Source: Christiangramia lutea
GTDB lineage: Bacteria; Bacteroidota; Bacteroidia; Flavobacteriales; Flavobacteriaceae
Reading direction: 5' to 3'
Assembly (NCBI RefSeq): GCF_022489035.1
Contig: NZ_JAKVTV010000001.1
Coordinates: 248,001-312,000, forward strand
DNA length: 64,000 bases
The notes under the pieces are model-generated. The model saw nothing but the letters and a program-made list of their open reading frames with translations. It was not told the origin of the DNA and did no database searches. Below are positions 1 through 64,000 of the stretch, piece by piece. The translations under genes were made by a program, and so were the position numbers. Position 1 is the first letter of the stretch. Each line of letters opens with the position of its first letter.

Positions 1-1050
1 ACTTTGAAGTTGATGAATAGTTGTTAAAAGGAAAAAACGACCAGTAAAGACTACATCCTCTATTTTGGTAACCCCATGATAAAAATCTTCTATTACCTTA
101 GAATTGATTAATTTTTTATCTGTACCATAAGATTTTAAAATATCTCCAAAGAACAACCAAATTGCAATTTTATGTCTTAAAGTTCTTTCAGCTAAATTCC
201 TTTTAAAATCAAGTTGGTATTCAATCTGTCTTTCCGAAATTGTCCTTCTTGTTTCCTCTACTGAATCTATAATTGAAGAATACATAAAAAATGAATAGAA
301 CCAGTTTTCCGCTTTTGATCCTTTTCTATTTAGATCTTGAAGAATAGCTTTTTTGAATATGTCGAAAGCGTAGCTATCACAAACAATTTCATCAAGAAAA
401 CTGTCGTTTTGAATATAACCTTTTAATGAAACATCAATACAACCTTTTGATAGTTTTTCCCATTCCTCCTCGAAGCTAGGTTCGTTTTTAATAAGATTTT
501 CAATTTTATCCTTGATTAAAAATCGCTCATTAATAATATATTCTTCCTTATTATCTAATAGTAAATGAGCTATTTCGTGGTAGAAGGCGATATACAAAAC
601 CTTTCGAGATGTTTCATGAGTAAAGTCTTTATCTGGCCATTCGGAAGTGCATATTTGCTCGTCAAATTCTGAAATACTCATTAGGTCATAAGGATGACCA
701 TGGAGAAAACTTTTACCTAATTTCAGATCTCTTTCTTCAAAAATACGTTCAGCAATCATCAAATTGCTCAAATGAGAAATAAACAATGAACCATCCTTAT
801 CGGTGAAAAAGTTTTTCATTATTCTTTGAATTTGTTCCACCCATCTCCAATCCCATATTAGAATTTTCGAGGTATCATCGGCTTCTATCTCAGGTATGGC
901 CTCAATTGAGTAAGTTTGTCTCAAGCTTACGTTCTCAGCAAAAAAAGGTTTGAAACTGTAAAAGGTTTGTGCAATGTTTTCTGATTCTTCTTTGAAACGA
1001 TAAGGAATAGGCTTTGTGTCTCGTATTATTTCAACTAGATCGTATTTCAT
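1..1050 (-). CDS. Partial HExxH (zincin-like) protein, C-terminus outside window
   Basis: This reading frame stays open from an ATG at 1048-1050 to the window edge, giving at least 350 codons with no stop. Residues 158-162 read HEIAH inside AFYHEIAHLLLDN, the HExxH zinc-binding signature of metallopeptidases. No signal peptide or membrane segment is visible, so it is probably cytoplasmic. Its start overlaps the end of the preceding small gene by 20 bp, which suggests one transcript and translational coupling. I do not recognise the family. The HExxH supports a metal-dependent hydrolase fold, but a third ligand is not obvious and the C-terminus is missing. Its pairing with an EACC1-like protein suggests a conflict or immunity role, by inference only. 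Confidence 0.7.
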   Translation of the reverse strand, partial: MKYDLVEIIRDTKPIPYRFKEESENIAQTFYSFKPFFAENVSLRQTYSIEAIPEIEADDTSKILIWDWRWVEQIQRIMKNFFTDKDGSLFISHLSNLMIAERIFEERDLKLGKSFLHGHPYDLMSISEFDEQICTSEWPDKDFTHETSRKVLYIAFYHEIAHLLLDNKEEYIINERFLIKDKIENLIKNEPSFEEEWEKLSKGCIDVSLKGYIQNDSFLDEIVCDSYAFDIFKKAILQDLNRKGSKAENWFYSFFMYSSIIDSVEETRRTISERQIEYQLDFKRNLAERTLRHKIAIWLFFGDILKSYGTDKKLINSKVIEDFYHGVTKIEDVVFTGRFFLLTTIHQLQS

Positions 1051-1348
1051 CATTGTTTGATTTGACAATACTTTCTAGTAAAATTTTCAACTCATTCTCA
1101 CTCAAGTTTTCCGCCGAAATTACCTGCCCACCTATCTTAATTCTTTTCCGATTTTCCCGTTTATTTTTGACTATTGTAATAATTAATTCAATAATCGAGA
1201 TTGAGCTAGGTATAAGCAATTGCAAAATTTCTTCTGCACCACCTAAACGATCTTTTTTTAATATCTTAAATTCTGAACCTGAATCCTTAATTTGTGTAAC
1301 TAAATCTTCTTCGTCAGGAAATATTTCTATAACAAACCAATCACTCAT
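1031..1348 (-). CDS. Small EACC1-like protein upstream of the HExxH gene
   Basis: A 105-residue protein with an acidic N-terminal part (FPDEEDLVTQIK), a hydrophobic helix around residues 45-62 (LLIPSSISIIELIITIV), a basic stretch (KNKRENRKR) and a C-terminal strand-helix (KIGGQVISAENLSENELKILLE). This order resembles the effector-associated constant component 1 (EACC1) family found beside effector enzymes in bacterial conflict systems. That assignment is from the pattern only and is tentative. It is the first gene of a two-gene unit and overlaps the HExxH gene by 20 bp. It could equally be an unrelated small membrane-associated protein. Confidence 0.6.
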   Translation of the reverse strand: MSDWFVIEIFPDEEDLVTQIKDSGSEFKILKKDRLGGAEEILQLLIPSSISIIELIITIVKNKRENRKRIKIGGQVISAENLSENELKILLESIVKSNNDEIRSS

Positions 1349-1452
1349 TACTTAAAATCTAATTATACTATTACTGAAGATTTATAAATTTAACTAAAAA
1401 ACAACACAAAATATTAATTATCAGCATTTTAGTAAAAAATAGTCAAATCGGT

Positions 1453-2739
1453 TTATATTTCATTATACCATTCACTTGGAATATTTACTTTTTTATTTTT
1501 TAGAAAGGCTTTGCTTTCTACAATTTTATTATAGAGGTTAAATATTTCAATCCCATCAAGCGAAGTCAAAACAGTATCAACCATTTCTTTGTGTATGCCA
1601 TTGAATGTGACACCTAACAGTAATGCATCTTTATCAATACCAGATTTTATTTTTTTCTCAAAATTAGATCTAGGGTTAAACATGTTTAAGTGAACTCCTT
1701 TAAACTCCGTGGCAGAAACGTATCCATTAAATTTCACCTTATTTAATCTTGAGGCTGAAAAAGAATTAGACATTAAATCTATGTCAAAATGGGTGTTATA
1801 AATATTTGTACCCACAATTTTATTGTCAGAAAAGAAGCCATTCTCAAAATGAGAATTTTTAATGTCACAATTAAAAAAATGAGAATTAGTTAAATCCCCA
1901 AAAAATTTGCCAGAAAATATATCAGAATCAATAGCTGTAAGACTAATGCTATTAGAATCCATATTTGAATTGATTATTCTAGAGTTTTCTAAAAAAACTC
2001 CATTAAAACTACAATCTTTCCAATGTACACCTATAAACTTTGTTAGAAACCCTACTGAATGATCGAAGTTACAATTTTGAAATTTGACTAAACTTATTTG
2101 TTTTGGCAGGTTACATTTGTAAAAATTCCAATCTCTTATTTCACAACCAGATATTTTTGTTCCGAATAAATTGGTGTAGCTTAAATCTACATGTCTTTTG
2201 TTAAGATTAGAGTTCTCAGTCAGATTCTTTACAATAGCACTCACTATATTCCAGTTGATTGAGTCTTCCTCATTTTTAATATTAGCTTCTGACTTTAAAA
2301 AGCTTGAGAAAATATTAGTCACTACTTCGCCAAATTTAGAACCTTCATTTGTTGCTAACTGGTTCAACTCAGCAATTCCACCCAAAATTATAGGTTCTCT
2401 GTTATCTCCTAGATGTTCAACCGCATTTTTAAATTGTTCATTCAAATTTGAATCTCTTGTAAGATTAATTTCGAAAGATTGATTTTTTATTTGTTCCTGC
2501 TGATTTTCAACGGTTCTTTCAATGGCTCTAGACCTAACGAAAGAAATATAAAGACCCGCCAATACTGCTAATCCCCCTGACAGGCTTAAAAAGTCTTTTA
2601 ATAATTGACCATTTCTATCATTGGTTTCACCATAGGCCCAGATTGCCAACTCTACTCTAAAAAATAAATATCCTGTAGCGATGAAAAGAAATATTATTAA
2701 AATGAGCAAGATTGGCCAATACTTCAATCTTTTATACAT
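1453..2739 (-). CDS. Membrane protein with degenerate pentapeptide repeats
   Basis: 428 residues. Two membrane helices lie near the N-terminus (residues about 8-28 and 45-66). Next is a helical linker with NEQFKNAVEHLGDN and IILGGIAELNQLA, a block typical of membrane pentapeptide-repeat proteins, where 'A..LG' and 'LGGI..L' are common. From about residue 180 the chain shows degenerate A(N/D)LXX-type repeats (LSYTNLFGTKISGCEIRD, then NCDIKNSHFENG), expected to form a right-handed beta helix. Transcribed alone, with short AT-rich gaps on both sides. The function is unknown; such proteins are often found in accessory or defence neighbourhoods. Confidence 0.75.
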   Translation of the reverse strand: MYKRLKYWPILLILIIFLFIATGYLFFRVELAIWAYGETNDRNGQLLKDFLSLSGGLAVLAGLYISFVRSRAIERTVENQQEQIKNQSFEINLTRDSNLNEQFKNAVEHLGDNREPIILGGIAELNQLATNEGSKFGEVVTNIFSSFLKSEANIKNEEDSINWNIVSAIVKNLTENSNLNKRHVDLSYTNLFGTKISGCEIRDWNFYKCNLPKQISLVKFQNCNFDHSVGFLTKFIGVHWKDCSFNGVFLENSRIINSNMDSNSISLTAIDSDIFSGKFFGDLTNSHFFNCDIKNSHFENGFFSDNKIVGTNIYNTHFDIDLMSNSFSASRLNKVKFNGYVSATEFKGVHLNMFNPRSNFEKKIKSGIDKDALLLGVTFNGIHKEMVDTVLTSLDGIEIFNLYNKIVESKAFLKNKKVNIPSEWYNEI

Positions 2740-2813
2740 TAACTGGTATTTTTAATTTTATACAGCATAAATCTCCATTCTTCTTCTATTAAATCTACTT
2801 TAGTCACTCCTAT

Positions 2814-3125
2814 CTATTTTACATTATCCTTAAGCTGGACACCAACATCGTACATAAATGGTCCATTAGCTGCTAAACATTCATAAATCATAGCCTTCCC
2901 AATACGATTCATTTTTCCTTCACGAGAATATTTAATGACCAGTTTTTGTATATCGGTTACACCCGTAGCTTTGGTTGTAATGGTTATTGTATCCGTTCCT
3001 ACTTCAATAGTTCTTTCTATTTGCTCTCGCTCCTTAGGCTCGTAATACTTCGTTTCCGAACTATAATAGGTTTGAGAATAGAATACCCCAGGAATAAACA
3101 ATAGTGTTAAAACAATCTTTTTCAT
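2814..3125 (-). CDS. Small secreted protein, unknown function
   Basis: 103 residues with a clear signal peptide (MKKIVLTLLFIPGVFYSQ), so probably periplasmic or surface exposed. The mature part is Thr/Tyr-rich (IEVGTDTITITTKATG) with no recognised domain. Its ATG overlaps the stop of the preceding YbjQ-type gene by 4 bp (ATGA), so the two are probably co-translated. No function is assigned. Confidence 0.65.
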   Translation of the reverse strand: MKKIVLTLLFIPGVFYSQTYYSSETKYYEPKEREQIERTIEVGTDTITITTKATGVTDIQKLVIKYSREGKMNRIGKAMIYECLAANGPFMYDVGVQLKDNVK

Positions 3126-4246
3126 GATACCAAACTTTTTTGTTGAGGTAACAACCCTCTAATAAGATCAATCTTTTCATCTATAATTTCCTGAGCTTTT
3201 TCAAGGTTTATCTCTTCTCGATAGAACCCATAAATATCTTGATGGCAATCTACACAATAAACTAAATCCAGGTTATTCTTTCTACCACACTTACATTCCC
3301 AAACCTCAACTTCCTTACCCGTAAGCATTGTTTTCTTAGTAGTGTAATCCCCCAACTTTTTAAAATAATCTGGTAAACTTTCCTTTATACTTTCTAGTTC
3401 TTCAAGATCAACAGTATCATAATATGGTTTGTCGTACCTAAATAAACTCAATCCTCGTTTTCGTATTTTAAGATCAACAGAGTCCAATAACTCCTTTACT
3501 TTTTCAAAATCAAGGAGATTTTCATTTTCAGTAACTCTAAACATTAATTTTCTAGAGTATTGACCTAACTCCTCTTGGCTTAAAGTATCATAAATAAGCT
3601 CAGTTTGCTTATCTCTTGGAAGTGAGGATAAATAATTAATTGTATGATTCTTTAAAATATCCATTGACTCTGGAGAGCTATATGCTCCATTATCGAAGTA
3701 TTTTACAAAGGTGTTAAGAATATACGGATATAACTCTGTCACTCTATTCCTAATTAAATATTCCCATACATCATTAGACAGCTCCAATGACCCTTCTGAT
3801 GCCTTCTTGACATATGTCTTTCTAATCCTCATATCCTCCAAATCAGCTAGGCTTACTGCTCCCTCAACGGTTTTATTATCTCTGCCACGGGCCTCACTAC
3901 CTTTCTTCTCCAAATTTGCGGCAGTTCCAATTGCTGTTATCATGAACATAGATTTTCCACCACCTGCTATTTCGTCAATGTCAATATTTAAACCTACGAT
4001 ACAATCCGCACCCAAATGATATGCTTGTAATTGAAGTCTTTCGATTGCTTCATTATAGAGAGATGTAAGTTGCTTTTGATAACTTTTTGAACGACCACCG
4101 AAAACATCCGACCAACTTGCGAAAACATCACTGAAAATATTTGTACCCGCTACAACATGAGAAGTTATAGGTTTTATATGTTGTTTTAATTTTTCATGTA
4201 CTGGTTCTGGCGTGGTAATAACTAGAATATCCCTCGGTTGTAACAT
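3122..4246 (-). CDS. YbjQ-type domain protein with C-terminal zinc ribbon
   Basis: 374 residues. The N-terminal 115 residues match the YbjQ/UPF0145 pattern: a start with VITTPEPV, then HVVAGTNIFSD, then a helix with EAIERLQLQAYHLGADCIVGLNID and a final strand (FMITAIGTA). YbjQ proteins form pentamers and are called heavy-metal-binding, but their role is not settled. The middle is helical and unrecognised. Near residues 318-338 a four-cysteine ribbon (WECKCGR, then YCVDCHQDIYG) should bind zinc. It is the first gene of a pair with the small secreted protein. The fusion of YbjQ, helical domain and ribbon is longer than plain YbjQ, which is about 100-110 residues. Confidence 0.75.
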   Translation of the reverse strand: MLQPRDILVITTPEPVHEKLKQHIKPITSHVVAGTNIFSDVFASWSDVFGGRSKSYQKQLTSLYNEAIERLQLQAYHLGADCIVGLNIDIDEIAGGGKSMFMITAIGTAANLEKKGSEARGRDNKTVEGAVSLADLEDMRIRKTYVKKASEGSLELSNDVWEYLIRNRVTELYPYILNTFVKYFDNGAYSSPESMDILKNHTINYLSSLPRDKQTELIYDTLSQEELGQYSRKLMFRVTENENLLDFEKVKELLDSVDLKIRKRGLSLFRYDKPYYDTVDLEELESIKESLPDYFKKLGDYTTKKTMLTGKEVEVWECKCGRKNNLDLVYCVDCHQDIYGFYREEINLEKAQEIIDEKIDLIRGLLPQQKSLVS

Positions 4247-4339
4247 ACGATTTATTTTTATTAAAACTATTGGTGAATATTCTTGTAGGGAAGAAAACTA
4301 GTTAAATATAGAATAAATTATTTTATCTAAACACCATTA

Positions 4340-4774
4340 TTACAAGGTGATCTTAAAATAAGTGAATTTAGATCTCCTAATATAAATTTCGTCACTTCCA
4401 TCTACCCCTATCCTATCACCTCCGCACCTAATATCTTTCGGTATGATATGACCTTCTTTTTTAATCTCTATTTCTCTAACCAACCTATTGACAAAAAGGT
4501 TGTCTAAACCAAGTCTAATCAAATGTTCCTTAATCCTATTTGATATAACTTCTTTCCAAGTATTGTAATGTCCAAGGTGCCTGGTTAATAATCCATAAAT
4601 ATATCCCTCTTCGTCGACAACTATAGTCCAAAGAACTAAACTAATTTCCGTTTTAGATCCGCTGAACTTAGAGGCCATGAAGTAATAATCTACCTCTACC
4701 CCTCCTAGTAAATTAGTTGGGCGACTTCGCTGGTTCTTTTCTATTATATTTCCTACAGTTTTTGCTAATAACAT
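4340..4774 (-). CDS. Hypothetical protein
   Basis: 144 residues, no signal peptide and no membrane segment. The frame begins MLLAKTVGNIIEKNQRSR and contains hydrophobic strands alternating with charged helices (SLVLWTIVVDEEGYIYGLL, IKEHLIRLGLDNLFVNRLV). No family is recognised. It is separated by about 90 bp from the YbjQ gene on the same strand and may be a single-gene unit. Confidence 0.5.
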   Translation of the reverse strand: MLLAKTVGNIIEKNQRSRPTNLLGGVEVDYYFMASKFSGSKTEISLVLWTIVVDEEGYIYGLLTRHLGHYNTWKEVISNRIKEHLIRLGLDNLFVNRLVREIEIKKEGHIIPKDIRCGGDRIGVDGSDEIYIRRSKFTYFKITL

Positions 4775-4940
4775 ATTAATTTTGGATTTATTCCATTTTT
4801 ATGGATTTTTTACAAACCTATGAATAATTGAATCAATGGAAAGATTGAGAGTTTAAACTGGATTAAATCCTTTAGAATTTTGTTTCGGTTACGCCTGTAA
4901 TCGAAATATGATTACAAAATATAATGTTAACCTAATTACT

Positions 4941-5135
4941 ATGAAACTTTCTGAAGCCAGGCAGAAGCAGTTAAAATTATTCTCAGAAGAAAATCCTAAA
5001 CATCAAAATTTGATGAGAGTCGCAGATCAATTAAAATTCGGGGAAAATGGGAAAGTAAAATTTGGAGGACAGGATCTGGAAAGACCTGGAAGATTTAACA
5101 AGAAAAGTTGTCTAACAGCTATAGTACAAGACTAA
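4941..5135 (+). CDS. Possible small protein or gene remnant
   Basis: A 64-residue frame from the second in-frame ATG (MKLSEARQKQLKLF); an upstream ATG at 4908 would add 11 residues. Codon use looks coding (KHQNLMRVADQLKFGENGKVKFGG), but no family is recognised and no ribosome binding site stands out. It may be the 5' remnant of a longer gene, because the stretch after its stop is non-coding. Low certainty. Confidence 0.3.
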   Translation: MKLSEARQKQLKLFSEENPKHQNLMRVADQLKFGENGKVKFGGQDLERPGRFNKKSCLTAIVQD

Positions 5136-5567
5136 ATGAATGAATTATAATAAAAGTTTAAACTTATATTCAACCAAATCGCAACAATAGGGCTTTGGCC
5201 CCTCACCTACCATTTAAGTTCTTGTTTAAGAGGAATTATTATCCAAAATAAATATGGACCGAACAAAAATTAGATATTCAATCCTGAATTGAGATAGCTC
5301 TGTAGAGTACATAAGTTTATTATTAACAAGCCGCACCGTTAGAAATAAAAATAATTTGCTTAAAATAAATCAGCTCGAATTTTAAATCAATATGCTATTC
5401 AGCCAATTGTTAGTAATACCCGCGATATAACCATAAATATTTTTTTCTAATCAAATGTTGAGTGTGTTAATTTTTTAATATTTTTAATCATATTTTCCAA
5501 ATAAAATAATAATCTATAGTTATTATTTTATTTTATTATAAATCTTTTTAACCAAATCTATCTAACC
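5136..5567. other. Gene-free AT-rich stretch
   Basis: About 430 bp without a convincing reading frame on either strand. The first half has mixed composition and could be decayed coding sequence after the small frame at 4941. The last 120 bp is nearly pure A/T and is the likely promoter region of the secreted zincin gene. No TAnnTTTG box in good position was found. Confidence 0.5.
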
Positions 5568-7277
5568 ATGAAAAATCTAAATTTCTTGCATTACTGTTAT
5601 TTATTCTTGTCTGCATTTATCCTGTTTAGCTGTGAAGAAGAATCAATTACGGACAAAGAACCTCAGGACCTAAATAAAACAGAAGAAAAAATAATGGATT
5701 TTGGGGTGTCAGAAAATGAACTTCTTAAATCTTCAACTTTTCTAAATTCTTTCAAAACGTATAAAAAATCGCAGAATTTGAATAATGATATTCCTATTAA
5801 TAATTTAATCAATCGTTTAGATCTAAATAATGCATATTACCACAAGGATAAAAGAATAGAAGTCTTAAATGTTCCATTTAAAACATTTGGCAATTACAAG
5901 AGAGTACTTTTTTCTTATACTAAAAGTAATAAGAATACAAACTCCTTCATATTAACCTATCCGGACCCCATGAATGATAGTGAATTTTACGTAAGCAATA
6001 TAGAAGGTGAATTATTACAAAGAGTGAATTTCGACCAGAATGGCCATTCTACTATTGAATCTTATATATTTAATACTTTAGAAAAAAATGGAGAAGGTTG
6101 TACAGAAACTGTTTATTGGGTATGTACTTCTGGTGAACATTCTTATGAATATGAAAATGCAGGAGATTGTACCTTTTGGCATGATAGTTCAGGTACTCCT
6201 CCGAGGGTTTCAACTTTCCCAATTGATTGTTTTGGGACTGGTGGCTTAGGAACAGGAGGGTCAGAAGGAGGTGGAGGAACTGATGGAGGAACTGGAGGGG
6301 TAACCTCTGGTCCAACCGGAGGTGATGGTTCTACTCCCCCGAGCTTGACCCCTGAAGAATGCTTAGAGAATTTAGACTGTGAAGATTGTGGTTTACCTAT
6401 GGATTTAAATAAGGATTGTAATGTTTCGTATGACGAAGCCCATTTTGCAACGTTTCTGGAATCATTAAATCGAAATGAGAAATATTCATTAAGGAATAAT
6501 ACCAGATTATATGAAAGCACCCTTTCTTACTTGATTTCAAAAAATCACACTACTGACTCCCGCAATTTTAGTTATTCTGCTCTTTTAGCTGTCATGGACG
6601 GTGGTGATGTAGATTTTGAAAATGAAATAATTAAGGATCAATCTTTTATTGGAATTAAAGCAGATTGCGTATTAGAGGAACTGATTAATACTGGGAACAA
6701 TCTTTTTAAACGTACTTCCGAAGCATTTACAGACAACAGGAGTAAATATAGGATTAAATTTACAACATATAACGAATCAAGTGATAGTGCCGATGCTAGA
6801 ACTGCTATGCCAGATTCAAATAATGTAATTGAAATTCGTATAAACATTAATAGAACCGGTTTAGCTAATAATTCTAACGCCATTGATTTAGCCGCACTTA
6901 TTTTGCATGAAGTGAATCATGCAGAACTACACAGAATACATCTTTCAAATAACTCAGGACCTAATCCTTTACCCACAGCTAAGTTTGAATGGTTCGAAAA
7001 ATTATGGAGACTATATGACAATCCTCTTAATAGTGAACCACCTCAAACTACTTCAGAACATTATTATATGTCAAGACATATGATCGATCCTATTGCCTAT
7101 AGCGTAAGAGAATATGACAAAAATTTACATAATATTGAAAATTACCTATTTTTCGCATGGCAAGGTCTTGAAGAATACGGGAAATCGTCAGGACAAATAA
7201 CCCAACAAGAATTAAATGATCTTGCATGGCTATCTAATGCAGTTACTCACGACAGTTATAATAGCCCTTGCGATTAA
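5568..7277 (+). CDS. Secreted lipoprotein with C-terminal HExxH zincin-like domain
   Basis: 569 residues. A lipoprotein signal peptide (LFLSAFILFSCEEES) puts it in the envelope. An N-terminal region of about 170 residues is followed by a Cys-containing patch (CTETVYWVCTSG) and a Gly/Thr-rich flexible linker (residues about 222-255). The C-terminal domain carries HEVNH at residues 447-451 within LAALILHEVNHAELHRIH, a zinc-protease signature. A modular layout of variable N-part, glycine linker and enzymatic C-terminal domain is typical of secreted effectors and adhesin-type lipoproteins in Bacteroidota. A small lipoprotein gene starts 20 bp downstream and is probably co-transcribed. Peptidase activity is plausible; the substrate is unknown. 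Confidence 0.75.
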   Translation: MKNLNFLHYCYLFLSAFILFSCEEESITDKEPQDLNKTEEKIMDFGVSENELLKSSTFLNSFKTYKKSQNLNNDIPINNLINRLDLNNAYYHKDKRIEVLNVPFKTFGNYKRVLFSYTKSNKNTNSFILTYPDPMNDSEFYVSNIEGELLQRVNFDQNGHSTIESYIFNTLEKNGEGCTETVYWVCTSGEHSYEYENAGDCTFWHDSSGTPPRVSTFPIDCFGTGGLGTGGSEGGGGTDGGTGGVTSGPTGGDGSTPPSLTPEECLENLDCEDCGLPMDLNKDCNVSYDEAHFATFLESLNRNEKYSLRNNTRLYESTLSYLISKNHTTDSRNFSYSALLAVMDGGDVDFENEIIKDQSFIGIKADCVLEELINTGNNLFKRTSEAFTDNRSKYRIKFTTYNESSDSADARTAMPDSNNVIEIRININRTGLANNSNAIDLAALILHEVNHAELHRIHLSNNSGPNPLPTAKFEWFEKLWRLYDNPLNSEPPQTTSEHYYMSRHMIDPIAYSVREYDKNLHNIENYLFFAWQGLEEYGKSSGQITQQELNDLAWLSNAVTHDSYNSPCD

Positions 7278-7296
7278 TTTTATAAACTCCATAATT

Positions 7297-7887
7297 ATGA
7301 AAATTTATTTAATTATTCTTTCTCTTCTATTATTTCTCAATTGTAAAAGGAATGAAAATACGTCTAAGAAAGTAATTTTTTATCCCTCAAAAGAAAATTT
7401 CAAGAATTCAAATTCAAAACAAATCGTATTTGATTTGAATGACGATTTTTTCAGAATTATAAAGCAGGTTAATAATACTTATGAAAATGACTCCATACCA
7501 TATTTCTTAATCAAGAAAAGAGATACTATCATAAAAATCATCCCATTAAGAAATGATAGCGGTTTTATACTAAGGAGAAATTTCATAACCCTCACGAAAG
7601 ATTCAGTATTTACGTTTTATGAAAAATACCCTGTAAATAAACTGAAAGATGTATTGCAACTAAATTATGAAAATTTAGGAACTAAACCCTATTTAGCCGA
7701 AAGTCCTGAGAGAACTATTGTTGATATAGAATTGAGCCCATTTGACAATGGCCATGAATTAATGGATTGCTTAAATCAATTAATTCATAGCTATAATGAA
7801 TTGAAAAATGAATATGATAAAAAAATGGTTGGATTAAAGGTTGTCTTAAGCACTCCATTAACTGCCCCACCCCCTTATGAGGAGTGA
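7297..7887 (+). CDS. Small lipoprotein downstream of the zincin lipoprotein
   Basis: 196 residues from the ATG that begins a lipoprotein signal peptide (MKIYLIILSLLLFLNCKRNE). An earlier in-frame start at 7216 lies inside the preceding gene and would spoil the signal, so I reject it. The mature part has no recognised domain and ends in a Pro-rich tail (TPLTAPPPYEE). The 19-bp gap to the zincin gene suggests an operon. By position it could be a dedicated partner, such as an inhibitor or immunity protein; this is inference only. Confidence 0.65.
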   Translation: MKIYLIILSLLLFLNCKRNENTSKKVIFYPSKENFKNSNSKQIVFDLNDDFFRIIKQVNNTYENDSIPYFLIKKRDTIIKIIPLRNDSGFILRRNFITLTKDSVFTFYEKYPVNKLKDVLQLNYENLGTKPYLAESPERTIVDIELSPFDNGHELMDCLNQLIHSYNELKNEYDKKMVGLKVVLSTPLTAPPPYEE

Positions 7888-8017
7888 AATAAATTAAATT
7901 ATCCAATGTTAATAATAATTAGTAATCTATTTCAGTTGAATAATATTTAACGAATGAATATTTTACATTATTGACCATTAAAATTTCGGGCGGTTCTTTT
8001 GGCCACACATTAATTGA

Positions 8018-8059
8018 ATAAAAAACCCTAACAATCTAACTTATAGATGGTTAGGGTTT
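8018..8059 (-). terminator. Intrinsic terminator downstream of tRNA-Arg
   Basis: Arms AAACCCTAAC (8023-8032) and GTTAGGGTTT (8050-8059) form a 10-bp stem. On the - strand the stem is followed by a run of T, directly after the tRNA 3' end, as expected for a tRNA transcript terminator. Confidence 0.75.
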
Positions 8060-8066
8060 ACTTCTG

Positions 8067-8140
8067 TGACCCCGGCAGGATTCAAACCTGCAACCCTCAG
8101 AGCCGAAATCTGATGCGCTATTCAGTTGCGCCACGGGGCC
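8067..8140 (-). tRNA. tRNA-Arg (anticodon TCG)
   Basis: The - strand folds into a 74-nt cloverleaf. It has an acceptor GGCCCCG/CGGGGTC with discriminator A, D-stem GCGC/GCGC, anticodon stem TCAGA/TCTGA with loop TTTCGGC (anticodon TCG, reading CGA/CGG), variable loop GGGTT and T-stem GCAGG/CCTGC with loop TTTGAAT. CCA is not encoded. A protein-like frame on the opposite strand here is a translation artefact. The 3' end faces the accessory region to the left. Confidence 0.93.
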
Positions 8141-8141
8141 A

Positions 8142-8169
8142 TTATCAGTTATCAGTTATCAGTTATCAG
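8142..8169. repeat. Four tandem copies of TTATCAG
   Basis: A perfect 7-bp unit repeated four times without spacers, starting 1 bp upstream of the 5' end of tRNA-Arg. Because it lies in the tRNA promoter or 5' leader region, copy number variation could alter promoter spacing or leader processing. It may also be a neutral microsatellite. Confidence 0.9.
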
Positions 8170-8215
8170 AAAATTAAAAACTCGTCGGAATTTAAAAAAC
8201 TTCTAACTCTTCACT

Positions 8216-8665
8216 TTAACTCAATTTCTTTCTAACAATCGTTGAAATGGTCTTACCATCAGCTTTTCCAGCCAGCTTCCCGGTAGCCATTCCCATTACT
8301 TTTCCCATATCCTGCATACCAGAAGCTCCGGTATCAGCGATAATTTTATCTATTTCAGCCTCAATTTCAGCTTCACTCATCTGTTCTGGAAGAAATTGCT
8401 CGATCACTTCAGCCTGCTTAATTTCCGGTTCAGCCAGGTCTTCTCTGCCCTGTTCTTTATAGATCTGAGCACTGTCTTTACGTTGCTTTACCAGTTTCTG
8501 AAGTAATTTCATCTCTTCCTCTTCAGTTAATCCGTCTTTAGAAGACGATTCAGTATTCGCTAAAAGAATGGCTCCCTTTACTGCCCTAAGGGCTTCCAGT
8601 TTGGCACTATCCTTTGCTTTCATCGCGGCCTTCATCTCGACCATTACTTTTTCCTGTAGACTCAT
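8216..8665 (-). CDS. GatB/YqeY domain-containing protein
   Basis: 149 residues of the YqeY family, which shares a helical tRNA-recognition domain with the C-terminus of GatB of the tRNA amidotransferase. Visible family features are the start MSLQEKVMVEMKAAMKAKD, LEALRAVKGAIL, and the C-terminal ASGMQDMGKVMGMA with DGKTISTIVRKKL. I chose this start over one 17 codons upstream because the family begins here and the upstream extension is not conserved-looking. A TATCTTCG box at 8685-8692 (- strand) is a likely -7 element. It probably acts in the cytosol in tRNA metabolism; the exact role is unknown. Confidence 0.9.
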   Translation of the reverse strand: MSLQEKVMVEMKAAMKAKDSAKLEALRAVKGAILLANTESSSKDGLTEEEEMKLLQKLVKQRKDSAQIYKEQGREDLAEPEIKQAEVIEQFLPEQMSEAEIEAEIDKIIADTGASGMQDMGKVMGMATGKLAGKADGKTISTIVRKKLS

Positions 8666-8770
8666 GACTGAAAAATTTCTGCTGCGAAGATAAAATATTC
8701 TGAAAGAAATTACCACTTATTTATCCCTTCAAAATTAAGTATCTTCAAATCCCATTTTAGCACTTGAAAA

Positions 8771-9679
8771 ATGAAGAAAATCCTAAGCATCCTGTTGCTT
8801 TTTAGCTGTGTTCAAGTCATTGGAGCACAGGAATTATTAATCGACAGCCTTTATAAAGTAAGGCCTCTACAAACCGAAATTTACGCTGAAAAAGATGGTG
8901 AAGAACTTATTATTGATCTTTATTTACCTGAAAAAAACAATTCAGAAAAACTCCCACTCATCGTCTGGATGCATGGTGGAGGCTTTGCCGGGGGAAGTCC
9001 GAAAAACCCACAGGAGATCCAATTCGCCAAAATGGCCGCTTCCCGAGGCTATGCGGTTGGCCTTATTTCCTATCGGCTGGTAAGAAAAGGAACCGCAACC
9101 GGATTCGGTTGTGATTTCGATGCAACTGGAAAATTGAAAACCTTCCAGCTGGCTGCCGAAGATTTTATGGATGCCGTCTTGTATTTAGAAAAGAAGGCTG
9201 AAAACTTCAATATCGATACGGAAAATATCATCGTTGGTGGAAGCAGTGCTGGAGCTGAAGCAGTGCTGAATGCCGTTTATAACCCAGACCTGATGTTCGA
9301 AGACACTTCAAAATTTTCAAATTTGAATATTTCGGCAGTTTTTTCTTTAGCCGGTGCGATCGCTGATGTTCGCTATCTAACCAAAGAACAGGCTATTCCT
9401 GGTATTTTCTTTCACGGAACGGCCGATAATCTGGTTCCATACGCAACGGCACCTCATCATTACTGTGAAAATAATAAACCTGGCTACCTAATTCTTGACG
9501 GATCAAAAACTATCGTGGATAAACTTGAAAAACTGGATACTTCCTATTTATTTTACACTTTTCAGGATGCGCGCCACGAAATATCTGGAATGCCCTTCCA
9601 ATATTTACCACAGGTATTTGAATTCCTGAAAAATGTAGTTTTCAATGATCAAAAAATTCAGTCAACTATTTACAAATGA
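8771..9679 (+). CDS. Secreted alpha/beta-hydrolase, carbohydrate-esterase type
   Basis: 302 residues with a signal peptide ending GAQ (residue 20). The fold is that of a carboxylesterase/lipase of the BD-FAE or hormone-sensitive type: oxyanion motif HGGG (68-71), nucleophile Ser159 in GGSSAGA, an acidic residue in HGTADNLVP and His in DARHEISG. It begins a three-gene + strand operon with the PHP and GH2 genes (4-bp overlap, then 10-bp gap). In a glycan locus such enzymes usually remove acetyl or feruloyl groups; the actual ester is not known. Confidence 0.8.
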   Translation: MKKILSILLLFSCVQVIGAQELLIDSLYKVRPLQTEIYAEKDGEELIIDLYLPEKNNSEKLPLIVWMHGGGFAGGSPKNPQEIQFAKMAASRGYAVGLISYRLVRKGTATGFGCDFDATGKLKTFQLAAEDFMDAVLYLEKKAENFNIDTENIIVGGSSAGAEAVLNAVYNPDLMFEDTSKFSNLNISAVFSLAGAIADVRYLTKEQAIPGIFFHGTADNLVPYATAPHHYCENNKPGYLILDGSKTIVDKLEKLDTSYLFYTFQDARHEISGMPFQYLPQVFEFLKNVVFNDQKIQSTIYK

Positions 9680-10854
9680 AAAAATTTCTGCTTGCATTTT
9701 TAATTATTCTTATTTCTGTTTCGGCCGAAGCACAGGAAAAGAAGTGGTACAAAGGTAATTTACATACCCATTCCTACTGGAGCGACGGGGATGAATTTCC
9801 TGAAATGATCATGAAATGGTATAAAAATGAAGGTTATGATTTCGTGGCGTTATCTGATCATAATATTATTGCCGAAGGCGAAAAATGGAAAAAGATCAGT
9901 AAAGATTCCTTATATCAACAGGCATTTCAGAAGTATTTAAATGAATATGGCGAAGATTGGGTATCCTATAAAAAAGAGGAAGATGGGTTACAGGTGCAGT
10001 TGAAAACACTCGAGGAGTTCCGTCCGCTTTTCGAGGAACCCGAAAAATTCATGATTTTTAAAGCCGAAGAAGTGACCACCTATCTGGACAAAAAGGCGGT
10101 TCATATGGGCGCCATCAATGTTCAGGAACTGGTGGAGCCGCAGGAAGGATTCACCATTGTAGAGCTTATCCAGAATAATCTCGATGCCATCAAGGCCCAG
10201 GAAGAAAAGTTTGGCGAGCCCGTACTTCAGCATCTCAATCACCCAAATTTTACCTATGCTATAAAAGCCGAAGATATTATTCAGATCGACGGGGAGCGAT
10301 TCTTTGAAGTTTTCAATGGTCATCCTTATGTGAATAATTATGGCGATTCGATTCATGACAGTACCGAAACCATGTGGGACCAGGTAAATATCGCTTATCA
10401 TGCCGAAGGCAAACCACTTTTGCTGGGGATTGCGACCGATGACAGTCATCATTACCATAAATTCGGCGCAAAATGGAGCAATGCCGGGAGAGGTTGGGTG
10501 GAAGTGAGGTCTGCTGAATTAACACCTTCAGCTATAATTAATGCCATGGAAGCCGGTGATTTTTATGCTACAACTGGCGTAGAACTTTCCAAAGTCAATT
10601 TTGATGGAAAAATGATTTCTATTCAGGTGAATGCTGAAAAAAATGTGAATTATGATATCCAGTTTATTGGCGTGAGGAAAGGTTCTACTAAAAGTGAGAT
10701 CCTGAAATCAGTTAATGGAACAGAAGCTTCCTATCAAATTCCAGATGATGTGATTTTCGCCCGGGCGAAGGTCATTTCAGATAAACCAAAGAAAAACCCA
10801 TACAAAGAAGGAGACACCGAAGTTGCCTGGACGCAACCTGTATCAATCCGATAA
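9676..10854 (+). CDS. Secreted PHP-domain metal-dependent hydrolase
   Basis: 392 residues with signal peptide (MKKFLLAFLIILISVSAEAQ). PHP-domain metal ligands are visible: HTH at residues 30-32 in NLHTHSYWSDGD, then SDHNII, a middle HLNHPNF and a late DDSHHYH. PHP proteins bind two or three metal ions and hydrolyse phosphoesters; secreted versions occur in polysaccharide loci with unclear substrates. Its ATG overlaps the esterase stop by 4 bp, and the GH2 gene follows after 10 bp. The gene order suggests a role in the same glycan pathway, perhaps removing a phosphate-type substituent. Confidence 0.8.
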   Translation: MKKFLLAFLIILISVSAEAQEKKWYKGNLHTHSYWSDGDEFPEMIMKWYKNEGYDFVALSDHNIIAEGEKWKKISKDSLYQQAFQKYLNEYGEDWVSYKKEEDGLQVQLKTLEEFRPLFEEPEKFMIFKAEEVTTYLDKKAVHMGAINVQELVEPQEGFTIVELIQNNLDAIKAQEEKFGEPVLQHLNHPNFTYAIKAEDIIQIDGERFFEVFNGHPYVNNYGDSIHDSTETMWDQVNIAYHAEGKPLLLGIATDDSHHYHKFGAKWSNAGRGWVEVRSAELTPSAIINAMEAGDFYATTGVELSKVNFDGKMISIQVNAEKNVNYDIQFIGVRKGSTKSEILKSVNGTEASYQIPDDVIFARAKVISDKPKKNPYKEGDTEVAWTQPVSIR

Positions 10855-10864
10855 ATCAAAAAGA

Positions 10865-13435
10865 ATGAAATTACCCTACTCCCTTATCCTTTTTCTACTC
10901 ATTAGCTCTTCCCTTCTCCAGGCACAAAGAATTGAAAAAACGATCAATTCCGGTTGGGAATTTAACCTTGAAAATGAGGAAAAATCATCTACCGTGAATA
11001 TTCCCCATACCTGGAATGCTGAAGACGCTTTTAATGAAGGTGCCTATTTTCGCGGAAAAGGCACTTACAATAAAGAGGTTTTTATTCCTGAAAACTGGAA
11101 AGACAAGGCTATTTTCTTAAAATTTGAAGGAGCTAACCAGGTTACGAAAGCCTATGTAAACGATCAACTCGTAGGTGAACATACCGGTGGTTATACGGCT
11201 TTCATTTTTCAGCTTTCTGAAGCTCTTGAATTCGGAAAGGCGAATCAGGTAAGAATCGAAGTCGATAACGCCCACAACCAGGATATCCCACCCCTGGAAG
11301 CCGATTTTAATTTTTACGGCGGAATTTACCGCGACCTAAAACTGATCGTAACCGGGAAAAGTCACTTTAAGCTGGAAGGCCCCGCCGCAGGCACTCAGCT
11401 GATCAAAACTCCTGATGTCAGCAATGACCTGGCCAAGGTGAAATTTGAAGGAAATATGGTGACTTCAGGCAAAGAACTGGAATTACAGGTTAGTATCGCC
11501 GATCCGTTAGGAAACCAGGTTTCGGAATACAATAGGCCGTTGGATTCTGACAATTTTTCAATCGATTTTGAAATAGAGCAACCTCAACTATGGTCTCCGG
11601 ATGATCCAAATCTTTACCTGTTAAGCGCTAATTTGATCGATCCAGATTCAGGAGAAATTTTGGATACCTATATTTCGAATTTCGGCTGTCGCTGGTTCGA
11701 AGCCGATCCTGAAAAAGGTTTTATCCTGAACGGTAAACCCATTAAACTCATCGGTGCTAACAGGCATCAGGATTTTGAAAATATGGGAAATGCTGTTCCA
11801 AATTCCATTCATCGAAAAGATTACCAGATGATCAAGGATATGGGCGCGAACTTTATCAGGACGGCGCACTACCCGCAGGATCCTGATGTTTACCGAATTT
11901 GCGATGAACTTGGTCTGCTTGTCTGGACAGAAGTGCCGGTGATCAACGATGTAACAGATTCCGAAGCCTATCACCAGAATTCGGTGAACATGCAAAAGGA
12001 ACAAATTCTTCAGCTTTACAACCATCCTTCGATCGTTTTCTGGGGAATCATGAACGAGATCTTTATTCGCCTCGTTTTCACACGCGATATGAGCGAAACC
12101 GATCAGAAGGCAAAGATCAAAACCAGCGTGGAGTTAGCCGAGAAGCTGGAAGCAGCAAACAAGGATCTGGATACAAGCAGATTGAGCGTAATGGCACTGC
12201 ATGAGAATGAAATCTATAACACCTCCGGAATTGCCAATATTACCGATGTCATTGGCTGGAATTTGTATTTTGGCTGGTACACTCCAGGTCTAGAAAATCT
12301 TGGAAAATTCCTCGATGACCAGCATAAAAAATTTCCGAACAGGCCATTACTTATTTCAGAATATGGTCCCGGAAGTGATTCCAGGATTCAGACCAATGAT
12401 CCAAAACCCTGGGATTTTAGTGAGGCTTACCAGCTAAAAAGCCATGTGAGCTATCTCAACCAGGTGATGGAACGGGATTATATGCTGGGAATGGCCGCCT
12501 GGAATTTTGCCGATTTTGGTTCTTCAGGAAGACAGGACAGCAGGCCTTATATCAACCAGAAAGGCCTGGTGAATTTTAACCGTGAACCCAAGGATGTCTA
12601 CTATTACTACAAAGCCAGGTTAACCGAAGATGATTTTGTTTATATCGCCGGAAAGAATTTTGAAACCAGGATCATTGATCAGGACCAGAAAGTTCAAGTC
12701 AAGGTTTTTTCTAATTCTGAAATCGTGGAGATCATCCTTGATGATACTAAAAAAATGACTTCTCCTGTTAAAGATAATATCGCCGAATTTCAACTTGAAC
12801 TAGATGAAGGAAAGCATTCAATAAAAGCTGTATCCGGGGAGGCCAGGCATACAAGAAACCTCAACATTAAATTCAGAAACAACCTGATTGAAAACATCCA
12901 AAATCAACCAGTTTTGATAAATGTTGGTGCTCACAGCGATTTTGTAGATGAAGAGACCGGCAAGATCTGGATAAGCGACCAGGCATTTAAAAACAATGAA
13001 TTTGGATATGTAGGTGGAGAAGTTTTTCAACAGAACAACAGCAAATTCCAGGGAACGGCTTCAAATATTAAAATGACAACGAAGGAACCGCTGTTCCAAA
13101 CCATGAGAGAAGGACTGCAGGCTTATAAATTTGATGTTCCAAAAGGGCAATATCGAATTTCACTTCTTATGGCAGAACCGAATCGCGGAGCGTCGAGGGA
13201 AAACATTTATAACCTTGAATCAGATTCTGGAAAAACCTCTGAAGGCACCAGGAGTTTTGATATTTTGATCAATGGTGTTCTGGTGGAAAAAGATCTAAAC
13301 CTGGCTCGCGATTACGGAATTCTGCAAGCGGTGGAATTGGATTATGAGATCTATTCCGAAGGACCCGTAGAAATAGAGTTTAGGCCGCAAAGTGGAAAAC
13401 CGGCATTATCTGGTATTAAATTAGAAAAATTGTAA
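10865..13435 (+). CDS. GH2-family glycosidase with C-terminal malectin-like domain
   Basis: 856 residues from the ATG that starts a signal peptide (LILFLLISSSLLQAQ). An upstream in-frame start at 10823 lies in the previous gene and is rejected. Domains in order: sugar-binding jelly roll (FKFEGANQ-like core, residues about 20-165), immunoglobulin-like sandwich, TIM barrel with acid/base Glu398 (GIMNEIF) and nucleophile Glu499 (LLISEYGPG), then a GH2 C-terminal domain. A malectin-like region follows from about residue 680 (INVGAHSDFVDEETGKIW). GH2 covers beta-galactosidases, beta-glucuronidases and beta-mannosidases; the exact specificity cannot be read. Probably periplasmic, trimming oligosaccharides. 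A strong terminator follows. Confidence 0.88.
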   Translation: MKLPYSLILFLLISSSLLQAQRIEKTINSGWEFNLENEEKSSTVNIPHTWNAEDAFNEGAYFRGKGTYNKEVFIPENWKDKAIFLKFEGANQVTKAYVNDQLVGEHTGGYTAFIFQLSEALEFGKANQVRIEVDNAHNQDIPPLEADFNFYGGIYRDLKLIVTGKSHFKLEGPAAGTQLIKTPDVSNDLAKVKFEGNMVTSGKELELQVSIADPLGNQVSEYNRPLDSDNFSIDFEIEQPQLWSPDDPNLYLLSANLIDPDSGEILDTYISNFGCRWFEADPEKGFILNGKPIKLIGANRHQDFENMGNAVPNSIHRKDYQMIKDMGANFIRTAHYPQDPDVYRICDELGLLVWTEVPVINDVTDSEAYHQNSVNMQKEQILQLYNHPSIVFWGIMNEIFIRLVFTRDMSETDQKAKIKTSVELAEKLEAANKDLDTSRLSVMALHENEIYNTSGIANITDVIGWNLYFGWYTPGLENLGKFLDDQHKKFPNRPLLISEYGPGSDSRIQTNDPKPWDFSEAYQLKSHVSYLNQVMERDYMLGMAAWNFADFGSSGRQDSRPYINQKGLVNFNREPKDVYYYYKARLTEDDFVYIAGKNFETRIIDQDQKVQVKVFSNSEIVEIILDDTKKMTSPVKDNIAEFQLELDEGKHSIKAVSGEARHTRNLNIKFRNNLIENIQNQPVLINVGAHSDFVDEETGKIWISDQAFKNNEFGYVGGEVFQQNNSKFQGTASNIKMTTKEPLFQTMREGLQAYKFDVPKGQYRISLLMAEPNRGASRENIYNLESDSGKTSEGTRSFDILINGVLVEKDLNLARDYGILQAVELDYEIYSEGPVEIEFRPQSGKPALSGIKLEKL

Positions 13436-13450
13436 AAACCGATATTGAAC

Positions 13451-13488
13451 AAAAAAAGGAGCTTTTTAAAAGCTCCTTTTTTTTTTTT
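13451..13488. terminator. Bidirectional intrinsic terminator
   Basis: GGAGCTT and AAGCTCC around a short TTTAA loop, flanked by a run of A on the left and T on the right. It works for both the GH2 operon (+) and the converging GH172 gene (-). Confidence 0.85.
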
Positions 13489-13504
13489 GCGAACAACCAT
13501 CTAA

Positions 13505-15568
13505 CTATTGCTTTATGAATCGGAGGTAATCCAGTTTGAAGTTATTTGGTTCACCTTCGTTCATCAGGCTGGATAATTTTAAGGTCTGTACTCCAGGATT
13601 TATCTCGATGACTCCAAGCTGCTGCTTTTCAGCTACCATATGCTCTTCTTCAGTTTTAAAGTTAATCGTTTCTAGCTCCCGATCATTTAAAAACATTCTG
13701 AATTTTCCACCATTTTGGCTCTTAACAAAATTAGCTTCAAGTAAATATTTTCCATCTTCCGGCCATTCAAAGGTTAGCACCAATTGATTTCCGTCTTTAG
13801 GTTCAGCATTCCAGTTAAGAACTTTATGACCGCTCACAGTTTCATAGATCTTTTCATCAGCAAATACATCGGTTGAAGCCCAACCACCGGTATTTTCTTT
13901 AATTTCCAAGGTTTCACCTTCTACGGCCTGATCTACCCGAAAAACATCATACTCGATCTCGTATCCATAGCGATCTTCTACCGCAACCTTACCTAAAGGA
14001 TCTGTTCCACCAGGCTCCAGATACCAGTAAACCACAGCTGAATACTGAGTTGGCCAGTGGTTTGGAAAATATTTCTCCATATAACCATCAAAAGACTTCT
14101 GAAAAGGAATATTTTCAATAATATGCCAGCGATTCATAGGCTGGTAGCCCATATTATCATTATCCTGGGTTTGGCTGTGGTAAGCGTGTTCAAATTCTGA
14201 AGGATCACACCAGGCATATCCAAAATAATCTTCGGTACCTGTTCCAAAAGTCGAAGGAAAGGTTTCTCCATCTATGAAAAACTTTTCATCACCTTCACCC
14301 CACCAGTGATGCCCGGGTCCGGCCAGGGAGCAACTTCCTCCTTTTGGGTTCCAAACTAATAAATGGGTTCCCAAAAATCGTCCTCGTCCTTCGGTTTCCA
14401 GTAAGGTCCAGTCTGGCCAACGATCTTCAGATAGTGGCTCGAGGTCTCGATGCCATTTTGCATGAAATCTCCCCAGGTTTTCGACATCCTTAAGCTCTTC
14501 ATAATTTATTTCCATTGCAATTTCTATCGCTTCTTCAAAATCATTCTGAATGATGATCTCTGCTCCTTCAGCAAATGGCATATACCAGTAACTGTACATC
14601 CAGTCATCGGTCATTCCCATGGGCAGGGTTTTGTATTTGTTATATCCGGGAGAAGTTCCGAAGAAATCTCCCAGGGGACTCCATACCGTGGGCTTTTCTT
14701 CTCCATCCCACTTCATCTTTAAAACCACTTTGCGAAGCATCTCTTCAGCTTTAGAACTATCTTTTATCTTCATTCTGGCTTTTAAGGAAGAGATCGCACC
14801 TGAATTTTTTAAGCTAACCAACACCTTTTCCTGGCTTTTTCCAATTTTCTCCTCTACCTGAAGCTTTGTAGTTTCAAAATCATGTGGAGAATTTCCCATT
14901 TTATCCCTGAAGAATTGATTTACCTCTTCAAGCGCAGACTTGTTATTTTCATTCAGGTCTGGATTAAAACTTTCTACTTGAGTACCTTCCGGAAAACTGA
15001 TGTAATTAAAATGATAATATTGCCCCCAACCCGGCTCTGCGACAATCTTACAGGATTTCTGGTAAGTGATAGAAATATAATTATTGAATCCACGAGCATT
15101 GGTTTCGTAGACTAATTCAGGATATTCAAATGCTGCAATGCTCGGCTTGAAATAATCGATAAAAGGCAGGTTGACCACTGGTTCTTCCTTCCCGTCGATA
15201 TAGATCTTAACCTTTCCATCCCGCGGACTGGCAGACCAGATACGAACAATGGCGCCGGGACCTTCCATTTCGGCTAAAACCTCGTTTTCTCCTTCTTTAC
15301 GAATGAATTGTGGTTCCAGCCCGTCGATATTAGCATCCCAGTCAACAAAATTTCCTGCACTGTCTATCTTGCTTTTGCGATCATAGCTAGACCACATCTC
15401 GCTTTTTTCACCAGTTTCGGGCAATTCAGCCAGGCTTTTAAGATCGGTTAATTTACTTACTACCTGGGCATAAGTTAAATCCTTATTTTCTCCTTGTTTT
15501 CCGCAGGCCAAAAGTGCAAAAAATAAAAAGGAGGTACAGCTAATTTTTAAAATCCTGAAAAACTTCAT
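13505..15568 (-). CDS. DUF2961 / GH172-family lipoprotein
   Basis: 687 residues with a lipoprotein signal (SFLFFALLACGKQ). DUF2961 now belongs to GH172, whose characterised members act on fructofuranosides or D-arabinofuranosides. Family landmarks: the early SEMWSSYDRKSKID and FVDWDANIDG, EMEGPGAIVRIWSASP, NNYISITYQKSCKI, GHHWWGEGDEKFF and FGTGTEDYFGYAW. The length exceeds the GH172 core of about 350-400, and the C-terminal 150 residues look like a beta-sandwich (EWPEDGKYLLEANFVKSQ). It lies beyond the terminator of the SusCD operon and probably has its own promoter, but its placement suggests it is part of the same glycan pathway. Confidence 0.85.
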   Translation of the reverse strand: MKFFRILKISCTSFLFFALLACGKQGENKDLTYAQVVSKLTDLKSLAELPETGEKSEMWSSYDRKSKIDSAGNFVDWDANIDGLEPQFIRKEGENEVLAEMEGPGAIVRIWSASPRDGKVKIYIDGKEEPVVNLPFIDYFKPSIAAFEYPELVYETNARGFNNYISITYQKSCKIVAEPGWGQYYHFNYISFPEGTQVESFNPDLNENNKSALEEVNQFFRDKMGNSPHDFETTKLQVEEKIGKSQEKVLVSLKNSGAISSLKARMKIKDSSKAEEMLRKVVLKMKWDGEEKPTVWSPLGDFFGTSPGYNKYKTLPMGMTDDWMYSYWYMPFAEGAEIIIQNDFEEAIEIAMEINYEELKDVENLGRFHAKWHRDLEPLSEDRWPDWTLLETEGRGRFLGTHLLVWNPKGGSCSLAGPGHHWWGEGDEKFFIDGETFPSTFGTGTEDYFGYAWCDPSEFEHAYHSQTQDNDNMGYQPMNRWHIIENIPFQKSFDGYMEKYFPNHWPTQYSAVVYWYLEPGGTDPLGKVAVEDRYGYEIEYDVFRVDQAVEGETLEIKENTGGWASTDVFADEKIYETVSGHKVLNWNAEPKDGNQLVLTFEWPEDGKYLLEANFVKSQNGGKFRMFLNDRELETINFKTEEEHMVAEKQQLGVIEINPGVQTLKLSSLMNEGEPNNFKLDYLRFIKQ

Positions 15569-15677
15569 TACAAAAAACTTTAATTAAACTATTTTATTTC
15601 CATGGTTTTAGCATTTTCCAGCAGGCCAGTAAGATGTCTTGATTCAGGCTTGCTAAATATTCAACCACTATATAATT

Positions 15678-15713
15678 GAAAAAAGCCCCTGTATTTCAAT
15701 AATTACAGGGGCT
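15678..15713 (-). terminator. Terminator of the SusCD operon
   Basis: Arms AGCCCCTGTA (15684-15693) and TACAGGGGCT (15704-15713) with a 10-nt loop. On the - strand the stem is followed by TTTTTT. It sits about 28 bp after the GH3 stop, closing the operon and separating the GH172 gene. Confidence 0.88.
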
Positions 15714-15741
15714 CACTTAATTCAAATGAAACAAAAATCAA

Positions 15742-18015
15742 CTATTTTTTCAAGTTGAATGAACCTGCAAATTCAGCATCTGAGCTGCCGGCGATAAAGA
15801 ATTCAAACTCTCCCTGCTCGTACACATATTCGATTTGAGAATTATAGAATTTCAGGTCTTCCGGTGTGATGGTAAAAGTCACCGTCTTAGATTCCCCTTT
15901 TTTAAGGGCGATCTTCTGGAAACCTTTTAATTCTTTTCCAGGAGGCGTTACACTTCGCACCTTGTCATGGATATAAAGCTGAACCACTTCCTCTCCATCA
16001 TAATTCCCGGTATTGGTAACGGTAGCACTTAACTCGATTGAACCATCAGCATTCAATGTTCCTGAACCTGCCTTTACATTGCTATATTCAAAAGTGGTGT
16101 AACTAAGTCCGTATCCAAATGGCAATAATGGCGAATTTGGAGAATCGAGGTAATTGGTCTTGAACTTCTGGAATTCACCAGACTCAGGCCCTGGTCTTCC
16201 GGTTGTTTTCATGCGGTAATGTATCGGGATCTGCCCAACGCTTCTTGGCCAGCTGTTGGTTAATTTTCCGGAAGGATTATAATTTCCGAAAAGTACATCA
16301 GCGACTGCGTTCCCGGCTTCCACGCCAGGATGCCAGATCTGAAGGATACTTACCGGAAGTCCCATTTCTTCTGAAATATCCAAAGGTCTACCACTCATTA
16401 AAGCAAGCACAACAGGCTTCCCGGTTTTTGCCAATTCCCTGATCAGTTTTTTCTGAGAGTCCGGAATGGTAATATCGGTGCGGCTAGCTGCTTCCCCGCT
16501 CATTTCGGTGGCTTCCCCAACCACGGCAACTACAACATCTGAACCATTAGCCAGATCCAGAGCCTCCTTCAGTAGGGTTTCAGGAGACTCTTCAGAAATC
16601 TGGATGCGCTCACCAAAAACATTCACTTTTTTGGCAAAGCTGGTATCATCAGAAATATTGGCTCCCTTGGCGTATTCGATGGTCGCGTTTGGAGCTACAT
16701 TCTTCATTCCTTCCAAAATTGGCACAGAAAGTTGCGGATTCCCGGTTGGCGCCCAGGTTCCCAGCATATTGTTCTTATTATTCGCCAGTGGTCCAATTAA
16801 GGCGATCTTCGCATTTTTACTTAAAGGAAGTGTATTGTTATGTTTTTTCAGCAGGACAAAAGACCTAGTGGCCGCTTTTCTGGCTAGTTTTCTGTTTTCC
16901 TCGGTAAGAATATCCTTTTCCGGCCTGCTTTCATCTGAATACAGGTAAGGGTCATCCAGCAAACCGATCTTATATTTAGCTTCAAGAATTCGCCTCGCTG
17001 CTTTGGTGATTTGTTCTTCGGAAACCATTCCTTCTTCAACCGATTTTTTTAAAGTGGTAAGGAAACCTTCTCCAACCATATCCATATCCAGCCCGGCATT
17101 GATCGCCATAGCCGAAACATCCTGCAGATCTCCCATCCCGTGGGCAATCATTTCGTTCACTGAAGTATAATCTGAAACTACAAATCCATCAAAACCCCAT
17201 CTTTCTCTTAGAAGATCGGTTAGCAACCATTTATTTCCTGAAGCAGGAATTCCGTCGATATCGTTGAAAGAGGTCATCACACTTCCCACCCCGGCATCAA
17301 CCGCCGCTTTGTAAGGAGGCAGGTATTCGTTGAACATTTTAAGGCGGCTCATATCTACCGAATTATAATCCCTTCCGGCTTCCGGAGCTCCGTATAAAGC
17401 CATATGCTTTACGGTTGCCATCATGGTTTCCGGCTTGCTAAGATCGTCTCCCTGGTATCCTTCTACCATGGCTTTGGCGATCTGAGATCCCAGATACGGG
17501 TCCTCACCGGCTCCTTCAGCAATTCTACCCCACCTAGGATCTCTAGCGATGTCTACCATAGGCGAAAAATTCCAGTTAATGCCATCTGCCGTAGCCTCTT
17601 TTGCAGCCATTTGAGCTCCGCTTTTGATCAATTCCAAATCCCAGCTGGAAGAAAGTCCTAGCGGAATTGGATAAGTGGTTTTATAACCGTGGATGATATC
17701 CGAACCTATTAGAAGCGGGATTCCTAACCGGGAATTCTTTACCGCGATTTCCTGCGCCTGTCTTACTTTCGCCGGACTGGAAACACCAAAAACTCCACCA
17801 ACATTTCCAGCCTTGATTTTTGATTCCACATCCTCACTAACCACAGAACCGGTAGCAATACCACCACCGGGTGTTAAAAGGTTCAATTGGCCTATCTTTT
17901 CTTCCAGCGTCATTTTATTCAGCAATTCTTCTACTGCCGGAATTCGTTCCTGAGCATGTAGCACTGAAATTCCCGTTAAGATGACGAGACTGATGCTTAG
18001 ATAAATTTTTCTCAT
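15742..18015 (-). CDS. GH3 beta-glucosidase (BglX-like)
   Basis: 757 residues with signal peptide (ILTGISVLHAQ). The (beta/alpha)8 domain includes SDIIHGYKTTYPIPLG and SPMVDIARDPRWGRIAEG; the nucleophile is Asp282 in GFVVSDYTS. Then come the alpha/beta sandwich (DVVVAVVGEATEMSGEA) and a fibronectin-like C-terminal domain (VTNTGNYDGEEVVQLYI). Full length for BglX-type periplasmic beta-glucosidases. Last gene of the operon, 32 bp after GH43. Together with GH144-like proteins it could release glucose from beta-gluco-oligosaccharides; the linkage preference is not visible in sequence. Confidence 0.92.
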   Translation of the reverse strand: MRKIYLSISLVILTGISVLHAQERIPAVEELLNKMTLEEKIGQLNLLTPGGGIATGSVVSEDVESKIKAGNVGGVFGVSSPAKVRQAQEIAVKNSRLGIPLLIGSDIIHGYKTTYPIPLGLSSSWDLELIKSGAQMAAKEATADGINWNFSPMVDIARDPRWGRIAEGAGEDPYLGSQIAKAMVEGYQGDDLSKPETMMATVKHMALYGAPEAGRDYNSVDMSRLKMFNEYLPPYKAAVDAGVGSVMTSFNDIDGIPASGNKWLLTDLLRERWGFDGFVVSDYTSVNEMIAHGMGDLQDVSAMAINAGLDMDMVGEGFLTTLKKSVEEGMVSEEQITKAARRILEAKYKIGLLDDPYLYSDESRPEKDILTEENRKLARKAATRSFVLLKKHNNTLPLSKNAKIALIGPLANNKNNMLGTWAPTGNPQLSVPILEGMKNVAPNATIEYAKGANISDDTSFAKKVNVFGERIQISEESPETLLKEALDLANGSDVVVAVVGEATEMSGEAASRTDITIPDSQKKLIRELAKTGKPVVLALMSGRPLDISEEMGLPVSILQIWHPGVEAGNAVADVLFGNYNPSGKLTNSWPRSVGQIPIHYRMKTTGRPGPESGEFQKFKTNYLDSPNSPLLPFGYGLSYTTFEYSNVKAGSGTLNADGSIELSATVTNTGNYDGEEVVQLYIHDKVRSVTPPGKELKGFQKIALKKGESKTVTFTITPEDLKFYNSQIEYVYEQGEFEFFIAGSSDAEFAGSFNLKK

Positions 18016-18047
18016 TATAGTCGTATTTATTGAATTAGTTTTTAAAT

Positions 18048-19871
18048 TTATTTTACCGGAACTATTTCGGTCCTTTCCGAAATTCCATTTTCGTTAAATG
18101 CTTCTATCGTAAAGTAATACTGGGTATCTCTATCCAGGTTCCTCATAAAATGTTCGGTTTCCCCATAAATCAACCATGACTGGTATAGCTTATCTGGAGC
18201 TATCCCCCAGCGAATATTATAGCCCTGGGCACCTTTTACAGGTTCCCATTTAAAGGAAGCGTCTCTTCGATCGTCCTGGCGGGTCACCTCAAAACCTTTA
18301 ACTTGAGTAGGTTTTTTCCCAAGGCCTTTTCCGAAGACCCTAATTTCGGAAAGTGCCAGGTTATTCCCTGGAACTTTCACATTGTTATAGCGAACATATT
18401 TTGCTTTTACGGGATTTTTCAAAGTGATATAGGCGTTAGGAGCATCTTCAAAACTATTGCTTCTATCTACAATGGTTTTCCAATCCCTTCGGTTTTCTGA
18501 AATCTCGATCGTAAAGCGATGTCTTAATCCTTCGGTTCTGGTGTAAATTTCAGATTCCTGATCATGAAAATTTAGTTGAAGGGCATTAATATTTCCAGGC
18601 TGGAGCATTTCGATCTCTACCCATTGATTATCGTCGTTCTCTTCAGCCACCCAAAAAGATTTTGGACTTTCGTCGGTAAGAACTTCAGAAATGATCGCTC
18701 CTTCTGAATCTTTCTTCAAAGGCATTTCAGCAATATCAAATTGCCCATCTGTAGAGGTACTTTTACTTATCTGCATTTGGGATGACGAAACAGTTGCTTT
18801 TCCTTTATAGGAAAGTAGCATCCATCCAGTATGTTGCCCGGCTTTGGTAGGATGATCTGGAGCGTGTAACGGGTAATCGCCATAACTGGTATTGGTATAC
18901 ATCAAACCTTCTTCATCAAAATAGGTGGGAAACATGCAAAGTCGTCTTTCCCAGTGCGAATTAGAAGCCAGGGCCATCGTAGCAAAATGCCAGTACTGCC
19001 CATTGGTTTGCTTCACGGTGATCCCATGACCGGCTCCGTTAGTAAATCCGCCTGGTTTAAAACTATATGGATTATTTTTCATGTATTTGAAAGGTCCCAA
19101 AGGAGTCTCTCCAATATAGGCCGCATCTGCATACACATTGAACTGAGTTCCCGGCGCGGCATATTGCAGGTAATATTTGCCATTATGCTTGGTCATGGAA
19201 GCGCCTTCCATATAACCTTCTTTTAGGGTTGGGTGATAATTGTTCTCTCCAAATCGCTCCCAGCCGTGTTCCTCCTCCACGAGATTAATCAGGTCTTTTT
19301 GAACACCAGTCTCAATAAAACGGTCGTCCTTATCCAGCATTTTCACCCTAAGTGGATGTACGTTTGACGACCCCCAGTAGAGGTAAGTTTTTCCATCGTC
19401 ATCGATAAACAATTCTGAATCCTGAATATTGCTGGTGATGGAAGCCGTTGGCGTCCACTCACCTTTTTTAGGATCATCGGTATAAAGTATACTGCCGTAG
19501 CCCGCAGGATCACCGGCGAAATAAACCAGGGAGTCCTTGTAATTAAAGGCTGTTGGCGCGTTAGAGCCTTCGAAAAACCATTGTTTTGGCTTGATGAATT
19601 CCCAGTTTACCAGGTCTTTGGAATGCCAGTAACCAAATGATCTGGTCACAAACATAAAATATTCACCCCGGTATTCGATTACCGCAGGATCTGCCCCGGA
19701 ACGATAAGAAATATTCTTTGCTGAATTATAGACCATATACGTATAATCTATATCCAAGGGATTGATATAAGTTTCTGGCAATACTTCCTGCGCATTGCTG
19801 AAAACCGGCAGAAAAGCTAGACAGAAAAATATGGTTTTTAATTGACTCATTCTTTTTAGGGCTGTAAACAT
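18048..19871 (-). CDS. GH43-family five-bladed propeller with F5/8C and FnIII domains
   Basis: 607 residues; a start 7 codons later (19850) begins directly at a cleaner signal peptide (MSQLKTIFFCLAF) and is an equally good choice. The GH43 catalytic triad is visible: Asp61 (SGADPAVI, base), Asp151 (NIQDSELFID, pKa modulator) and Glu222 (EGASMTKHNGKYY, acid). A discoidin-like F5/8C carbohydrate-binding region (residues about 360-515; FTIEISENRRDWKTI, KAKYVRYNN) and a fibronectin III domain (PTQVKGFEV to the end) follow. GH43 includes arabinofuranosidases, xylosidases and galactosidases; the subfamily cannot be set by eye. Starts 3 bp after the esterase stop. Confidence 0.88.
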   Translation of the reverse strand: MFTALKRMSQLKTIFFCLAFLPVFSNAQEVLPETYINPLDIDYTYMVYNSAKNISYRSGADPAVIEYRGEYFMFVTRSFGYWHSKDLVNWEFIKPKQWFFEGSNAPTAFNYKDSLVYFAGDPAGYGSILYTDDPKKGEWTPTASITSNIQDSELFIDDDGKTYLYWGSSNVHPLRVKMLDKDDRFIETGVQKDLINLVEEEHGWERFGENNYHPTLKEGYMEGASMTKHNGKYYLQYAAPGTQFNVYADAAYIGETPLGPFKYMKNNPYSFKPGGFTNGAGHGITVKQTNGQYWHFATMALASNSHWERRLCMFPTYFDEEGLMYTNTSYGDYPLHAPDHPTKAGQHTGWMLLSYKGKATVSSSQMQISKSTSTDGQFDIAEMPLKKDSEGAIISEVLTDESPKSFWVAEENDDNQWVEIEMLQPGNINALQLNFHDQESEIYTRTEGLRHRFTIEISENRRDWKTIVDRSNSFEDAPNAYITLKNPVKAKYVRYNNVKVPGNNLALSEIRVFGKGLGKKPTQVKGFEVTRQDDRRDASFKWEPVKGAQGYNIRWGIAPDKLYQSWLIYGETEHFMRNLDRDTQYYFTIEAFNENGISERTEIVPVK

Positions 19872-19874
19872 TTT

Positions 19875-20678
19875 TTAATCATTCAATTTTTGTGAAAATA
19901 ACCATGGTAATAGGTAAGGCTCAGAAAATGCCGAATCCCAGCTGTTATGATTATCTTCTGGATACAGCGATAATTTGGCATTCCCACCTTGGTGATTGAT
20001 CTCCCTGGCCATGGTTTTTGACAAATGTGGCGGTACCACATCATCTTTTTCTCCATGGAAAATCCAGATAGGCAGGCCTTTTCTGTATTCACTGGCAATC
20101 TCGGGGTTAGCACCTCCGCAAATAGCAAAGGCCGCTGCGAACATTTCCGGTTTTTTATAAAGGATCTCGAAAGTTCCCATTCCACCCATGGAAAGTCCTC
20201 CCACATAAACTTGGTTTTCCTGAACAAAATCCTGTGCTACCATTTCTTCCATTAGCTCCATAACCAGTTTCAACGATTTAGTAGGTGCTTCGGTATTCTT
20301 AAAATCGAATTGAAAAGGCATGGTATCACGCTTCACCTCTACTTTGGCCCAGTAGTCGTCTTTAGGGGCCTGCGGAAAAATGACTACGGCAGGAAAATCC
20401 TCGCGATTTTCAGTTTTCAGAAATATATCGCTTCCGTGCACCAGCTGGGCTTCATTATTGTCACCGCGCTCTCCTGCACCATGCAATACCAATACCAGCG
20501 GATATTCTTCAGCTTCGGAAAAGTTCTCCGGGTAGAGGATTCTGTAATTCAAGGTATCGCCACCGCTAATGAATGTTTCTCGCAGGAAAGCCTCTTTATC
20601 CTGCGCAAATACTGAAACCGACTGCATCAGCATGAGGAAGAAAAAGATAAAAATGGAATAATTCAGCTTATTTTTCAT
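19875..20678 (-). CDS. Secreted PHB-depolymerase-like / dienelactone-type esterase
   Basis: 267 residues from the ATG four codons inside the longer open frame; the first Met (20690) would also give a workable start. The signal peptide ends VSVFAQ. The alpha/beta-hydrolase fold shows HGAGERGDN (oxyanion region), nucleophile Ser163 in GGLSMGGMG, an Asp in HGEKDDVVPP and His in EDNHNSW. Such enzymes occur in glycan loci as acetyl or feruloyl esterases. The start overlaps the upstream GH144-like gene by about 11 bp, and GH43 follows after 3 bp, so it is clearly operonic. Confidence 0.85.
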   Translation of the reverse strand: MKNKLNYSIFIFFFLMLMQSVSVFAQDKEAFLRETFISGGDTLNYRILYPENFSEAEEYPLVLVLHGAGERGDNNEAQLVHGSDIFLKTENREDFPAVVIFPQAPKDDYWAKVEVKRDTMPFQFDFKNTEAPTKSLKLVMELMEEMVAQDFVQENQVYVGGLSMGGMGTFEILYKKPEMFAAAFAICGGANPEIASEYRKGLPIWIFHGEKDDVVPPHLSKTMAREINHQGGNAKLSLYPEDNHNSWDSAFSEPYLLPWLFSQKLND

Positions 20679-22047
20679 AATTAAATCCAAGTTTTTTGAG
20701 TCCGTTTTGTACTTCCGGGGCCTGCATAAACAGATCCCAGATCAAACCAGATCGATAATTTTCAATCATTACTACCATTGGCCCCTGATCTATCGCTAAA
20801 TATTGCGGAGCCACCCACTTTTCACCTTCCAGACTATAAGCATCATAAAAACCGGCAGGTCCCCAAAGCAGATCGTTCAGATCTGTAAAGAAATAACGCA
20901 TGGCATCCATCGATTGTTCCGGAGTATAAGGAATAGAGCTGATGGCTGCTGTTGGCGAAACAACTCCTTTATCGTTATCAGGTGAATGAGCCGTGTAACC
21001 GATTCCACCATCTTCCTTTTTAGTATAACTCGCTGTAAGGCCCCAGGAATTTGGACCGTAGGTCTCGAAATTCTTAGGATTCTCCTGGCAGTATTCGTAA
21101 TTGATCAGGCTGTGATTAACGTTCAAATCCCAGTAATTGGCATATTTATCGGATAATCCTTTCGGATTTAACCCGAGGTAAGAGTAATGTGCCCAGAACA
21201 AGGGTCCGCCTTTATCTCCCCGGGTATTATGTTTCAGAATTAATGGCATTCCGTAAGCCTCTGCATCTGTAGTGAAACTACCACCGCGGGCCCAGCCTTC
21301 GTGGTAAGCCGCCGCATCTATAGAATGATCTGGTGAGGAAGCTCCCATTATATAAGTTATCAAACATTCATTATAACCCTGGATCAAAAAGTTCTTTTCA
21401 AAATCATATTTTGGCGACCAGTGCCAGATGAGTCCGTCACGGTTATTCGTGTACCAGTCCCATTCGATTCCTTTCCATAATTCATCGTATTTCTGAGCTA
21501 CTTTCTGCTCTTCTGCTGAACCGTTTTTTAGATATTCACGAACCACGATAAAACCCTGTGCCAGGAAGGAAGTTTCAACTATGTCACCACCGTCATCTTT
21601 TTCACTGAAGGCCCTGGTTCCCCCAGTTTCGCCGTTGAGCCAGTGTGGCCAGGCGCCATGATATCTCGGTGCTTTTTCAAGAAAGGCGGCGATCTTTGCC
21701 AATCTGGCTACTGCTGAATCCCGTGGAATAAAACCTCTTTCAATTCCTGCAATTATCCCCATTAATCCGAAACCTGTACCACCTGTGGTCACAACATGTG
21801 AATCTTCTTTCGGGTAATTACCATCTGGATGAAACCGTTCGCGAGCAAGTCCGCTATTGGGTTCAGCATAATCCCAGAAATATTTCAGGGTTTGCTTCTG
21901 AACGGTATCCAGTAAGGCTTCATCTGAAAGCAGTTGTTCTTCATTTGTCTGGTTAACGGCCAGGTCTTCCTGCTCTTTTTCAGAATTCTTACAAGAGGTA
22001 AAAAATAAGCCTCCAAAAACTGTAATTATTATAAATCGCTTTAACAT
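20668..22047 (-). CDS. GH144-like (PF10091) lipoprotein, paralog 3
   Basis: 459 residues. Lipoprotein signal (ITVFGGLFFTSCKNSE), so probably anchored in the outer membrane. The rest is the PF10091 alpha/alpha-barrel: QKQTLKYFWDYAEPNSGLARER, VTTGGTGFGLMGIIAG, KDDGGDIVETSFLAQG, WKGIEWDWYTN, GYNECLITYIMGAS, FGLG-like loops and the C-terminal IDQGPMVVMIENYRSGL. PF10091 holds GH144 endo-beta-1,2-glucanases, and related domains occur in cyclic beta-1,2-glucan synthases. It is one of three consecutive paralogs in the operon and the most similar to paralog 1 by eye. The actual cleavage needs biochemical proof. Confidence 0.86.
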   Translation of the reverse strand: MLKRFIIITVFGGLFFTSCKNSEKEQEDLAVNQTNEEQLLSDEALLDTVQKQTLKYFWDYAEPNSGLARERFHPDGNYPKEDSHVVTTGGTGFGLMGIIAGIERGFIPRDSAVARLAKIAAFLEKAPRYHGAWPHWLNGETGGTRAFSEKDDGGDIVETSFLAQGFIVVREYLKNGSAEEQKVAQKYDELWKGIEWDWYTNNRDGLIWHWSPKYDFEKNFLIQGYNECLITYIMGASSPDHSIDAAAYHEGWARGGSFTTDAEAYGMPLILKHNTRGDKGGPLFWAHYSYLGLNPKGLSDKYANYWDLNVNHSLINYEYCQENPKNFETYGPNSWGLTASYTKKEDGGIGYTAHSPDNDKGVVSPTAAISSIPYTPEQSMDAMRYFFTDLNDLLWGPAGFYDAYSLEGEKWVAPQYLAIDQGPMVVMIENYRSGLIWDLFMQAPEVQNGLKKLGFNYEK

Positions 22048-22085
22048 GATTGGTTACTTGTTTAATGTTTTCTTCGGTTGAAAAT

Positions 22086-24242
22086 TTATTTTTGAGATTT
22101 AATATTTTCCAAAGCTTCCTGAACTTCCTTATTCTGCATAAACAGTTTCCACAAAAGCCCCGTACGATGATTTTCGATCATAACGGTCATTGGAGCCTGG
22201 TTAAGTCCCATATAAATTGGCGTTGTCCAGTCTTCAGATAAATTAAATGCATCTCTAAAACCATATTCACCCCATAGAAAACTTCCGTAATTCCTATAGA
22301 AATGCTTTAGGGCATCTAAAGATTTTTCTGGCGTGTAGGGAAAAGAGGCAATCGCACCGGTAGGGGCTACAGTTCCATCATCCTGAGATGGCTTTGCTTC
22401 CCTGGCTTTATACCCCGTTGGTCCGTCACTGGCGGTAAGACCCCAGCTATTTTTGCCGTAGCCTTCATAACCACCGGGATTCTCCAGGCTATAGCGATAA
22501 TTAATCAATACGATATCCTGATTATTCTCAAAATAATTCACGTATTTATCTTCCATTTTGTTAGGGTCCAGGCCTAAATAGGAATAATGAGTGAAAAACA
22601 ATGGTCCGCCTACTCCAACTCCAACCTCTAAGGGAATTCCGAAGTAATTCGTTCTATTCGTATACATAGCTCCCTCGGGACCTTCTCCCCAATTGGAGCG
22701 GTAATTCTGTGCCTTTTTTTCCTGGCTTGCCCAACCGGAATAATACATTTCAGCATCCACTCCGTTAGTTGGAGAAGCAATTGCGAGAAAATAGGTGATC
22801 ATGGTTTCGTTCCATCCAATTAACTGATGGTCTATCACCCATTGCTGATCTGGTGACCAGTGCCAGGTGAGGTAATCACTGCTGTTTTCCTGGACGAACC
22901 AGTCCCACTCTACTCCTTCCCAGATTTTGGTGATCCTTTCACGAAGTTTTTTTTCAGCAGCGTTATCTTCAGAGAGATATTGTCTAACCGTGAGCAACCC
23001 CTGCATTAAAAAAGAAGTTTCCACCAGATCGGCTCCATTATCTTTTTTTCCGAAGAAAGGCTCGACCTTACCCGTAGGACCATCAATAAAATGGGAGTAG
23101 GCTCCGTGAAAACGTTCTGCTTTTTCAAGAAAATTGAGGATCTTTTCCATTCGGTCTATGAATTGATCCCTGGTAATAAAATTTCGTTCAGCACCAACAA
23201 TTAAGGCCATCACGCCAAAACCTGAAGCTCCCGAGGCGATCATATTCTTTCTTCCAGGAATATTTTCAAGAGCGAGGCCGCTTTGCTCTTCTGCTCCATC
23301 CCAGTAATAATTGAAAGAAGCCTCCTGAACCATGGTGAGTAAGTCCTCATCACTCATTAACCTGGTTTCAACATCTACTGTTTCTGAAAGTTCCGATTCA
23401 GAATAGTCATTTCCAACGGCACTTATTCTATATGAATATTGCTGATTGGCCTCTCCGGTAAAATCGGTGTATTTTGAAAAGTGCTGGGTGTTCTGCACGC
23501 CAACCGCTTCAAATTCACCCTGATTTTGAGACCTGTAAATCTTTATATACCGAACTTTATCTGTATCTGGTTTTTCCCAGTTCAGTTCCACATGTCTTTC
23601 GTAAGCTTTGGCCGATCGAATTTCTATTTTTTCCGGAACAGTTGTAATTTCTTTTGAATCTATAAGTTCTACCTGATCAATAAACATCTCATGGTTGCCT
23701 GTACTCTCGGAAGACTGGGAAAACTGAATTTCGGAGATTTGGGATCTATCTGAAGTTTCCAATCCAAAACTTTCCAGCGAAATACGAACCTGAAACCAAT
23801 CCTGTTTTTTAAAGTTACCTACTACTTCAGCTAATTTTAGGGTTTCAGATAAAGAAGCATTTTGTTTCAGGGATATTTCTGGAAGATCGGCCAGTTGAGT
23901 TTCAGAATTTATATAGATCCAAAAACTAAGTTCATCTGCTTCCTTAAAATGATCTTTCCCACGCCATTTCGGAAACTTCAGGTTTACTTTCCAGTTACCG
24001 CCTTCAGCTGAATCATAAATAAGGGAAAGGCTGTTCCCAGGAGTAAATGCTTCAGAATTATTTACCGGCAACTTTTTTTCAATATTCAGGACAAAGGAAG
24101 GTGACGAATAATTCACCTCACTGTGGTAACAGCTTTTTTCCATAAGGCTGTTTTCGAAAAAAACCTTATGGTATTCCGGTTCCTGTCCCAGGATTGAAAC
24201 TGGCAAGATTGCTATTAATATGAGCAGGCTCTGCAATTTCAT
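22086..24242 (-). CDS. GH144-like (PF10091) protein with N-terminal CBM-like and FnIII domains, paralog 2
   Basis: 718 residues with a signal peptide (LLILIAILPVSILGQ), no lipobox. Residues about 20-205 form a jelly-roll reminiscent of carbohydrate-binding modules (KVNLKFPKWRGKDHF, ELSFWIYINSET, EIQFSQSSESTGNHEMFIDQVEL). A fibronectin III domain (PEKIEIRSAKAYERHVELNWE) follows to about 295, then the PF10091 catalytic barrel (EASFNYYWDGAEEQSGLALE, ADLVETSFLMQGL, GWNETMITYFLAIASP, LNQAPMTVMIENHRTG). It is the only one of the three with these modules, so it may act on polymer or be held at the surface. Starts 2 bp before paralog 1 stops on the operon side. Confidence 0.86.
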   Translation of the reverse strand: MKLQSLLILIAILPVSILGQEPEYHKVFFENSLMEKSCYHSEVNYSSPSFVLNIEKKLPVNNSEAFTPGNSLSLIYDSAEGGNWKVNLKFPKWRGKDHFKEADELSFWIYINSETQLADLPEISLKQNASLSETLKLAEVVGNFKKQDWFQVRISLESFGLETSDRSQISEIQFSQSSESTGNHEMFIDQVELIDSKEITTVPEKIEIRSAKAYERHVELNWEKPDTDKVRYIKIYRSQNQGEFEAVGVQNTQHFSKYTDFTGEANQQYSYRISAVGNDYSESELSETVDVETRLMSDEDLLTMVQEASFNYYWDGAEEQSGLALENIPGRKNMIASGASGFGVMALIVGAERNFITRDQFIDRMEKILNFLEKAERFHGAYSHFIDGPTGKVEPFFGKKDNGADLVETSFLMQGLLTVRQYLSEDNAAEKKLRERITKIWEGVEWDWFVQENSSDYLTWHWSPDQQWVIDHQLIGWNETMITYFLAIASPTNGVDAEMYYSGWASQEKKAQNYRSNWGEGPEGAMYTNRTNYFGIPLEVGVGVGGPLFFTHYSYLGLDPNKMEDKYVNYFENNQDIVLINYRYSLENPGGYEGYGKNSWGLTASDGPTGYKAREAKPSQDDGTVAPTGAIASFPYTPEKSLDALKHFYRNYGSFLWGEYGFRDAFNLSEDWTTPIYMGLNQAPMTVMIENHRTGLLWKLFMQNKEVQEALENIKSQK

Positions 24243-24244
24243 TC

Positions 24245-25594
24245 TTAGTATGTAAAATCGAGTTTATCAAGTCCCGCCTGAATCTCCTCGTCACTCATAA
24301 AAAGATTCCAGAGCAACTGGCTTCTGTAATTTTCGATCATGGCCACAATGGGACCCTGGTCTATGGCGAGGTAGCCATTGGCAAACCAATCATTCTCCTG
24401 AGAAAAAGCATCATAGAACCCATAATCTCCCCAAAGATCATCTTTCAGGTCTTCAAAAAAATGTCGAAGTGCCCGCATGGATTCATCAGGAGTGTATGGA
24501 AATGAGGATAATGCGGCCGTGGGAGTAATCACTCCCAGGTCATTGGTAGGGCTATGGGCCGCATATCCGTTCATATTATCAGAGGCAGTAAGACCCCAGG
24601 AATCCATTCCGTAGCCTTCAAAATTCTTTGGATTTCGAACGCAATATTCATAATTGATCATTGCGTGAGCCGTATTCTGATCCCAATAATTGGCATATTG
24701 GTCCTGAAGATTTCTTGGATCCAGCCCAATAAAAGAATAATGACTAAAGAAAAGTGGGCCACCAAAAGATGGACCTAAAGGCATATCGATTCCATAATGC
24801 GATCTACTGGTTACCATATTTCCGTTGGAAGCCCAACCTTGAGTATAGATTTCTTTAGATATAGGATGGGTAGGTGAGGAAGCCGCTAGCACGTATACGA
24901 TCAGGGATTCATTCCAACCTTTAATAGGCAGATTGATTTGAAAATCATGATTTGGAGACCAGTGCCAGTAAAGCACATTCTCACCGTTGGTATACCAGTC
25001 CCATTCTACATTTTCCCATAATGACGTAATTCTTGAATCGATTTCTTCATTATCGAAATAGGCACGGCAAATTAAAAGCCCCTGCATTAAAAAGGCTGTT
25101 TCCACCAGGTCACCACCATCATCCAGGTCACTAAATGGCCTGGTTTGGGCAGTACTTCCCAAATACCAGTGAGAAAAGGCACCGTGATATTTAGGTATTT
25201 CCTCAAGGAAATCGAGTACTTTTTCCAGTCGGCTTTCTGCAGCATCTTTAGTAATCCAGCCACGTTCTACCGCAGCGGGGAAAGAAGCAAGGCCGAAACC
25301 ACTACCCCCAGTGGTTACAATATCTGCACCCTGACCGCCATATGCGTTGTCTTGCGATCGTTCTCTCGCTAAACCACTGTTTGATTCTGCGAAATCCCAG
25401 AAATAGTTAAATGTTTGTTCCTGCACCAAATCAAGAAGCTCGTCATCACTAAGTTCGGGTACCTGCGAACCACCATCGTCATCAGGATCTGGCACATAAG
25501 GTTCCTGATATCCCGGTCCTGAATCTTCACTGCAGGAGAATAATAGGAAAAATCCTGCTAAAACAACTAATCTGGAAAGTTCAATTTTAAACAT
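24245..25594 (-). CDS. GH144-like (PF10091) lipoprotein, paralog 1
   Basis: 449 residues with lipoprotein signal (VVLAGFFLLFSCSEDSG) and a short Asp/Gly/Pro spacer, so probably surface tethered. The PF10091 barrel features are LVQEQTFNYFWDFAESNSGLARE, GSGFGLASFPAAVERGW, GGDLVETAFLMQGLLI, GWNESLIVYVLAASSP and LAIDQGPIVAMIENYRS. Immediately followed (2 bp) by paralog 2. The three copies probably arose by tandem duplication and may divide labour between surface and periplasm; whether all are active endo-glucanases is unknown. Confidence 0.86.
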   Translation of the reverse strand: MFKIELSRLVVLAGFFLLFSCSEDSGPGYQEPYVPDPDDDGGSQVPELSDDELLDLVQEQTFNYFWDFAESNSGLARERSQDNAYGGQGADIVTTGGSGFGLASFPAAVERGWITKDAAESRLEKVLDFLEEIPKYHGAFSHWYLGSTAQTRPFSDLDDGGDLVETAFLMQGLLICRAYFDNEEIDSRITSLWENVEWDWYTNGENVLYWHWSPNHDFQINLPIKGWNESLIVYVLAASSPTHPISKEIYTQGWASNGNMVTSRSHYGIDMPLGPSFGGPLFFSHYSFIGLDPRNLQDQYANYWDQNTAHAMINYEYCVRNPKNFEGYGMDSWGLTASDNMNGYAAHSPTNDLGVITPTAALSSFPYTPDESMRALRHFFEDLKDDLWGDYGFYDAFSQENDWFANGYLAIDQGPIVAMIENYRSQLLWNLFMSDEEIQAGLDKLDFTY

Positions 25595-25711
25595 AGTTCA
25601 CCTTTTCTCTACTCCGGGCTCATTGAACTGGGGCAGAAATTATTATTAGTCAATAAGAAAATTTATAAGAGAAAGGCTTCAGGCCATTGACCCAAAGCCT
25701 CATTTTAAGAT

Positions 25712-27427
25712 CTATAGAGCCATATCGGCCTGGATTTCTTCCTGTGTAAGAACTTTATTATAAAAAGTCAGGTCATCCATAAAACTGGTATCGGCCAGGT
25801 GATTCCAACCTGTGAATCTTGGAGCACCAGACATTACAGAAACCATATCGGTTCCATTCCAGGATATCGGGTTGCTCAGGTCACCGGTATTAACCAATTC
25901 ACCATTTAAATACAAGGCAGATTCAGTTTCAGAAATGGTAAAAGCCACATGAACCCATTCACCGGCAGTTACATCTATAGTACCACCGTTATTCCAACTT
26001 TCGGCTTCCCCCGTACCAACGTTAAGTTTGATAGTTTGTTCATTTTCATTCCCTTCTCTAAAAAGTCGGAAACCGCTGGTTCGTAAATTTTGAGCATCTG
26101 GATTTGCTGTATCCTCAGGACCAATCACTAAAATTCCTGCACGGGAAGCAGTGGCATCTGCCTTGTACCAGAAGGTAGCACTAAAAGTAGGACTCATCAA
26201 ACCTTCAGAAGGCATGGTTAAATACGAATCTGCTGCACCTGCATAAGCATTATTTCCTTCTACAGATTCACCTGCGAATCCGGGATTTCCAACCGCGGTT
26301 ATTTCACGGTTTGAAGAAGCATCCTGGTAAGAACCATCAAATGAAATTTTTAATGTTTCAGAAGAAGCATTGATCAAATTCTGAATTTCATCCTGAGAAA
26401 GGGCTATATCAAAGAATCTAAGCTCATCTAAAGAACTGGTATCATGTAAATGGTCCCAATAACTGAAAGTTTCACCTCCAGAACCAATAGTTAATTCCTG
26501 AACACCAGACCAGTCAATACTTGCTCCAGCCATATTCCCTGTATTTACGGGGTTACCATCTAAATAAATAACAGTTTGTTCAGAATTAACCGTAAATGCA
26601 ACATGTACCCAACCGTCGTTAGTAGGATCTATCACACCACCATCATTCCATACTTCACCACTCCCGGTTCCAACATTCAGCTTAATGGTTTGCGCATCTG
26701 GCCCTCCTTCTCTAAAAAGTCTGAATCCCTGCATGCGATCATCAGCATCATCACCTGCTACAAGAATTCCTGCCCTGTTGGGATCGGCGTTTACATTATA
26801 CCAGAAAGAAGCAGTAAATTCAGTACCTATGGTTCCATCAAATGGAAAAGTAAGATAAGAGTCTGAGGCAGCGGTAAAGGAATTTGATCCCAGAAAAGAT
26901 TCTCCTGCAAATTGCAGACTTCCGGTAACATCGGCACTTTTAAGGGTAATAAGATCTACATAATCTCCATCAAATGGCATATATAAATATTCATTCTGAA
27001 ACTTAGGAGTGTATGGAGGCTCTTTGCTGAAATTAACGGTTTGAGTAGTTACATTTCCTTCCAAATCTGTCGCCTTTACCGTGGCAGTGTGTTCGCCATT
27101 GGTAACATTATTAAAAACTACCTGATCATCAACGATTCTATAATCTTTGAACTCACTCATTTCTGCGATCATACTTCCATCTACCATTACCTCGATACTA
27201 GCTATCTCAATATCATCAACAACTCTGAAGGCAATAGTGACACTGGATATCTCTTCCAGTACCTTAATAGTATTACCTTCTGCCGGAGAGGTGATGGTAA
27301 CTTCAGGAGCTCCCTGATCTGCACCCGGGTCTACTTCCGTAATTGGATCGATACCATCAACTTCACAAGCTGCCAGCGCCAACAAAAACGAAAGAACTCC
27401 CAGTAATTTTATTTTATAATTTTTCAT
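25712..27427 (-). CDS. Surface lipoprotein with bacterial Ig-like domain and two LamG domains (SusE/F position)
   Basis: 571 residues. Lipoprotein signal (LGVLSFLLALAACEVDG). An Ig-like domain (TITSPAEGNTIKVLEE to TVNFSK, residues about 45-135) precedes two LamG/concanavalin-like sandwiches, about 145-355 and 358-571. These are clear duplicates: DSYLTFPFDGTIGTEFTASFWYN against DSYLTMPSEGLMSPTFSATFWYK, with RAGILV and QTIKLNVGTG in both. Third gene after SusC and SusD, the slot of SusE/F-type surface glycan-binding proteins, so it probably binds the substrate. It has no catalytic motif. Confidence 0.82.
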   Translation of the reverse strand: MKNYKIKLLGVLSFLLALAACEVDGIDPITEVDPGADQGAPEVTITSPAEGNTIKVLEEISSVTIAFRVVDDIEIASIEVMVDGSMIAEMSEFKDYRIVDDQVVFNNVTNGEHTATVKATDLEGNVTTQTVNFSKEPPYTPKFQNEYLYMPFDGDYVDLITLKSADVTGSLQFAGESFLGSNSFTAASDSYLTFPFDGTIGTEFTASFWYNVNADPNRAGILVAGDDADDRMQGFRLFREGGPDAQTIKLNVGTGSGEVWNDGGVIDPTNDGWVHVAFTVNSEQTVIYLDGNPVNTGNMAGASIDWSGVQELTIGSGGETFSYWDHLHDTSSLDELRFFDIALSQDEIQNLINASSETLKISFDGSYQDASSNREITAVGNPGFAGESVEGNNAYAGAADSYLTMPSEGLMSPTFSATFWYKADATASRAGILVIGPEDTANPDAQNLRTSGFRLFREGNENEQTIKLNVGTGEAESWNNGGTIDVTAGEWVHVAFTISETESALYLNGELVNTGDLSNPISWNGTDMVSVMSGAPRFTGWNHLADTSFMDDLTFYNKVLTQEEIQADMAL

Positions 27428-27459
27428 GGTTTTGTCTTTTATTCAGTTTTCAAATCGAA

Positions 27460-28989
27460 TTAATCACCTAATGGTAAAGCGTCTACCTGAGCCTGCGGAT
27501 AAGGAAGATATTCATCTGCAGCAGAGAATGATCTACCATCATAACTCAATTCGTCATAATTATCTAATCTAATCATGTCATAATAACGAATACCCCATTC
27601 CATGGCTAACTCAGCAAATTTCTCATCCATTACATCATCGATAGTCACACCACTTAAGTTTCCTAGTCCGGCTCTGTTTCTAACGGTGTTTACAGCCTGA
27701 TCTGCAGTCATTCCTGTACCGTTAGCTCCACGAACCACGGCCTCGGCATACATTAATAATACTTCTGCATATCTCATTACTATATAGTTCTTACCTGCAG
27801 AGTAATTATTTCTACCTTCGGTCAACTGGACAGAAGGAAGGTATTGTTTACCACTGGAGAAAAAAGCTCTGGCATAATCATTTAGAACATCTCCAGAAGG
27901 TGTAGTGTTGCTTACATAAGATGGTACATCAACACCATCATCCTCCAAGGCCTGGATTCCACGGTTAGTAAAGTTAACACTTGTTACAAGCCTGGTCTCA
28001 TCATCACGTTCTATCATAAATTTGATAAACTTCATACTTGGTTCAAAAAATCCCCATCCGCCGGAAGCATTTTCTCTAACTGGTTCCCAACCTTGTGGTC
28101 CAAACGGAGCATATAGGTGATAGAAACTGTCACCGGTAGAATTACCGAAGTCTGAATACTGGATCTCAAAAAGAGACTCATCACTTAATTCACCTGGTTT
28201 TTTGAATAACTGGTAATAATCTGGATAAAGCGAAAACTTTCCTGAACTAATAATTTCACCAGTCGCGTCGGCCACAGCCTGGTAGTTTTCAAGTTCAAGA
28301 TTAGCAATGGCTTTTAAAGCGTATGCCGTGTACATTGTTACACCACCTGGCAAATCTGTACGCTCATTCGGTCTTTGATCTGGAAGATTAGGGATGGCCT
28401 CATCCATCTCGTCTGAAATGAACTGAAGCACCTCTTCTTTTGAAGAAATTCCGTTCTCTTCGATCTCGGTTGCCGGTTCATTAGTTCTATAAATATATAC
28501 GTCCTCATAAGTACGTGTAATATTCAAGTGCAGCCAGCCTCTAAGAACTTTGATCTCGGCGATATACTGTTGAGCTCTTTCAAGGTCTTCACCTTCCATG
28601 AACTCCATAAAGTTCTCGATCTGTAAGATGGCAGTATTCAGGTCGATAATATCGCTATAATGACCGTTCCATAGTGAATTATACATCCAATAATCTTTGT
28701 TGTAAACATACTGATCTGTATCTGCAAATGGCTGCTGATCGCCCAGACCACCGGCATTTACATCATCTCCACGTACAGAAAGAAGAAGTGGTTCTTCCCA
28801 ACCTCTTGTACCAACTACGTTGTAGGCTCCAATTAAAGCCCCTATCATCTGACTTGGATCTGTATAATCTATGGCAGAAGAAGATAATTGTCCTTCCCGA
28901 GTATCGAACTTGTCACTACAAGCAGATGCTCCCAGTAATAATACTGCACAAAGGCAGCAATAGATACTTTTAATAATTAAATTTTTCAT
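27460..28989 (-). CDS. SusD/RagB-family glycan-binding lipoprotein
   Basis: 509 residues; lipoprotein signal (VLLLGASACSDKFDTR). Typical SusD features are a helical tetratricopeptide-like scaffold (SDIIDLNTAILQIENFME, IAEIKVLRGWLHLNITRTYEDV), the late NTVRNRAGL motif and a C-terminal MEWGIRYYDMIRLD with LPYPQAQVDA. It forms the surface lid over its SusC partner and hands oligosaccharides to the porin. It begins 11 bp after the SusC stop. Confidence 0.93.
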   Translation of the reverse strand: MKNLIIKSIYCCLCAVLLLGASACSDKFDTREGQLSSSAIDYTDPSQMIGALIGAYNVVGTRGWEEPLLLSVRGDDVNAGGLGDQQPFADTDQYVYNKDYWMYNSLWNGHYSDIIDLNTAILQIENFMEFMEGEDLERAQQYIAEIKVLRGWLHLNITRTYEDVYIYRTNEPATEIEENGISSKEEVLQFISDEMDEAIPNLPDQRPNERTDLPGGVTMYTAYALKAIANLELENYQAVADATGEIISSGKFSLYPDYYQLFKKPGELSDESLFEIQYSDFGNSTGDSFYHLYAPFGPQGWEPVRENASGGWGFFEPSMKFIKFMIERDDETRLVTSVNFTNRGIQALEDDGVDVPSYVSNTTPSGDVLNDYARAFFSSGKQYLPSVQLTEGRNNYSAGKNYIVMRYAEVLLMYAEAVVRGANGTGMTADQAVNTVRNRAGLGNLSGVTIDDVMDEKFAELAMEWGIRYYDMIRLDNYDELSYDGRSFSAADEYLPYPQAQVDALPLGD

Positions 28990-29000
28990 GGTGCAATTTT

Positions 29001-32000
29001 TTATATTTTAACATTTATACCAACTGTATAGATCGATGGCACCGGATAGGTTTGTCTATCTACACCGTCATTTACTTCAGGATCAAATCCATTGTAATCG
29101 AAGAATGTAAATGGTCTTTCTGCAGTGAAATATACTCTGGTTTGCGGAAGATCATCAGACTTGATCGTATAACCAACCTGGATGTTCTGGATCCTGAAAA
29201 AGTCTCCATCTTCAACCCAGAATTCACTTAATTGCTGATTCCATAGCTTACGTAATCCGGCAGAAGAAGGGTAAGTATTACTTGTTCCTTCACCGTGCCA
29301 TCTGTTAATAGCTAAATCTGCATCCATATTAGTATCCTGAGTAAAGATTATTTCACCTCTTTTTCGGTTCAGGATCTTATTTCCAACCTGACCGTAAAAG
29401 CTCATTGAGAAATCAAAAGCTTTATAGTTTAGCCCTATGTTACCTCCAAAAGTAAAGTCTGGAAGAAACGATCCAAGGATCACCCTATCATCGGCATTGA
29501 TGAATCCATCTCCATTCTGATCCTTATAGATAAGGTCTCCCGGCATCAAATTCGCTTCTGGCTGATTAGCCGCAAAAGGATCGGCATCAACCTCTGCCTG
29601 ATTCTGGTAAACTCCTTCTACTTCGTACCCGAAAAATGCCTGAATTGGATCTCCAATTCTGGTGATCTGCCTGAATTCTGCTGAACCAGCGTTGATAAAA
29701 CCTTCTTCGTTATTAATTTCAGTTACCTCATTATTAATAGTTGTTAGGTTAGCTCCAATTCTGTAGCTAAAATCTTCAGATACATTATCCTGCCAGTTAA
29801 TCCCTAACTCAAGACCCTGGTTTCTGATTGTTCCCGCATTCTGTTGAAGAACTACATTAATTACCGGGATGGTAATAGGCATAATTGCATCTTCTGTATC
29901 TCTAATGTAGTAATCTGCTGTTACATTTAGTCGGTCATCAAACATGTTAATGTCAGTACCAAAGTTATATTCCACTACTCTTTCCCAGGTATTATCTGTA
30001 AATACGCTGGTAGAAGTAAATCCGTTTAAAGCCTGATCACCAAAATCTGCGAATACATTATCAATGGTATTAGTACCTGAACTTGCTACAACATTATCAT
30101 TTCCTAACTGACCGTATGAAGCTCTAAGCTTCCAGAAGCTTAAGAAATCTACATTCTCCATAAAGCTTTCTTCAGAAACTACCCATCCCAGACCAACGGA
30201 AGGGAATAATCCCCATGGGTCTTTGGTAAATTTCGAAGATCTCTCATATCTAACTGTACCATAAGCAAGATACTTATCTTTGAAATCATAAGCTATTCTT
30301 CCAAAGAAAGAAAGACCATAGATTCTATCAAATTCTTCTCGAACATTATCTGAAAACGATAACGGATCTGCAAAATCCAGATACCAGCTTGAATCGAATC
30401 TAATTCCTCGAATATTCTCACCAGTAGCTCTAAATCTGTTTGCCGCTTCATCCCTATAGGAATGTCCGGCAAGAACGGTTAGATCATGGTCCCCAAATTC
30501 GTCATTATAGGTTAAGGTATTATCCCAATACTGATTAGAGAAGTTATTCTGTTGTCTTTCAATAGAAGAAATTCTTTCGAAGTTGTTTCCTAGGGTGAAA
30601 GGAAGGTTTACATAACGGTTTTCAAAAGCCGAATAATTATGACTATAAGAAGTTTTGAATGTAAGTTTGTCTTCAATTAAATCTCCTTCGAAATAAACGT
30701 TGGTTAGTAATTTCCTTATTTTTTCCCTGTCATTATTGTAATTAAGGTCGGTGAAAGGGTTTTGAATACCTCTATATCCCAAATTCTGAGCATTAGAATA
30801 TCTTACAGGAGTTGCATTTGTATTTAAAGAATCGATGACCGGCATGATAGGTACCGCAAAATAAGCTTTGAACCACGCGGCATTTTCAGGATTGTATTTG
30901 GTAGCATTACTAAAAACAGCATTTACCCCTCCTCTAAACCTGTCAGAAATATCAACATCCATTTTAGAACGAATATTGAATCGCTCATACTCATTCTTCA
31001 TATCCAGAATACCTTCCTGGTCAAAATAGTTAACCCCCATAGAGTAAGCAACCTGCTCTCCTCCACCGGAAACACCTATACTATGACTCTGAATTATTCC
31101 AGGTCTCATAATTTCATTATACCAATCGGTATTTACATCTGGTACATTAGGATTCACCCTGCTGCGACCATAACGCTGCATTGCGTTAAGAATATATTGT
31201 TGTTCGGCCTCTGATCCAGATTCCTGCACCATGGTTACAAATTGCTCTGCGTTAGCCATTTTTACCACGTTATTGGCTACCTGAACCCCGGTATAACCAT
31301 CATACTCGAATTGAGGCTTCTGATTGATCTTACCAGATTTGGTTTCGATAATCACAACCCCGTTCGCTGCTCTAACACCATATATAGCAGATGAAGAAGC
31401 ATCCTTTAAAACGTTTATAGATTTAATATCCTTAGTATTTAGGAAATCTATATTATCATAAAAAGCACCATCAACTACATATAATACATTCGAATCTCCG
31501 GAATCGGTATTATAGGTACCCAGACCCCTAATACGAACTGTTGGAGAGTTACCTGGACTACCTGCAGAAACGATCTGAACCCCGGGAACTTTTCCCTGAA
31601 GCGATTGCATCGCGTTGGAAGTAGGCGTTTTCTCGATCTCCTCTGCATCTACGGAGACAATCGAACCGGTAAGGTCCCTTTTCTTCTGCGTACCATAACC
31701 AACTACAACGACTTCGTCTAGCTGACCGGCATCTTCCTGAAGAACCACGGAATACTCATTACTGCTTCCTACCTCCATTTCTTGTGGTGAGAAGCCTAAA
31801 AATGTAACTCTAAAAACATCTCCTGATTCAACGCCTTCTAGAGTAAAATTACCGTCAAAATCTGTTACGCTAAAGATCGATTTATCTATAACCTTTACTT
31901 CAGCACCAGGTAAAGGAACCTGATTTCCATCTGTAACAGTACCACTAATGGTTTTTGTTTGTTGTGCATATGTTAGCCCAGAAAAGACCAAAAAGAATAC

Positions 32001-32027
32001 ACTAGCCAAAAATAGTTTTACATTCAT
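29001..32027 (-). CDS. SusC/RagA-family TonB-dependent outer membrane transporter
   Basis: 1008 residues from the Met that begins a signal peptide (MNVKLFLASVFFLVFSGLTY); a start 26 codons upstream gives a non-signal extension and is rejected. The carboxypeptidase-like regulatory domain (ISGTVTDGNQVPLPGAEV), the 'DEVVVVGYGTQ' TonB-interaction region and the plug (VPGVQIVSAG) precede a beta-barrel ending TVGINVKI. There is no N-terminal STN domain, so anti-sigma signalling is not expected. First gene of the operon; partner of the adjacent SusD. Confidence 0.94.
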   Translation of the reverse strand: MNVKLFLASVFFLVFSGLTYAQQTKTISGTVTDGNQVPLPGAEVKVIDKSIFSVTDFDGNFTLEGVESGDVFRVTFLGFSPQEMEVGSSNEYSVVLQEDAGQLDEVVVVGYGTQKKRDLTGSIVSVDAEEIEKTPTSNAMQSLQGKVPGVQIVSAGSPGNSPTVRIRGLGTYNTDSGDSNVLYVVDGAFYDNIDFLNTKDIKSINVLKDASSSAIYGVRAANGVVIIETKSGKINQKPQFEYDGYTGVQVANNVVKMANAEQFVTMVQESGSEAEQQYILNAMQRYGRSRVNPNVPDVNTDWYNEIMRPGIIQSHSIGVSGGGEQVAYSMGVNYFDQEGILDMKNEYERFNIRSKMDVDISDRFRGGVNAVFSNATKYNPENAAWFKAYFAVPIMPVIDSLNTNATPVRYSNAQNLGYRGIQNPFTDLNYNNDREKIRKLLTNVYFEGDLIEDKLTFKTSYSHNYSAFENRYVNLPFTLGNNFERISSIERQQNNFSNQYWDNTLTYNDEFGDHDLTVLAGHSYRDEAANRFRATGENIRGIRFDSSWYLDFADPLSFSDNVREEFDRIYGLSFFGRIAYDFKDKYLAYGTVRYERSSKFTKDPWGLFPSVGLGWVVSEESFMENVDFLSFWKLRASYGQLGNDNVVASSGTNTIDNVFADFGDQALNGFTSTSVFTDNTWERVVEYNFGTDINMFDDRLNVTADYYIRDTEDAIMPITIPVINVVLQQNAGTIRNQGLELGINWQDNVSEDFSYRIGANLTTINNEVTEINNEEGFINAGSAEFRQITRIGDPIQAFFGYEVEGVYQNQAEVDADPFAANQPEANLMPGDLIYKDQNGDGFINADDRVILGSFLPDFTFGGNIGLNYKAFDFSMSFYGQVGNKILNRKRGEIIFTQDTNMDADLAINRWHGEGTSNTYPSSAGLRKLWNQQLSEFWVEDGDFFRIQNIQVGYTIKSDDLPQTRVYFTAERPFTFFDYNGFDPEVNDGVDRQTYPVPSIYTVGINVKI

Positions 32028-32093
32028 ACTTATTGGTTGTTTGCTTAATTTGTACTTGAAAGATACGTTCAAATGCGTTTTTAACGCAATCGT

Positions 32094-32217
32094 TGTAGTA
32101 CACAACTACTACTTCATAGCAAAATAAGTCTTATTTATTTGAATAACAAGTATTTAAAAATTTTTTGAAGTAATTTTTGGCAAGTTTTTTTAGCCTATGA
32201 TGTAGTAATGTAGTAGT
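32094..32217. promoter_or_regulatory. Repeated TGTAGTA-type motif flanking the SusC promoter
   Basis: TGTAGTA occurs at 32094-32100, 32201-32207 and 32209-32215. The last two are 8 bp apart. At 32092-32114 it lies within an inverted arrangement (GTAGT ACACA ACTAC; GTTGT AGTAC ACAAC). The two sites are about 100 bp apart, one near the probable transcription start and one upstream of it, as in an operator for a dimeric or looping regulator. This is read from the bases; the regulator binding is inferred. Confidence 0.45.
32120..32149 (-). promoter_or_regulatory. Candidate promoter of the SusCD operon
   Basis: On the - strand TTG (32147-32149) lies 19 bp before TTATTTTG (32120-32127), a near match to the Bacteroidota -33 TTTG and -7 TAnnTTTG boxes. 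It is about 90 bp upstream of the SusC start. Confidence 0.45.
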
Positions 32218-32253
32218 ATTTTTTTGATAATTTTAGGGCGATTTAATCCGAAT

Positions 32254-34995
32254 TTAGAAATTCTTTATCAAAAATTTTGTCAAATTAACATCGGTATCAA
32301 GATCCATCTTTTTTCTTAATCTATAACGATGGACTTCTACTCCCCTAACAGAAATACCCATTAAAGGGGCAATCTCTTTGGAGCTTAAATTCATTTTTAG
32401 GTAAGAACAAAGTTTAAGATCCTTACTGGTTAATTTCGGATATTTCTCAAGTACATCCTTGAAGAAATCTTCATGTACTTCATTGAAATTTGTTTCAAAA
32501 ACCTTCCACTCATCCTTGTTCTTCACCGCACTGTTGATCTTATTCATAATATGCTTAATACGAAACTGATTTGAAAATTTGCTTTTATCCTTGTTCAATT
32601 CACCCTGAATCTCCATTAAAACTTCATTTTTCTTGGCAGCCATCATAGTTGTATTGGCTAATTCTTTTCTCTTCAGGTCTATTTCGTTTATCAACCTCTC
32701 TTTTTCAATACGATTCAGCCTATCTGAGTGTTCCTTCTCGAATTTAGCCTCCAGCTGTAACTGATGTTTCCTAAGCTTTTGCTGATTAAGCCAATAGACC
32801 AGTAAAACAACAGATAGAAACATAAGAACATAAACAAATTTCATCAACGGAGAAAGATACCAGGGTGGTGCAATTGAAAAAGCAAAACTTTCCGAAGTGA
32901 CTTCGTTTGCTGAATTTCCAACCGCTGTGAGCACGAGATGGTAATCGCCATGACTCAGATTTCGGAAATTTAAAGTCCCGGAGTTAACAACTCCATTTAA
33001 TGATTCCTCCCCTTCCAGCGAATAAATCAGCTTTTTCGCCCTGGAGACCGGTAGTCCAACCTTTACCAGGATATTGCCAGAGTCATTAAATGGAATCACA
33101 GGTGTAGTAGCTATAGAATGACGTTTGGTTTCATCTGTGAATTCCTTTATAATTGGGTTACTAACCCATTGACCTTCCTGCTTCTCCCTGAGTTTATTCA
33201 AATTCACCCGGGCAAAACCGTCATTTAGGGTAACATAAAATATTGAATCATTATACCGGATAAAGTTTTCGTTGGATTTCACCAGCCTGTAATTTAGATC
33301 CTCTGAGCTAAGAGAAATCCTTTCACCTTTTAGGTCAGTAATAATTAAATGGCCCTCATCTGTATCCACAAAGCTGTAGAAGTCTTCGCCTTTAAATATC
33401 AAGTTTGAACCGTTAAAGGTTTGCAGTTCCCTAAAAGCCTGAAATTTATCTTCAAAAGGATTGTATTTATACCATTTACCTCCAACAAAAGCGGTTACCT
33501 GATTATTCAGCTTATATATACTTGGATTGAAATTTTCCTTATCACCCAGAGGCTCAATTTTTCTTACTTCAATCGTTTCAAATTCTCTATGGGTAATTTT
33601 ATAAATTCCTTCATAGGCATGCGCGGCCCATATCGTGTTACGATTTTCCAGAATAAAACCCTTCACTGGAAAATTTACACTATCCAACTCTTTCACCTCA
33701 CCAGACTTCGTATTATATAAACTTAAACCTGTATAATTCCCGATGAGTAATTCATCACCTGAGTCATTGATCTTATTTACCGTGAAACTACCCGTCCTGG
33801 TATCGATTGGCTCAAACTGACTATTATTTATACCATAGAACCCGGAGTTATGGTTAGCGTATAATTGGCCTCCTATCTCCTCAAGGTTCCAGGTGTGGTC
33901 TTCAGCATTTTCAACCAATTGCAGTTTCCCATTAGAGAAATTATATACTCCGGTATTACTAGCTAAATAATGATTATTACCATATTTATGAAAATCATAG
34001 ACTGCACCAAGTTCCCCGGTATTGTCTGTATAAAATTTTATAGGAGAGTGCAGGTCTATCATATCCACACCTTTATCCAGAGAGAGCCATAATTTTTGAT
34101 CAAAATAGGCCATTCCTAGAATAGTATTGTTTTGGAGACCGGAAGAACGACCATACATATGAATATCCTGATTCCTAAAATCATACTGAATGATTCCCTC
34201 CTTAATGGTTCCAAGAATAATCTCATTCTGTGATACCGAGATAATATGATTTATTTCGGCCCTTTCTATAACTTCATTTAATGGTTTGTTTTCAACACGT
34301 TCAACCTTAGCATTTTCATAAACGTACAAGGATTCTCTGCTGGCAATAAAAAGTTTGGAACCAACTTCCTCGAGGGCTACAATATTCTCCCCATCCAGGA
34401 TTTTAAGATCACCTTCAAGGGGCTTCATTTCCCCTTCACCATCTACATAAGCAATCCCATTATTTCTAGGCGCAAGTATTAAACGCCCCTGGTAGACACC
34501 TATTGAAGAGGCAACCACATCGCCAATCCTGGAGATTTTATCTTTCTTGTATTTATAAACTGCACCAAAAGACCTGAAATATATTGCATCTTCATGAGCT
34601 TTAATTTCCCAAAACTCATCGCTTTGCATGCTAAGGTCCTGCATTAATGGAGTTAGGGAAGTATACTCCATACGTCCATCTGCACTATTTTCCCAGTACC
34701 CAAATTCCTGGTAGGAACCGGTATAGATTCGATCCTTATATGGATAAACAGATCGAATGATCGATTCACTTTCTAGTGGGAACAACTCCCACGAAATACC
34801 ATCGAAAACGAGCAAACCCTGACTATTGGCAACATAAACTATCCCTTTCTCATCAAGGGCAATTCCCCAATTCTGGCTGGCTGCTGAATATTCAGAAGGT
34901 GCGTAATTTTGTATAGGTGGTACAAGTTCCTGTGAATAAGAGAAATTCACCATTAAAACCAATAAAATCAGACTTTTGAAAAACTTCAGAAACAT
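32254..34995 (-). CDS. One-component PUL regulator: propeller sensor, Y_Y_Y, TM, LuxR-type HTH
   Basis: 913 residues. Signal peptide (LILLVLMVNFSYSQ), then a large repeat region with propeller-type blades (WGIALDEKGIVYVANSQGLLVFDG) as in two-component regulator propellers. A triple-tyrosine-like domain (about 625-708), a membrane helix (about 718-737), a coiled coil (EAKFEKEHSDRLNRIEKER) and a C-terminal LuxR/GerE helix-turn-helix (LSSKEIAPLMGISVRGVEVH) follow. There is no histidine kinase or receiver, unlike hybrid two-component regulators of Bacteroides. Periplasmic ligand binding would directly control a membrane-tethered DNA-binding domain. It lies upstream of SusC, so that operon is the likely target. 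Confidence 0.85.
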   Translation of the reverse strand: MFLKFFKSLILLVLMVNFSYSQELVPPIQNYAPSEYSAASQNWGIALDEKGIVYVANSQGLLVFDGISWELFPLESESIIRSVYPYKDRIYTGSYQEFGYWENSADGRMEYTSLTPLMQDLSMQSDEFWEIKAHEDAIYFRSFGAVYKYKKDKISRIGDVVASSIGVYQGRLILAPRNNGIAYVDGEGEMKPLEGDLKILDGENIVALEEVGSKLFIASRESLYVYENAKVERVENKPLNEVIERAEINHIISVSQNEIILGTIKEGIIQYDFRNQDIHMYGRSSGLQNNTILGMAYFDQKLWLSLDKGVDMIDLHSPIKFYTDNTGELGAVYDFHKYGNNHYLASNTGVYNFSNGKLQLVENAEDHTWNLEEIGGQLYANHNSGFYGINNSQFEPIDTRTGSFTVNKINDSGDELLIGNYTGLSLYNTKSGEVKELDSVNFPVKGFILENRNTIWAAHAYEGIYKITHREFETIEVRKIEPLGDKENFNPSIYKLNNQVTAFVGGKWYKYNPFEDKFQAFRELQTFNGSNLIFKGEDFYSFVDTDEGHLIITDLKGERISLSSEDLNYRLVKSNENFIRYNDSIFYVTLNDGFARVNLNKLREKQEGQWVSNPIIKEFTDETKRHSIATTPVIPFNDSGNILVKVGLPVSRAKKLIYSLEGEESLNGVVNSGTLNFRNLSHGDYHLVLTAVGNSANEVTSESFAFSIAPPWYLSPLMKFVYVLMFLSVVLLVYWLNQQKLRKHQLQLEAKFEKEHSDRLNRIEKERLINEIDLKRKELANTTMMAAKKNEVLMEIQGELNKDKSKFSNQFRIKHIMNKINSAVKNKDEWKVFETNFNEVHEDFFKDVLEKYPKLTSKDLKLCSYLKMNLSSKEIAPLMGISVRGVEVHRYRLRKKMDLDTDVNLTKFLIKNF

Positions 34996-35027
34996 TCTAT
35001 AAATTGATTTGAGCAGTTTTTGTGCAG

Positions 35028-35070
35028 GTGAAAATTACTAATTCTCAACGAAAATTTTCGTAGTTTTCAC
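35028..35070. promoter_or_regulatory. Dyad and palindrome in regulator-sulfatase intergenic region
   Basis: GTGAAAATTAC (35028-35038) and GTAGTTTTCAC (35060-35070) are inverted copies with one mismatch in 11. A perfect palindrome CGAAAATTTTCG (35049-35060) lies between them. All are within the 92-bp gap between divergent start codons, where an operator is expected. Function inferred. Confidence 0.4.
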
Positions 35071-35087
35071 TTCTAAAATTATATTCC

Positions 35088-36779
35088 ATGTATAAAAACG
35101 CATCAATTCCCGATTTTTTTAAAGTTCTATTTATACTCAGCCTTATCATTACTGGCTGTAAAAACGAGACACAGGAAGATCCTGGGAATGACAAAAAACC
35201 TGAAAGACCGAATATTGTTTTTATAATGACCGATGACCATGCAGCCCAGGCTATAAGTGCGTATGGACACCCGGTAAGCCAATTGGCCCCGACTCCTAAT
35301 ATTGACCGGATTGCGAATAATGGGGCCAAATTTCAGAATAACTTTTGTACAAACTCAATTTGCGGTCCTAGCCGAGCGGTTATACTAACGGGAAAATTCA
35401 GTCATATTAACGGATTTAGAATGAACGGGGAAGTATTTGACGGTTCCCAACCTACCCTGCCAAAATTCCTGAAAAAAGAAGGGTATCAAACAGCGATCGT
35501 TGGGAAATGGCATCTTCACGGCCAACCACAGGGATTTGATTACTGGAATATATTAAATGATCAGGGAAATTATTATAACCCGGAATTTATCCATCAGAAT
35601 GACACAACAATTGTGAATGGTTATGCCACTGATATCATTACAGATATGGGTTTAGACTGGTTGAAATCTAATCGTAATAAAGATGAACCTTTCTTCCTTA
35701 TGGTACACCATAAAGCGCCACATAGAAACTGGATGCCCCCAATAAGACACATCAATACTTATGATTCAGTTACTTTTCCCCTTCCAGACACCTATTTCTC
35801 GAAACATGAAGGTCAGGTTGCTTCCCAACAGCAGCTTCAAACGATATATGAAGACATGTATGAAGGGCACGACCTGAAAATGACGGTATCCAAGGGAAGT
35901 GATTCATTAAGACACAATCCATGGACTTCAGATTTCGACAGGATGACCGCAGAACAAAGGAAGGCCTGGAATGACGCCTATCGACCAAAAAATGACGCTT
36001 TCCATGATAAGAATTTAAGCGGAAGAGAGCTTGCAGAATGGAAAGGACAAAGATATTTGCGGGATTATATGGGAACAGTTCAGGCTGTGGATGAAGGCGT
36101 AGGCAAAATTCTGGATTATCTGGAGGAGCAAGGTTTAACCGAGAATACCATTATTGTATATACTACAGATCAAGGGTTCTATCTTGGCGAAAAAGGCTTC
36201 TTTGACAAGAGGTTCATGTATGAAGAATCTCTGGCAATGCCCCTAATGATTCAATACCCACCTATGGTAGAAAAAGGAACTATTATAGATGCTCTAACCC
36301 AAAATCTTGATTTTGCCCCTACTTTTTTAGATTTCGCGGGAGCAGAAATTCCAGAGGCTATGCAGGGAAAATCTTTAAAACCCCTCCTAACGGGTACGAA
36401 CGAGGGTGAATTTAGAGATGCAGTATACTATCATTATTATGATTTCCCCGCCTTCCATATGGTTAAAAGACATTATGGAGTGCGCACGGAGCGCTATAAA
36501 TTGATACATTTCTATGATGATATCGACGAATGGGAACTTTACGATCTCGAGAAAGATCCTAAAGAAGTAAATAATCTATATAATAACCCGGAATATGCGG
36601 AGATTCAGGAAAATCTTCATGCTGAATTAAAGGAACTTCAGGAAAAATATGAGGTGACCGAAGAAGAATTCCAAACTACACCTAAAGAAAAAGTAGATCA
36701 GGCATATAGAAATTTTGCAAGGTTAGCAGGTGAAAACCCTGAGACTTACCCTGAAGAAAAATCTTTAGAGGTGGATTAA
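35088..36779 (+). CDS. Sulfatase (S1-type, formylglycine class) lipoprotein
   Basis: 563 residues with a lipobox (LIITGCKNE). Type I sulfatase features are RPNIVFIMTDDHAAQAISAYG (metal-binding Asp pair), the modification motif CGPSR with Cys92 to be converted to formylglycine, GKWHLHG, and TDQGFYLGEKGFFDKRFMYEE for the other metal site. A sulfatase in this locus implies a sulfated substrate, as in marine algae. No maturase gene is seen in the window, so one must be encoded elsewhere. Divergent from the regulator; likely co-regulated. Confidence 0.9.
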   Translation: MYKNASIPDFFKVLFILSLIITGCKNETQEDPGNDKKPERPNIVFIMTDDHAAQAISAYGHPVSQLAPTPNIDRIANNGAKFQNNFCTNSICGPSRAVILTGKFSHINGFRMNGEVFDGSQPTLPKFLKKEGYQTAIVGKWHLHGQPQGFDYWNILNDQGNYYNPEFIHQNDTTIVNGYATDIITDMGLDWLKSNRNKDEPFFLMVHHKAPHRNWMPPIRHINTYDSVTFPLPDTYFSKHEGQVASQQQLQTIYEDMYEGHDLKMTVSKGSDSLRHNPWTSDFDRMTAEQRKAWNDAYRPKNDAFHDKNLSGRELAEWKGQRYLRDYMGTVQAVDEGVGKILDYLEEQGLTENTIIVYTTDQGFYLGEKGFFDKRFMYEESLAMPLMIQYPPMVEKGTIIDALTQNLDFAPTFLDFAGAEIPEAMQGKSLKPLLTGTNEGEFRDAVYYHYYDFPAFHMVKRHYGVRTERYKLIHFYDDIDEWELYDLEKDPKEVNNLYNNPEYAEIQENLHAELKELQEKYEVTEEEFQTTPKEKVDQAYRNFARLAGENPETYPEEKSLEVD

Positions 36780-36823
36780 GCTCATTTTCAAACTATATGA
36801 GCTAATTCTTTTCATAAACTTTC

Positions 36824-36878
36824 AATCCATATAATTGGAATTTTTCCTAATTTTGGAAAAATTCCAATTATATGGATT
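36824..36878. repeat. Perfect 24-bp inverted repeat over the radical SAM gene start
   Basis: The left arm (36824-36847) is the exact reverse complement of the right arm (36855-36878), with a 7-nt loop TAATTTT. The ATG of the radical SAM gene (36872-36874) is inside the right arm. The loop plus the first G of the right arm spells TAATTTTG, a perfect TAnnTTTG -7 box. It may be an operator, or a hairpin hiding the start codon in read-through transcripts. No T-run follows, so it is not a classical terminator. Confidence 0.9.
36848..36855 (+). promoter_or_regulatory. Candidate -7 box for radical SAM gene
   Basis: TAATTTTG matches TAnnTTTG and lies at the centre of the 24-bp palindrome. A transcript started about 7 bp downstream would have a leader of only about 10 nt and lack the left arm. 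No good -33 box was found. Confidence 0.5.
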
Positions 36879-38134
36879 TCGATCGTATCAAGGAAAAGTT
36901 AGAAATACTGGCAGATGCAGCTAAATACGATGTATCCTGTTCGAGCAGCGGCAGTAAAAGAAAAAATACTAAAAAAGGTTTAGGTGATTCCTCCGGGATG
37001 GGAATCTGCCATTCCTACACTCAAGACGGGCGCTGCGTATCACTTCTTAAAATCTTACTTACCAACCATTGTATCTTCGATTGCGCATATTGCGTTACCA
37101 GGAAAAGCAATGATATAAAAAGAGCAGCTTTCAAGGTTCAGGAAGTTGTAGACTTAACCATTAGCTTTTACAGGAGAAATTATATAGAAGGCCTTTTCCT
37201 GAGTTCAGGAATTTTTAAAAGCGCCGACCATACTATGGAAAGACTTATAAGGGTGGCTAAAAAACTGCGCGAAGAAGAGAATTTCAACGGGTATATTCAC
37301 CTTAAAAGTATTCCGGGGGCCAGCGACGAACTTATGCGTGAGGCTGGATTATATGCTGACAGGTTAAGCGTTAACATCGAGATACCTACGAAATCTGGAT
37401 TAAAATTACTAGCACCTGATAAGGATCACGAAGATTTTATGAAACCAATGGAAAAGGTTAAAAATGAGATCATTCAGTATAAACACGAATCTAAACTGAT
37501 TAAAAGCACTCCCAAATATGCTCCAGCCGGGCAGAGCACTCAAATGATCGTTGGCGCCACTGGGGAAAGTGACCGTGACATCATGTATTCCTCTGCGTTT
37601 TTTTACAGGAAATATAATATGAAGCGGGTCTATTACTCCGGATACGTCCCCGTAAGTAATGACCCAAGGCTTCCTGCCATAGGTTCACAGGTACCTATGC
37701 TCCGGGAAAATCGATTATATCAAACAGACTGGCTTATGCGTTTTTATGGTTTCGATATACGGGAACTTTTAAACGAACAACATCAGCATTTGGATATGGA
37801 AATAGACCCAAAGTTAAGTTGGGCTCTAAGAAACCGACAATTGTTTCCAGTTGATGTGAACAGGGTTGAAAAAAAGCTTCTATTGAGAATCCCTGGAATT
37901 GGATTAAAATCGGTAAATAAGATCATCCAGGCCCGAAAATTCACAAAATTAAACTGGGAGCATCTCAAAAAAATTGGTATTGCCATGAACCGGGCTAAGT
38001 ACTTTATTACCTGTGATTCACGCGAAAAAGAACTCAAAGACCTTTCTAGTGAAAATTTAAAATCCATCATTCTCCAGAATTCTCAGAGTAAATTCCGAAA
38101 GGATATCAACAATCAATTAAGCCTATTCCAATGA
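36872..38134 (+). CDS. Putative DNA modification/repair radical SAM protein
   Basis: 420 residues of the TIGR03916-type family. The N-terminal KLEILADAAKYDVSCSSSGS and GICHSYTQDGRCVSLLKIL are typical, followed by the [4Fe-4S]-binding C67-x3-C71-x2-C74 (CIFDCAYC) and FYRRNYIEGLFLSSG. A C-terminal helix-hairpin-helix (LLRIPGIGLKSVNKIIQARK) suggests nucleic acid binding. The start fits the family, although its ATG is in a palindrome. The next gene overlaps by 4 bp and is the standard partner (TIGR03915 type). The reaction is not known; a DNA role is inferred from domain and partnership. Confidence 0.87.
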   Translation: MDFDRIKEKLEILADAAKYDVSCSSSGSKRKNTKKGLGDSSGMGICHSYTQDGRCVSLLKILLTNHCIFDCAYCVTRKSNDIKRAAFKVQEVVDLTISFYRRNYIEGLFLSSGIFKSADHTMERLIRVAKKLREEENFNGYIHLKSIPGASDELMREAGLYADRLSVNIEIPTKSGLKLLAPDKDHEDFMKPMEKVKNEIIQYKHESKLIKSTPKYAPAGQSTQMIVGATGESDRDIMYSSAFFYRKYNMKRVYYSGYVPVSNDPRLPAIGSQVPMLRENRLYQTDWLMRFYGFDIRELLNEQHQHLDMEIDPKLSWALRNRQLFPVDVNRVEKKLLLRIPGIGLKSVNKIIQARKFTKLNWEHLKKIGIAMNRAKYFITCDSREKELKDLSSENLKSIILQNSQSKFRKDINNQLSLFQ

Positions 38135-38907
38135 CCGAAAAAGTCCTTACATATGATGGCACTTTTATGGGTTTCCTTTGTTGCGTTTTTCTATCGTATG
38201 AACAAAAAATAAAGGTAGTGGAGATCATCCCGGCTGGGCTGGATCAAAGCCAGTTATTTTGTGAAACCGAAAATGTACTTACGGAAGAATCTAAAGCCCT
38301 TAGGGTATTAAAGGGTCTGAAAACCAAGACCTCTTCAAATGGATTTTTAAGAATAAAATGGGCTTTCCTTAGTGAAGAAACCGGCATTGAATTGAAGTTG
38401 CTTCAAATGATAAATTACATTTTTTCAAAGAAGCAAAAAGTCGATTCAGATTATTCCAACCCTGCAGTATTAGAAATCACTAAAACCGCGAAGAAGGTAG
38501 GCAGGGAAAAACACCGTATGGAGGCATTCGTAAGGTTCAGGTTAACCAAAGATGATATTTATTTTGCCATTATTGAACCTGATTTTAATGTACTGCCAAT
38601 TATCAAGAAACATTTTAAGAGCAGATATGCAGATCAGAAATGGCTCATATATGACCTAAAAAGAAAATTTGGTTGTTTCTATGACCTTAATAAAACCGAA
38701 TATGTATCGATGGACTTACCTGAAGATATGGGAATTTCTGGCGGTAATCTAGAATATTTTGATCCCGGCGAAATTTATTTTCAGAAATTATGGAAGGAGT
38801 ATTTTGAGGCTACGAACATCAAAAGCAGAGCAAATATGCGGCTTCATGTACAACACGTACCAAAACGATATTGGAAATATTTAAGTGAAAAGAGTACTTT
38901 TACATAA
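38131..38907 (+). CDS. TIGR03915-type (DUF4130) partner of the radical SAM protein
   Basis: 258 residues of the 'probable DNA metabolism protein' family: start YDGTFMGFLCCVFLSYE, central AKKVGREKHRMEAFVRF, YFAIIEPDFNVLPIIKKHF, and FGCFYDLNKTEYVSMD. The C-terminal part (WKEYFEATNIKSRANMRLHVQHVPKRYWKYL) is the DUF4130 signature; in many species this is near uracil-DNA-glycosylase-like domains. ATGA overlap with the radical SAM gene indicates translational coupling. Together they probably act as one enzyme system on DNA; the substrate is unknown. Confidence 0.87.
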   Translation: MTEKVLTYDGTFMGFLCCVFLSYEQKIKVVEIIPAGLDQSQLFCETENVLTEESKALRVLKGLKTKTSSNGFLRIKWAFLSEETGIELKLLQMINYIFSKKQKVDSDYSNPAVLEITKTAKKVGREKHRMEAFVRFRLTKDDIYFAIIEPDFNVLPIIKKHFKSRYADQKWLIYDLKRKFGCFYDLNKTEYVSMDLPEDMGISGGNLEYFDPGEIYFQKLWKEYFEATNIKSRANMRLHVQHVPKRYWKYLSEKSTFT

Positions 38908-38919
38908 TTAAAATTTGTT

Positions 38920-38927
38920 TAACTTTG
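38920..38927 (+). promoter_or_regulatory. -7 box of small lipoprotein gene
   Basis: TAACTTTG is a perfect TAnnTTTG match, 28 bp upstream of the ATG. A T-rich stretch at about 38897 occupies the -33 region. Confidence 0.55.
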
Positions 38928-38955
38928 GCGCTTCAACTAATTAAACATTATAACA

Positions 38956-39207
38956 ATGAAAAAATTATTCGTACTATTTGCTGTTGCAACAATGTCTCTT
39001 TCAATCTACTCTTGTAGAGAAACTACTGAAGAAAAAACCGAAGATGCTGTAGAATCTATGGGTGAAGATGTAGAAAACGCGGCTGAAGAAGCTGGAAATG
39101 AAATCGAAGAAGCTGGACAGGACGTAGAAAATGCAGCTGAGAATGCTGAAAACGAAATGGAAGAAGAAGTACAGGAAGAAGTTAATGAAACTGACGACAA
39201 CATGTAA
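38956..39207 (+). CDS. Small acidic lipoprotein with 18-residue repeats
   Basis: 83 residues; signal ends in a lipobox (MSLSIYSCRET). The mature chain is almost entirely Glu/Ala/Asn/Asp. It contains two 18-residue repeats that both begin DVENAAE after one preceding residue, predicted as an amphipathic coiled coil. Own promoter and terminator, so monocistronic. Similar small acidic lipoproteins are common in Flavobacteriaceae and may be abundant envelope or stress proteins; no function is known. Confidence 0.75.
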   Translation: MKKLFVLFAVATMSLSIYSCRETTEEKTEDAVESMGEDVENAAEEAGNEIEEAGQDVENAAENAENEMEEEVQEEVNETDDNM

Positions 39208-39222
39208 TTCTTTTTTTCTTAT

Positions 39223-39256
39223 AAAAAAAAGCCATTCTTCCGAATGGCTTTTTTTT
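39223..39256. terminator. Bidirectional intrinsic terminator
   Basis: GCCATTC (39231-39237), loop TTCC, GAATGGC (39242-39248), flanked by A8 and T8. Serves the small lipoprotein (+) and the prenyl synthase (-). Confidence 0.88.
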
Positions 39257-39341
39257 ATATCTTATTTTAAGTAGAAACGTTATAAAAGCTCTTCAAAAGC
39301 TATAATTTAAAATTGGCCTTACCTAAATAATTCTTGAGGAT

Positions 39342-40319
39342 CTATTTTTTACGCTCTATCACGTAATTAACCATAAGTTCCAGACTGTCACGATAATCAG
39401 ATTTTGGATAATCTTCCAGGATAAGCAGGGCTTCCCTCTGAAACTCCTTCATTCGCTTCACCGCATAATCCAGGCCTCCATTCTTTCTTACGAATTCAAT
39501 GACTTCTTTAACTCTTCCGCGATCCTTATTATGATTCTTCACTGAATTTATCAACCAGCTACGCTCCTTTTTAGAAACATTATTCAGGGTGTAGATTAGT
39601 GGAAGGGTCATTTTCTGCTCTTTGATATCGATGCCCGTAGGTTTCCCGATCTTTTCAGTACCATAATCAAATAAGTCGTCTTTTATTTGAAAAGCCATTC
39701 CAATAAGCTCTCCAAACCTTCTCATCCTCGCGATCTCGTCGCTGCCCGGCTTAACAGATGCTGCCCCAAGGCTACAACAAGCAGCAATTAGCGTTGCCGT
39801 CTTTTGCCTGATTATATCATAGTAAACAGCTTCAGTAATATCCAGCCTTCTGGCCTTCTCTATTTGAAGAAGTTCTCCTTCGCTCATTTCCTTGACCGCA
39901 ACTGAGATTATCTTTAATAGATCGAAATCATTATTATCTATAGATAGTAAAAGTCCTTTGGAAAGAAGGTAATCACCAACTAAAACTGCGATCTTATTTT
40001 TCCATAAGGCATTGATACTGAAAAACCCCCTTCTACGGTTAGAATCATCTACAACATCATCATGTACCAGAGTGGCTGTATGAATTAATTCAATAACCGA
40101 AGCTCCGCGATAGGTTCTTTCATTTACGCTTCCCTCAGAAACCATTTTGGCCACGAGAAAAACAAACATTGGCCGCATTTGCTTACCCTTACGATTAACA
40201 ATGTAGTGGGTAATACGATTTAAAAGGGCAACTTTGGAAGACATGGACTCGAAGAACTTTTTCTCAAAAAGTTCCATCTCTTTTTCCACGGGAAGTTTTA
40301 TTTGGGAAATAACCTTCAT
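39342..40319 (-). CDS. Polyprenyl synthetase (trans-isoprenyl diphosphate synthase)
   Basis: 325 residues. Both Asp-rich motifs are visible: HDDVVDDSNRRRG (first, Mg-binding, with adjacent ELIHTATLVHDD) and QIKDDLFDYG (second). GKQMRPMFVFLVAK near the N-terminus binds isopentenyl diphosphate. The length fits octaprenyl/heptaprenyl-type synthases that make the side chain of menaquinone; chain length cannot be read. Convergent with the small lipoprotein and separated by 58 bp from rlmN. Confidence 0.92.
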   Translation of the reverse strand: MKVISQIKLPVEKEMELFEKKFFESMSSKVALLNRITHYIVNRKGKQMRPMFVFLVAKMVSEGSVNERTYRGASVIELIHTATLVHDDVVDDSNRRRGFFSINALWKNKIAVLVGDYLLSKGLLLSIDNNDFDLLKIISVAVKEMSEGELLQIEKARRLDITEAVYYDIIRQKTATLIAACCSLGAASVKPGSDEIARMRRFGELIGMAFQIKDDLFDYGTEKIGKPTGIDIKEQKMTLPLIYTLNNVSKKERSWLINSVKNHNKDRGRVKEVIEFVRKNGGLDYAVKRMKEFQREALLILEDYPKSDYRDSLELMVNYVIERKK

Positions 40320-40377
40320 AAAGGCCGTAAATATACATATTTATACCGAAGGAAATCCGTATAAATAATCAAGGACT

Positions 40378-41421
40378 TTATGCCGATTTATTAGCAAGTT
40401 GTCCACATGCAGCATCTATATCCTTACCTCTTGAACGCCTTACCGTTACGGTGATCCCGTTGCGCTCCAGCATATTTTGATACATATCTGTAGCCTGTGA
40501 AGTTGCCTGTTGAAAATTCCCGTCATCAATAGGATTATACTCAATAAGATTCACCTTGCAAGGAACATATTTACAGAATTTAACAAGAGCCTGGGCATCC
40601 TCGCGAGTATCATTAATATCTTTCCAGACGATGTACTCATAGGTAATCCTGCTCTTAGTTTTAGAATACCAGTATTCCAGGGACTCTCTAAGATCTTCTA
40701 GTGGAAAGGTCTCATTAAAAGGCATGATAGTAGTCCTAACCTCATTCCTAGCCGAATGCAAGGAAACTGCAAGTTTGATCTTCGCTTCGTCATCTGCCAG
40801 CTTTTTGATCATTTTCGGAACACCAGAAGTAGAAATGGTAATTCGTTTCGGAGACATGCCGAGGCCCTCAGGTGAAGTGATCTTATCTACCGCTTTCATT
40901 ACGTTATTGTAATTCATCAATGGCTCACCCATTCCCATAAAAACGATATTAGAAAGTGGACGATCAAAATAAAGCCGGCTTTCATTATCGATTGCTACAA
41001 CCTGATCGTAGATCTCGTCTGGATTAAGATTTCTCATCCTTTTTAGCTTCGCAGTGGCGCAGAACTGACAATCAAGACTACATCCAACCTGGGAGGAAAC
41101 ACAGGCCGTAGTTCTCGTTTTCGTAGGTATCAAAACAGATTCAACGGTGAGGGTATCATGGAGTTTTACGGCATTTTTAATCGTTCCGTCACTACTTCGC
41201 TGCATTCGATCTACCCTAATATGATTGATCACGAAATTATCTTTCAGCATTTGCCTGGTCTCCTTAGATATATTGGTCATATCGTCAAAAGAATGGGCCG
41301 CTTTATTCCATAACCACTCATAGACCTGGGTTCCACGAAAGGATTTATCTCCTTCAGAAACAAAAAAGTCCTGAAGTTGCTGTTTGGTCAATGCCCGTAT
41401 GTCTTTCTTTTTATCCTTCAC
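40378..41421 (-). CDS. rlmN: 23S rRNA (adenine2503-C2)/tRNA methyltransferase RlmN
   Basis: 347 residues. Radical SAM cluster C-x3-C-x2-C (SQVGCSLDCQFCATAK), the methyl-carrier Cys near the C-terminus (IDAACGQLANK), VFMGMGEPLMNYNNV and RITISTSGVP. Dual 23S rRNA A2503 and tRNA A37 methylase. Its start fits the family (KKDIRALTKQQLQDFF). It has its own upstream -7 box. Confidence 0.96.
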   Translation of the reverse strand: MKDKKKDIRALTKQQLQDFFVSEGDKSFRGTQVYEWLWNKAAHSFDDMTNISKETRQMLKDNFVINHIRVDRMQRSSDGTIKNAVKLHDTLTVESVLIPTKTRTTACVSSQVGCSLDCQFCATAKLKRMRNLNPDEIYDQVVAIDNESRLYFDRPLSNIVFMGMGEPLMNYNNVMKAVDKITSPEGLGMSPKRITISTSGVPKMIKKLADDEAKIKLAVSLHSARNEVRTTIMPFNETFPLEDLRESLEYWYSKTKSRITYEYIVWKDINDTREDAQALVKFCKYVPCKVNLIEYNPIDDGNFQQATSQATDMYQNMLERNGITVTVRRSRGKDIDAACGQLANKSA

Positions 41422-41433
41422 GCTGCTAAATTA

Positions 41434-41441
41434 CAAAGTTA
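41434..41441 (-). promoter_or_regulatory. -7 box of rlmN
   Basis: On the - strand TAACTTTG, a perfect TAnnTTTG match, 13 bp upstream of the start codon. No clear -33 box. Confidence 0.45.
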
Positions 41442-41480
41442 AAACCGAATGCTTCAGTCCTTTAAATATGGATAACTTAC

Positions 41481-41519
41481 AAAAAAGGCCATAAACCGAA
41501 AATTCAGCTTATGGCCTTT
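41481..41519 (-). terminator. Terminator downstream of queA
   Basis: AAAGGCCATAA (41484-41494) and TTATGGCCTTT (41509-41519) form an 11-bp stem; on the - strand it ends with TTTTTT. Confidence 0.85.
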
Positions 41520-41537
41520 ATATATTAAAAATGCTGA

Positions 41538-42587
41538 CTACAAGATCAACATTGCATCTCCATAAGTATAGAATCTGTATTTTTCCTTAACCGCTTCCTC
41601 ATAGGCCTTCTTCATGAAGTCATGACCCGCGAATGCAGAAACCATCATTAACAAGGTAGATTTTGGTGTATGGAAGTTAGTGATCATACAGTTGGCGATA
41701 TTGAAATCGTAAGGAGGGAATATGAACTTGTTGGTCCATCCTCCGAATTCATTCAGGGTCTGGTCTGAAGACACCGCACTTTCCAGAACTCTCATAACCG
41801 TTGTACCCACAGCACAAACTTTACGTTTTTCCTGCTTTGCCTTATTGATCACATTGGTTGCATTTTTTTCAATAAATGCTTCTTCACTATCCATTTTATG
41901 CTTGCTAAGATCCTCAACCTCAACCGGGCTAAAGGTACCTAAGCCAACGTGAAGGGTAACCTCAGCAAAATCTACACCTTTGATCTCAAGTCTCTTCAAT
42001 AAGTGCTTTGAGAAGTGAAGACCGGCTGTTGGAGCTGCTACAGCACCTTCATTCTTAGCATAAATGGTTTGATATCTATCTTCATCTTCCGGCTCTACAT
42101 CTCTTTTGATGTATTTTGGAAGTGGAGTCTGACCTAATTCCTTAAGCTTTTTTCTGAAATCGGTATAAGATCCGTCATACAGGAACCTCAAAGTTCTACC
42201 TCTGGAAGTTGTATTATCGATCACCTCGGCTACAAGACTTTCATCTTCACCAAAATAAAGCTTATTCCCGATTCTAATTTTTCTAGCAGGATCTACAAGT
42301 ACATCCCATAATTTGGTTTCAGGGTTCAATTCTCTTAGTAGGAAAACTTCAATCCTCGCACCAGTCTTTTCTTTGTTACCGTATAACCTGGCAGGAAAAA
42401 CTTTGGTGTTATTAAGAACCATTACATCTTCTGGTTCAAAATAGTCGATTAGATCTTTGAATTTTTTATGTTCAATCGTCTGCTCTTTTCGGTTTAGAAC
42501 CATTAACCTTGCTTCATCCCTGTTCTCAGACGGATATTCGGCTAAAAGTTCTTTAGGCAGTTCAAAATTGAAGTTTGAAAGTTTCAT
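41538..42587 (-). CDS. queA: S-adenosylmethionine:tRNA ribosyltransferase-isomerase QueA
   Basis: 349 residues from the [11 protein letters not shown] start, which is the usual family N-terminus; a Met two codons upstream is possible. Motifs: [76 protein letters not shown]. Catalyses the epoxyqueuosine-forming step of queuosine biosynthesis in tRNA. It has its own promoter between aroA and queA; a terminator follows. Confidence 0.96.
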
Positions 42588-42613
42588 TCCCATAGTTCCT
42601 GTTTTAAAGGCTG

Positions 42614-42645
42614 CAAATATACAATCTCAACATAGGCGTTGTCAA
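42614..42645 (-). promoter_or_regulatory. Promoter of queA
   Basis: On the - strand TTG (42643-42645) and TATATTTG (42614-42621), 21 bp apart: a good fit to the Bacteroidota -33/-7 consensus. About 27 bp upstream of the ATG. Confidence 0.6.
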
Positions 42646-42668
42646 GTAAATGCCTACTTATTTAAAAA

Positions 42669-43895
42669 TTAAATAATTTCTTTTGATTCGAACCCCAGTT
42701 TATTAAGATCTTTCCAAAAATCTGGGTAAGATTTTGATACTACCTCTGCTTCTAAAATCGATAGACTTGTTTTTAGACCCAATGGTGCGAAAGCCATAGC
42801 CATTCGGTGATCATTATAGGTTTTTACAGACACTTCAGATTTTAGAGATCCTACCGGCAAAAGCAATAAGCAATCTTCTGTGATCTTTACCTTAGCACCG
42901 AATTTCTCCATTTCGTTCTTTAATGCCTGCAGCCTGTCGGTTTCCTTGATCTTTAGAGTATGTAAGCCATCGAGTTTACATTCCATTCCCAAAGCGAGAC
43001 AAGTAACGGCAATCGTTTGAGCGATATCAGGGGAATTTCTAAGATCTTCATAGATCCTAAAAGAACGTTGCTTTTTTTCCTTCGTTAAAATGATAGTATT
43101 ATCACCATACTGTGTCTTCACCCCAAAACTTTTATAGATCTCGGCAAGACATGAATCCCCCTGGCGGCTTTCCTTACGGTAATTTGATAATTTTATTTCA
43201 GCTTTTTCGGCAATGGCAGCTATACTGTAAAAATAGGAAGCCGAACTCCAGTCTGACTCTACCGCGATCTTAACTGGTTTAACTTCCTTGGTTGGTTCAA
43301 TAAAGATACGGTCATCTTTAAAGCTACCTTTTATTCCAGCCTGCTTAAGAATTTCCAGGGTCATTAAAATATAGGGCGTTGAAGTGATTTGCCCTTCAAG
43401 AATGATCTCAAGACCCTTCGGCAGGGAAGCTCCAATCAACATTAATGCAGAAATATACTGACTGCTGATATTGGCCTTCAGCCTAACTGAGTCTACATGA
43501 AGTTTTTTTCCTTTAATGATCAAAGGCGGATAACCTACTTCATTTTTATACTGAATATCGGCTCCCATTCTTTGCAATGCATCTACCAATAGTCTAATTG
43601 GCCTTTCCTTCATTCTTTTACTACCTGTAATCTCTACTTCGCAACCTTCTTTAGATGCAAAATATGCCGTTAGAAATCTCATAGCAGTACCGGCGTGATG
43701 TATATCAATTAGCCCATTCCCTTTATCAAGAGCCTTTTTCAATACAACCGTATCATCACTATTGGAAAGGTTTTCAATTTCGATATTCTGGTATAAAGCC
43801 TGTAGAATAAGCAACCTGTTCGATTCACTTTTAGAACCGGTGATCTTAAGGTTGGCTTTACTTTCTTTCTGAGTGTTTAATAAGGATAGGGTCAT
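42669..43895 (-). CDS. aroA: 3-phosphoshikimate 1-carboxyvinyltransferase (EPSP synthase)
   Basis: 408 residues. Features: ITGSKSESNRLLILQAL (substrate-binding Lys/Ser), HAGTAMRFLTAYFA, TGSKRMKERPI, ISSQYISALMLIGASLP, ESDWSSASYFYS, KIKETDRLQAL and TYNDHRMAMAFAPLGL. Penultimate step towards chorismate. It follows the small membrane gene and MazG-like gene on the same strand and is probably the end of that cluster. Confidence 0.95.
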   Translation of the reverse strand: MTLSLLNTQKESKANLKITGSKSESNRLLILQALYQNIEIENLSNSDDTVVLKKALDKGNGLIDIHHAGTAMRFLTAYFASKEGCEVEITGSKRMKERPIRLLVDALQRMGADIQYKNEVGYPPLIIKGKKLHVDSVRLKANISSQYISALMLIGASLPKGLEIILEGQITSTPYILMTLEILKQAGIKGSFKDDRIFIEPTKEVKPVKIAVESDWSSASYFYSIAAIAEKAEIKLSNYRKESRQGDSCLAEIYKSFGVKTQYGDNTIILTKEKKQRSFRIYEDLRNSPDIAQTIAVTCLALGMECKLDGLHTLKIKETDRLQALKNEMEKFGAKVKITEDCLLLLPVGSLKSEVSVKTYNDHRMAMAFAPLGLKTSLSILEAEVVSKSYPDFWKDLNKLGFESKEII

Positions 43896-43924
43896 CTCGA
43901 AAATTAAAGGAATGAACTGCTAAA

Positions 43925-44179
43925 TTAATCTTTCTTTTCCTTTCCCCGAAACTGTCCGAATGCTAAAATAAATCCATATAAAAATGAAGCGAGTAATTGA
44001 CCAATAATGAATCTTAACAATTTACCATCTCTGGTTCTTTCTGCTATAAACCTGGTGAAGGCAAATTCTCCGTATTCAAAGAAAATAGTGATCACATTGT
44101 AAAGAATAAGAAAAGATAGGCCCAGCCAGAATACCGATTTCCAGAAAGACCGTTGTGAGATAATGGCTTTGAATTTCAT
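43925..44179 (-). CDS. Small membrane protein, unknown
   Basis: 84 residues with two membrane helices (about residues 15-33 and 58-76) and a short charged C-terminus (QFRGKEKKD). No recognised domain. The ATG overlaps the stop of the MazG-like gene (TAATG), so it is translated in the same unit, with aroA 29 bp downstream. Confidence 0.75.
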   Translation of the reverse strand: MKFKAIISQRSFWKSVFWLGLSFLILYNVITIFFEYGEFAFTRFIAERTRDGKLLRFIIGQLLASFLYGFILAFGQFRGKEKKD

Positions 44180-44505
44180 TATTTCAGCTTTTCGTTATTC
44201 TTATGTCTGTCTTTATCTCTCCGGGTCTTGATATCAAGTTTACGATTAAAGGCCTCTTCAAGGTCAACCCCGGTTTGGTTCGCAAGGCAGAGAACCACAA
44301 AAATCACATCTGCAAGTTCTTCGCCCAGATCCTTGTTCTTATCGCTTTCTTTTTCACTTTGCTCTCCGTACCTGCGAGCAATGATTCGGGCAACCTCACC
44401 AACTTCTTCAGTAAGCTGAGCCATGTTGGTTAACTCATTAAAGTAACGAACCCCATGTTCCTTTATCCAGTTATCTACCGCTTTCTGCGCGTTCGCTATA
44501 TCCAT
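44179..44505 (-). CDS. MazG-like nucleotide pyrophosphohydrolase
   Basis: 108 residues, a single-domain all-alpha NTP pyrophosphohydrolase. MazG metal-binding pattern: LTEEVGEVARI and, after a spacer, EELADVIFVVLCLA. It would clear non-canonical or damaged nucleotides in the cytosol. Its start overlaps the end of the preceding DUF3857 gene by 35 bp. Such small MazG-like enzymes are common next to core genes in Flavobacteriia. Confidence 0.88.
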   Translation of the reverse strand: MDIANAQKAVDNWIKEHGVRYFNELTNMAQLTEEVGEVARIIARRYGEQSEKESDKNKDLGEELADVIFVVLCLANQTGVDLEEAFNRKLDIKTRRDKDRHKNNEKLK

Positions 44506-46522
44506 TGTCGATTGTTTTCTCCAAAACTATAGCTTCGCTGTGTTTTTTTATAATATTAGCATAAAACTTTTTCAGGAAATCATATTCTTCCGCAAGAAAG
44601 AAAGGCTTTTTTAAACTGATGGTAGAGGAAACCCTAATAACATTCCCAGCCCCGTTCACGATAAATTTAAACTCACCTGCATCTCCACCAAGCTTAACAT
44701 GAGTGCTTTCTGGTATAGAAACAATCTGGTATCCTTCAGGTAATAATATATTGATAGAATAATTGTGCAATTCTGGATAATCCAGATATACTGGATAACT
44801 TCTTTCGTTCTGTTTGAAAGGGTTTTCGTCCAATCCTTCGAATAGCATAGGTTTAAGGTATACTTTATCACCAATTACCTCTGCCGCAGAATTTATTTCA
44901 AAATCAAATTTCTCTGTTATTTCTTCTCCTAGTTCATTCTCATTCTCAATGATATGCTCGCTAATACTGAAATCTGTAAATCTTTTCAACCTGTCTTCCA
45001 CCTTATAATCTGTTTCAGAATTAGATCTTTTTGCTCTGAAATCTTTCGCAAAAAGCCCTTTATAAGATTTTAAGTTCCAGCCCTGGGCATTGGTTCCATC
45101 GAACTTTACGTTCATCCTTGTAAAATTCTCAGACTGGTAATTTGGCATAAGATTAACCCATCCAGATCTTCCCTGCTCCTTGATAATTCTACCCTGCCAG
45201 TTCCTGGCTCTTTTCGGAAGCTCCCCTATTCCTGCTTTAGGATCGGAGGCATCCATCAATATTACCTGCCCGTCTAGTTCAAGCCCGGCAATCACATAAT
45301 TAAACCCGTCCCTGGTAGGGAAAAGTGGAACTCCATTAGACGGAGTACTTAAAAGCACAGGATGTGCTTCCAGATTTGCATACTTAAGCATTGATACCAA
45401 TAGCAGGTTAATATCACCAATATTTCCTGAACCTTCTTTATAGGCTTCTTTGGTGCCATTATCTGGATAAAATCCAAAATAATCGTTCCACTTTACTTTG
45501 CTTTTCACGAAGGCATAAATTTTCCTTGCCTTCATCATTGGATCTGAAAGGCCATGAATTATTTGGTCCAGATCATCATCATAGAAATTATCCCGGTCTA
45601 TTTCTTTCTCGATTCCAAGGTCATTGTATATAGATTTAGCCACACCTTCCCAGGTTTCAGAATAGTTTTCTACCGTAGAATTAGGAAATTTGGTAAACAT
45701 CAATTCCCAATCGATAAAGGCAGCATAATTATGAAGATTATCTACATGAGGTTCAATTTTTAAAGCTGGGATATCATCTCTTTCAATTTTATACGTATTC
45801 AACATATATTTTATGTCGTTATGAGTGGTTTTACTGGTCACTACATTGCTCCCACTGCGAGTGGTAGTGATGTAATTATAGGTAAAACTATCCTGGCTTT
45901 CCTCAAGGTTGAAATCCAGAAGAGATTTTATATTAAAGTATTTACTATAAGTGAAAAACTCAGGAATCTGCACTTCCAGCTCAAGCCTGTCTATCGGTAT
46001 GTCATATTGAAGTGGAGTTCTTCCTATCGTAGCTGTAAAAGGCGATTTAACTGTATATGAATACTCAATAACGCTCCCCTCTTTCACCGCAGGCATGGTA
46101 AATTTGGTTATATTTCGTCGTTTGGTCTTTTCTTCCTCAAATATTTCATCGTTCCTCAATTTTTCTTCTTCCAGTTTCCCATCAACAATATTATAGGTAT
46201 ATCCTTTTATTCTTGACGCCTCTTCTTCATCTGAGCTCCCAACATATAAGCTGATCTCTTTGGTGGCTCGATCGAAACCTTCCTTACTATAAATTTTCAC
46301 TCGTTCATGGATTTCTGTAACCACGGTAAACCCATTCTGTTTATCAAAATCGTAATAAACTTTCTGGTCCCTGTATAACAAAGCTGCGTTAGCATCTTTC
46401 TTTATGGGATGTTCCTTTTGCAGAACTTCATCTTCGGAAACTTTACCGAATTTATAATTCTGCCCGCGAGCTTGGAACAGGCAAAAAATTAGGACCGAAA
46501 AAAATAAAATTGATCTATGCAT
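44471..46522 (-). CDS. DUF3857 domain protein with transglutaminase-like domain (second copy)
   Basis: 683 residues from the Met that begins a signal peptide (MHRSILFFSVLIFCLFQARG), 1 bp after the stop of the upstream paralog; the longer open frame starts at 46546 and would overlap it. N-terminal DUF3857 (VIEYSYTVKSPF) is followed by a region resembling a transglutaminase core (ARKIYAFVKSKVKWND, NIGDINLLLVSMLKYANLEAHPVLL). The usual catalytic Cys of the 'GDC' motif is replaced here (GNIGDIN), so catalysis is doubtful. Secreted; function unknown. Confidence 0.82.
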   Translation of the reverse strand: MHRSILFFSVLIFCLFQARGQNYKFGKVSEDEVLQKEHPIKKDANAALLYRDQKVYYDFDKQNGFTVVTEIHERVKIYSKEGFDRATKEISLYVGSSDEEEASRIKGYTYNIVDGKLEEEKLRNDEIFEEEKTKRRNITKFTMPAVKEGSVIEYSYTVKSPFTATIGRTPLQYDIPIDRLELEVQIPEFFTYSKYFNIKSLLDFNLEESQDSFTYNYITTTRSGSNVVTSKTTHNDIKYMLNTYKIERDDIPALKIEPHVDNLHNYAAFIDWELMFTKFPNSTVENYSETWEGVAKSIYNDLGIEKEIDRDNFYDDDLDQIIHGLSDPMMKARKIYAFVKSKVKWNDYFGFYPDNGTKEAYKEGSGNIGDINLLLVSMLKYANLEAHPVLLSTPSNGVPLFPTRDGFNYVIAGLELDGQVILMDASDPKAGIGELPKRARNWQGRIIKEQGRSGWVNLMPNYQSENFTRMNVKFDGTNAQGWNLKSYKGLFAKDFRAKRSNSETDYKVEDRLKRFTDFSISEHIIENENELGEEITEKFDFEINSAAEVIGDKVYLKPMLFEGLDENPFKQNERSYPVYLDYPELHNYSINILLPEGYQIVSIPESTHVKLGGDAGEFKFIVNGAGNVIRVSSTISLKKPFFLAEEYDFLKKFYANIIKKHSEAIVLEKTIDNGYSERAESGR

Positions 46523-46523
46523 A

Positions 46524-48440
46524 TTAAGCTTTATTTTCAGGAACAATCACAGCTTTTTGATTGCTTAGGTTATGAATTTGGGTTATAAAATTTCTGTAAT
46601 TTTCAAATTTGTCCGGGCTCCAGTTTCCTTCCTCAATTTTTAGAAACCTCTCTACAACTATCACTTTTCCTTCTTCACCTTCCTCTACATTAACATTGAA
46701 AAGCATGTGTCCGAATTCTGTAGTTATCTCATTTCCTTTAGGTAAAGCTTCCACCATAAATCCTTCCGGTAGTTCATACTTAAACGTGTCCCTGAAAGAT
46801 TTTCCACGGTATATTTTAATGTTATTAACTCTCTTCTTATCTTCTTCAAGGCTGAAATCGAGCGCATCTATAAAATTCAATGGAATCAATAGTCTCTCTC
46901 CGGCCTTACTACATAACCTGTCTGCCTTAAAGACAACTTTCTCTGTAAATTCGATCTTTTCTTTATCGTTCTTAAGCTGAATAGAATCGATTTCGACATT
47001 GTGAAAGCGTGGCCAATTTTCCCTGTAAAAGTTCTTTTTCACATTTTCGGTTTGTAATTCCAAAGGGTAAATATCGCCATAAGGAACACCGTAACTTTTT
47101 CTTTCGAGATCAGCCTGGAATCCGCCAGTTTCAGTAATTGTTATATTGGCGGCAGTAGTTCTTAAATTATCTTCTGCAGAATATTTTTTCGTTCTTACAA
47201 TTTCTCCGCCTTCAGGTTTTATTTTCAAAGCAAACCTGTCATCTGTAAAATCACCCAGGTAATTGAATGGTGCGTCCTGACTGGTACACTCTAACCAGAT
47301 ATCTTCCTCACCATCCCTGGGAACGCTTAGAATTACATGATTTCCCTGCATTTTCGTAAAGTCAGGATCTATATCTCTTTTGTTTCCGCCATAGATCACG
47401 GTATAATCTGAATCGATTCCCTGGCTGGCCAGCAAAGCCCTGGTATAATTGGTAAGACCTTTACAATCACCGTAACCTAACCTATCAACTTCCTGAGCCG
47501 TATAGGGTTTCCAGCCTCCTATACCCAACATCACAGCGATATACCTTGTATTTTCCTGTACGTATCTATAAATTATCCTGGCCTTGTCTTCCACTGATGC
47601 GGCATCTTTGGTCAATTCTGAAACCCGGCTAACCACCTCTTCCGTCAATTCACCCTGGCCATTTACGAGATTCTCATACTGCCATTTCCCGAAGTCCTGC
47701 CAATTATTAGATTCTCCCGATATGCCTTCCAGATGGTATCTATCCAGGGCAACAAGGACACGGGGGGCAGATTCCCGGAAATGAGGACTAAACTGCTCAT
47801 GGCTTCTTGCCATTATATTCTTCGCAGAGTAGTTCAAATCAAATTCTGAATTTTCTGAGACAACTTCAAGACCATCTAGATTTCTTTCACTGAACCTTAT
47901 AGGTACTTCTGTTTCATTTAAGATCCTATATGATGAATTTTCCACGCTTACCTTATAACCCTCAACAGGCCACCAGTCCGGTAAAAAAATGGAATTAATG
48001 GTTCGAACTCTGGAAGTATATTTAACCGTATATGGATAGTCCCTGGGTGTGTAATTCATATGACTCACCCGGTTATCTGAAAAGAGAACAAAGTTCTGAA
48101 AATTACTTTTTGAGGTAAAATCCCGCTTCTTAAACTTCTTTATTTCCTCACCCTTAGAATTAAAAATTATAGCTTCCTGGTCTAGAATTGGATGACCATC
48201 ATCATAATTTTCATAGGCATTTATAAAGGTTTCCCCTGCTTCATTAAGCACGGTAATCACCCTGGTAGTGGAGATTTCGACATCATCGATGTCCTTTATT
48301 TCTATTTCGATATGATGCTCACGCACAACGGCATTAGCGTTGAGAAGCATTTTTAGGTTTATATCTGAAACCTTATAAGTTTCCTGGCTGTGTAGGGTAG
48401 AAAAAATGCCAAGGAAACAAACAATAAAAAAATTGCGCAT
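46524..48440 (-). CDS. DUF3857 domain protein with transglutaminase-like domain (first copy)
   Basis: 638 residues with signal peptide (FIVCFLGIFSTLHSQ). DUF3857 in the N-half (YPYTVKYTSRVRTINSIFLPDW). Then a transglutaminase-like core with RIIYRYVQENTRYIAVMLGIGGW, the GYGDCKGLTNYTRALLAS motif with catalytic-type Cys, and GNHVILSVP. Unlike the second copy the GDC motif is intact. Probably periplasmic. Starts the six-gene cluster that ends at aroA; the substrate is unknown. Confidence 0.85.
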   Translation of the reverse strand: MRNFFIVCFLGIFSTLHSQETYKVSDINLKMLLNANAVVREHHIEIEIKDIDDVEISTTRVITVLNEAGETFINAYENYDDGHPILDQEAIIFNSKGEEIKKFKKRDFTSKSNFQNFVLFSDNRVSHMNYTPRDYPYTVKYTSRVRTINSIFLPDWWPVEGYKVSVENSSYRILNETEVPIRFSERNLDGLEVVSENSEFDLNYSAKNIMARSHEQFSPHFRESAPRVLVALDRYHLEGISGESNNWQDFGKWQYENLVNGQGELTEEVVSRVSELTKDAASVEDKARIIYRYVQENTRYIAVMLGIGGWKPYTAQEVDRLGYGDCKGLTNYTRALLASQGIDSDYTVIYGGNKRDIDPDFTKMQGNHVILSVPRDGEEDIWLECTSQDAPFNYLGDFTDDRFALKIKPEGGEIVRTKKYSAEDNLRTTAANITITETGGFQADLERKSYGVPYGDIYPLELQTENVKKNFYRENWPRFHNVEIDSIQLKNDKEKIEFTEKVVFKADRLCSKAGERLLIPLNFIDALDFSLEEDKKRVNNIKIYRGKSFRDTFKYELPEGFMVEALPKGNEITTEFGHMLFNVNVEEGEEGKVIVVERFLKIEEGNWSPDKFENYRNFITQIHNLSNQKAVIVPENKA

Positions 48441-48492
48441 TCCGGGAGGCTGACTTAAATATTTAGCGCAATATATAAAAAATTAACGTTTT

Positions 48493-48945
48493 TTAACGTT
48501 TGTTTTTAGAATCTAGTAAAATTGTAACCGGACCATCATTTAATAGGCTAACTTTCATGTCGGCACCAAATTTTCCAGCACCAACGTCCTTACCTAATTC
48601 TTTTTGAAATTTAGCAATGAATTTCAAATACATTGGTTCAGCAATTTCAGGTTTGGCGGCTTTAATATAGCTGGGACGATTTCCTTTTTTGGTACTGGCA
48701 TGCAAGGTAAACTGACTTACAATAATCGCATCTCCATCAACATCTTTTAAGGAGTTGTTCATTACCTCGTCTTCATCGTTAAAGATCCTCATATTGATGA
48801 TCTTCCGGCACAGCCAATCCATATCCTCCTCATTGTCCTCTTCCTCGATCCCTAAGAAAATCAACAATCCATGCTGCATAACTGCGCATACCCTGTGGTC
48901 TACCATTACTGATGCTTCTGAAACCCTTTGAATAACTGCTCGCAT
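48493..48945 (-). CDS. dtd: D-aminoacyl-tRNA deacylase
   Basis: 150 residues, typical for Dtd. Start MRAVIQRVSEASVMVD, active-site SQFTLHAS, and the C-terminal LNDGPVTILLDS with the Gly-Pro motif. Hydrolyses D-amino acids from tRNA. The start overlaps the stop of rsgA by a base or so, so the two form an operon. Confidence 0.96.
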   Translation of the reverse strand: MRAVIQRVSEASVMVDHRVCAVMQHGLLIFLGIEEEDNEEDMDWLCRKIINMRIFNDEDEVMNNSLKDVDGDAIIVSQFTLHASTKKGNRPSYIKAAKPEIAEPMYLKFIAKFQKELGKDVGAGKFGADMKVSLLNDGPVTILLDSKNKR

Positions 48946-49892
48946 TATTTCTGATATTGATCTATTCTATAATTATCGTCTTCTCCTTCCATCATCTGCA
49001 AATAACTCTTATACCTGGACCAGGCGATCTCACCTTCTTCCAGAGCATCTTTTACCGCACACTTTGGTTCATTCAAATGAAGGCAATTATGAAATTTACA
49101 ATCCTGCTTTCTTTCAAAAAATTCAGGGAAATAATCACCAATTTCTTCTCGATCCATATCTACTACGCCAAAACCTTTGATCCCGGGTGTATCAATTATT
49201 CTGCCATCGAAACTAAGATCGAACATTTCAGCAAATGTGGTGGTATGCTGCCCCTGACTGTGTTGCCTTGAAATTTCCGAAGTTTTTAGATCCAGGCTGG
49301 GCTCAATCGCATTGATGAGTGTAGATTTCCCGGTACCGCTATGCCCGGAGATCATACTGGTCTTTCCAATCATTTTAGCCTCCACCTTCTCTACATTCTT
49401 TCCCTTTTTAGCAGAGATGCCAACACATTCATAACCGGCACTACGATACATTTCGGCCAAATATTTAACTTCTGCCAACTCCTCTGGAGTATAGGTGTCA
49501 ACCTTATTAAAAAGCAAAACGGCAGTTATATCATAGGCTTCGGCCGTAACCAAAAAACGGTCAATAAAAGTTGTAAGTGTTGGAGGATTATTAAGCGTTA
49601 TAAGAAGAAATACCTGGTCGATATTTGCCGCAATGATATGTGTCTGCTTAGAGAGGTTTACAGATCTTCGAATGATATAATTATCACGTTCCTGTATCTT
49701 TTTGATCACCCCGGTCTTTCCTTCAACACCCTCTTCGAGATCAAAGACAACCCTGTCGCCAACGGCAACAGGGTTCGTACTTTTAATTCCCTGTATCCTG
49801 AATTTACCTTTTATTCTGCATTCGTAGAATTCACCGGTTTCTGTCTTTACCTGATACCAGCTCCCTGTGGATTTATAAACCGTCCCCTGCAT
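48945..49892 (-). CDS. rsgA: Ribosome small subunit-dependent GTPase A
   Basis: 315 residues. OB-fold N-terminus (VYKSTGSWYQVKTETGEFYEC), then circularly permuted GTPase: G4 NKVD (LLFNKVDTY), G1 GHSGTGKSTLINAI, G3 DTPGIKGFG, then a zinc site Cys-x-(...)-His-x-Cys (DCKFHNCLHLNEPKCAV). Helps mature the 30S subunit. Upstream of dtd in one operon. Confidence 0.96.
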   Translation of the reverse strand: MQGTVYKSTGSWYQVKTETGEFYECRIKGKFRIQGIKSTNPVAVGDRVVFDLEEGVEGKTGVIKKIQERDNYIIRRSVNLSKQTHIIAANIDQVFLLITLNNPPTLTTFIDRFLVTAEAYDITAVLLFNKVDTYTPEELAEVKYLAEMYRSAGYECVGISAKKGKNVEKVEAKMIGKTSMISGHSGTGKSTLINAIEPSLDLKTSEISRQHSQGQHTTTFAEMFDLSFDGRIIDTPGIKGFGVVDMDREEIGDYFPEFFERKQDCKFHNCLHLNEPKCAVKDALEEGEIAWSRYKSYLQMMEGEDDNYRIDQYQK

Positions 49893-49938
49893 TTATGATA
49901 AATTGTTCATAGTGGCTATTCTGAATTTCATTGCATTG

Positions 49939-49946
49939 CAAATTTA
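49939..49946 (-). promoter_or_regulatory. -7 box of rsgA-dtd
   Basis: TAAATTTG on the - strand, a perfect TAnnTTTG box, about 47 bp before the rsgA start. The -33 region is poorly defined. Confidence 0.4.
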
Positions 49947-49991
49947 TAGGAATAATTTTATAAGACCACGGTAGAATGAATTTGCTTTTAA

Positions 49992-51080
49992 CTAGCTAAT
50001 TCCATCCAGGATTTTCTGCTGATGATTAATCGATTCCTGGTGAATAGCCTTAAACATTCTTAAAACGAATTCTTCACTCAGGCCTTTAGATTCACCTTCC
50101 AGAACCATTTTTCCAAGGATTTCATTCCAGCGCTTTGTCTGCAAAATCGCCACGTTCTGATCTTTTTTCACTTTTCCAATTTCTTCTGCGATCTTCATTC
50201 TCTTTGAAAGGATCTCCAAGATCTGGCTATCGGTGATATCGATCTTTGATCTTAAGGTGCCTAATTTATTCTGAAATTCTTCACTTGCTGAAATTTCCTT
50301 TCTCACTTTTAAATCCTGCATGATCTGTATAAGTGTTTCAGGGGTTATTTGTTGCGCAGCATCGCTCCAGGCCTTATCTGGGGTATGGTGAGTTTCTACC
50401 ATCAATCCGTCGTAATTAAGATCGAGCGCAGTTTGACAAAGGTCGAAAATGATATCCCTTCTTCCCGCAATATGAGAAGGATCAAGTATTAGTGGAAGAT
50501 CTGGAAATTTGTTCTGAAGCTCGATTGGTATCTGCCATTCCGGGTTGTTCCTGTAACCGGTCTTTTCATAAGCTGAAAATCCACGGTGGATCACTCCTAA
50601 TTTATTGATATCAGCAGTATAAAGTCTTTCCACAGCACCTAACCATAAAGAAAGATCTGGATTTACAGGATTCTTCACCAAAACGATCTTATTTGTTCCT
50701 TTTAAAGCTTCCGCGATCTCCTGAACGATAAATGGAGAAACTGTAGTCCTTGCTCCTATCCAGAGAATATCAACATCATGTTTCAGAGCCAGGTCCACGT
50801 GATTTGGATTGGCAACCTCGGTAGTGGTTAGCATTCCGGTTTCCTCTTTCGCTTTCTGAAGCCATTTCAGTCCAAGGGCTCCAACACCTTCAAAATTACC
50901 CGGCCTGGTTCTGGGTTTCCAGATCCCGGCTCTTAGAACCGTAGCGTCACTATCTTTTAACTGGTGAGCGATTGTTAATACCTGTTCTTCTGTTTCGGCA
51001 CTGCAGGGTCCTGCAATTACCAGGGGATGTGACAATCCGAAATCATCCAACCATGTTCTGAGTTCTTTTTTATTTTCCAT
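49992..51080 (-). CDS. Bifunctional DAHP synthase / chorismate mutase
   Basis: 362 residues. Residues 1-260 are a type I-beta 3-deoxy-7-phosphoheptulonate synthase (HPLVIAGPCSAET, RAGIWKPRTRPGNFEG, HRGFSAYEKTGYRN, DPSHIAGRRD). The last 90 are an AroQ-type chorismate mutase (LRSKIDITDSQILEILSKRM, KIAEEIGKVKK). The fusion links the entry step of the shikimate pathway to the first step specific to Phe/Tyr. Last gene of the operon; starts 11 bp inside tyrA. Very likely under the control of the upstream pheA attenuator. Confidence 0.94.
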   Translation of the reverse strand: MENKKELRTWLDDFGLSHPLVIAGPCSAETEEQVLTIAHQLKDSDATVLRAGIWKPRTRPGNFEGVGALGLKWLQKAKEETGMLTTTEVANPNHVDLALKHDVDILWIGARTTVSPFIVQEIAEALKGTNKIVLVKNPVNPDLSLWLGAVERLYTADINKLGVIHRGFSAYEKTGYRNNPEWQIPIELQNKFPDLPLILDPSHIAGRRDIIFDLCQTALDLNYDGLMVETHHTPDKAWSDAAQQITPETLIQIMQDLKVRKEISASEEFQNKLGTLRSKIDITDSQILEILSKRMKIAEEIGKVKKDQNVAILQTKRWNEILGKMVLEGESKGLSEEFVLRMFKAIHQESINHQQKILDGIS

Positions 51081-51954
51081 TTTCCACTATTTTAAATTCG
51101 TCGTTTTGATTTATTCCGTTTAGTACTTCTCTAATATGGTTTGTTCTTTCCATTTCACTGAACACTTCTTCAAAATTGTCTTCTTCCATCAGTTTTCTGA
51201 AATGCTTCAAATTTGAAATATATTCATCCAGGGTTTCCATCACGTTCTTTTTATTAAGGCTGAAAATTGGAGTCCACATGGCCGGGGAACTTTTTGCCAG
51301 TCTTACGGTCGACTCAAATCCACTGCCGGCCAGGTCGAAAATATCCCTTTCGTTCTTCTCCTTTTCCAATACCGTTTTCCCAAGCATGAATGAACTGATA
51401 TGAGACAAATGAGAAACATATGCGATATGCCGGTCATGGGATACAGGATCCATATACCTAATTCTCATCCCAATTGCCTGAAAAATCTCCAATGCCCTTT
51501 CCTGAAGCTTAAATGCTGTTTTTTCTACCTCGCAGATGATATTGGTCTTATTTCTGAATAAGCCATGAATCGCCGCAGTAGGTCCTGAAAACTCTGTTCC
51601 CGAAATTGGGTGACCTGCCAGGAAATTTCTTCTTTTCGGATGATCTGCGATCCCTCTACATAAATGCTCTTTAGTAGAACCGGCATCTGTCACCACACAA
51701 TTATCGTTCACCTGGTCCAGTACCTTTGGTAAAACTTCCAGGGATGAATCCACGGGAATTGCCAGGTAGACCAGGTCTGCTTTATCAAGATCTTCAAAAT
51801 TCGCTTTATGATCTATCAATCCCAATTCCAGGGCTTTATCAAGATGATCCTCGCTTCTATCGATCCCGAAGACCTCGACCTTTTTCAAAACCGATTTCAG
51901 GTCCAGGGCGAAGGAGCCACCTATCAATCCTATACCAATTACAAATACTTTCAT
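51070..51954 (-). CDS. tyrA: Prephenate dehydrogenase
   Basis: 294 residues. N-terminal NAD(P)-binding GIGLIGGSFALDLK, Asp at the second strand (FGIDRSEDH), and the TyrA motifs AGHPISGTEFSGPTAAI and SHLSHISSFMLGK. Oxidatively decarboxylates prephenate to 4-hydroxyphenylpyruvate for Tyr. No ACT domain is fused. Overlaps both neighbours, so operonic with the aminotransferase and DAHP synthase. Confidence 0.94.
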   Translation of the reverse strand: MKVFVIGIGLIGGSFALDLKSVLKKVEVFGIDRSEDHLDKALELGLIDHKANFEDLDKADLVYLAIPVDSSLEVLPKVLDQVNDNCVVTDAGSTKEHLCRGIADHPKRRNFLAGHPISGTEFSGPTAAIHGLFRNKTNIICEVEKTAFKLQERALEIFQAIGMRIRYMDPVSHDRHIAYVSHLSHISSFMLGKTVLEKEKNERDIFDLAGSGFESTVRLAKSSPAMWTPIFSLNKKNVMETLDEYISNLKHFRKLMEEDNFEEVFSEMERTNHIREVLNGINQNDEFKIVENGK

Positions 51955-53096
51955 TTCTTAATTCTTTTTAAAGCTTCATCTATCACCTCTTCATTTGCGC
52001 AAAGAGAAAAGCGAACATAGCCCTCTCCCTGTGATCCAAAAATGAAACCTGGCGCAATAAATACATCTTTATTATAAAGCAAGTCATCCACTATATCTTC
52101 TGAAGTTTTCCCTGCAGGGGTCCTGGCCCAAACAAATAGCCCCACCTGATCTTCACTAACCTCACAGTTCAATGCTGAAACCAGTTCCAGAATTTTCTTT
52201 TTTCTTTCAGCATATATCTTGTTCTGCTCATTAAACCAGGAACCAGATAATTTAAGTGCTTCCACTGCTCCTGCCTGTACCGGGTAGAACATCCCGGAGT
52301 CCATATTCGATTTTACCTTTAAAACAGAATTGATATTCTTCTGACTTCCGGTAAGCATTCCTACTCTCCAGCCGGCCATATTGAAACTCTTGCTAAGGGA
52401 ATTCAATTCCATAACATAATCACTCAAGCCGTCTTTTTGAAGTATACTTTTTGGATTTTCATTCTGAATAAAACTGTAAGGATTATCATTTACCACCAGG
52501 ATATTATGCTTTTCAGCAAACTCTGTCAATTCGGCGAAAAAGCTTTCGGGGGCAACCGTTCCGGTAGGCATATGCGGATAATTTACCCACATTAATTTCA
52601 CTTTGCTAAGGTCTTCAGACGCAAGTTTTTCAAGATCTGGAAGCCAGTTATTTTCTGGCTTGAGTGCATAACTGCGTTCGGTAGCATCCAGCAGTTTACT
52701 TACCGAGCTATAAGTAGGATAACCCGGATTTGGTAATAAAACCTGATCTCCCGGGTTTAAAAAGGTCATGGAAATGTGCATGATCCCTTCTTTACTTCCC
52801 ATTAACGGAAGAATTTCAGATTCCGGGTCCAGTCGCAGCTTATAGAATTTTTTGTAAAACCCGGCAATGGCATGTCTTAATTCAGGAATTCCTTTATAAG
52901 GCTGATATTGATGTGCTCCATTAGAAGAAAGAGCTGAATTCAAGGCTTCCACCACTTCTTTTGGCGGAGCAAGATCTGGACTGCCAATTCCCAGATTTAT
53001 TATAGGTCTTCCTTTTTTTCTCAGCTCAGCAACTTCCCTTAGCTTCTGCGAAAAGTAGTATTCCTGAACGGTATCAAGTCTTTTTGCCGTTATCAT
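51951..53096 (-). CDS. PLP-dependent aminotransferase (class I/II, aspartate/aromatic)
   Basis: 381 residues. PLP fold features: INLGIGSPDLAPPKEV, PNPGYPTYSS, WVNYPHMPTGTVA, NSLSKSFNMAGWRVGM (Lys for the Schiff base) and RFSLCANEEVIDEAL. Position between pheA and tyrA, with 4-bp overlaps on both sides, implies transamination of phenylpyruvate/4-hydroxyphenylpyruvate (or prephenate). Specificity inferred from context. Confidence 0.9.
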   Translation of the reverse strand: MITAKRLDTVQEYYFSQKLREVAELRKKGRPIINLGIGSPDLAPPKEVVEALNSALSSNGAHQYQPYKGIPELRHAIAGFYKKFYKLRLDPESEILPLMGSKEGIMHISMTFLNPGDQVLLPNPGYPTYSSVSKLLDATERSYALKPENNWLPDLEKLASEDLSKVKLMWVNYPHMPTGTVAPESFFAELTEFAEKHNILVVNDNPYSFIQNENPKSILQKDGLSDYVMELNSLSKSFNMAGWRVGMLTGSQKNINSVLKVKSNMDSGMFYPVQAGAVEALKLSGSWFNEQNKIYAERKKKILELVSALNCEVSEDQVGLFVWARTPAGKTSEDIVDDLLYNKDVFIAPGFIFGSQGEGYVRFSLCANEEVIDEALKRIKK

Positions 53097-53920
53097 ACCA
53101 GATTATTTTTATAGACACCCAGGACTTTTAATTCCTCGGTCATTAATTTTAAAACGTCAATTGCCTTTTCAAAATCTTCATGCCTTTCGAAGACCACATC
53201 AACAAAAAATGAATATTTCCAGGGTTCGTCGATAATAGGAAGCGACTGTATCTTGGTCATATCAAGGTAACAGTCCCTTAAAATATTCAATACTGAAACC
53301 AGGCTTCCCCGCTCACTTTTTAGATCGAACTTAAGAGATGCCTTATCCAGTTTTTCTCCGTTCGGTTTCTGCCTTTCAGTTCCCAGGATCAAAAACCTGG
53401 TAGCATTACTTTTTATAGTATGAATCTCTTTAGCAAGAATTTCCAGGCCATATAATTCTGCCGCTGCCGGACTCGCCACCGCGGCGACTTTCATCTTTCC
53501 TTCTCTGGCTATCCTTTTGGCAGCCTCGGCCGTATCAGCATCTTCAATTAGTTTGATATGAGGATGTTTTTTAAAGAATTCCTTGCACTGCAGCAAGGCC
53601 ATGGGATGGGAAAAGACCTTCTTAATATCCTCTATCTTCTGCCCTTTCAAAGCCATCAGGTTCATATTCACCGGGGTATAATACTCCCCAACAATGCTCA
53701 ACCCATATTCATTGATTAACGCATAATTAGGCAGGATGGAACCGGCGATACTATTTTCGATAGCCATAACCGCTACATCGGTTTCTTTCGCGGCAAGCTT
53801 CTGGGCCAGTTCATGGAAAGACATATGTTCCATCACATCTATGCCTCTATGGTAGTAATCCATCGCTACCAGATGATGGAAAGAACCTTTAATACCCTGA
53901 ATTCCGACTTTTTTATTCAT
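53093..53920 (-). CDS. pheA: Prephenate dehydratase
   Basis: 275 residues. Family features: GIQGIKGSFHHLVAMDYY, MAIENSIAGSILPNYALI, HPMALLQCKEFF, and NATRFLILG (Thr/Arg/Phe active-site motif). A C-terminal ACT domain (ERGSLVSVLNILRDCYLDMTKIQSLP) should allow Phe feedback inhibition. First structural gene of a four-gene aromatic amino acid operon. Its ATG is only about 12 nt after the T-run of an attenuator terminator, which together with the leader peptide indicates transcriptional regulation by Phe/Tyr supply. Confidence 0.94.
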   Translation of the reverse strand: MNKKVGIQGIKGSFHHLVAMDYYHRGIDVMEHMSFHELAQKLAAKETDVAVMAIENSIAGSILPNYALINEYGLSIVGEYYTPVNMNLMALKGQKIEDIKKVFSHPMALLQCKEFFKKHPHIKLIEDADTAEAAKRIAREGKMKVAAVASPAAAELYGLEILAKEIHTIKSNATRFLILGTERQKPNGEKLDKASLKFDLKSERGSLVSVLNILRDCYLDMTKIQSLPIIDEPWKYSFFVDVVFERHEDFEKAIDVLKLMTEELKVLGVYKNNLV

Positions 53921-53932
53921 ATAGCTATCAAT

Positions 53933-53964
53933 AAAAAAAGTCCCGATCTTAGATCGAGACTTTT
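53933..53964 (-). terminator. Attenuator terminator upstream of pheA
   Basis: In the - strand RNA a 13-bp stem with one G-U pair (arms 53952-53964 and 53936-53948, loop UAA) is followed by UUUUUUU that ends just before pheA. This is an intrinsic terminator in the leader, not after a gene. Confidence 0.85.
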
Positions 53965-53986
53965 ATATAATTTTATGTTTAGTTAA

Positions 53987-54064
53987 TCATATAGCATTCC
54001 CGATCCTATCTCTGGTATAGAAATAAAAATAATAGAATGCGTTCCAGTTGATTAAGCTTGTCAT
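53987..54064 (-). CDS. pheA leader peptide with seven Phe/Tyr codons
   Basis: A 25-residue frame too short for routine ORF calling: MTSLINWNAF, then YYFYFY, then TRDRIGNAI and stop TGA. Codons 10-16 (54017-54037) are all Phe or Tyr (F-Y-Y-F-Y-F-Y). Ribosomes stalled there for lack of charged tRNA-Phe/Tyr leave bases 53998-54005 (GATCGGGA in the RNA) free to pair with the 5' arm of the terminator (53952-53959), 8 bp with one G-U. That would prevent the terminator. When translation continues to the stop the segment is masked and transcription ends. Strong attenuator signature; not experimentally shown here. Confidence 0.88.
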   Translation of the reverse strand: MTSLINWNAFYYFYFYTRDRIGNAI

Positions 54065-54083
54065 TTCGATAATTAATGAATGA

Positions 54084-54113
54084 CTAAAGTAGTGTTTAAA
54101 TTTTATTTTCAAA
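54084..54113 (-). promoter_or_regulatory. Candidate promoter of the pheA leader
   Basis: TTTG (54110-54113) and TACTTTAG (54084-54091), 18 bp apart, resemble the -33/-7 boxes with one mismatch in the -7. The expected start near 54077 lies shortly before the leader peptide ATG. Confidence 0.45.
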
Positions 54114-54131
54114 ATATTTTATCTTCAAAAT
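54100..54131. repeat. Two adjacent 16-bp direct repeats
   Basis: 54100-54115 and 54116-54131 are identical except for one base (pattern ATTTTATYTTCAAAAT). They cover the -33 region of the pheA leader promoter and extend upstream, so they may be operator half-sites or a simple duplication. Confidence 0.8.
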
Positions 54132-54249
54132 TTATATTTTTTTGAAATTCAGAAAATACCAGAGGTTTTAATATTGAATACAATTTATCCTACATCTAAT
54201 CCGTTGAAATTTTGAATTATTTTCAGTGACCTGCCTGATTAATTATTCC

Positions 54250-54257
54250 TAATTTTG
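54250..54257 (+). promoter_or_regulatory. -7 box of gldA
   Basis: TAATTTTG, a perfect TAnnTTTG match, ends 11 bp before the gldA ATG; a -33 box is not clear. Confidence 0.5.
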
Positions 54258-54268
54258 AAATTGAGCTT

Positions 54269-55189
54269 ATGTCTATATCAGTTAATAACATATCTAAGCA
54301 CTTCGGAAGCCAGAAAGCACTGGATGAAGTTAGTTTTAAAATTTCTCCGGGTGAGATCGTTGGGTTCCTGGGACCAAACGGTGCAGGTAAATCTACCTTG
54401 ATGAAAATACTCACCGGTTATCTTCAGCCCGATGAAGGAACTGCTGAAGTTAGTGGGTTTAACCTGACCAATCAGATTGCTGAAATTCAGGCACAGATAG
54501 GCTACCTGCCCGAGCATAACCCTCTATATACTGAAATGTTCGTTAGAGAATATCTAAGATTCAATGCTTCGGTATATAAAATGAATAAGTCCAGAGTAGA
54601 AGAAGTCATCAAACTTACCGGTCTTAGCCCTGAAGCAAATAAAAAGATAGACCAGCTTTCCAAAGGTTATCGCCAACGCGTTGGACTAGCTGCAGCACTT
54701 TTGCATGATCCGGCGGTATTGATCCTTGATGAACCCACCACGGGGCTTGATCCGAATCAACTGGTGGAAATAAGGTCCCTAATCAGGAATATTGGAAAAG
54801 ATCAACCTGATGGACGACCCGGTAAGACGGTATTTCTTTCTACCCATATTATGCAGGAAGTAGAGGCGATCTGTGACCGTGTTATCATCATAAATAAAGG
54901 TAAAATTGTTGCCGATAGAAAGCTTAAAGACCTTCGCGAGGAGAATGAACAGGTGATTTTCGTAGAATTCGATTACCGCATCGAGGAGATCGCCCTTCAG
55001 GAAATTCCAAATCTGGTTTCGGCAAAAAATACCGGCGGATTCTCCTATGAACTGGTTTTCGATTCAAAAAAAGATATGCGCCCTGCTGTTTTTGATTTCG
55101 CCCACGATAATGGATTGAAAACACTTCAGCTCAATCAGAAAACCAAAAACCTGGAAAGCCTTTTTGCTGAATTGACCTCCACTAGATAA
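54269..55189 (+). CDS. gldA: Gliding motility ABC transporter ATP-binding subunit GldA
   Basis: 306 residues. Walker A GPNGAGKST, Q-loop region (IGYLPEHNPLYTEM), signature LSKGYRQRVG, Walker B LILDEPTTGLDP and H-loop STHIM. The C-terminal extension and the YLPEHNPLY motif match GldA of Bacteroidota, which works with GldF/GldG in gliding motility and possibly type IX-related functions. GldF/GldG are not adjacent here. Divergent from the pheA leader. Confidence 0.86.
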   Translation: MSISVNNISKHFGSQKALDEVSFKISPGEIVGFLGPNGAGKSTLMKILTGYLQPDEGTAEVSGFNLTNQIAEIQAQIGYLPEHNPLYTEMFVREYLRFNASVYKMNKSRVEEVIKLTGLSPEANKKIDQLSKGYRQRVGLAAALLHDPAVLILDEPTTGLDPNQLVEIRSLIRNIGKDQPDGRPGKTVFLSTHIMQEVEAICDRVIIINKGKIVADRKLKDLREENEQVIFVEFDYRIEEIALQEIPNLVSAKNTGGFSYELVFDSKKDMRPAVFDFAHDNGLKTLQLNQKTKNLESLFAELTSTR

Positions 55190-55208
55190 ACCTAGGTAAA
55201 AAAAGAAA

Positions 55209-55268
55209 GTCATGCTGAATTTACTTCAGCATCTTTGTAATTAGAAGCTGAACCAAGTTCAGCTTGAC
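55209..55268. repeat. Interspersed palindromic repeat between gldA and DUF2807 gene
   Basis: Two hairpins, ATGCTGAA/TTCAGCAT (55212-55232) and AAGCTGAAC/GTTCAGCTT (55245-55265), between GTCA and TGAC ends. Similar to the copies at 61114 and 62867. May also act as a bidirectional terminator between the convergent genes. Confidence 0.65.
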
Positions 55269-55295
55269 GTTGAAGTAAATTTCCAAAACCTAGAC

Positions 55296-56045
55296 TCATT
55301 CAAAAATAAGTTTTCCTTTAAAATGTTCCTCGATATCCACCTCAGGCGGCCGGTTCACCGATATGATATCTCCATAACTAAAAATATCTCCCTTTAAACT
55401 TTGTTGAGGATTCACGATCAATTTATTGGTTCCTCTGTGAAAAAGATCATAATGTTGAACGATCAAATCTCGTGCTTCCAAACGACTATCCCCTGCGGCA
55501 AAAAATCCATTGAAATTCTCAACTTTTCCCGAAAGAAAGAAATGTGAATAATTATCACTGGTAATACGAAGGTTTTGCACATTTAAATCCAACCTAAAAT
55601 CTCCGTTGGTATGAATCTCGGGATCCCTGGCCTGGTTTTCAGACACCAGCCATAGTTCTTCAAAATTTAAAGTCCCGATACTTTCCAATGGAATATTCCC
55701 GGCATGACGCAAATAGGTAAGATCTGGAACAGTTACATATACTTTGGTGATTCCGTATTCCCTGAAAAAATTACAGCGGTTCTCGTTCTGAAGGATTAGC
55801 TGCCCATCATTAACTGCAATACTAATTTCATTCAGGAGATTTTCGCCACTTTCTACTAGTATTTTTTGTTCCGGTCCCTGTTCAATAAAAAGCTTAATCT
55901 TGTCATTAAGAACGATCCCGGAAAACTCCTCTACTTCTATTTCTTTCTGAATAATGGTTCCGGCAGTCTGAATACAATTACCAGCATCTTCAGAATCACA
56001 TCCAAAAAACCCTAAAATCGTCACTATAATAATTAGCTTCCTCAT
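55296..56045 (-). CDS. DUF2807 (head-GIN) lipoprotein
   Basis: 249 residues; lipobox (VTILGFFGCDSED). The remainder is the beta-solenoid DUF2807/GIN fold: VEEFSGIVLNDKIKLFIEQG, VTVPDLTYLRHAGNI, NGDFRLDLNVQNLRITSDNYS. Such proteins are common surface lipoproteins of Bacteroidota without known activity. Its ATG overlaps the stop of the acyloxyacyl-hydrolase-like gene by 4 bp, so one operon. Confidence 0.85.
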   Translation of the reverse strand: MRKLIIIVTILGFFGCDSEDAGNCIQTAGTIIQKEIEVEEFSGIVLNDKIKLFIEQGPEQKILVESGENLLNEISIAVNDGQLILQNENRCNFFREYGITKVYVTVPDLTYLRHAGNIPLESIGTLNFEELWLVSENQARDPEIHTNGDFRLDLNVQNLRITSDNYSHFFLSGKVENFNGFFAAGDSRLEARDLIVQHYDLFHRGTNKLIVNPQQSLKGDIFSYGDIISVNRPPEVDIEEHFKGKLIFE

Positions 56046-57145
56046 AATCTATATCCTAATGAAAATTCAACTGCTTCCGCATTCGCTCCGTGTGACCTTA
56101 CTGTTACCGAGCCCCACCAGTTTTCACTAATCTTCCTCTGAAGCCCAACCCGGTTATATACCTGCTCTACATATTCGGAGTATGGATAATAAACATAATA
56201 TCCCAGTTGGGTAATAAGCGACATTTTATTAAATGTAAGCTGATGTCCCACAAAAATACCTACACGTTTGGCATCTTCCTCCCCGGTACCCCCCTGTTGC
56301 GGAAATGCTGCCGCTTTATAATCTATAAATTCCTCCAGTGATCTGGAAAAGAATAGCTCTGCACCTCCTTGCAAGGTACTTTTCCTATTCAAAACCTTAT
56401 CTGCATAGGCAGAGATTGTGAGAAATGGTAGCCTTGGTGAACCTACGACTCCTGAGGTATTGAATCCGCTTCTTACAGAAAAGTTATAATGAAATGGCTC
56501 GGTATATTTCTCTTTTTCACCCCGAGGGATATAATCTGGTTGATTATTATGATCCAAAATATAATTTAAACCAAAGTTTAAGGTGAACGTATTGGTGCTA
56601 TGATTTGGCGAACCCGTATCTGCGTTCGAATAATGAATGATGGTAACCCCAGCATTTACCCCCAGGCCTCCGATTATGTTCTCTTTTTTAATATTGCCCA
56701 TTAAGTAAGTTGAACTTAAAAGCCGGGTTCCATAGGCATTATTGATAAAATTGGTATCGGGGTCATAAGGATTGGTGGTATAGGCAATTCCCTGCCCTAT
56801 CCTGAACATCAGTAACCTTTTCAGGGCATAAAAACTGAAATGCCCATAAACAGAATAATTCTCACCCAGATAGGTATTCTTCATATTTTGGTAAATGAAA
56901 GAATATCCAAAATCTGGATAATTATACCTGCTTTCCCATTTTTCCAGTCCATACGTCTTCCGGTTGAAGCTTAAAAGGAATCCGTTGGGATGGTCTGTGA
57001 TCAGGTGAGCTATATCAGGATTGTGTTCCATGATAGTACCATAAAAATAATTCGCATCAAATGAATAATATTTTTCTGGTTTCTCATCCTGACCAAAGGA
57101 AATAAAACTGCAAAGAAGCAGCAGGAATGGGGCAATTCTCGTCAT
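56042..57145 (-). CDS. PagL-like lipid A deacylase / acyloxyacyl hydrolase
   Basis: 367 residues; signal peptide (FLLLLCSFISFGQ). Outer-membrane beta-barrel pattern with aromatic strand ends. The stretch NAGVTIIHYSNADTGSPNHS contains the HxS-type catalytic region expected for PagL (His and Ser in adjacent strand). PagL removes a lipid A 3-O acyl chain, changing surface charge and permeability. Family length is usually 150-200 for the proteobacterial enzyme; this flavobacterial form is longer. First of two genes with the DUF2807 lipoprotein. Confidence 0.75.
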   Translation of the reverse strand: MTRIAPFLLLLCSFISFGQDEKPEKYYSFDANYFYGTIMEHNPDIAHLITDHPNGFLLSFNRKTYGLEKWESRYNYPDFGYSFIYQNMKNTYLGENYSVYGHFSFYALKRLLMFRIGQGIAYTTNPYDPDTNFINNAYGTRLLSSTYLMGNIKKENIIGGLGVNAGVTIIHYSNADTGSPNHSTNTFTLNFGLNYILDHNNQPDYIPRGEKEKYTEPFHYNFSVRSGFNTSGVVGSPRLPFLTISAYADKVLNRKSTLQGGAELFFSRSLEEFIDYKAAAFPQQGGTGEEDAKRVGIFVGHQLTFNKMSLITQLGYYVYYPYSEYVEQVYNRVGLQRKISENWWGSVTVRSHGANAEAVEFSLGYRL

Positions 57146-57152
57146 AGGCTAG

Positions 57153-57160
57153 CAAATCTA
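57153..57160 (-). promoter_or_regulatory. -7 box of the PagL-like gene
   Basis: TAGATTTG on the - strand, perfect TAnnTTTG, just 8 bp from the ATG, so the mRNA would be nearly leaderless. No -33 box. Confidence 0.35.
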
Positions 57161-57207
57161 ACATATTTACGAAAATAATGGCTGGAAGTTTTCAGTCTTG
57201 AATAAAA

Positions 57208-58161
57208 TTAAAATACCTTCCTGGCGATCTTCTCGATATTGCTGCTTTTCCCCATGGAGTAATAATGAAGTACCGGAGCCCCTCCCTCCATTAATTCTTT
57301 AGATTGCTGAATACACCATTCTATTCCTACCTGTCTTACTTCTTTATTGTTTTTACATTTTTCAACTTCGGAAATTAAAGATTCAGGTAGGTCAATCTTA
57401 AAAACCTGAGGTAACATTTGTAGGTGTCTGGAAATGGCAATAGGTTTAATTCCCGGTATTATGGGTACATTGATACCAGCCTGGCGAGCTGCTTCAACAA
57501 AGGCAAAGTATTTGGAATTATCAAAGAACATTTGTGTAACCACATAGTTTGCCCCGGCCTCTACTTTCTCCTTTAGTCTTTTGAGATCAGACTTTAAAGA
57601 TGGGGCTTCAATATGTTTTTCTGGATATCCAGCCACACCTACACAAAAATCTGCTTTATCATCGGCTTCGATCACATCATGTAAATATTTACCCTTGTTT
57701 AGGTCCTGAATTTGCTTTACCAGGTCACAGGCGTAATGGTGACCACCATTGGAAGGTTCAAAATATTTTTGATGACTCATGGCGTCACCACGCAGAGCCA
57801 TGACATTTTCAATTCCTAAATAATGACAGTCTACCAGCAGATATTCCGTCTCCTCTTTAGAGAAGCCTCCACAGAGCACGTGCGGAACCGTATCTACATT
57901 GTATTTATGCTTAATGGCAGCGCAAATACCTACGGTGCCGGGCCTCATCCTGGTGATCTTTCTATCCAGGAGTCCGTCCCGGTCTACATACACATATTCC
58001 TCACGTGAGGTGGTCACATCTATAAACGGAGGATTGAATTCCATCAAAGGATCTATATTATCATAAAGTTCCTGGATATTCTTTCCTTTTTTGGGCGGGA
58101 TGATCTCGAAGGAAAACAGTGTTCTCCCATTTGCTTTTTCGATGTGCTCTGTAACTTTCAT
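57208..58161 (-). CDS. metF: Methylenetetrahydrofolate reductase [NAD(P)H]
   Basis: 317 residues. MetF barrel features: FSFEIIPPKKGKNIQELYDNI, FIDVTTSREEY, ENVMALRGDAM (FAD/folate region), VTQMFFDNSKYFAFVEAAR and IPGIKPI. Makes 5-methyl-THF, the methyl donor for MetH. Last gene of the SAM-riboswitch operon with the two methionine synthase genes, though a repeat-rich gap of 155 bp separates it from metH and could affect expression. Confidence 0.96.
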   Translation of the reverse strand: MKVTEHIEKANGRTLFSFEIIPPKKGKNIQELYDNIDPLMEFNPPFIDVTTSREEYVYVDRDGLLDRKITRMRPGTVGICAAIKHKYNVDTVPHVLCGGFSKEETEYLLVDCHYLGIENVMALRGDAMSHQKYFEPSNGGHHYACDLVKQIQDLNKGKYLHDVIEADDKADFCVGVAGYPEKHIEAPSLKSDLKRLKEKVEAGANYVVTQMFFDNSKYFAFVEAARQAGINVPIIPGIKPIAISRHLQMLPQVFKIDLPESLISEVEKCKNNKEVRQVGIEWCIQQSKELMEGGAPVLHYYSMGKSSNIEKIARKVF

Positions 58162-58185
58162 TTTTTAAATTCTATCTTTTTATCT

Positions 58186-58262
58186 GGGCGTTGCCCTGCG
58201 GGCCGGGCTTTCCGCTGTATCCCCGATTTAGATCGGGGGATGCCGCTGCAATCCCTAACGCG
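58186..58262. repeat. Structured interspersed repeat between metF and metH
   Basis: A GC-rich 77-bp element. Outer ends GCGTT/AACGC pair and an inner hairpin (CCCCGAT/ATCGGGG) sits in the middle. I recall a similar element from many Flavobacteriia intergenic regions, but this was not checked by search. Base composition contrasts with the AT-rich flanks. Confidence 0.6.
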
Positions 58263-58270
58263 GTATTAAC

Positions 58271-58303
58271 AGACCTCACAGGTTTTGAAAACCTGTGAGG
58301 TCT
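58271..58303. repeat. Perfect 16-bp inverted repeat
   Basis: AGACCTCACAGGTTTT (58271-58286), G, and its reverse complement (58288-58303). It lies next to the structured repeat and between metH and metF. No T-run follows on the - strand, so it is a repeat rather than a typical terminator, though it could stabilise the metH mRNA 3' end. Confidence 0.75.
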
Positions 58304-58316
58304 CAATTTTTCGATT

Positions 58317-61028
58317 CTAATCTGCAATATTCGGATTCAGCCATTTCTCAGCCTTCTCCAAACTGATATCCTTTCGTTCCGCATAATCCTTTACCTGGTC
58401 TTCCTTTATTTTTCCAAGTCCGAAATACCTGGCTTCCGGATTCGCAAAATAATAACCACTTACACTGGCGGCTGGCCACATGGCCAGGCTTTCGGTAAGC
58501 TCTACTCCTATTCTTTCTTTTACTTTAAGAATATCCCAAATGGTCAATTTTTCCAGATGATCTGGACAGGCCGGATAACCTGGAGCCGGACGAATTCCTT
58601 TGTAGGCTTCCTTAATCAACTCTTCATTACTCAAACTTTCATCTGAAGCATAACCCCAATGTTGCGTTCTCACCTCCTTATGAAGAAATTCAGCAAAAGC
58701 TTCTGCCAGACGATCGGCAAGCGCTTTGATCATAATTGAATTATAATCGTCATGATTTTTCTCAAATTTCGCTGCCAATTCCTGGGTTCCAAATCCGGTA
58801 GTCACGCAAAAACAACCTATATGATCCTGGATGCCGGTTTCTTTTGGTGCAATAAAATCTGAAAGGGCAAAATTGGGCTGATCGTCGTGTTTCTTTAGTT
58901 GCTGCCTAAGTGTCCTGAAAATCGCTGTTTTCTCCGTAGATTCTACCTGATATTTTACTTCGATATCATCATGATTGATCGTATTTGCTTCGAACAATCC
59001 AAAGATCGCTTTCGCCTTCAGTAACTTTTCATCCAGAATTCGCTGAAGTAAAACCTGTGCATCGTCAAATAAGATCTGTGCCTGCTCGCCTACGTTCTCG
59101 TCCTTCAGAATATCCGGATATCTGCCATGCAGATCCCAGCTTCTAAAAAACGGACTCCAGTCTATATAATCAACCAGTTTATTCAGGTCAAAATCCTCGA
59201 TCACCTGGATTCCTAATTCAGCAGGCCTAGTGATCTGTGTATTTTTCCAATCGATCTGAAATTTATTTTTCCGGGCTTCCTCGATACTCAGGAAAGACTT
59301 GATCTTACTTCTTTTTCCAAAATTCTTTCGGAATTCGTCATACTGAACCTTTAGCTCGTTCTTATATTTCTCCCTGGTGCTTTCCTTTAAAAGATCACCA
59401 ACTACGGTTACCGCCCGGGATGCATCATTTACATGCGCCACCGCATGTTTATATTGCGGATCGATCTTCACCGCCGTATGTGCTTTGGAAGTGGTTGCGC
59501 CACCAATTAAAAGGGGAACAGAAAAATCCTGACGCTGCATTTCCTTGGCCAGGAAAACCATCTCATCCAATGACGGAGTAATTAGTCCGCTAAGGCCTAT
59601 CACATCCACATTCTCTTTTTTGGCAGTTTCAATGATCTTTTCCGGCGGCACCATCACCCCAAGGTCAATGATCTCATAATTATTACATCCAAGTACTACG
59701 CTCACGATATTTTTACCAATATCATGCACATCACCTTTTACTGTGGCCATCAATACTTTCCCTGCCGATTGTCTTTTATTCGATTTATCAGCTTCGATAT
59801 ATGGTAACAAATGTGCCACGGCCTTTTTCATTACCCTTGCCGACTTCACCACCTGTGGCAGGAACATTTTCCCGCTTCCAAAGAGATCACCAACCACGTT
59901 CATTCCTATCATAAGCGGACCTTCGATCACATCCAGCGGTTTTTCAGATTCTATACGGGCCTGCTCGATATCTTCCAGAATATAGGCGTCGATTCCTTTT
60001 ACAAGTGCATGGGTGATCCTTTCCTGCAACTGATTTTCCCTCCAGGATAGATCAACTTTATTTTCTTTTTTAGTCCCTACAACATTTTCTGCAAAAGCCA
60101 GTAAACGCTCGGTAGCGTCATCACGACGATCCAGGATCACATCTTCCACATGCTCCAGCAGATCTTTCGGGATCTCATCATAAACTTCCAGCATGGAAGG
60201 ATTCACGATCCCAATGTTCATCCCTGCTTTGATGGCATGAAAGAGGAATACGGAATGCATAGCTTCCCGTACCGGATTATTTCCTCTGAAAGAAAAGGAA
60301 ACATTGCTTACACCACCGCTAATACTACAATGCGGTAGATTCTCTTTTACCCAACGTGTTCCTTCAATAAAATCTATCGCATTTCTCCTATGCTCGTCCA
60401 TTCCTGTACCAACCGGAAAAATATTAAGGTCAAAAATGATATCCTCAGGAGGGAATTTCACTTGATTGACCAAAATATCATAAGACCTTTTTGCGATCTC
60501 AATTCGTCTCTCATAATTATCTGCCTGGCCAACCTCATCAAATGCCATTACGATCACAGCCGCTCCATAACGCCTGATCTTTTTCGCATGACTTATAAAT
60601 TCTTCTTCCCCTTCCTTTAAACTGATAGAATTCACTACACATTTTCCCTGCACCACTTGCAGACCAGCTTCAATAATTTCCCATTTGGAACTATCTATCA
60701 TGATAGGAACCCTGGCAATATCAGGTTCTGCCACTACGAGATTCAGGAATTTAACCATGGCTTCCTTGCCTTCAATAAGGCCGTCATCCATATTCACATC
60801 AATGATCTGCGCTCCATTTTCTACCTGTTCCCTGGCAACTTCAAGAGCCTCATCATATTTCTCCTCCTTGATCAATCGCAAAAATTTGCGGGAGCCGGCC
60901 ACGTTGGTTCGTTCCCCAACATTTATGAAATTGCTTTCAGGAGTGATCACCAGAGGTTCCAGTCCAGATAATTTTAAGGGTCTGATCTCCTTTTGCTTAT
61001 CAACTATATCTGTACTTGCTGTACTCAT
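58317..61028 (-). CDS. metH: Methionine synthase, folate/B12/AdoMet-activation part
   Basis: 903 residues, lacking the homocysteine domain, which is the next gene upstream. Pterin-binding domain ([32 protein letters not shown]), helical cap, B12-binding GDVHDIGKN with His435 as the lower cobalt ligand, and the C-terminal AdoMet activation domain ([17 protein letters not shown]). Cytosolic; transfers methyl from methyl-THF through cobalamin. Both halves have full ends, so this is a split gene, not a frameshift. Controlled by the SAM-I riboswitch upstream. Confidence 0.95.
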
Positions 61029-61051
61029 ATTCTATATTTTTCGTCACCTTG

Positions 61052-61067
61052 TCCCGAAAATTCGGGA
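61052..61067. repeat. Small hairpin between metH parts
   Basis: TCCCGAA/TTCGGGA arms with two bases between, in the 65-bp gap separating the two methionine synthase genes. May shape mRNA processing; not a terminator (no T-run). Confidence 0.6.
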
Positions 61068-61093
61068 GATTCAGAGTCTCCTTTTTATAATTC

Positions 61094-62134
61094 TTAATTA
61101 TTGGTTGTTTGAGATGCTGAAACGAGTTCAGCATGACGTTGAAATTTAATTTCACGCGGTTTATACTCTTTGGCAATTTCCGCGATCGCTTGTATGTGAG
61201 ATGGAGTGGTTCCGCAGCAACCGCCCAGGATATTTACCAGGCCTTTTTCCAGATATTCCTTGATTTGATTGGACATCTCCTGAGCATCCTGATCGTATTC
61301 ACCAAAGGCATTCGGGAGTCCGGCGTTGGGATAGGCTGAAACACCAAATTCGGTATTTCTGGCTACTGCTTCCAGGTGGGGAGTCAATTGTTTGGCTCCC
61401 AAAGCGCAGTTAAAACCAATGCTTAAAAGAGGAATATGAGAAATCGAGATCAAAAAAGCTTCGGCGGTCTGGCCGGAAAGCGTTCTTCCGGAAGCATCGG
61501 TAATCGTTCCGCTTACCATTACCGGAATATCAACATTCAATTCTTCCTTCAATTCGTCAATTGCAAAAAGTGCTGCCTTGGCATTCAGGGTATCAAATAC
61601 CGTTTCTACTAAAAGTACATCTACTCCACCATCTATCAATGCTTTTGCCTGCTGCTTGTAAGCCACTTTCAATTCTTCAAATGAAATGGCACGAAAACCG
61701 GGATCATTCACGTCAGGGCTCATACTGGCCGTTTTGTTGGTAGGTCCCATTGCCCCGGCAACGAATCTTGGCTTTTCAGGATCTTCAGCTGTAACTTCTT
61801 CAGCAACTTTTTTGGCGATCCTGGCCGACTCATAATTCAACTCATAAACGAGCTCTTCCATTTGATAATCGGCCATAGCAATGGTAGTTCCGGAGAAAGT
61901 ATTGGTTTCCACAATATCGGCTCCGGCTTCGAAATATTTACGATGAATAGTGGCAATGGCTTCGGGCTGCGTAATAGACAGCAGGTCGTTATTCCCTTTT
62001 AGAGAAACCGGCCAGTCGGCAAAACGTTTTCCGCGGAAATCCTCTTCAGAAAATTTATATTCCTGAAGCATGGTCCCCATGGCACCATCTAATATTAATA
62101 TTTTTTGTGAGAGTAACTCTTCAATTTTTGACAT
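61094..62134 (-). CDS. metH: Methionine synthase, homocysteine-binding part
   Basis: 346 residues: the Zn-dependent homocysteine S-methyltransferase domain of MetH. KILILDGAMGTMLQEY, ADIVETNTFSGTTIAMADY, Zn ligands Cys243 (GFNCALGA) and Cys306/Cys307 (LGGCCGT). Works with the B12-containing part encoded next. The last 14 residues (RHAELVSASQTTNN) are translated from an interspersed palindromic repeat that has replaced the natural end. First gene behind the SAM-I riboswitch. Confidence 0.94.
   Translation of the reverse strand: MSKIEELLSQKILILDGAMGTMLQEYKFSEEDFRGKRFADWPVSLKGNNDLLSITQPEAIATIHRKYFEAGADIVETNTFSGTTIAMADYQMEELVYELNYESARIAKKVAEEVTAEDPEKPRFVAGAMGPTNKTASMSPDVNDPGFRAISFEELKVAYKQQAKALIDGGVDVLLVETVFDTLNAKAALFAIDELKEELNVDIPVMVSGTITDASGRTLSGQTAEAFLISISHIPLLSIGFNCALGAKQLTPHLEAVARNTEFGVSAYPNAGLPNAFGEYDQDAQEMSNQIKEYLEKGLVNILGGCCGTTPSHIQAIAEIAKEYKPREIKFQRHAELVSASQTTNN
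61114..61134. repeat. Interspersed palindrome coding the metH-N tail
   Basis: ATGCTGAA (61114-61121), 5 bases, TTCAGCAT (61127-61134), with GTCA-type ends. The same type of hairpin as at 55209 and 62867. Here it lies inside the coding end and yields HAELVSAS. Confidence 0.8.
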
Positions 62135-62186
62135 GATCTTGTAAATAAATCGCTATCAAAAAAGGAAGACAAAAATGAAGTCTAAT

Positions 62187-62286
62187 GTTATCTATCCACG
62201 CCAGGGCGCAGTAGAATGTAGCACCTTCTCCAAAGGAGGGTTGCTAAGGTTTCACAGGGTCTAATCCCTCAACCTTTCTTGATAAC
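62187..62286 (-). ncRNA. SAM-I (S-box) riboswitch
   Basis: On the - strand: P1 GTTATC with distal GATAAC, then the conserved AAGAAAGG, GAGGGAUUAGACCCU, GUGAAACCUUAGCAACC and GAAGGUGCUACAUUC. These are the hallmark S-box core sequences that bind S-adenosylmethionine. It lies upstream of the split metH genes, so high SAM should lower methionine synthesis. A weak AGAC/GTCT stem before a T6 run (about 62155-62183) may be the expression platform. Confidence 0.88.
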
Positions 62287-62314
62287 GAAAGTTGTAAACA
62301 ATGAACTTATTGCG

Positions 62315-62344
62315 CAAATATAGCTATGCTGCTCCTAAATGCAA
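62315..62344 (-). promoter_or_regulatory. Promoter of the metH-metF operon
   Basis: TTG (62342-62344) and TATATTTG (62315-62322), exactly 19 bp apart, fit the Bacteroidota consensus well. The start near 62308 lies just before the riboswitch. Confidence 0.65.
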
Positions 62345-62361
62345 GGATTTAAGAAAAATTT

Positions 62362-62784
62362 CTATAAAACCTTCTCCCCGTTGAGGGTGATAGAATAGCT
62401 TATCTCAGCTGCTTTTTCGAGCATTTTAGAAACCGAGCAATACTTATCCATCGATAATTTTACCGCTCTTTCCACTTTGGCTGGCGGAATATCTCCTTTC
62501 AGAATAAAGTCTAGGTGAATTTTCTTAAATACATTCGGAATATTGCCATCTTCACGATAACCGTCTACCTCTACCCGAAGATCTTCCAGCTCATGATTCT
62601 GTTTTCTAAGAATCATCACGATATCGATGCTACTGCAACCGGCGATCCCCCGAAGCAACATATCCATAGGACTGGCCCCTTTTGGTTCCTCATCGGTTTT
62701 ATTGTCTAAAAGAACAATATTCCCGCGTTCGTTTATAGTTTCAAAAAGGTAATTATCGTTGATTCTTTTAAGGCTGATCTTCAT
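62362..62784 (-). CDS. OsmC/Ohr-family protein
   Basis: 140 residues. OsmC family pattern: GASPMDMLLRGIAGCSSIDIVMILRK with a redox-type Cys in AGCSS, and DKYCSVSKMLEKAAEISY with the second Cys. Members reduce organic hydroperoxides with thiol co-substrates, or have other functions in the YhfA/OsmC-like group to which this one seems closer. Separate transcription unit from metH. Confidence 0.88.
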   Translation of the reverse strand: MKISLKRINDNYLFETINERGNIVLLDNKTDEEPKGASPMDMLLRGIAGCSSIDIVMILRKQNHELEDLRVEVDGYREDGNIPNVFKKIHLDFILKGDIPPAKVERAVKLSMDKYCSVSKMLEKAAEISYSITLNGEKVL

Positions 62785-62866
62785 TTTTTCAAATTTTCAT
62801 CAAAGATAGAAATTCTCGCATTTCTGGCGGGTAACAAAGGTTACCCATCCGTAAATCTTTTTAAAT

Positions 62867-62949
62867 GGTCATCCTGAACTTGTTTAACTTCGTTGAATCT
62901 TCGATTTCAGCTTCTCTACTTGAGATCCTGAACCAAGTTCAGGATGACC
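62867..62949. repeat. Interspersed repeat with perfect 16-bp ends
   Basis: GGTCATCCTGAACTTG (62867-62882) is the exact reverse complement of 62934-62949, and a nested ATCCTGAAC/GTTCAGGAT hairpin sits at its right end. Found 2 bp from the end of the following gene; related to copies at 55209 and 61114. Confidence 0.75.
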
Positions 62950-62951
62950 TT

Positions 62952-64000
62952 CTAAACACTGATACTCTGAACGACTTCTCTTTTAGCTTCTTTCTTCGTG
63001 CCGTCAAATCCTTCCACTCCGCCAACTGTAGTGTATTTCAATACATATTTCTTATCCGGATAAATTCGTTGATAAGCACTCTGACACATGATCGCCGCCT
63101 CATGAAAACCGGAAAGGATCAATTTCAGTTTTCCTTTGTAAGTATTTACGTCGCCAATCGCGTAAACCCCGGGAATGTTAGTTTGATAATCATAAGAATT
63201 ATCAACTTTAATGGCATTCTTTTCAATTTCAAGCCCCCAGCTTCCAATAGGTCCTAATTTTGGTGATAATCCAAATAGCGGAATAAAATCATCTACCTTC
63301 CTGAACTCTTCTCCGCGGGCCTTGTCTTTATGACGGATTACCAAATGCTCAAGCTCATCTTCTCCTCTTAAGCCAACTACTTCGGCATTCGTGATCATTT
63401 CAATTTTTCCAAGTTTCGCCAGTTCTGAAACTCTTTCTACGGAATCCAGCGCTCCTCGGAATTCTTCTCTTCTGTGCACCAGGGCAACTTCTGAAGCCAC
63501 ATCAGATAAATAAATAGCCCAGTCTAAAGCGGAATCTCCACCACCGGCAATAACTACTTTTCGACCGCGATACACTTCAGGATCTTTAATAAAATATGAA
63601 ACCCCTTTATCCTCAAAGTCTGAAATATTGGCAATAGGTGGTTTTCTAGGTTCAAAAGATCCAAGTCCACCGGCAATTGCTACTACAGGTGCATGATGCT
63701 GAATTCCTTTGTTGGTGGTCACAATAAAGGTCCCGTCATCAAGTTTTTCCAGAGTTTCCGCACGTTCCCCAAGAGTGAATCCGGGTTCGAAAGGCTTGAT
63801 CTGTTCCATGAGATTTTTCACCAGATCTCCCGCCAGGATCTCCGGAAAAGCCGGAATATCATAAATGGGTTTTTTTGGATAAATTTCTGAACATTGTCCA
63901 CCAGGTTGTGGAAGCGCATCTATCAAATGCGTTTTCAGCTTTAATAATCCCGCTTCAAAAACGGTAAACAATCCGGTTGGTCCGGCCCCGATTATCAGGA
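62952..64000 (-). CDS. NAD(P)/FAD-dependent oxidoreductase (ferredoxin-NADP reductase type 2), truncated at window edge
   Basis: The C-terminal 349 or so codons of a two-dinucleotide-binding-domain flavoprotein. The frame continues to the edge with LIIGAGPTGLFTVFEAG (FAD-binding GxGxxG), so the real start is outside; the TTG at 63969-63971 is internal. PGGQCSEIYPKKPIYDIPAFP, a central NADPH-binding VVIAGGGDSALDWAIYLSD and the C-terminal PGVYAIGDVNTYKGK identify the YumC/thioredoxin-reductase-like ferredoxin-NADP reductase group. There is no CxxC redox pair of thioredoxin reductase, which supports the FNR choice. Confidence 0.88.
   Translation of the reverse strand, partial: LIIGAGPTGLFTVFEAGLLKLKTHLIDALPQPGGQCSEIYPKKPIYDIPAFPEILAGDLVKNLMEQIKPFEPGFTLGERAETLEKLDDGTFIVTTNKGIQHHAPVVAIAGGLGSFEPRKPPIANISDFEDKGVSYFIKDPEVYRGRKVVIAGGGDSALDWAIYLSDVASEVALVHRREEFRGALDSVERVSELAKLGKIEMITNAEVVGLRGEDELEHLVIRHKDKARGEEFRKVDDFIPLFGLSPKLGPIGSWGLEIEKNAIKVDNSYDYQTNIPGVYAIGDVNTYKGKLKLILSGFHEAAIMCQSAYQRIYPDKKYVLKYTTVGGVEGFDGTKKEAKREVVQSISV

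Follow-up and report, generated by a model that had tools for sequence, protein, structure and literature searches.

A conserved leader reading frame with Phe and Tyr codons marks a probable ribosome-mediated transcription attenuator upstream of pheA in Christiangramia lutea and other Bacteroidia

Introduction

Does the short open reading frame in front of pheA in Christiangramia lutea, with its seven consecutive aromatic codons, belong to an attenuator through which a translating ribosome controls the transcription of an aromatic amino-acid operon? This reading was proposed in an initial annotation of a 64,000-nt stretch of the genome (contig NZ_JAKVTV010000001.1, positions 248,001-312,000), which is referred to here as the window and whose numbering is used for all coordinates. 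The classical enterobacterial examples, pheL and trpL, combine control codons in a leader, an antiterminator (2:3), a terminator (3:4), a 1:2 pairing and a stop codon near segment 2. According to PMC2965389, leader-peptide systems had, to its authors' knowledge, previously been shown only in Proteobacteria and Actinobacteria, ermC aside. For Bacteroidota, ribosome-mediated attenuation receives only brief mentions in the literature searched: PMC9723704 (2021) reports a structured 5' element before pheA in Flavobacterium psychrophilum, present in other Flavobacteriaceae genera, a further structured 5' element before hisG, both without Rfam hits, and strong clues for leader-peptide attenuation before amino-acid operons of F. 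psychrophilum; PMC7366714 mentions sORFs that recall leader peptides in Bacteroides thetaiotaomicron; and PMC4833913 surveys leader genes, Bacteroidetes included, for another question. Among the literature matches listed, which comprised titles and abstract openings outside subscription papers, none described the sequence of this pheA leader.

Organisation of the locus

The features of the locus, in order along the window, are as follows.

49992-51080, minus strand: DAHP synthase fused to chorismate mutase (both domains matched, below curated cut-offs)
51070-51954, minus strand: tyrA, prephenate dehydrogenase (NF006307 above its cut-off)
51951-53096, minus strand: PLP-dependent aminotransferase, presumed aromatic (family only, below cut-offs; substrate deduced from the operon)
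53093-53920, minus strand: pheA, prephenate dehydratase (best NCBIfam models are prephenate dehydratases, below curated cut-offs)
53933-53939, minus strand: T run (T7) of the intrinsic terminator (read from the sequence)
53936-53948, minus strand: segment 4, the terminator 3' arm (compensatory changes in the alignment)
53952-53964, minus strand: segment 3, the terminator 5' arm (can pair with segment 2 or segment 4)
53987-54064, minus strand: leader ORF of 25 codons, MTSLINWNAFYYFYFYTRDRIGNAI (ATG 54064-54062, TGA 53989-53987)
53998-54005, minus strand: segment 2, the antiterminator strand GATCGGGA (pairs with TCTCGATC)
54017-54037, minus strand: control codons, seven consecutive Phe/Tyr codons FYYFYFY (read from the sequence and the alignment)
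54044-54046, minus strand: Trp codon of the leader, preceding the aromatic run (read from the sequence)
54084-54113, minus strand: candidate promoter, TTTG (54113-54110), 18-nt spacer, TACTTTAG (54091-54084) (pattern match)

The 25-codon leader frame and its FYYFYFY run (54037-54017) lie base for base at the coordinates given in the initial annotation, and the two structural elements described there were reproduced. Every base of the segment GATCGGGA pairs, in one case as G-U, with TCTCGATC in the terminator 5' arm, and the terminator (53952-53964 / 53936-53948, then U7), which had been placed about 12 nt before the start of pheA, has its T run ending 12 nt before the pheA ATG (53920). Its arms (53964-53952 / 53948-53936) form 13 pairs, five of them G-C, around a loop of 3, and four of the seven U fall inside the counted 13-pair stem. 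The antiterminator segment is located within the leader frame, 11 nt past the aromatic run. A folding z-score of -5.98 was obtained for the 150-nt stretch 53921-54070, and none of 200 shuffles folded as well. The next upstream gene, gldA, is divergent from the pheA operon, so the terminator closes or serves no upstream gene. What had been called a pheA-tyrA aromatic operon does contain both genes, and is amended here to four genes, with the DAHP synthase/chorismate mutase fusion as the last; tyrA is the only one of the four above a curated cut-off, the others being named from their best models.

Conservation in named relatives and chance controls

A scan of named relatives, from Christiangramia to Polaribacter and Flavobacterium, found 152, of which the best 80 were kept. 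The gene order pheA-aminotransferase-tyrA-DAHP synthase was present in 76 of these best 80, one or both of the last genes not being seen in the other four, and gldA was present on the opposite strand in 61. Conservation of the leader frame and aromatic run had been named as a check in the initial annotation, and both are kept: leader, terminator and pairing segment were found within 400 nt upstream in 77 of the 80 best named relatives. Among the remaining three, L064 has the leader and terminator farther out, with the stop at -461, and L023 and L048 are interrupted by contig ends; in L023 the run, segment 2 and terminator are still visible and only the cut 5' end is missing, and in L048 the run lies beyond the contig end and the visible sequence begins with the last part of the leader. 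Segment 2 was counted in relatives as any helix of at least 5 pairs and its presence alone is therefore weak evidence, the weight being carried by its spacing and by the permutation described below.

The combination of leader and terminator was called by the detector in 77 of 78 full-length regions (the window and 77 relatives), in none of the 78 reverse complements and in none of 780 shuffles. In this AT-rich DNA the leader frame alone was frequent by chance (11/78 reverse complements, 100/780 shuffles). When the 400-nt region upstream of pheA in the window was subjected to 2000 dinucleotide shuffles, 122 contained a leader frame in which 5 or more of 8 codons were aromatic, and none contained one with 7 or more, or a leader with a terminator.

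Competing pairings and the position of the ribosome

Covariation was assessed in an alignment of 33 sequences (the window and 32 relatives) out of 75 distinct ones, the other lineages being left out. In the terminator stem, 5 of 10 pairs had changed on both sides and 94.8% of cells were paired, and either value was reached in 0 of 500 shuffles; the number of pair types in these 33 sequences was not above the shuffles, 449 of 500 being as high. For the 2:3 helix, 91.7% of cells were paired in the aligned clade as against 16-59% for slid versions, with no two-sided changes in the 33-sequence alignment and with shuffles performing as well (91.8% vs 91.7%). Since the aligned clade has no two-sided changes and its shuffle control is unsupportive, covariation of the 2:3 helix rests on a permutation across lineages. 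For this purpose, 39 representatives with distinct arms, one per arm, were taken from 115 items, yielding a mean score of 11.7 for each sequence with its own arm vs 8.4 (sd 0.36) for permuted arms, with none of 10,000 permutations as high. A cruder cross-lineage comparison was weaker: a foreign arm was as good in 14.7% of cases, and L103, L104 and L114, which show weak 2:3 pairing in the class- and order-level set, fitted their own arm no better than a foreign one. In some loci the cruder comparison had set the run end wrongly; a wider gap rule was used in the permutation. Under the wider run-end rule, all 78 leaders have segment 2 starting 7-13 nt past their last aromatic codon, and a distance of 7-13 nt is approximately the forward reach of a ribosome. 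The competing pairings hold across lineages, and the comparison supports the attenuator reading.

Stalling was simulated by removing the RNA up to the front edge of the ribosome, with an assumed footprint of 14 nt, and by ending the transcript before segment 4. In all 78 leaders the predicted probability of 2:3 pairing, P(2:3), averaged 0.7 or more over the scored aromatic codons and did not exceed 0.05 once the ribosome stood at the stop codon. For the window, simulated P(2:3) was 0.99 at each codon of the run, then 0.61 and 0.11, and 0 afterwards. The switch point fell 0-2 codons past the last aromatic codon in 68 of 78 rows and 9-10 codons past it in 10 rows, in which, judged by eye, the rule had ended the run early so that only its early part was scored. 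Footprints of 10 to 18 nt moved the main switch offsets from +3 to -1 codons, one row having no switch at 10 nt. With no ribosome on the window transcript, cut before segment 4, P(2:3) was 0.98; as 2:3 is already favoured without a ribosome, basal termination would depend on translation of the leader or on kinetic folding of 1:2. Such a protector is predicted in 69 of 74 distinct leaders, where segment 2 pairs upstream with a probability of at least 0.5.

Control codons and the identity of the signal

An attenuator of this geometry need not respond to aromatic supply: the ribosome might instead be stalled by a general slowing of translation, in the manner of antibiotic-sensing leader ORFs. This is considered improbable, because an aromatic run is found in every one of the 78 leaders analysed within 400 nt, because Phe and Tyr swap only with each other in the aligned clade, where each of the seven codons is TTT, TTC, TAT or TAC in 33 sequences (the window and 32 relatives), and because the leaders before hisG, trpE and ilvD in this genome carry His, Trp or Ile codons.

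Conservation of the leader C-terminus, RDRIGNAI, in close relatives might instead point to a small functional peptide with an unrelated hairpin beside it. However, this stretch contains the antiterminator strand, and elsewhere in the family its residues change along with a different segment 2; moreover, Phe and Tyr interchange within the run, and the divergent orientation of gldA leaves no upstream gene that would need a terminator. The run stays aromatic while the sequence of Phe and Tyr within it varies, a pattern that is better explained by sensing of both amino acids than by a functional peptide, and we regard the peptide reading as highly improbable.

A Trp codon is present in 65 of the 78 leaders and absent from 13, counts that are taken over related sequences, and 64 of 67 leader Trp codons occupy positions at which a simulated stall would free segment 2. 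Outside the family the Trp codon is, by eye, less regular. As the operon carries DAHP synthase, an input from Trp is plausible, if unproven, and the leader may sense Trp in addition to Phe and Tyr.

Candidate promoter

Bacteroidota promoters are of the -33/-7 type. The strict promoter box TANNTTTG was present in just 19 of 78 leaders, and the box TANNTT[TA]G, a pattern relaxed after the sequences had been inspected, occurred in 75 of 78 within the 70 nt that precede the leader ATG, as compared with 7.7 expected from mononucleotide shuffles. From these sequences, the -7 element apparently tolerates A as its seventh base. The box is mostly located 18-31 nt before the leader ATG, the copy in the window being at 54084-54091.

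Comparison with RNA families

A terminator and antiterminator at the 5' end of an amino-acid operon would also be expected of a T-box or a metabolite riboswitch. Neither was among the 14 Rfam matches obtained at E up to 10 in 53600-54300, and there were none here at gathering scores; the leader with its cognate codons accounts for the sequence, and a T-box or riboswitch is judged extremely improbable.

The Rfam family Phe_leader (RF01859) gave 30 bits at the locus against a gathering cut-off of 55, and the element is therefore not a member; the RF01859 cut-off was reached in 0 of 198 phylum genomes. A score of 30 bits is not discriminating, as unrelated families were similar on the same stretch (L10_leader with 28.2 bits, RsaJ with a better E-value) and as weak RF01859 matches (E up to 1) were obtained in 178 of 198 phylum genomes, with 13 such matches in the genome of the window alone, and also in 9 of 14 control genomes. 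Membership was rejected and the match given no weight for these reasons. One weak RF01859 match, in genome G088, is located directly upstream of the pheA match of that genome.

Proposed mechanism and relation to known attenuators

We assign a probability of about 0.9 to the reading of the element before pheA as a ribosome-mediated transcription attenuator. Sequence and comparison establish the leader with its conserved aromatic codons, the terminator, the 2:3 pairing that competes with it, and the spacing of these parts. In the mechanism that we infer, which further requires that the region is transcribed, that the leader is translated in step with the polymerase and that Phe/Tyr supply is sensed, RNA polymerase would start just upstream of the leader and a ribosome would begin on it. 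If Phe-tRNA or Tyr-tRNA were short, the ribosome would stall in the aromatic run and cover segment 1, leaving segment 2 free to pair with segment 3 before segment 4 is made; no terminator would then form, and pheA, the aminotransferase gene, tyrA and the DAHP synthase gene would be transcribed. If Phe and Tyr were plentiful, the ribosome would reach the stop codon and cover segment 2, and segments 3 and 4 would form the terminator 12 nt before pheA. To our knowledge, close ribosome-polymerase coupling has not been established for Bacteroidota. The pheA leader offers a clean case in which ribosome-mediated attenuation can be tested in Bacteroidota. If the model is true, the first ribosome on a transcript must keep close behind RNA polymerase in this group, on leaders at any rate.

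With the enterobacterial pheA (pheL) and trp (trpL) systems the element shares a leader ORF with control codons, a 2:3 antiterminator, a 3:4 terminator, a predicted 1:2 protector and a stop codon near segment 2. Unlike them, it is found in Bacteroidota, has a mixed Phe/Tyr run, often with a Trp codon, precedes a four-gene operon with tyrA and DAHP synthase, and scores below the RF01859 cut-off. The Actinobacteria leaders and Bacillus hisS (PMC2965389) likewise have a short ORF with cognate codons and premature termination, whereas the genes and phyla differ. The 5' element before pheA of F. psychrophilum (PMC9723704) has the same position in the same bacterial family, and we infer that it is the same element, although the section of that paper on it names neither a leader sequence nor a mechanism specifically for pheA. 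On comparative grounds, the pheA leader is best described as a genuine, conserved Phe/Tyr attenuator of a kind long known from other bacteria and partly anticipated in print.

Distribution in the class Bacteroidia

At the class level 42 of 159 genomes had a PheA homologue (E up to 1e-10), and at the order level 46 of 99 did; 71 of 82 non-own upstream regions were compared at these levels. An aromatic leader frame was detected in 47 of the 71 (93 of 710 shuffles) and a leader together with a terminator in 37 (0 of 710 shuffles), 11 of these 37 loci belonging to the family of the window and 26 to 16 other families. No leader was found in 24 of the 71 regions, and another 10 had a leader frame without a terminator; the leader is doubtful in L123 of this set. 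No leader was detected in any of the 8 members of family f2, which have a distant PheA, or in any of the 5 members of f50, and a leader with terminator was not found upstream of pheA in the three small genomes of family f109 (L146, L147 and L148; 600-kb). These small genomes, which keep pheA, are possibly those of host-provisioning symbionts that have lost the control. By these sequence comparisons, the attenuator system is widespread in the class Bacteroidia and not universal there. A single leader might monitor all three aromatic amino acids, with the run reporting on Phe and Tyr and the early TGG codon on Trp, in keeping with an operon whose DAHP synthase serves all of them, in a type of system that is spread through Bacteroidia and may be ancestral there, its leader and hairpin core drifting together; this extended proposal is tentative and, taken as a whole, rather unlikely.

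Other leaders in the genome

Upstream of hisG (L153, G000:C12), the leader MRKNTVHHHHFYIHAQAR, read from an inner ATG, has four His codons in a row and is followed by a terminator starting 56 nt before hisG, making it a likely his attenuator. The leader MFLMKRNNWWWNYLRQNS upstream of trpE (L155, G000:C26) contains WWW and is followed by a terminator starting 50 nt before trpE, which makes it a likely trp attenuator. An Ile-rich leader, MITAIQNIIVSIIEVIFIIENRP, precedes ilvD (L154, G000:C23), with a terminator starting 217 nt before that gene. Segments complementary to the terminator arms are located 14 and 20 nt past the runs of the his and trp leaders, and the ilv match is weaker, these matches carrying no chance control. 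A matching leader with terminator was not found in up to 420 nt upstream of pheS, a second chorismate-using gene, two HMGL-family (leuA-like) genes and two homoserine dehydrogenase genes. The occurrence of the pheA, hisG, trpE and ilvD leaders in one genome suggests that several amino-acid operons of the group are controlled in this way, and such control would run through short genes that the Rfam scan of the window did not call.

Two further observations were made. An TATATTTG box is located a few bases before the ATG of the trpE leader, so near that the mRNA may carry hardly any 5' UTR ahead of this leader. Within the window, a SAM riboswitch (RF00162, 80.4 bits) lies at 62185-62288 on the minus strand, upstream of an apparent methionine synthase gene (58317-61028, by eye).
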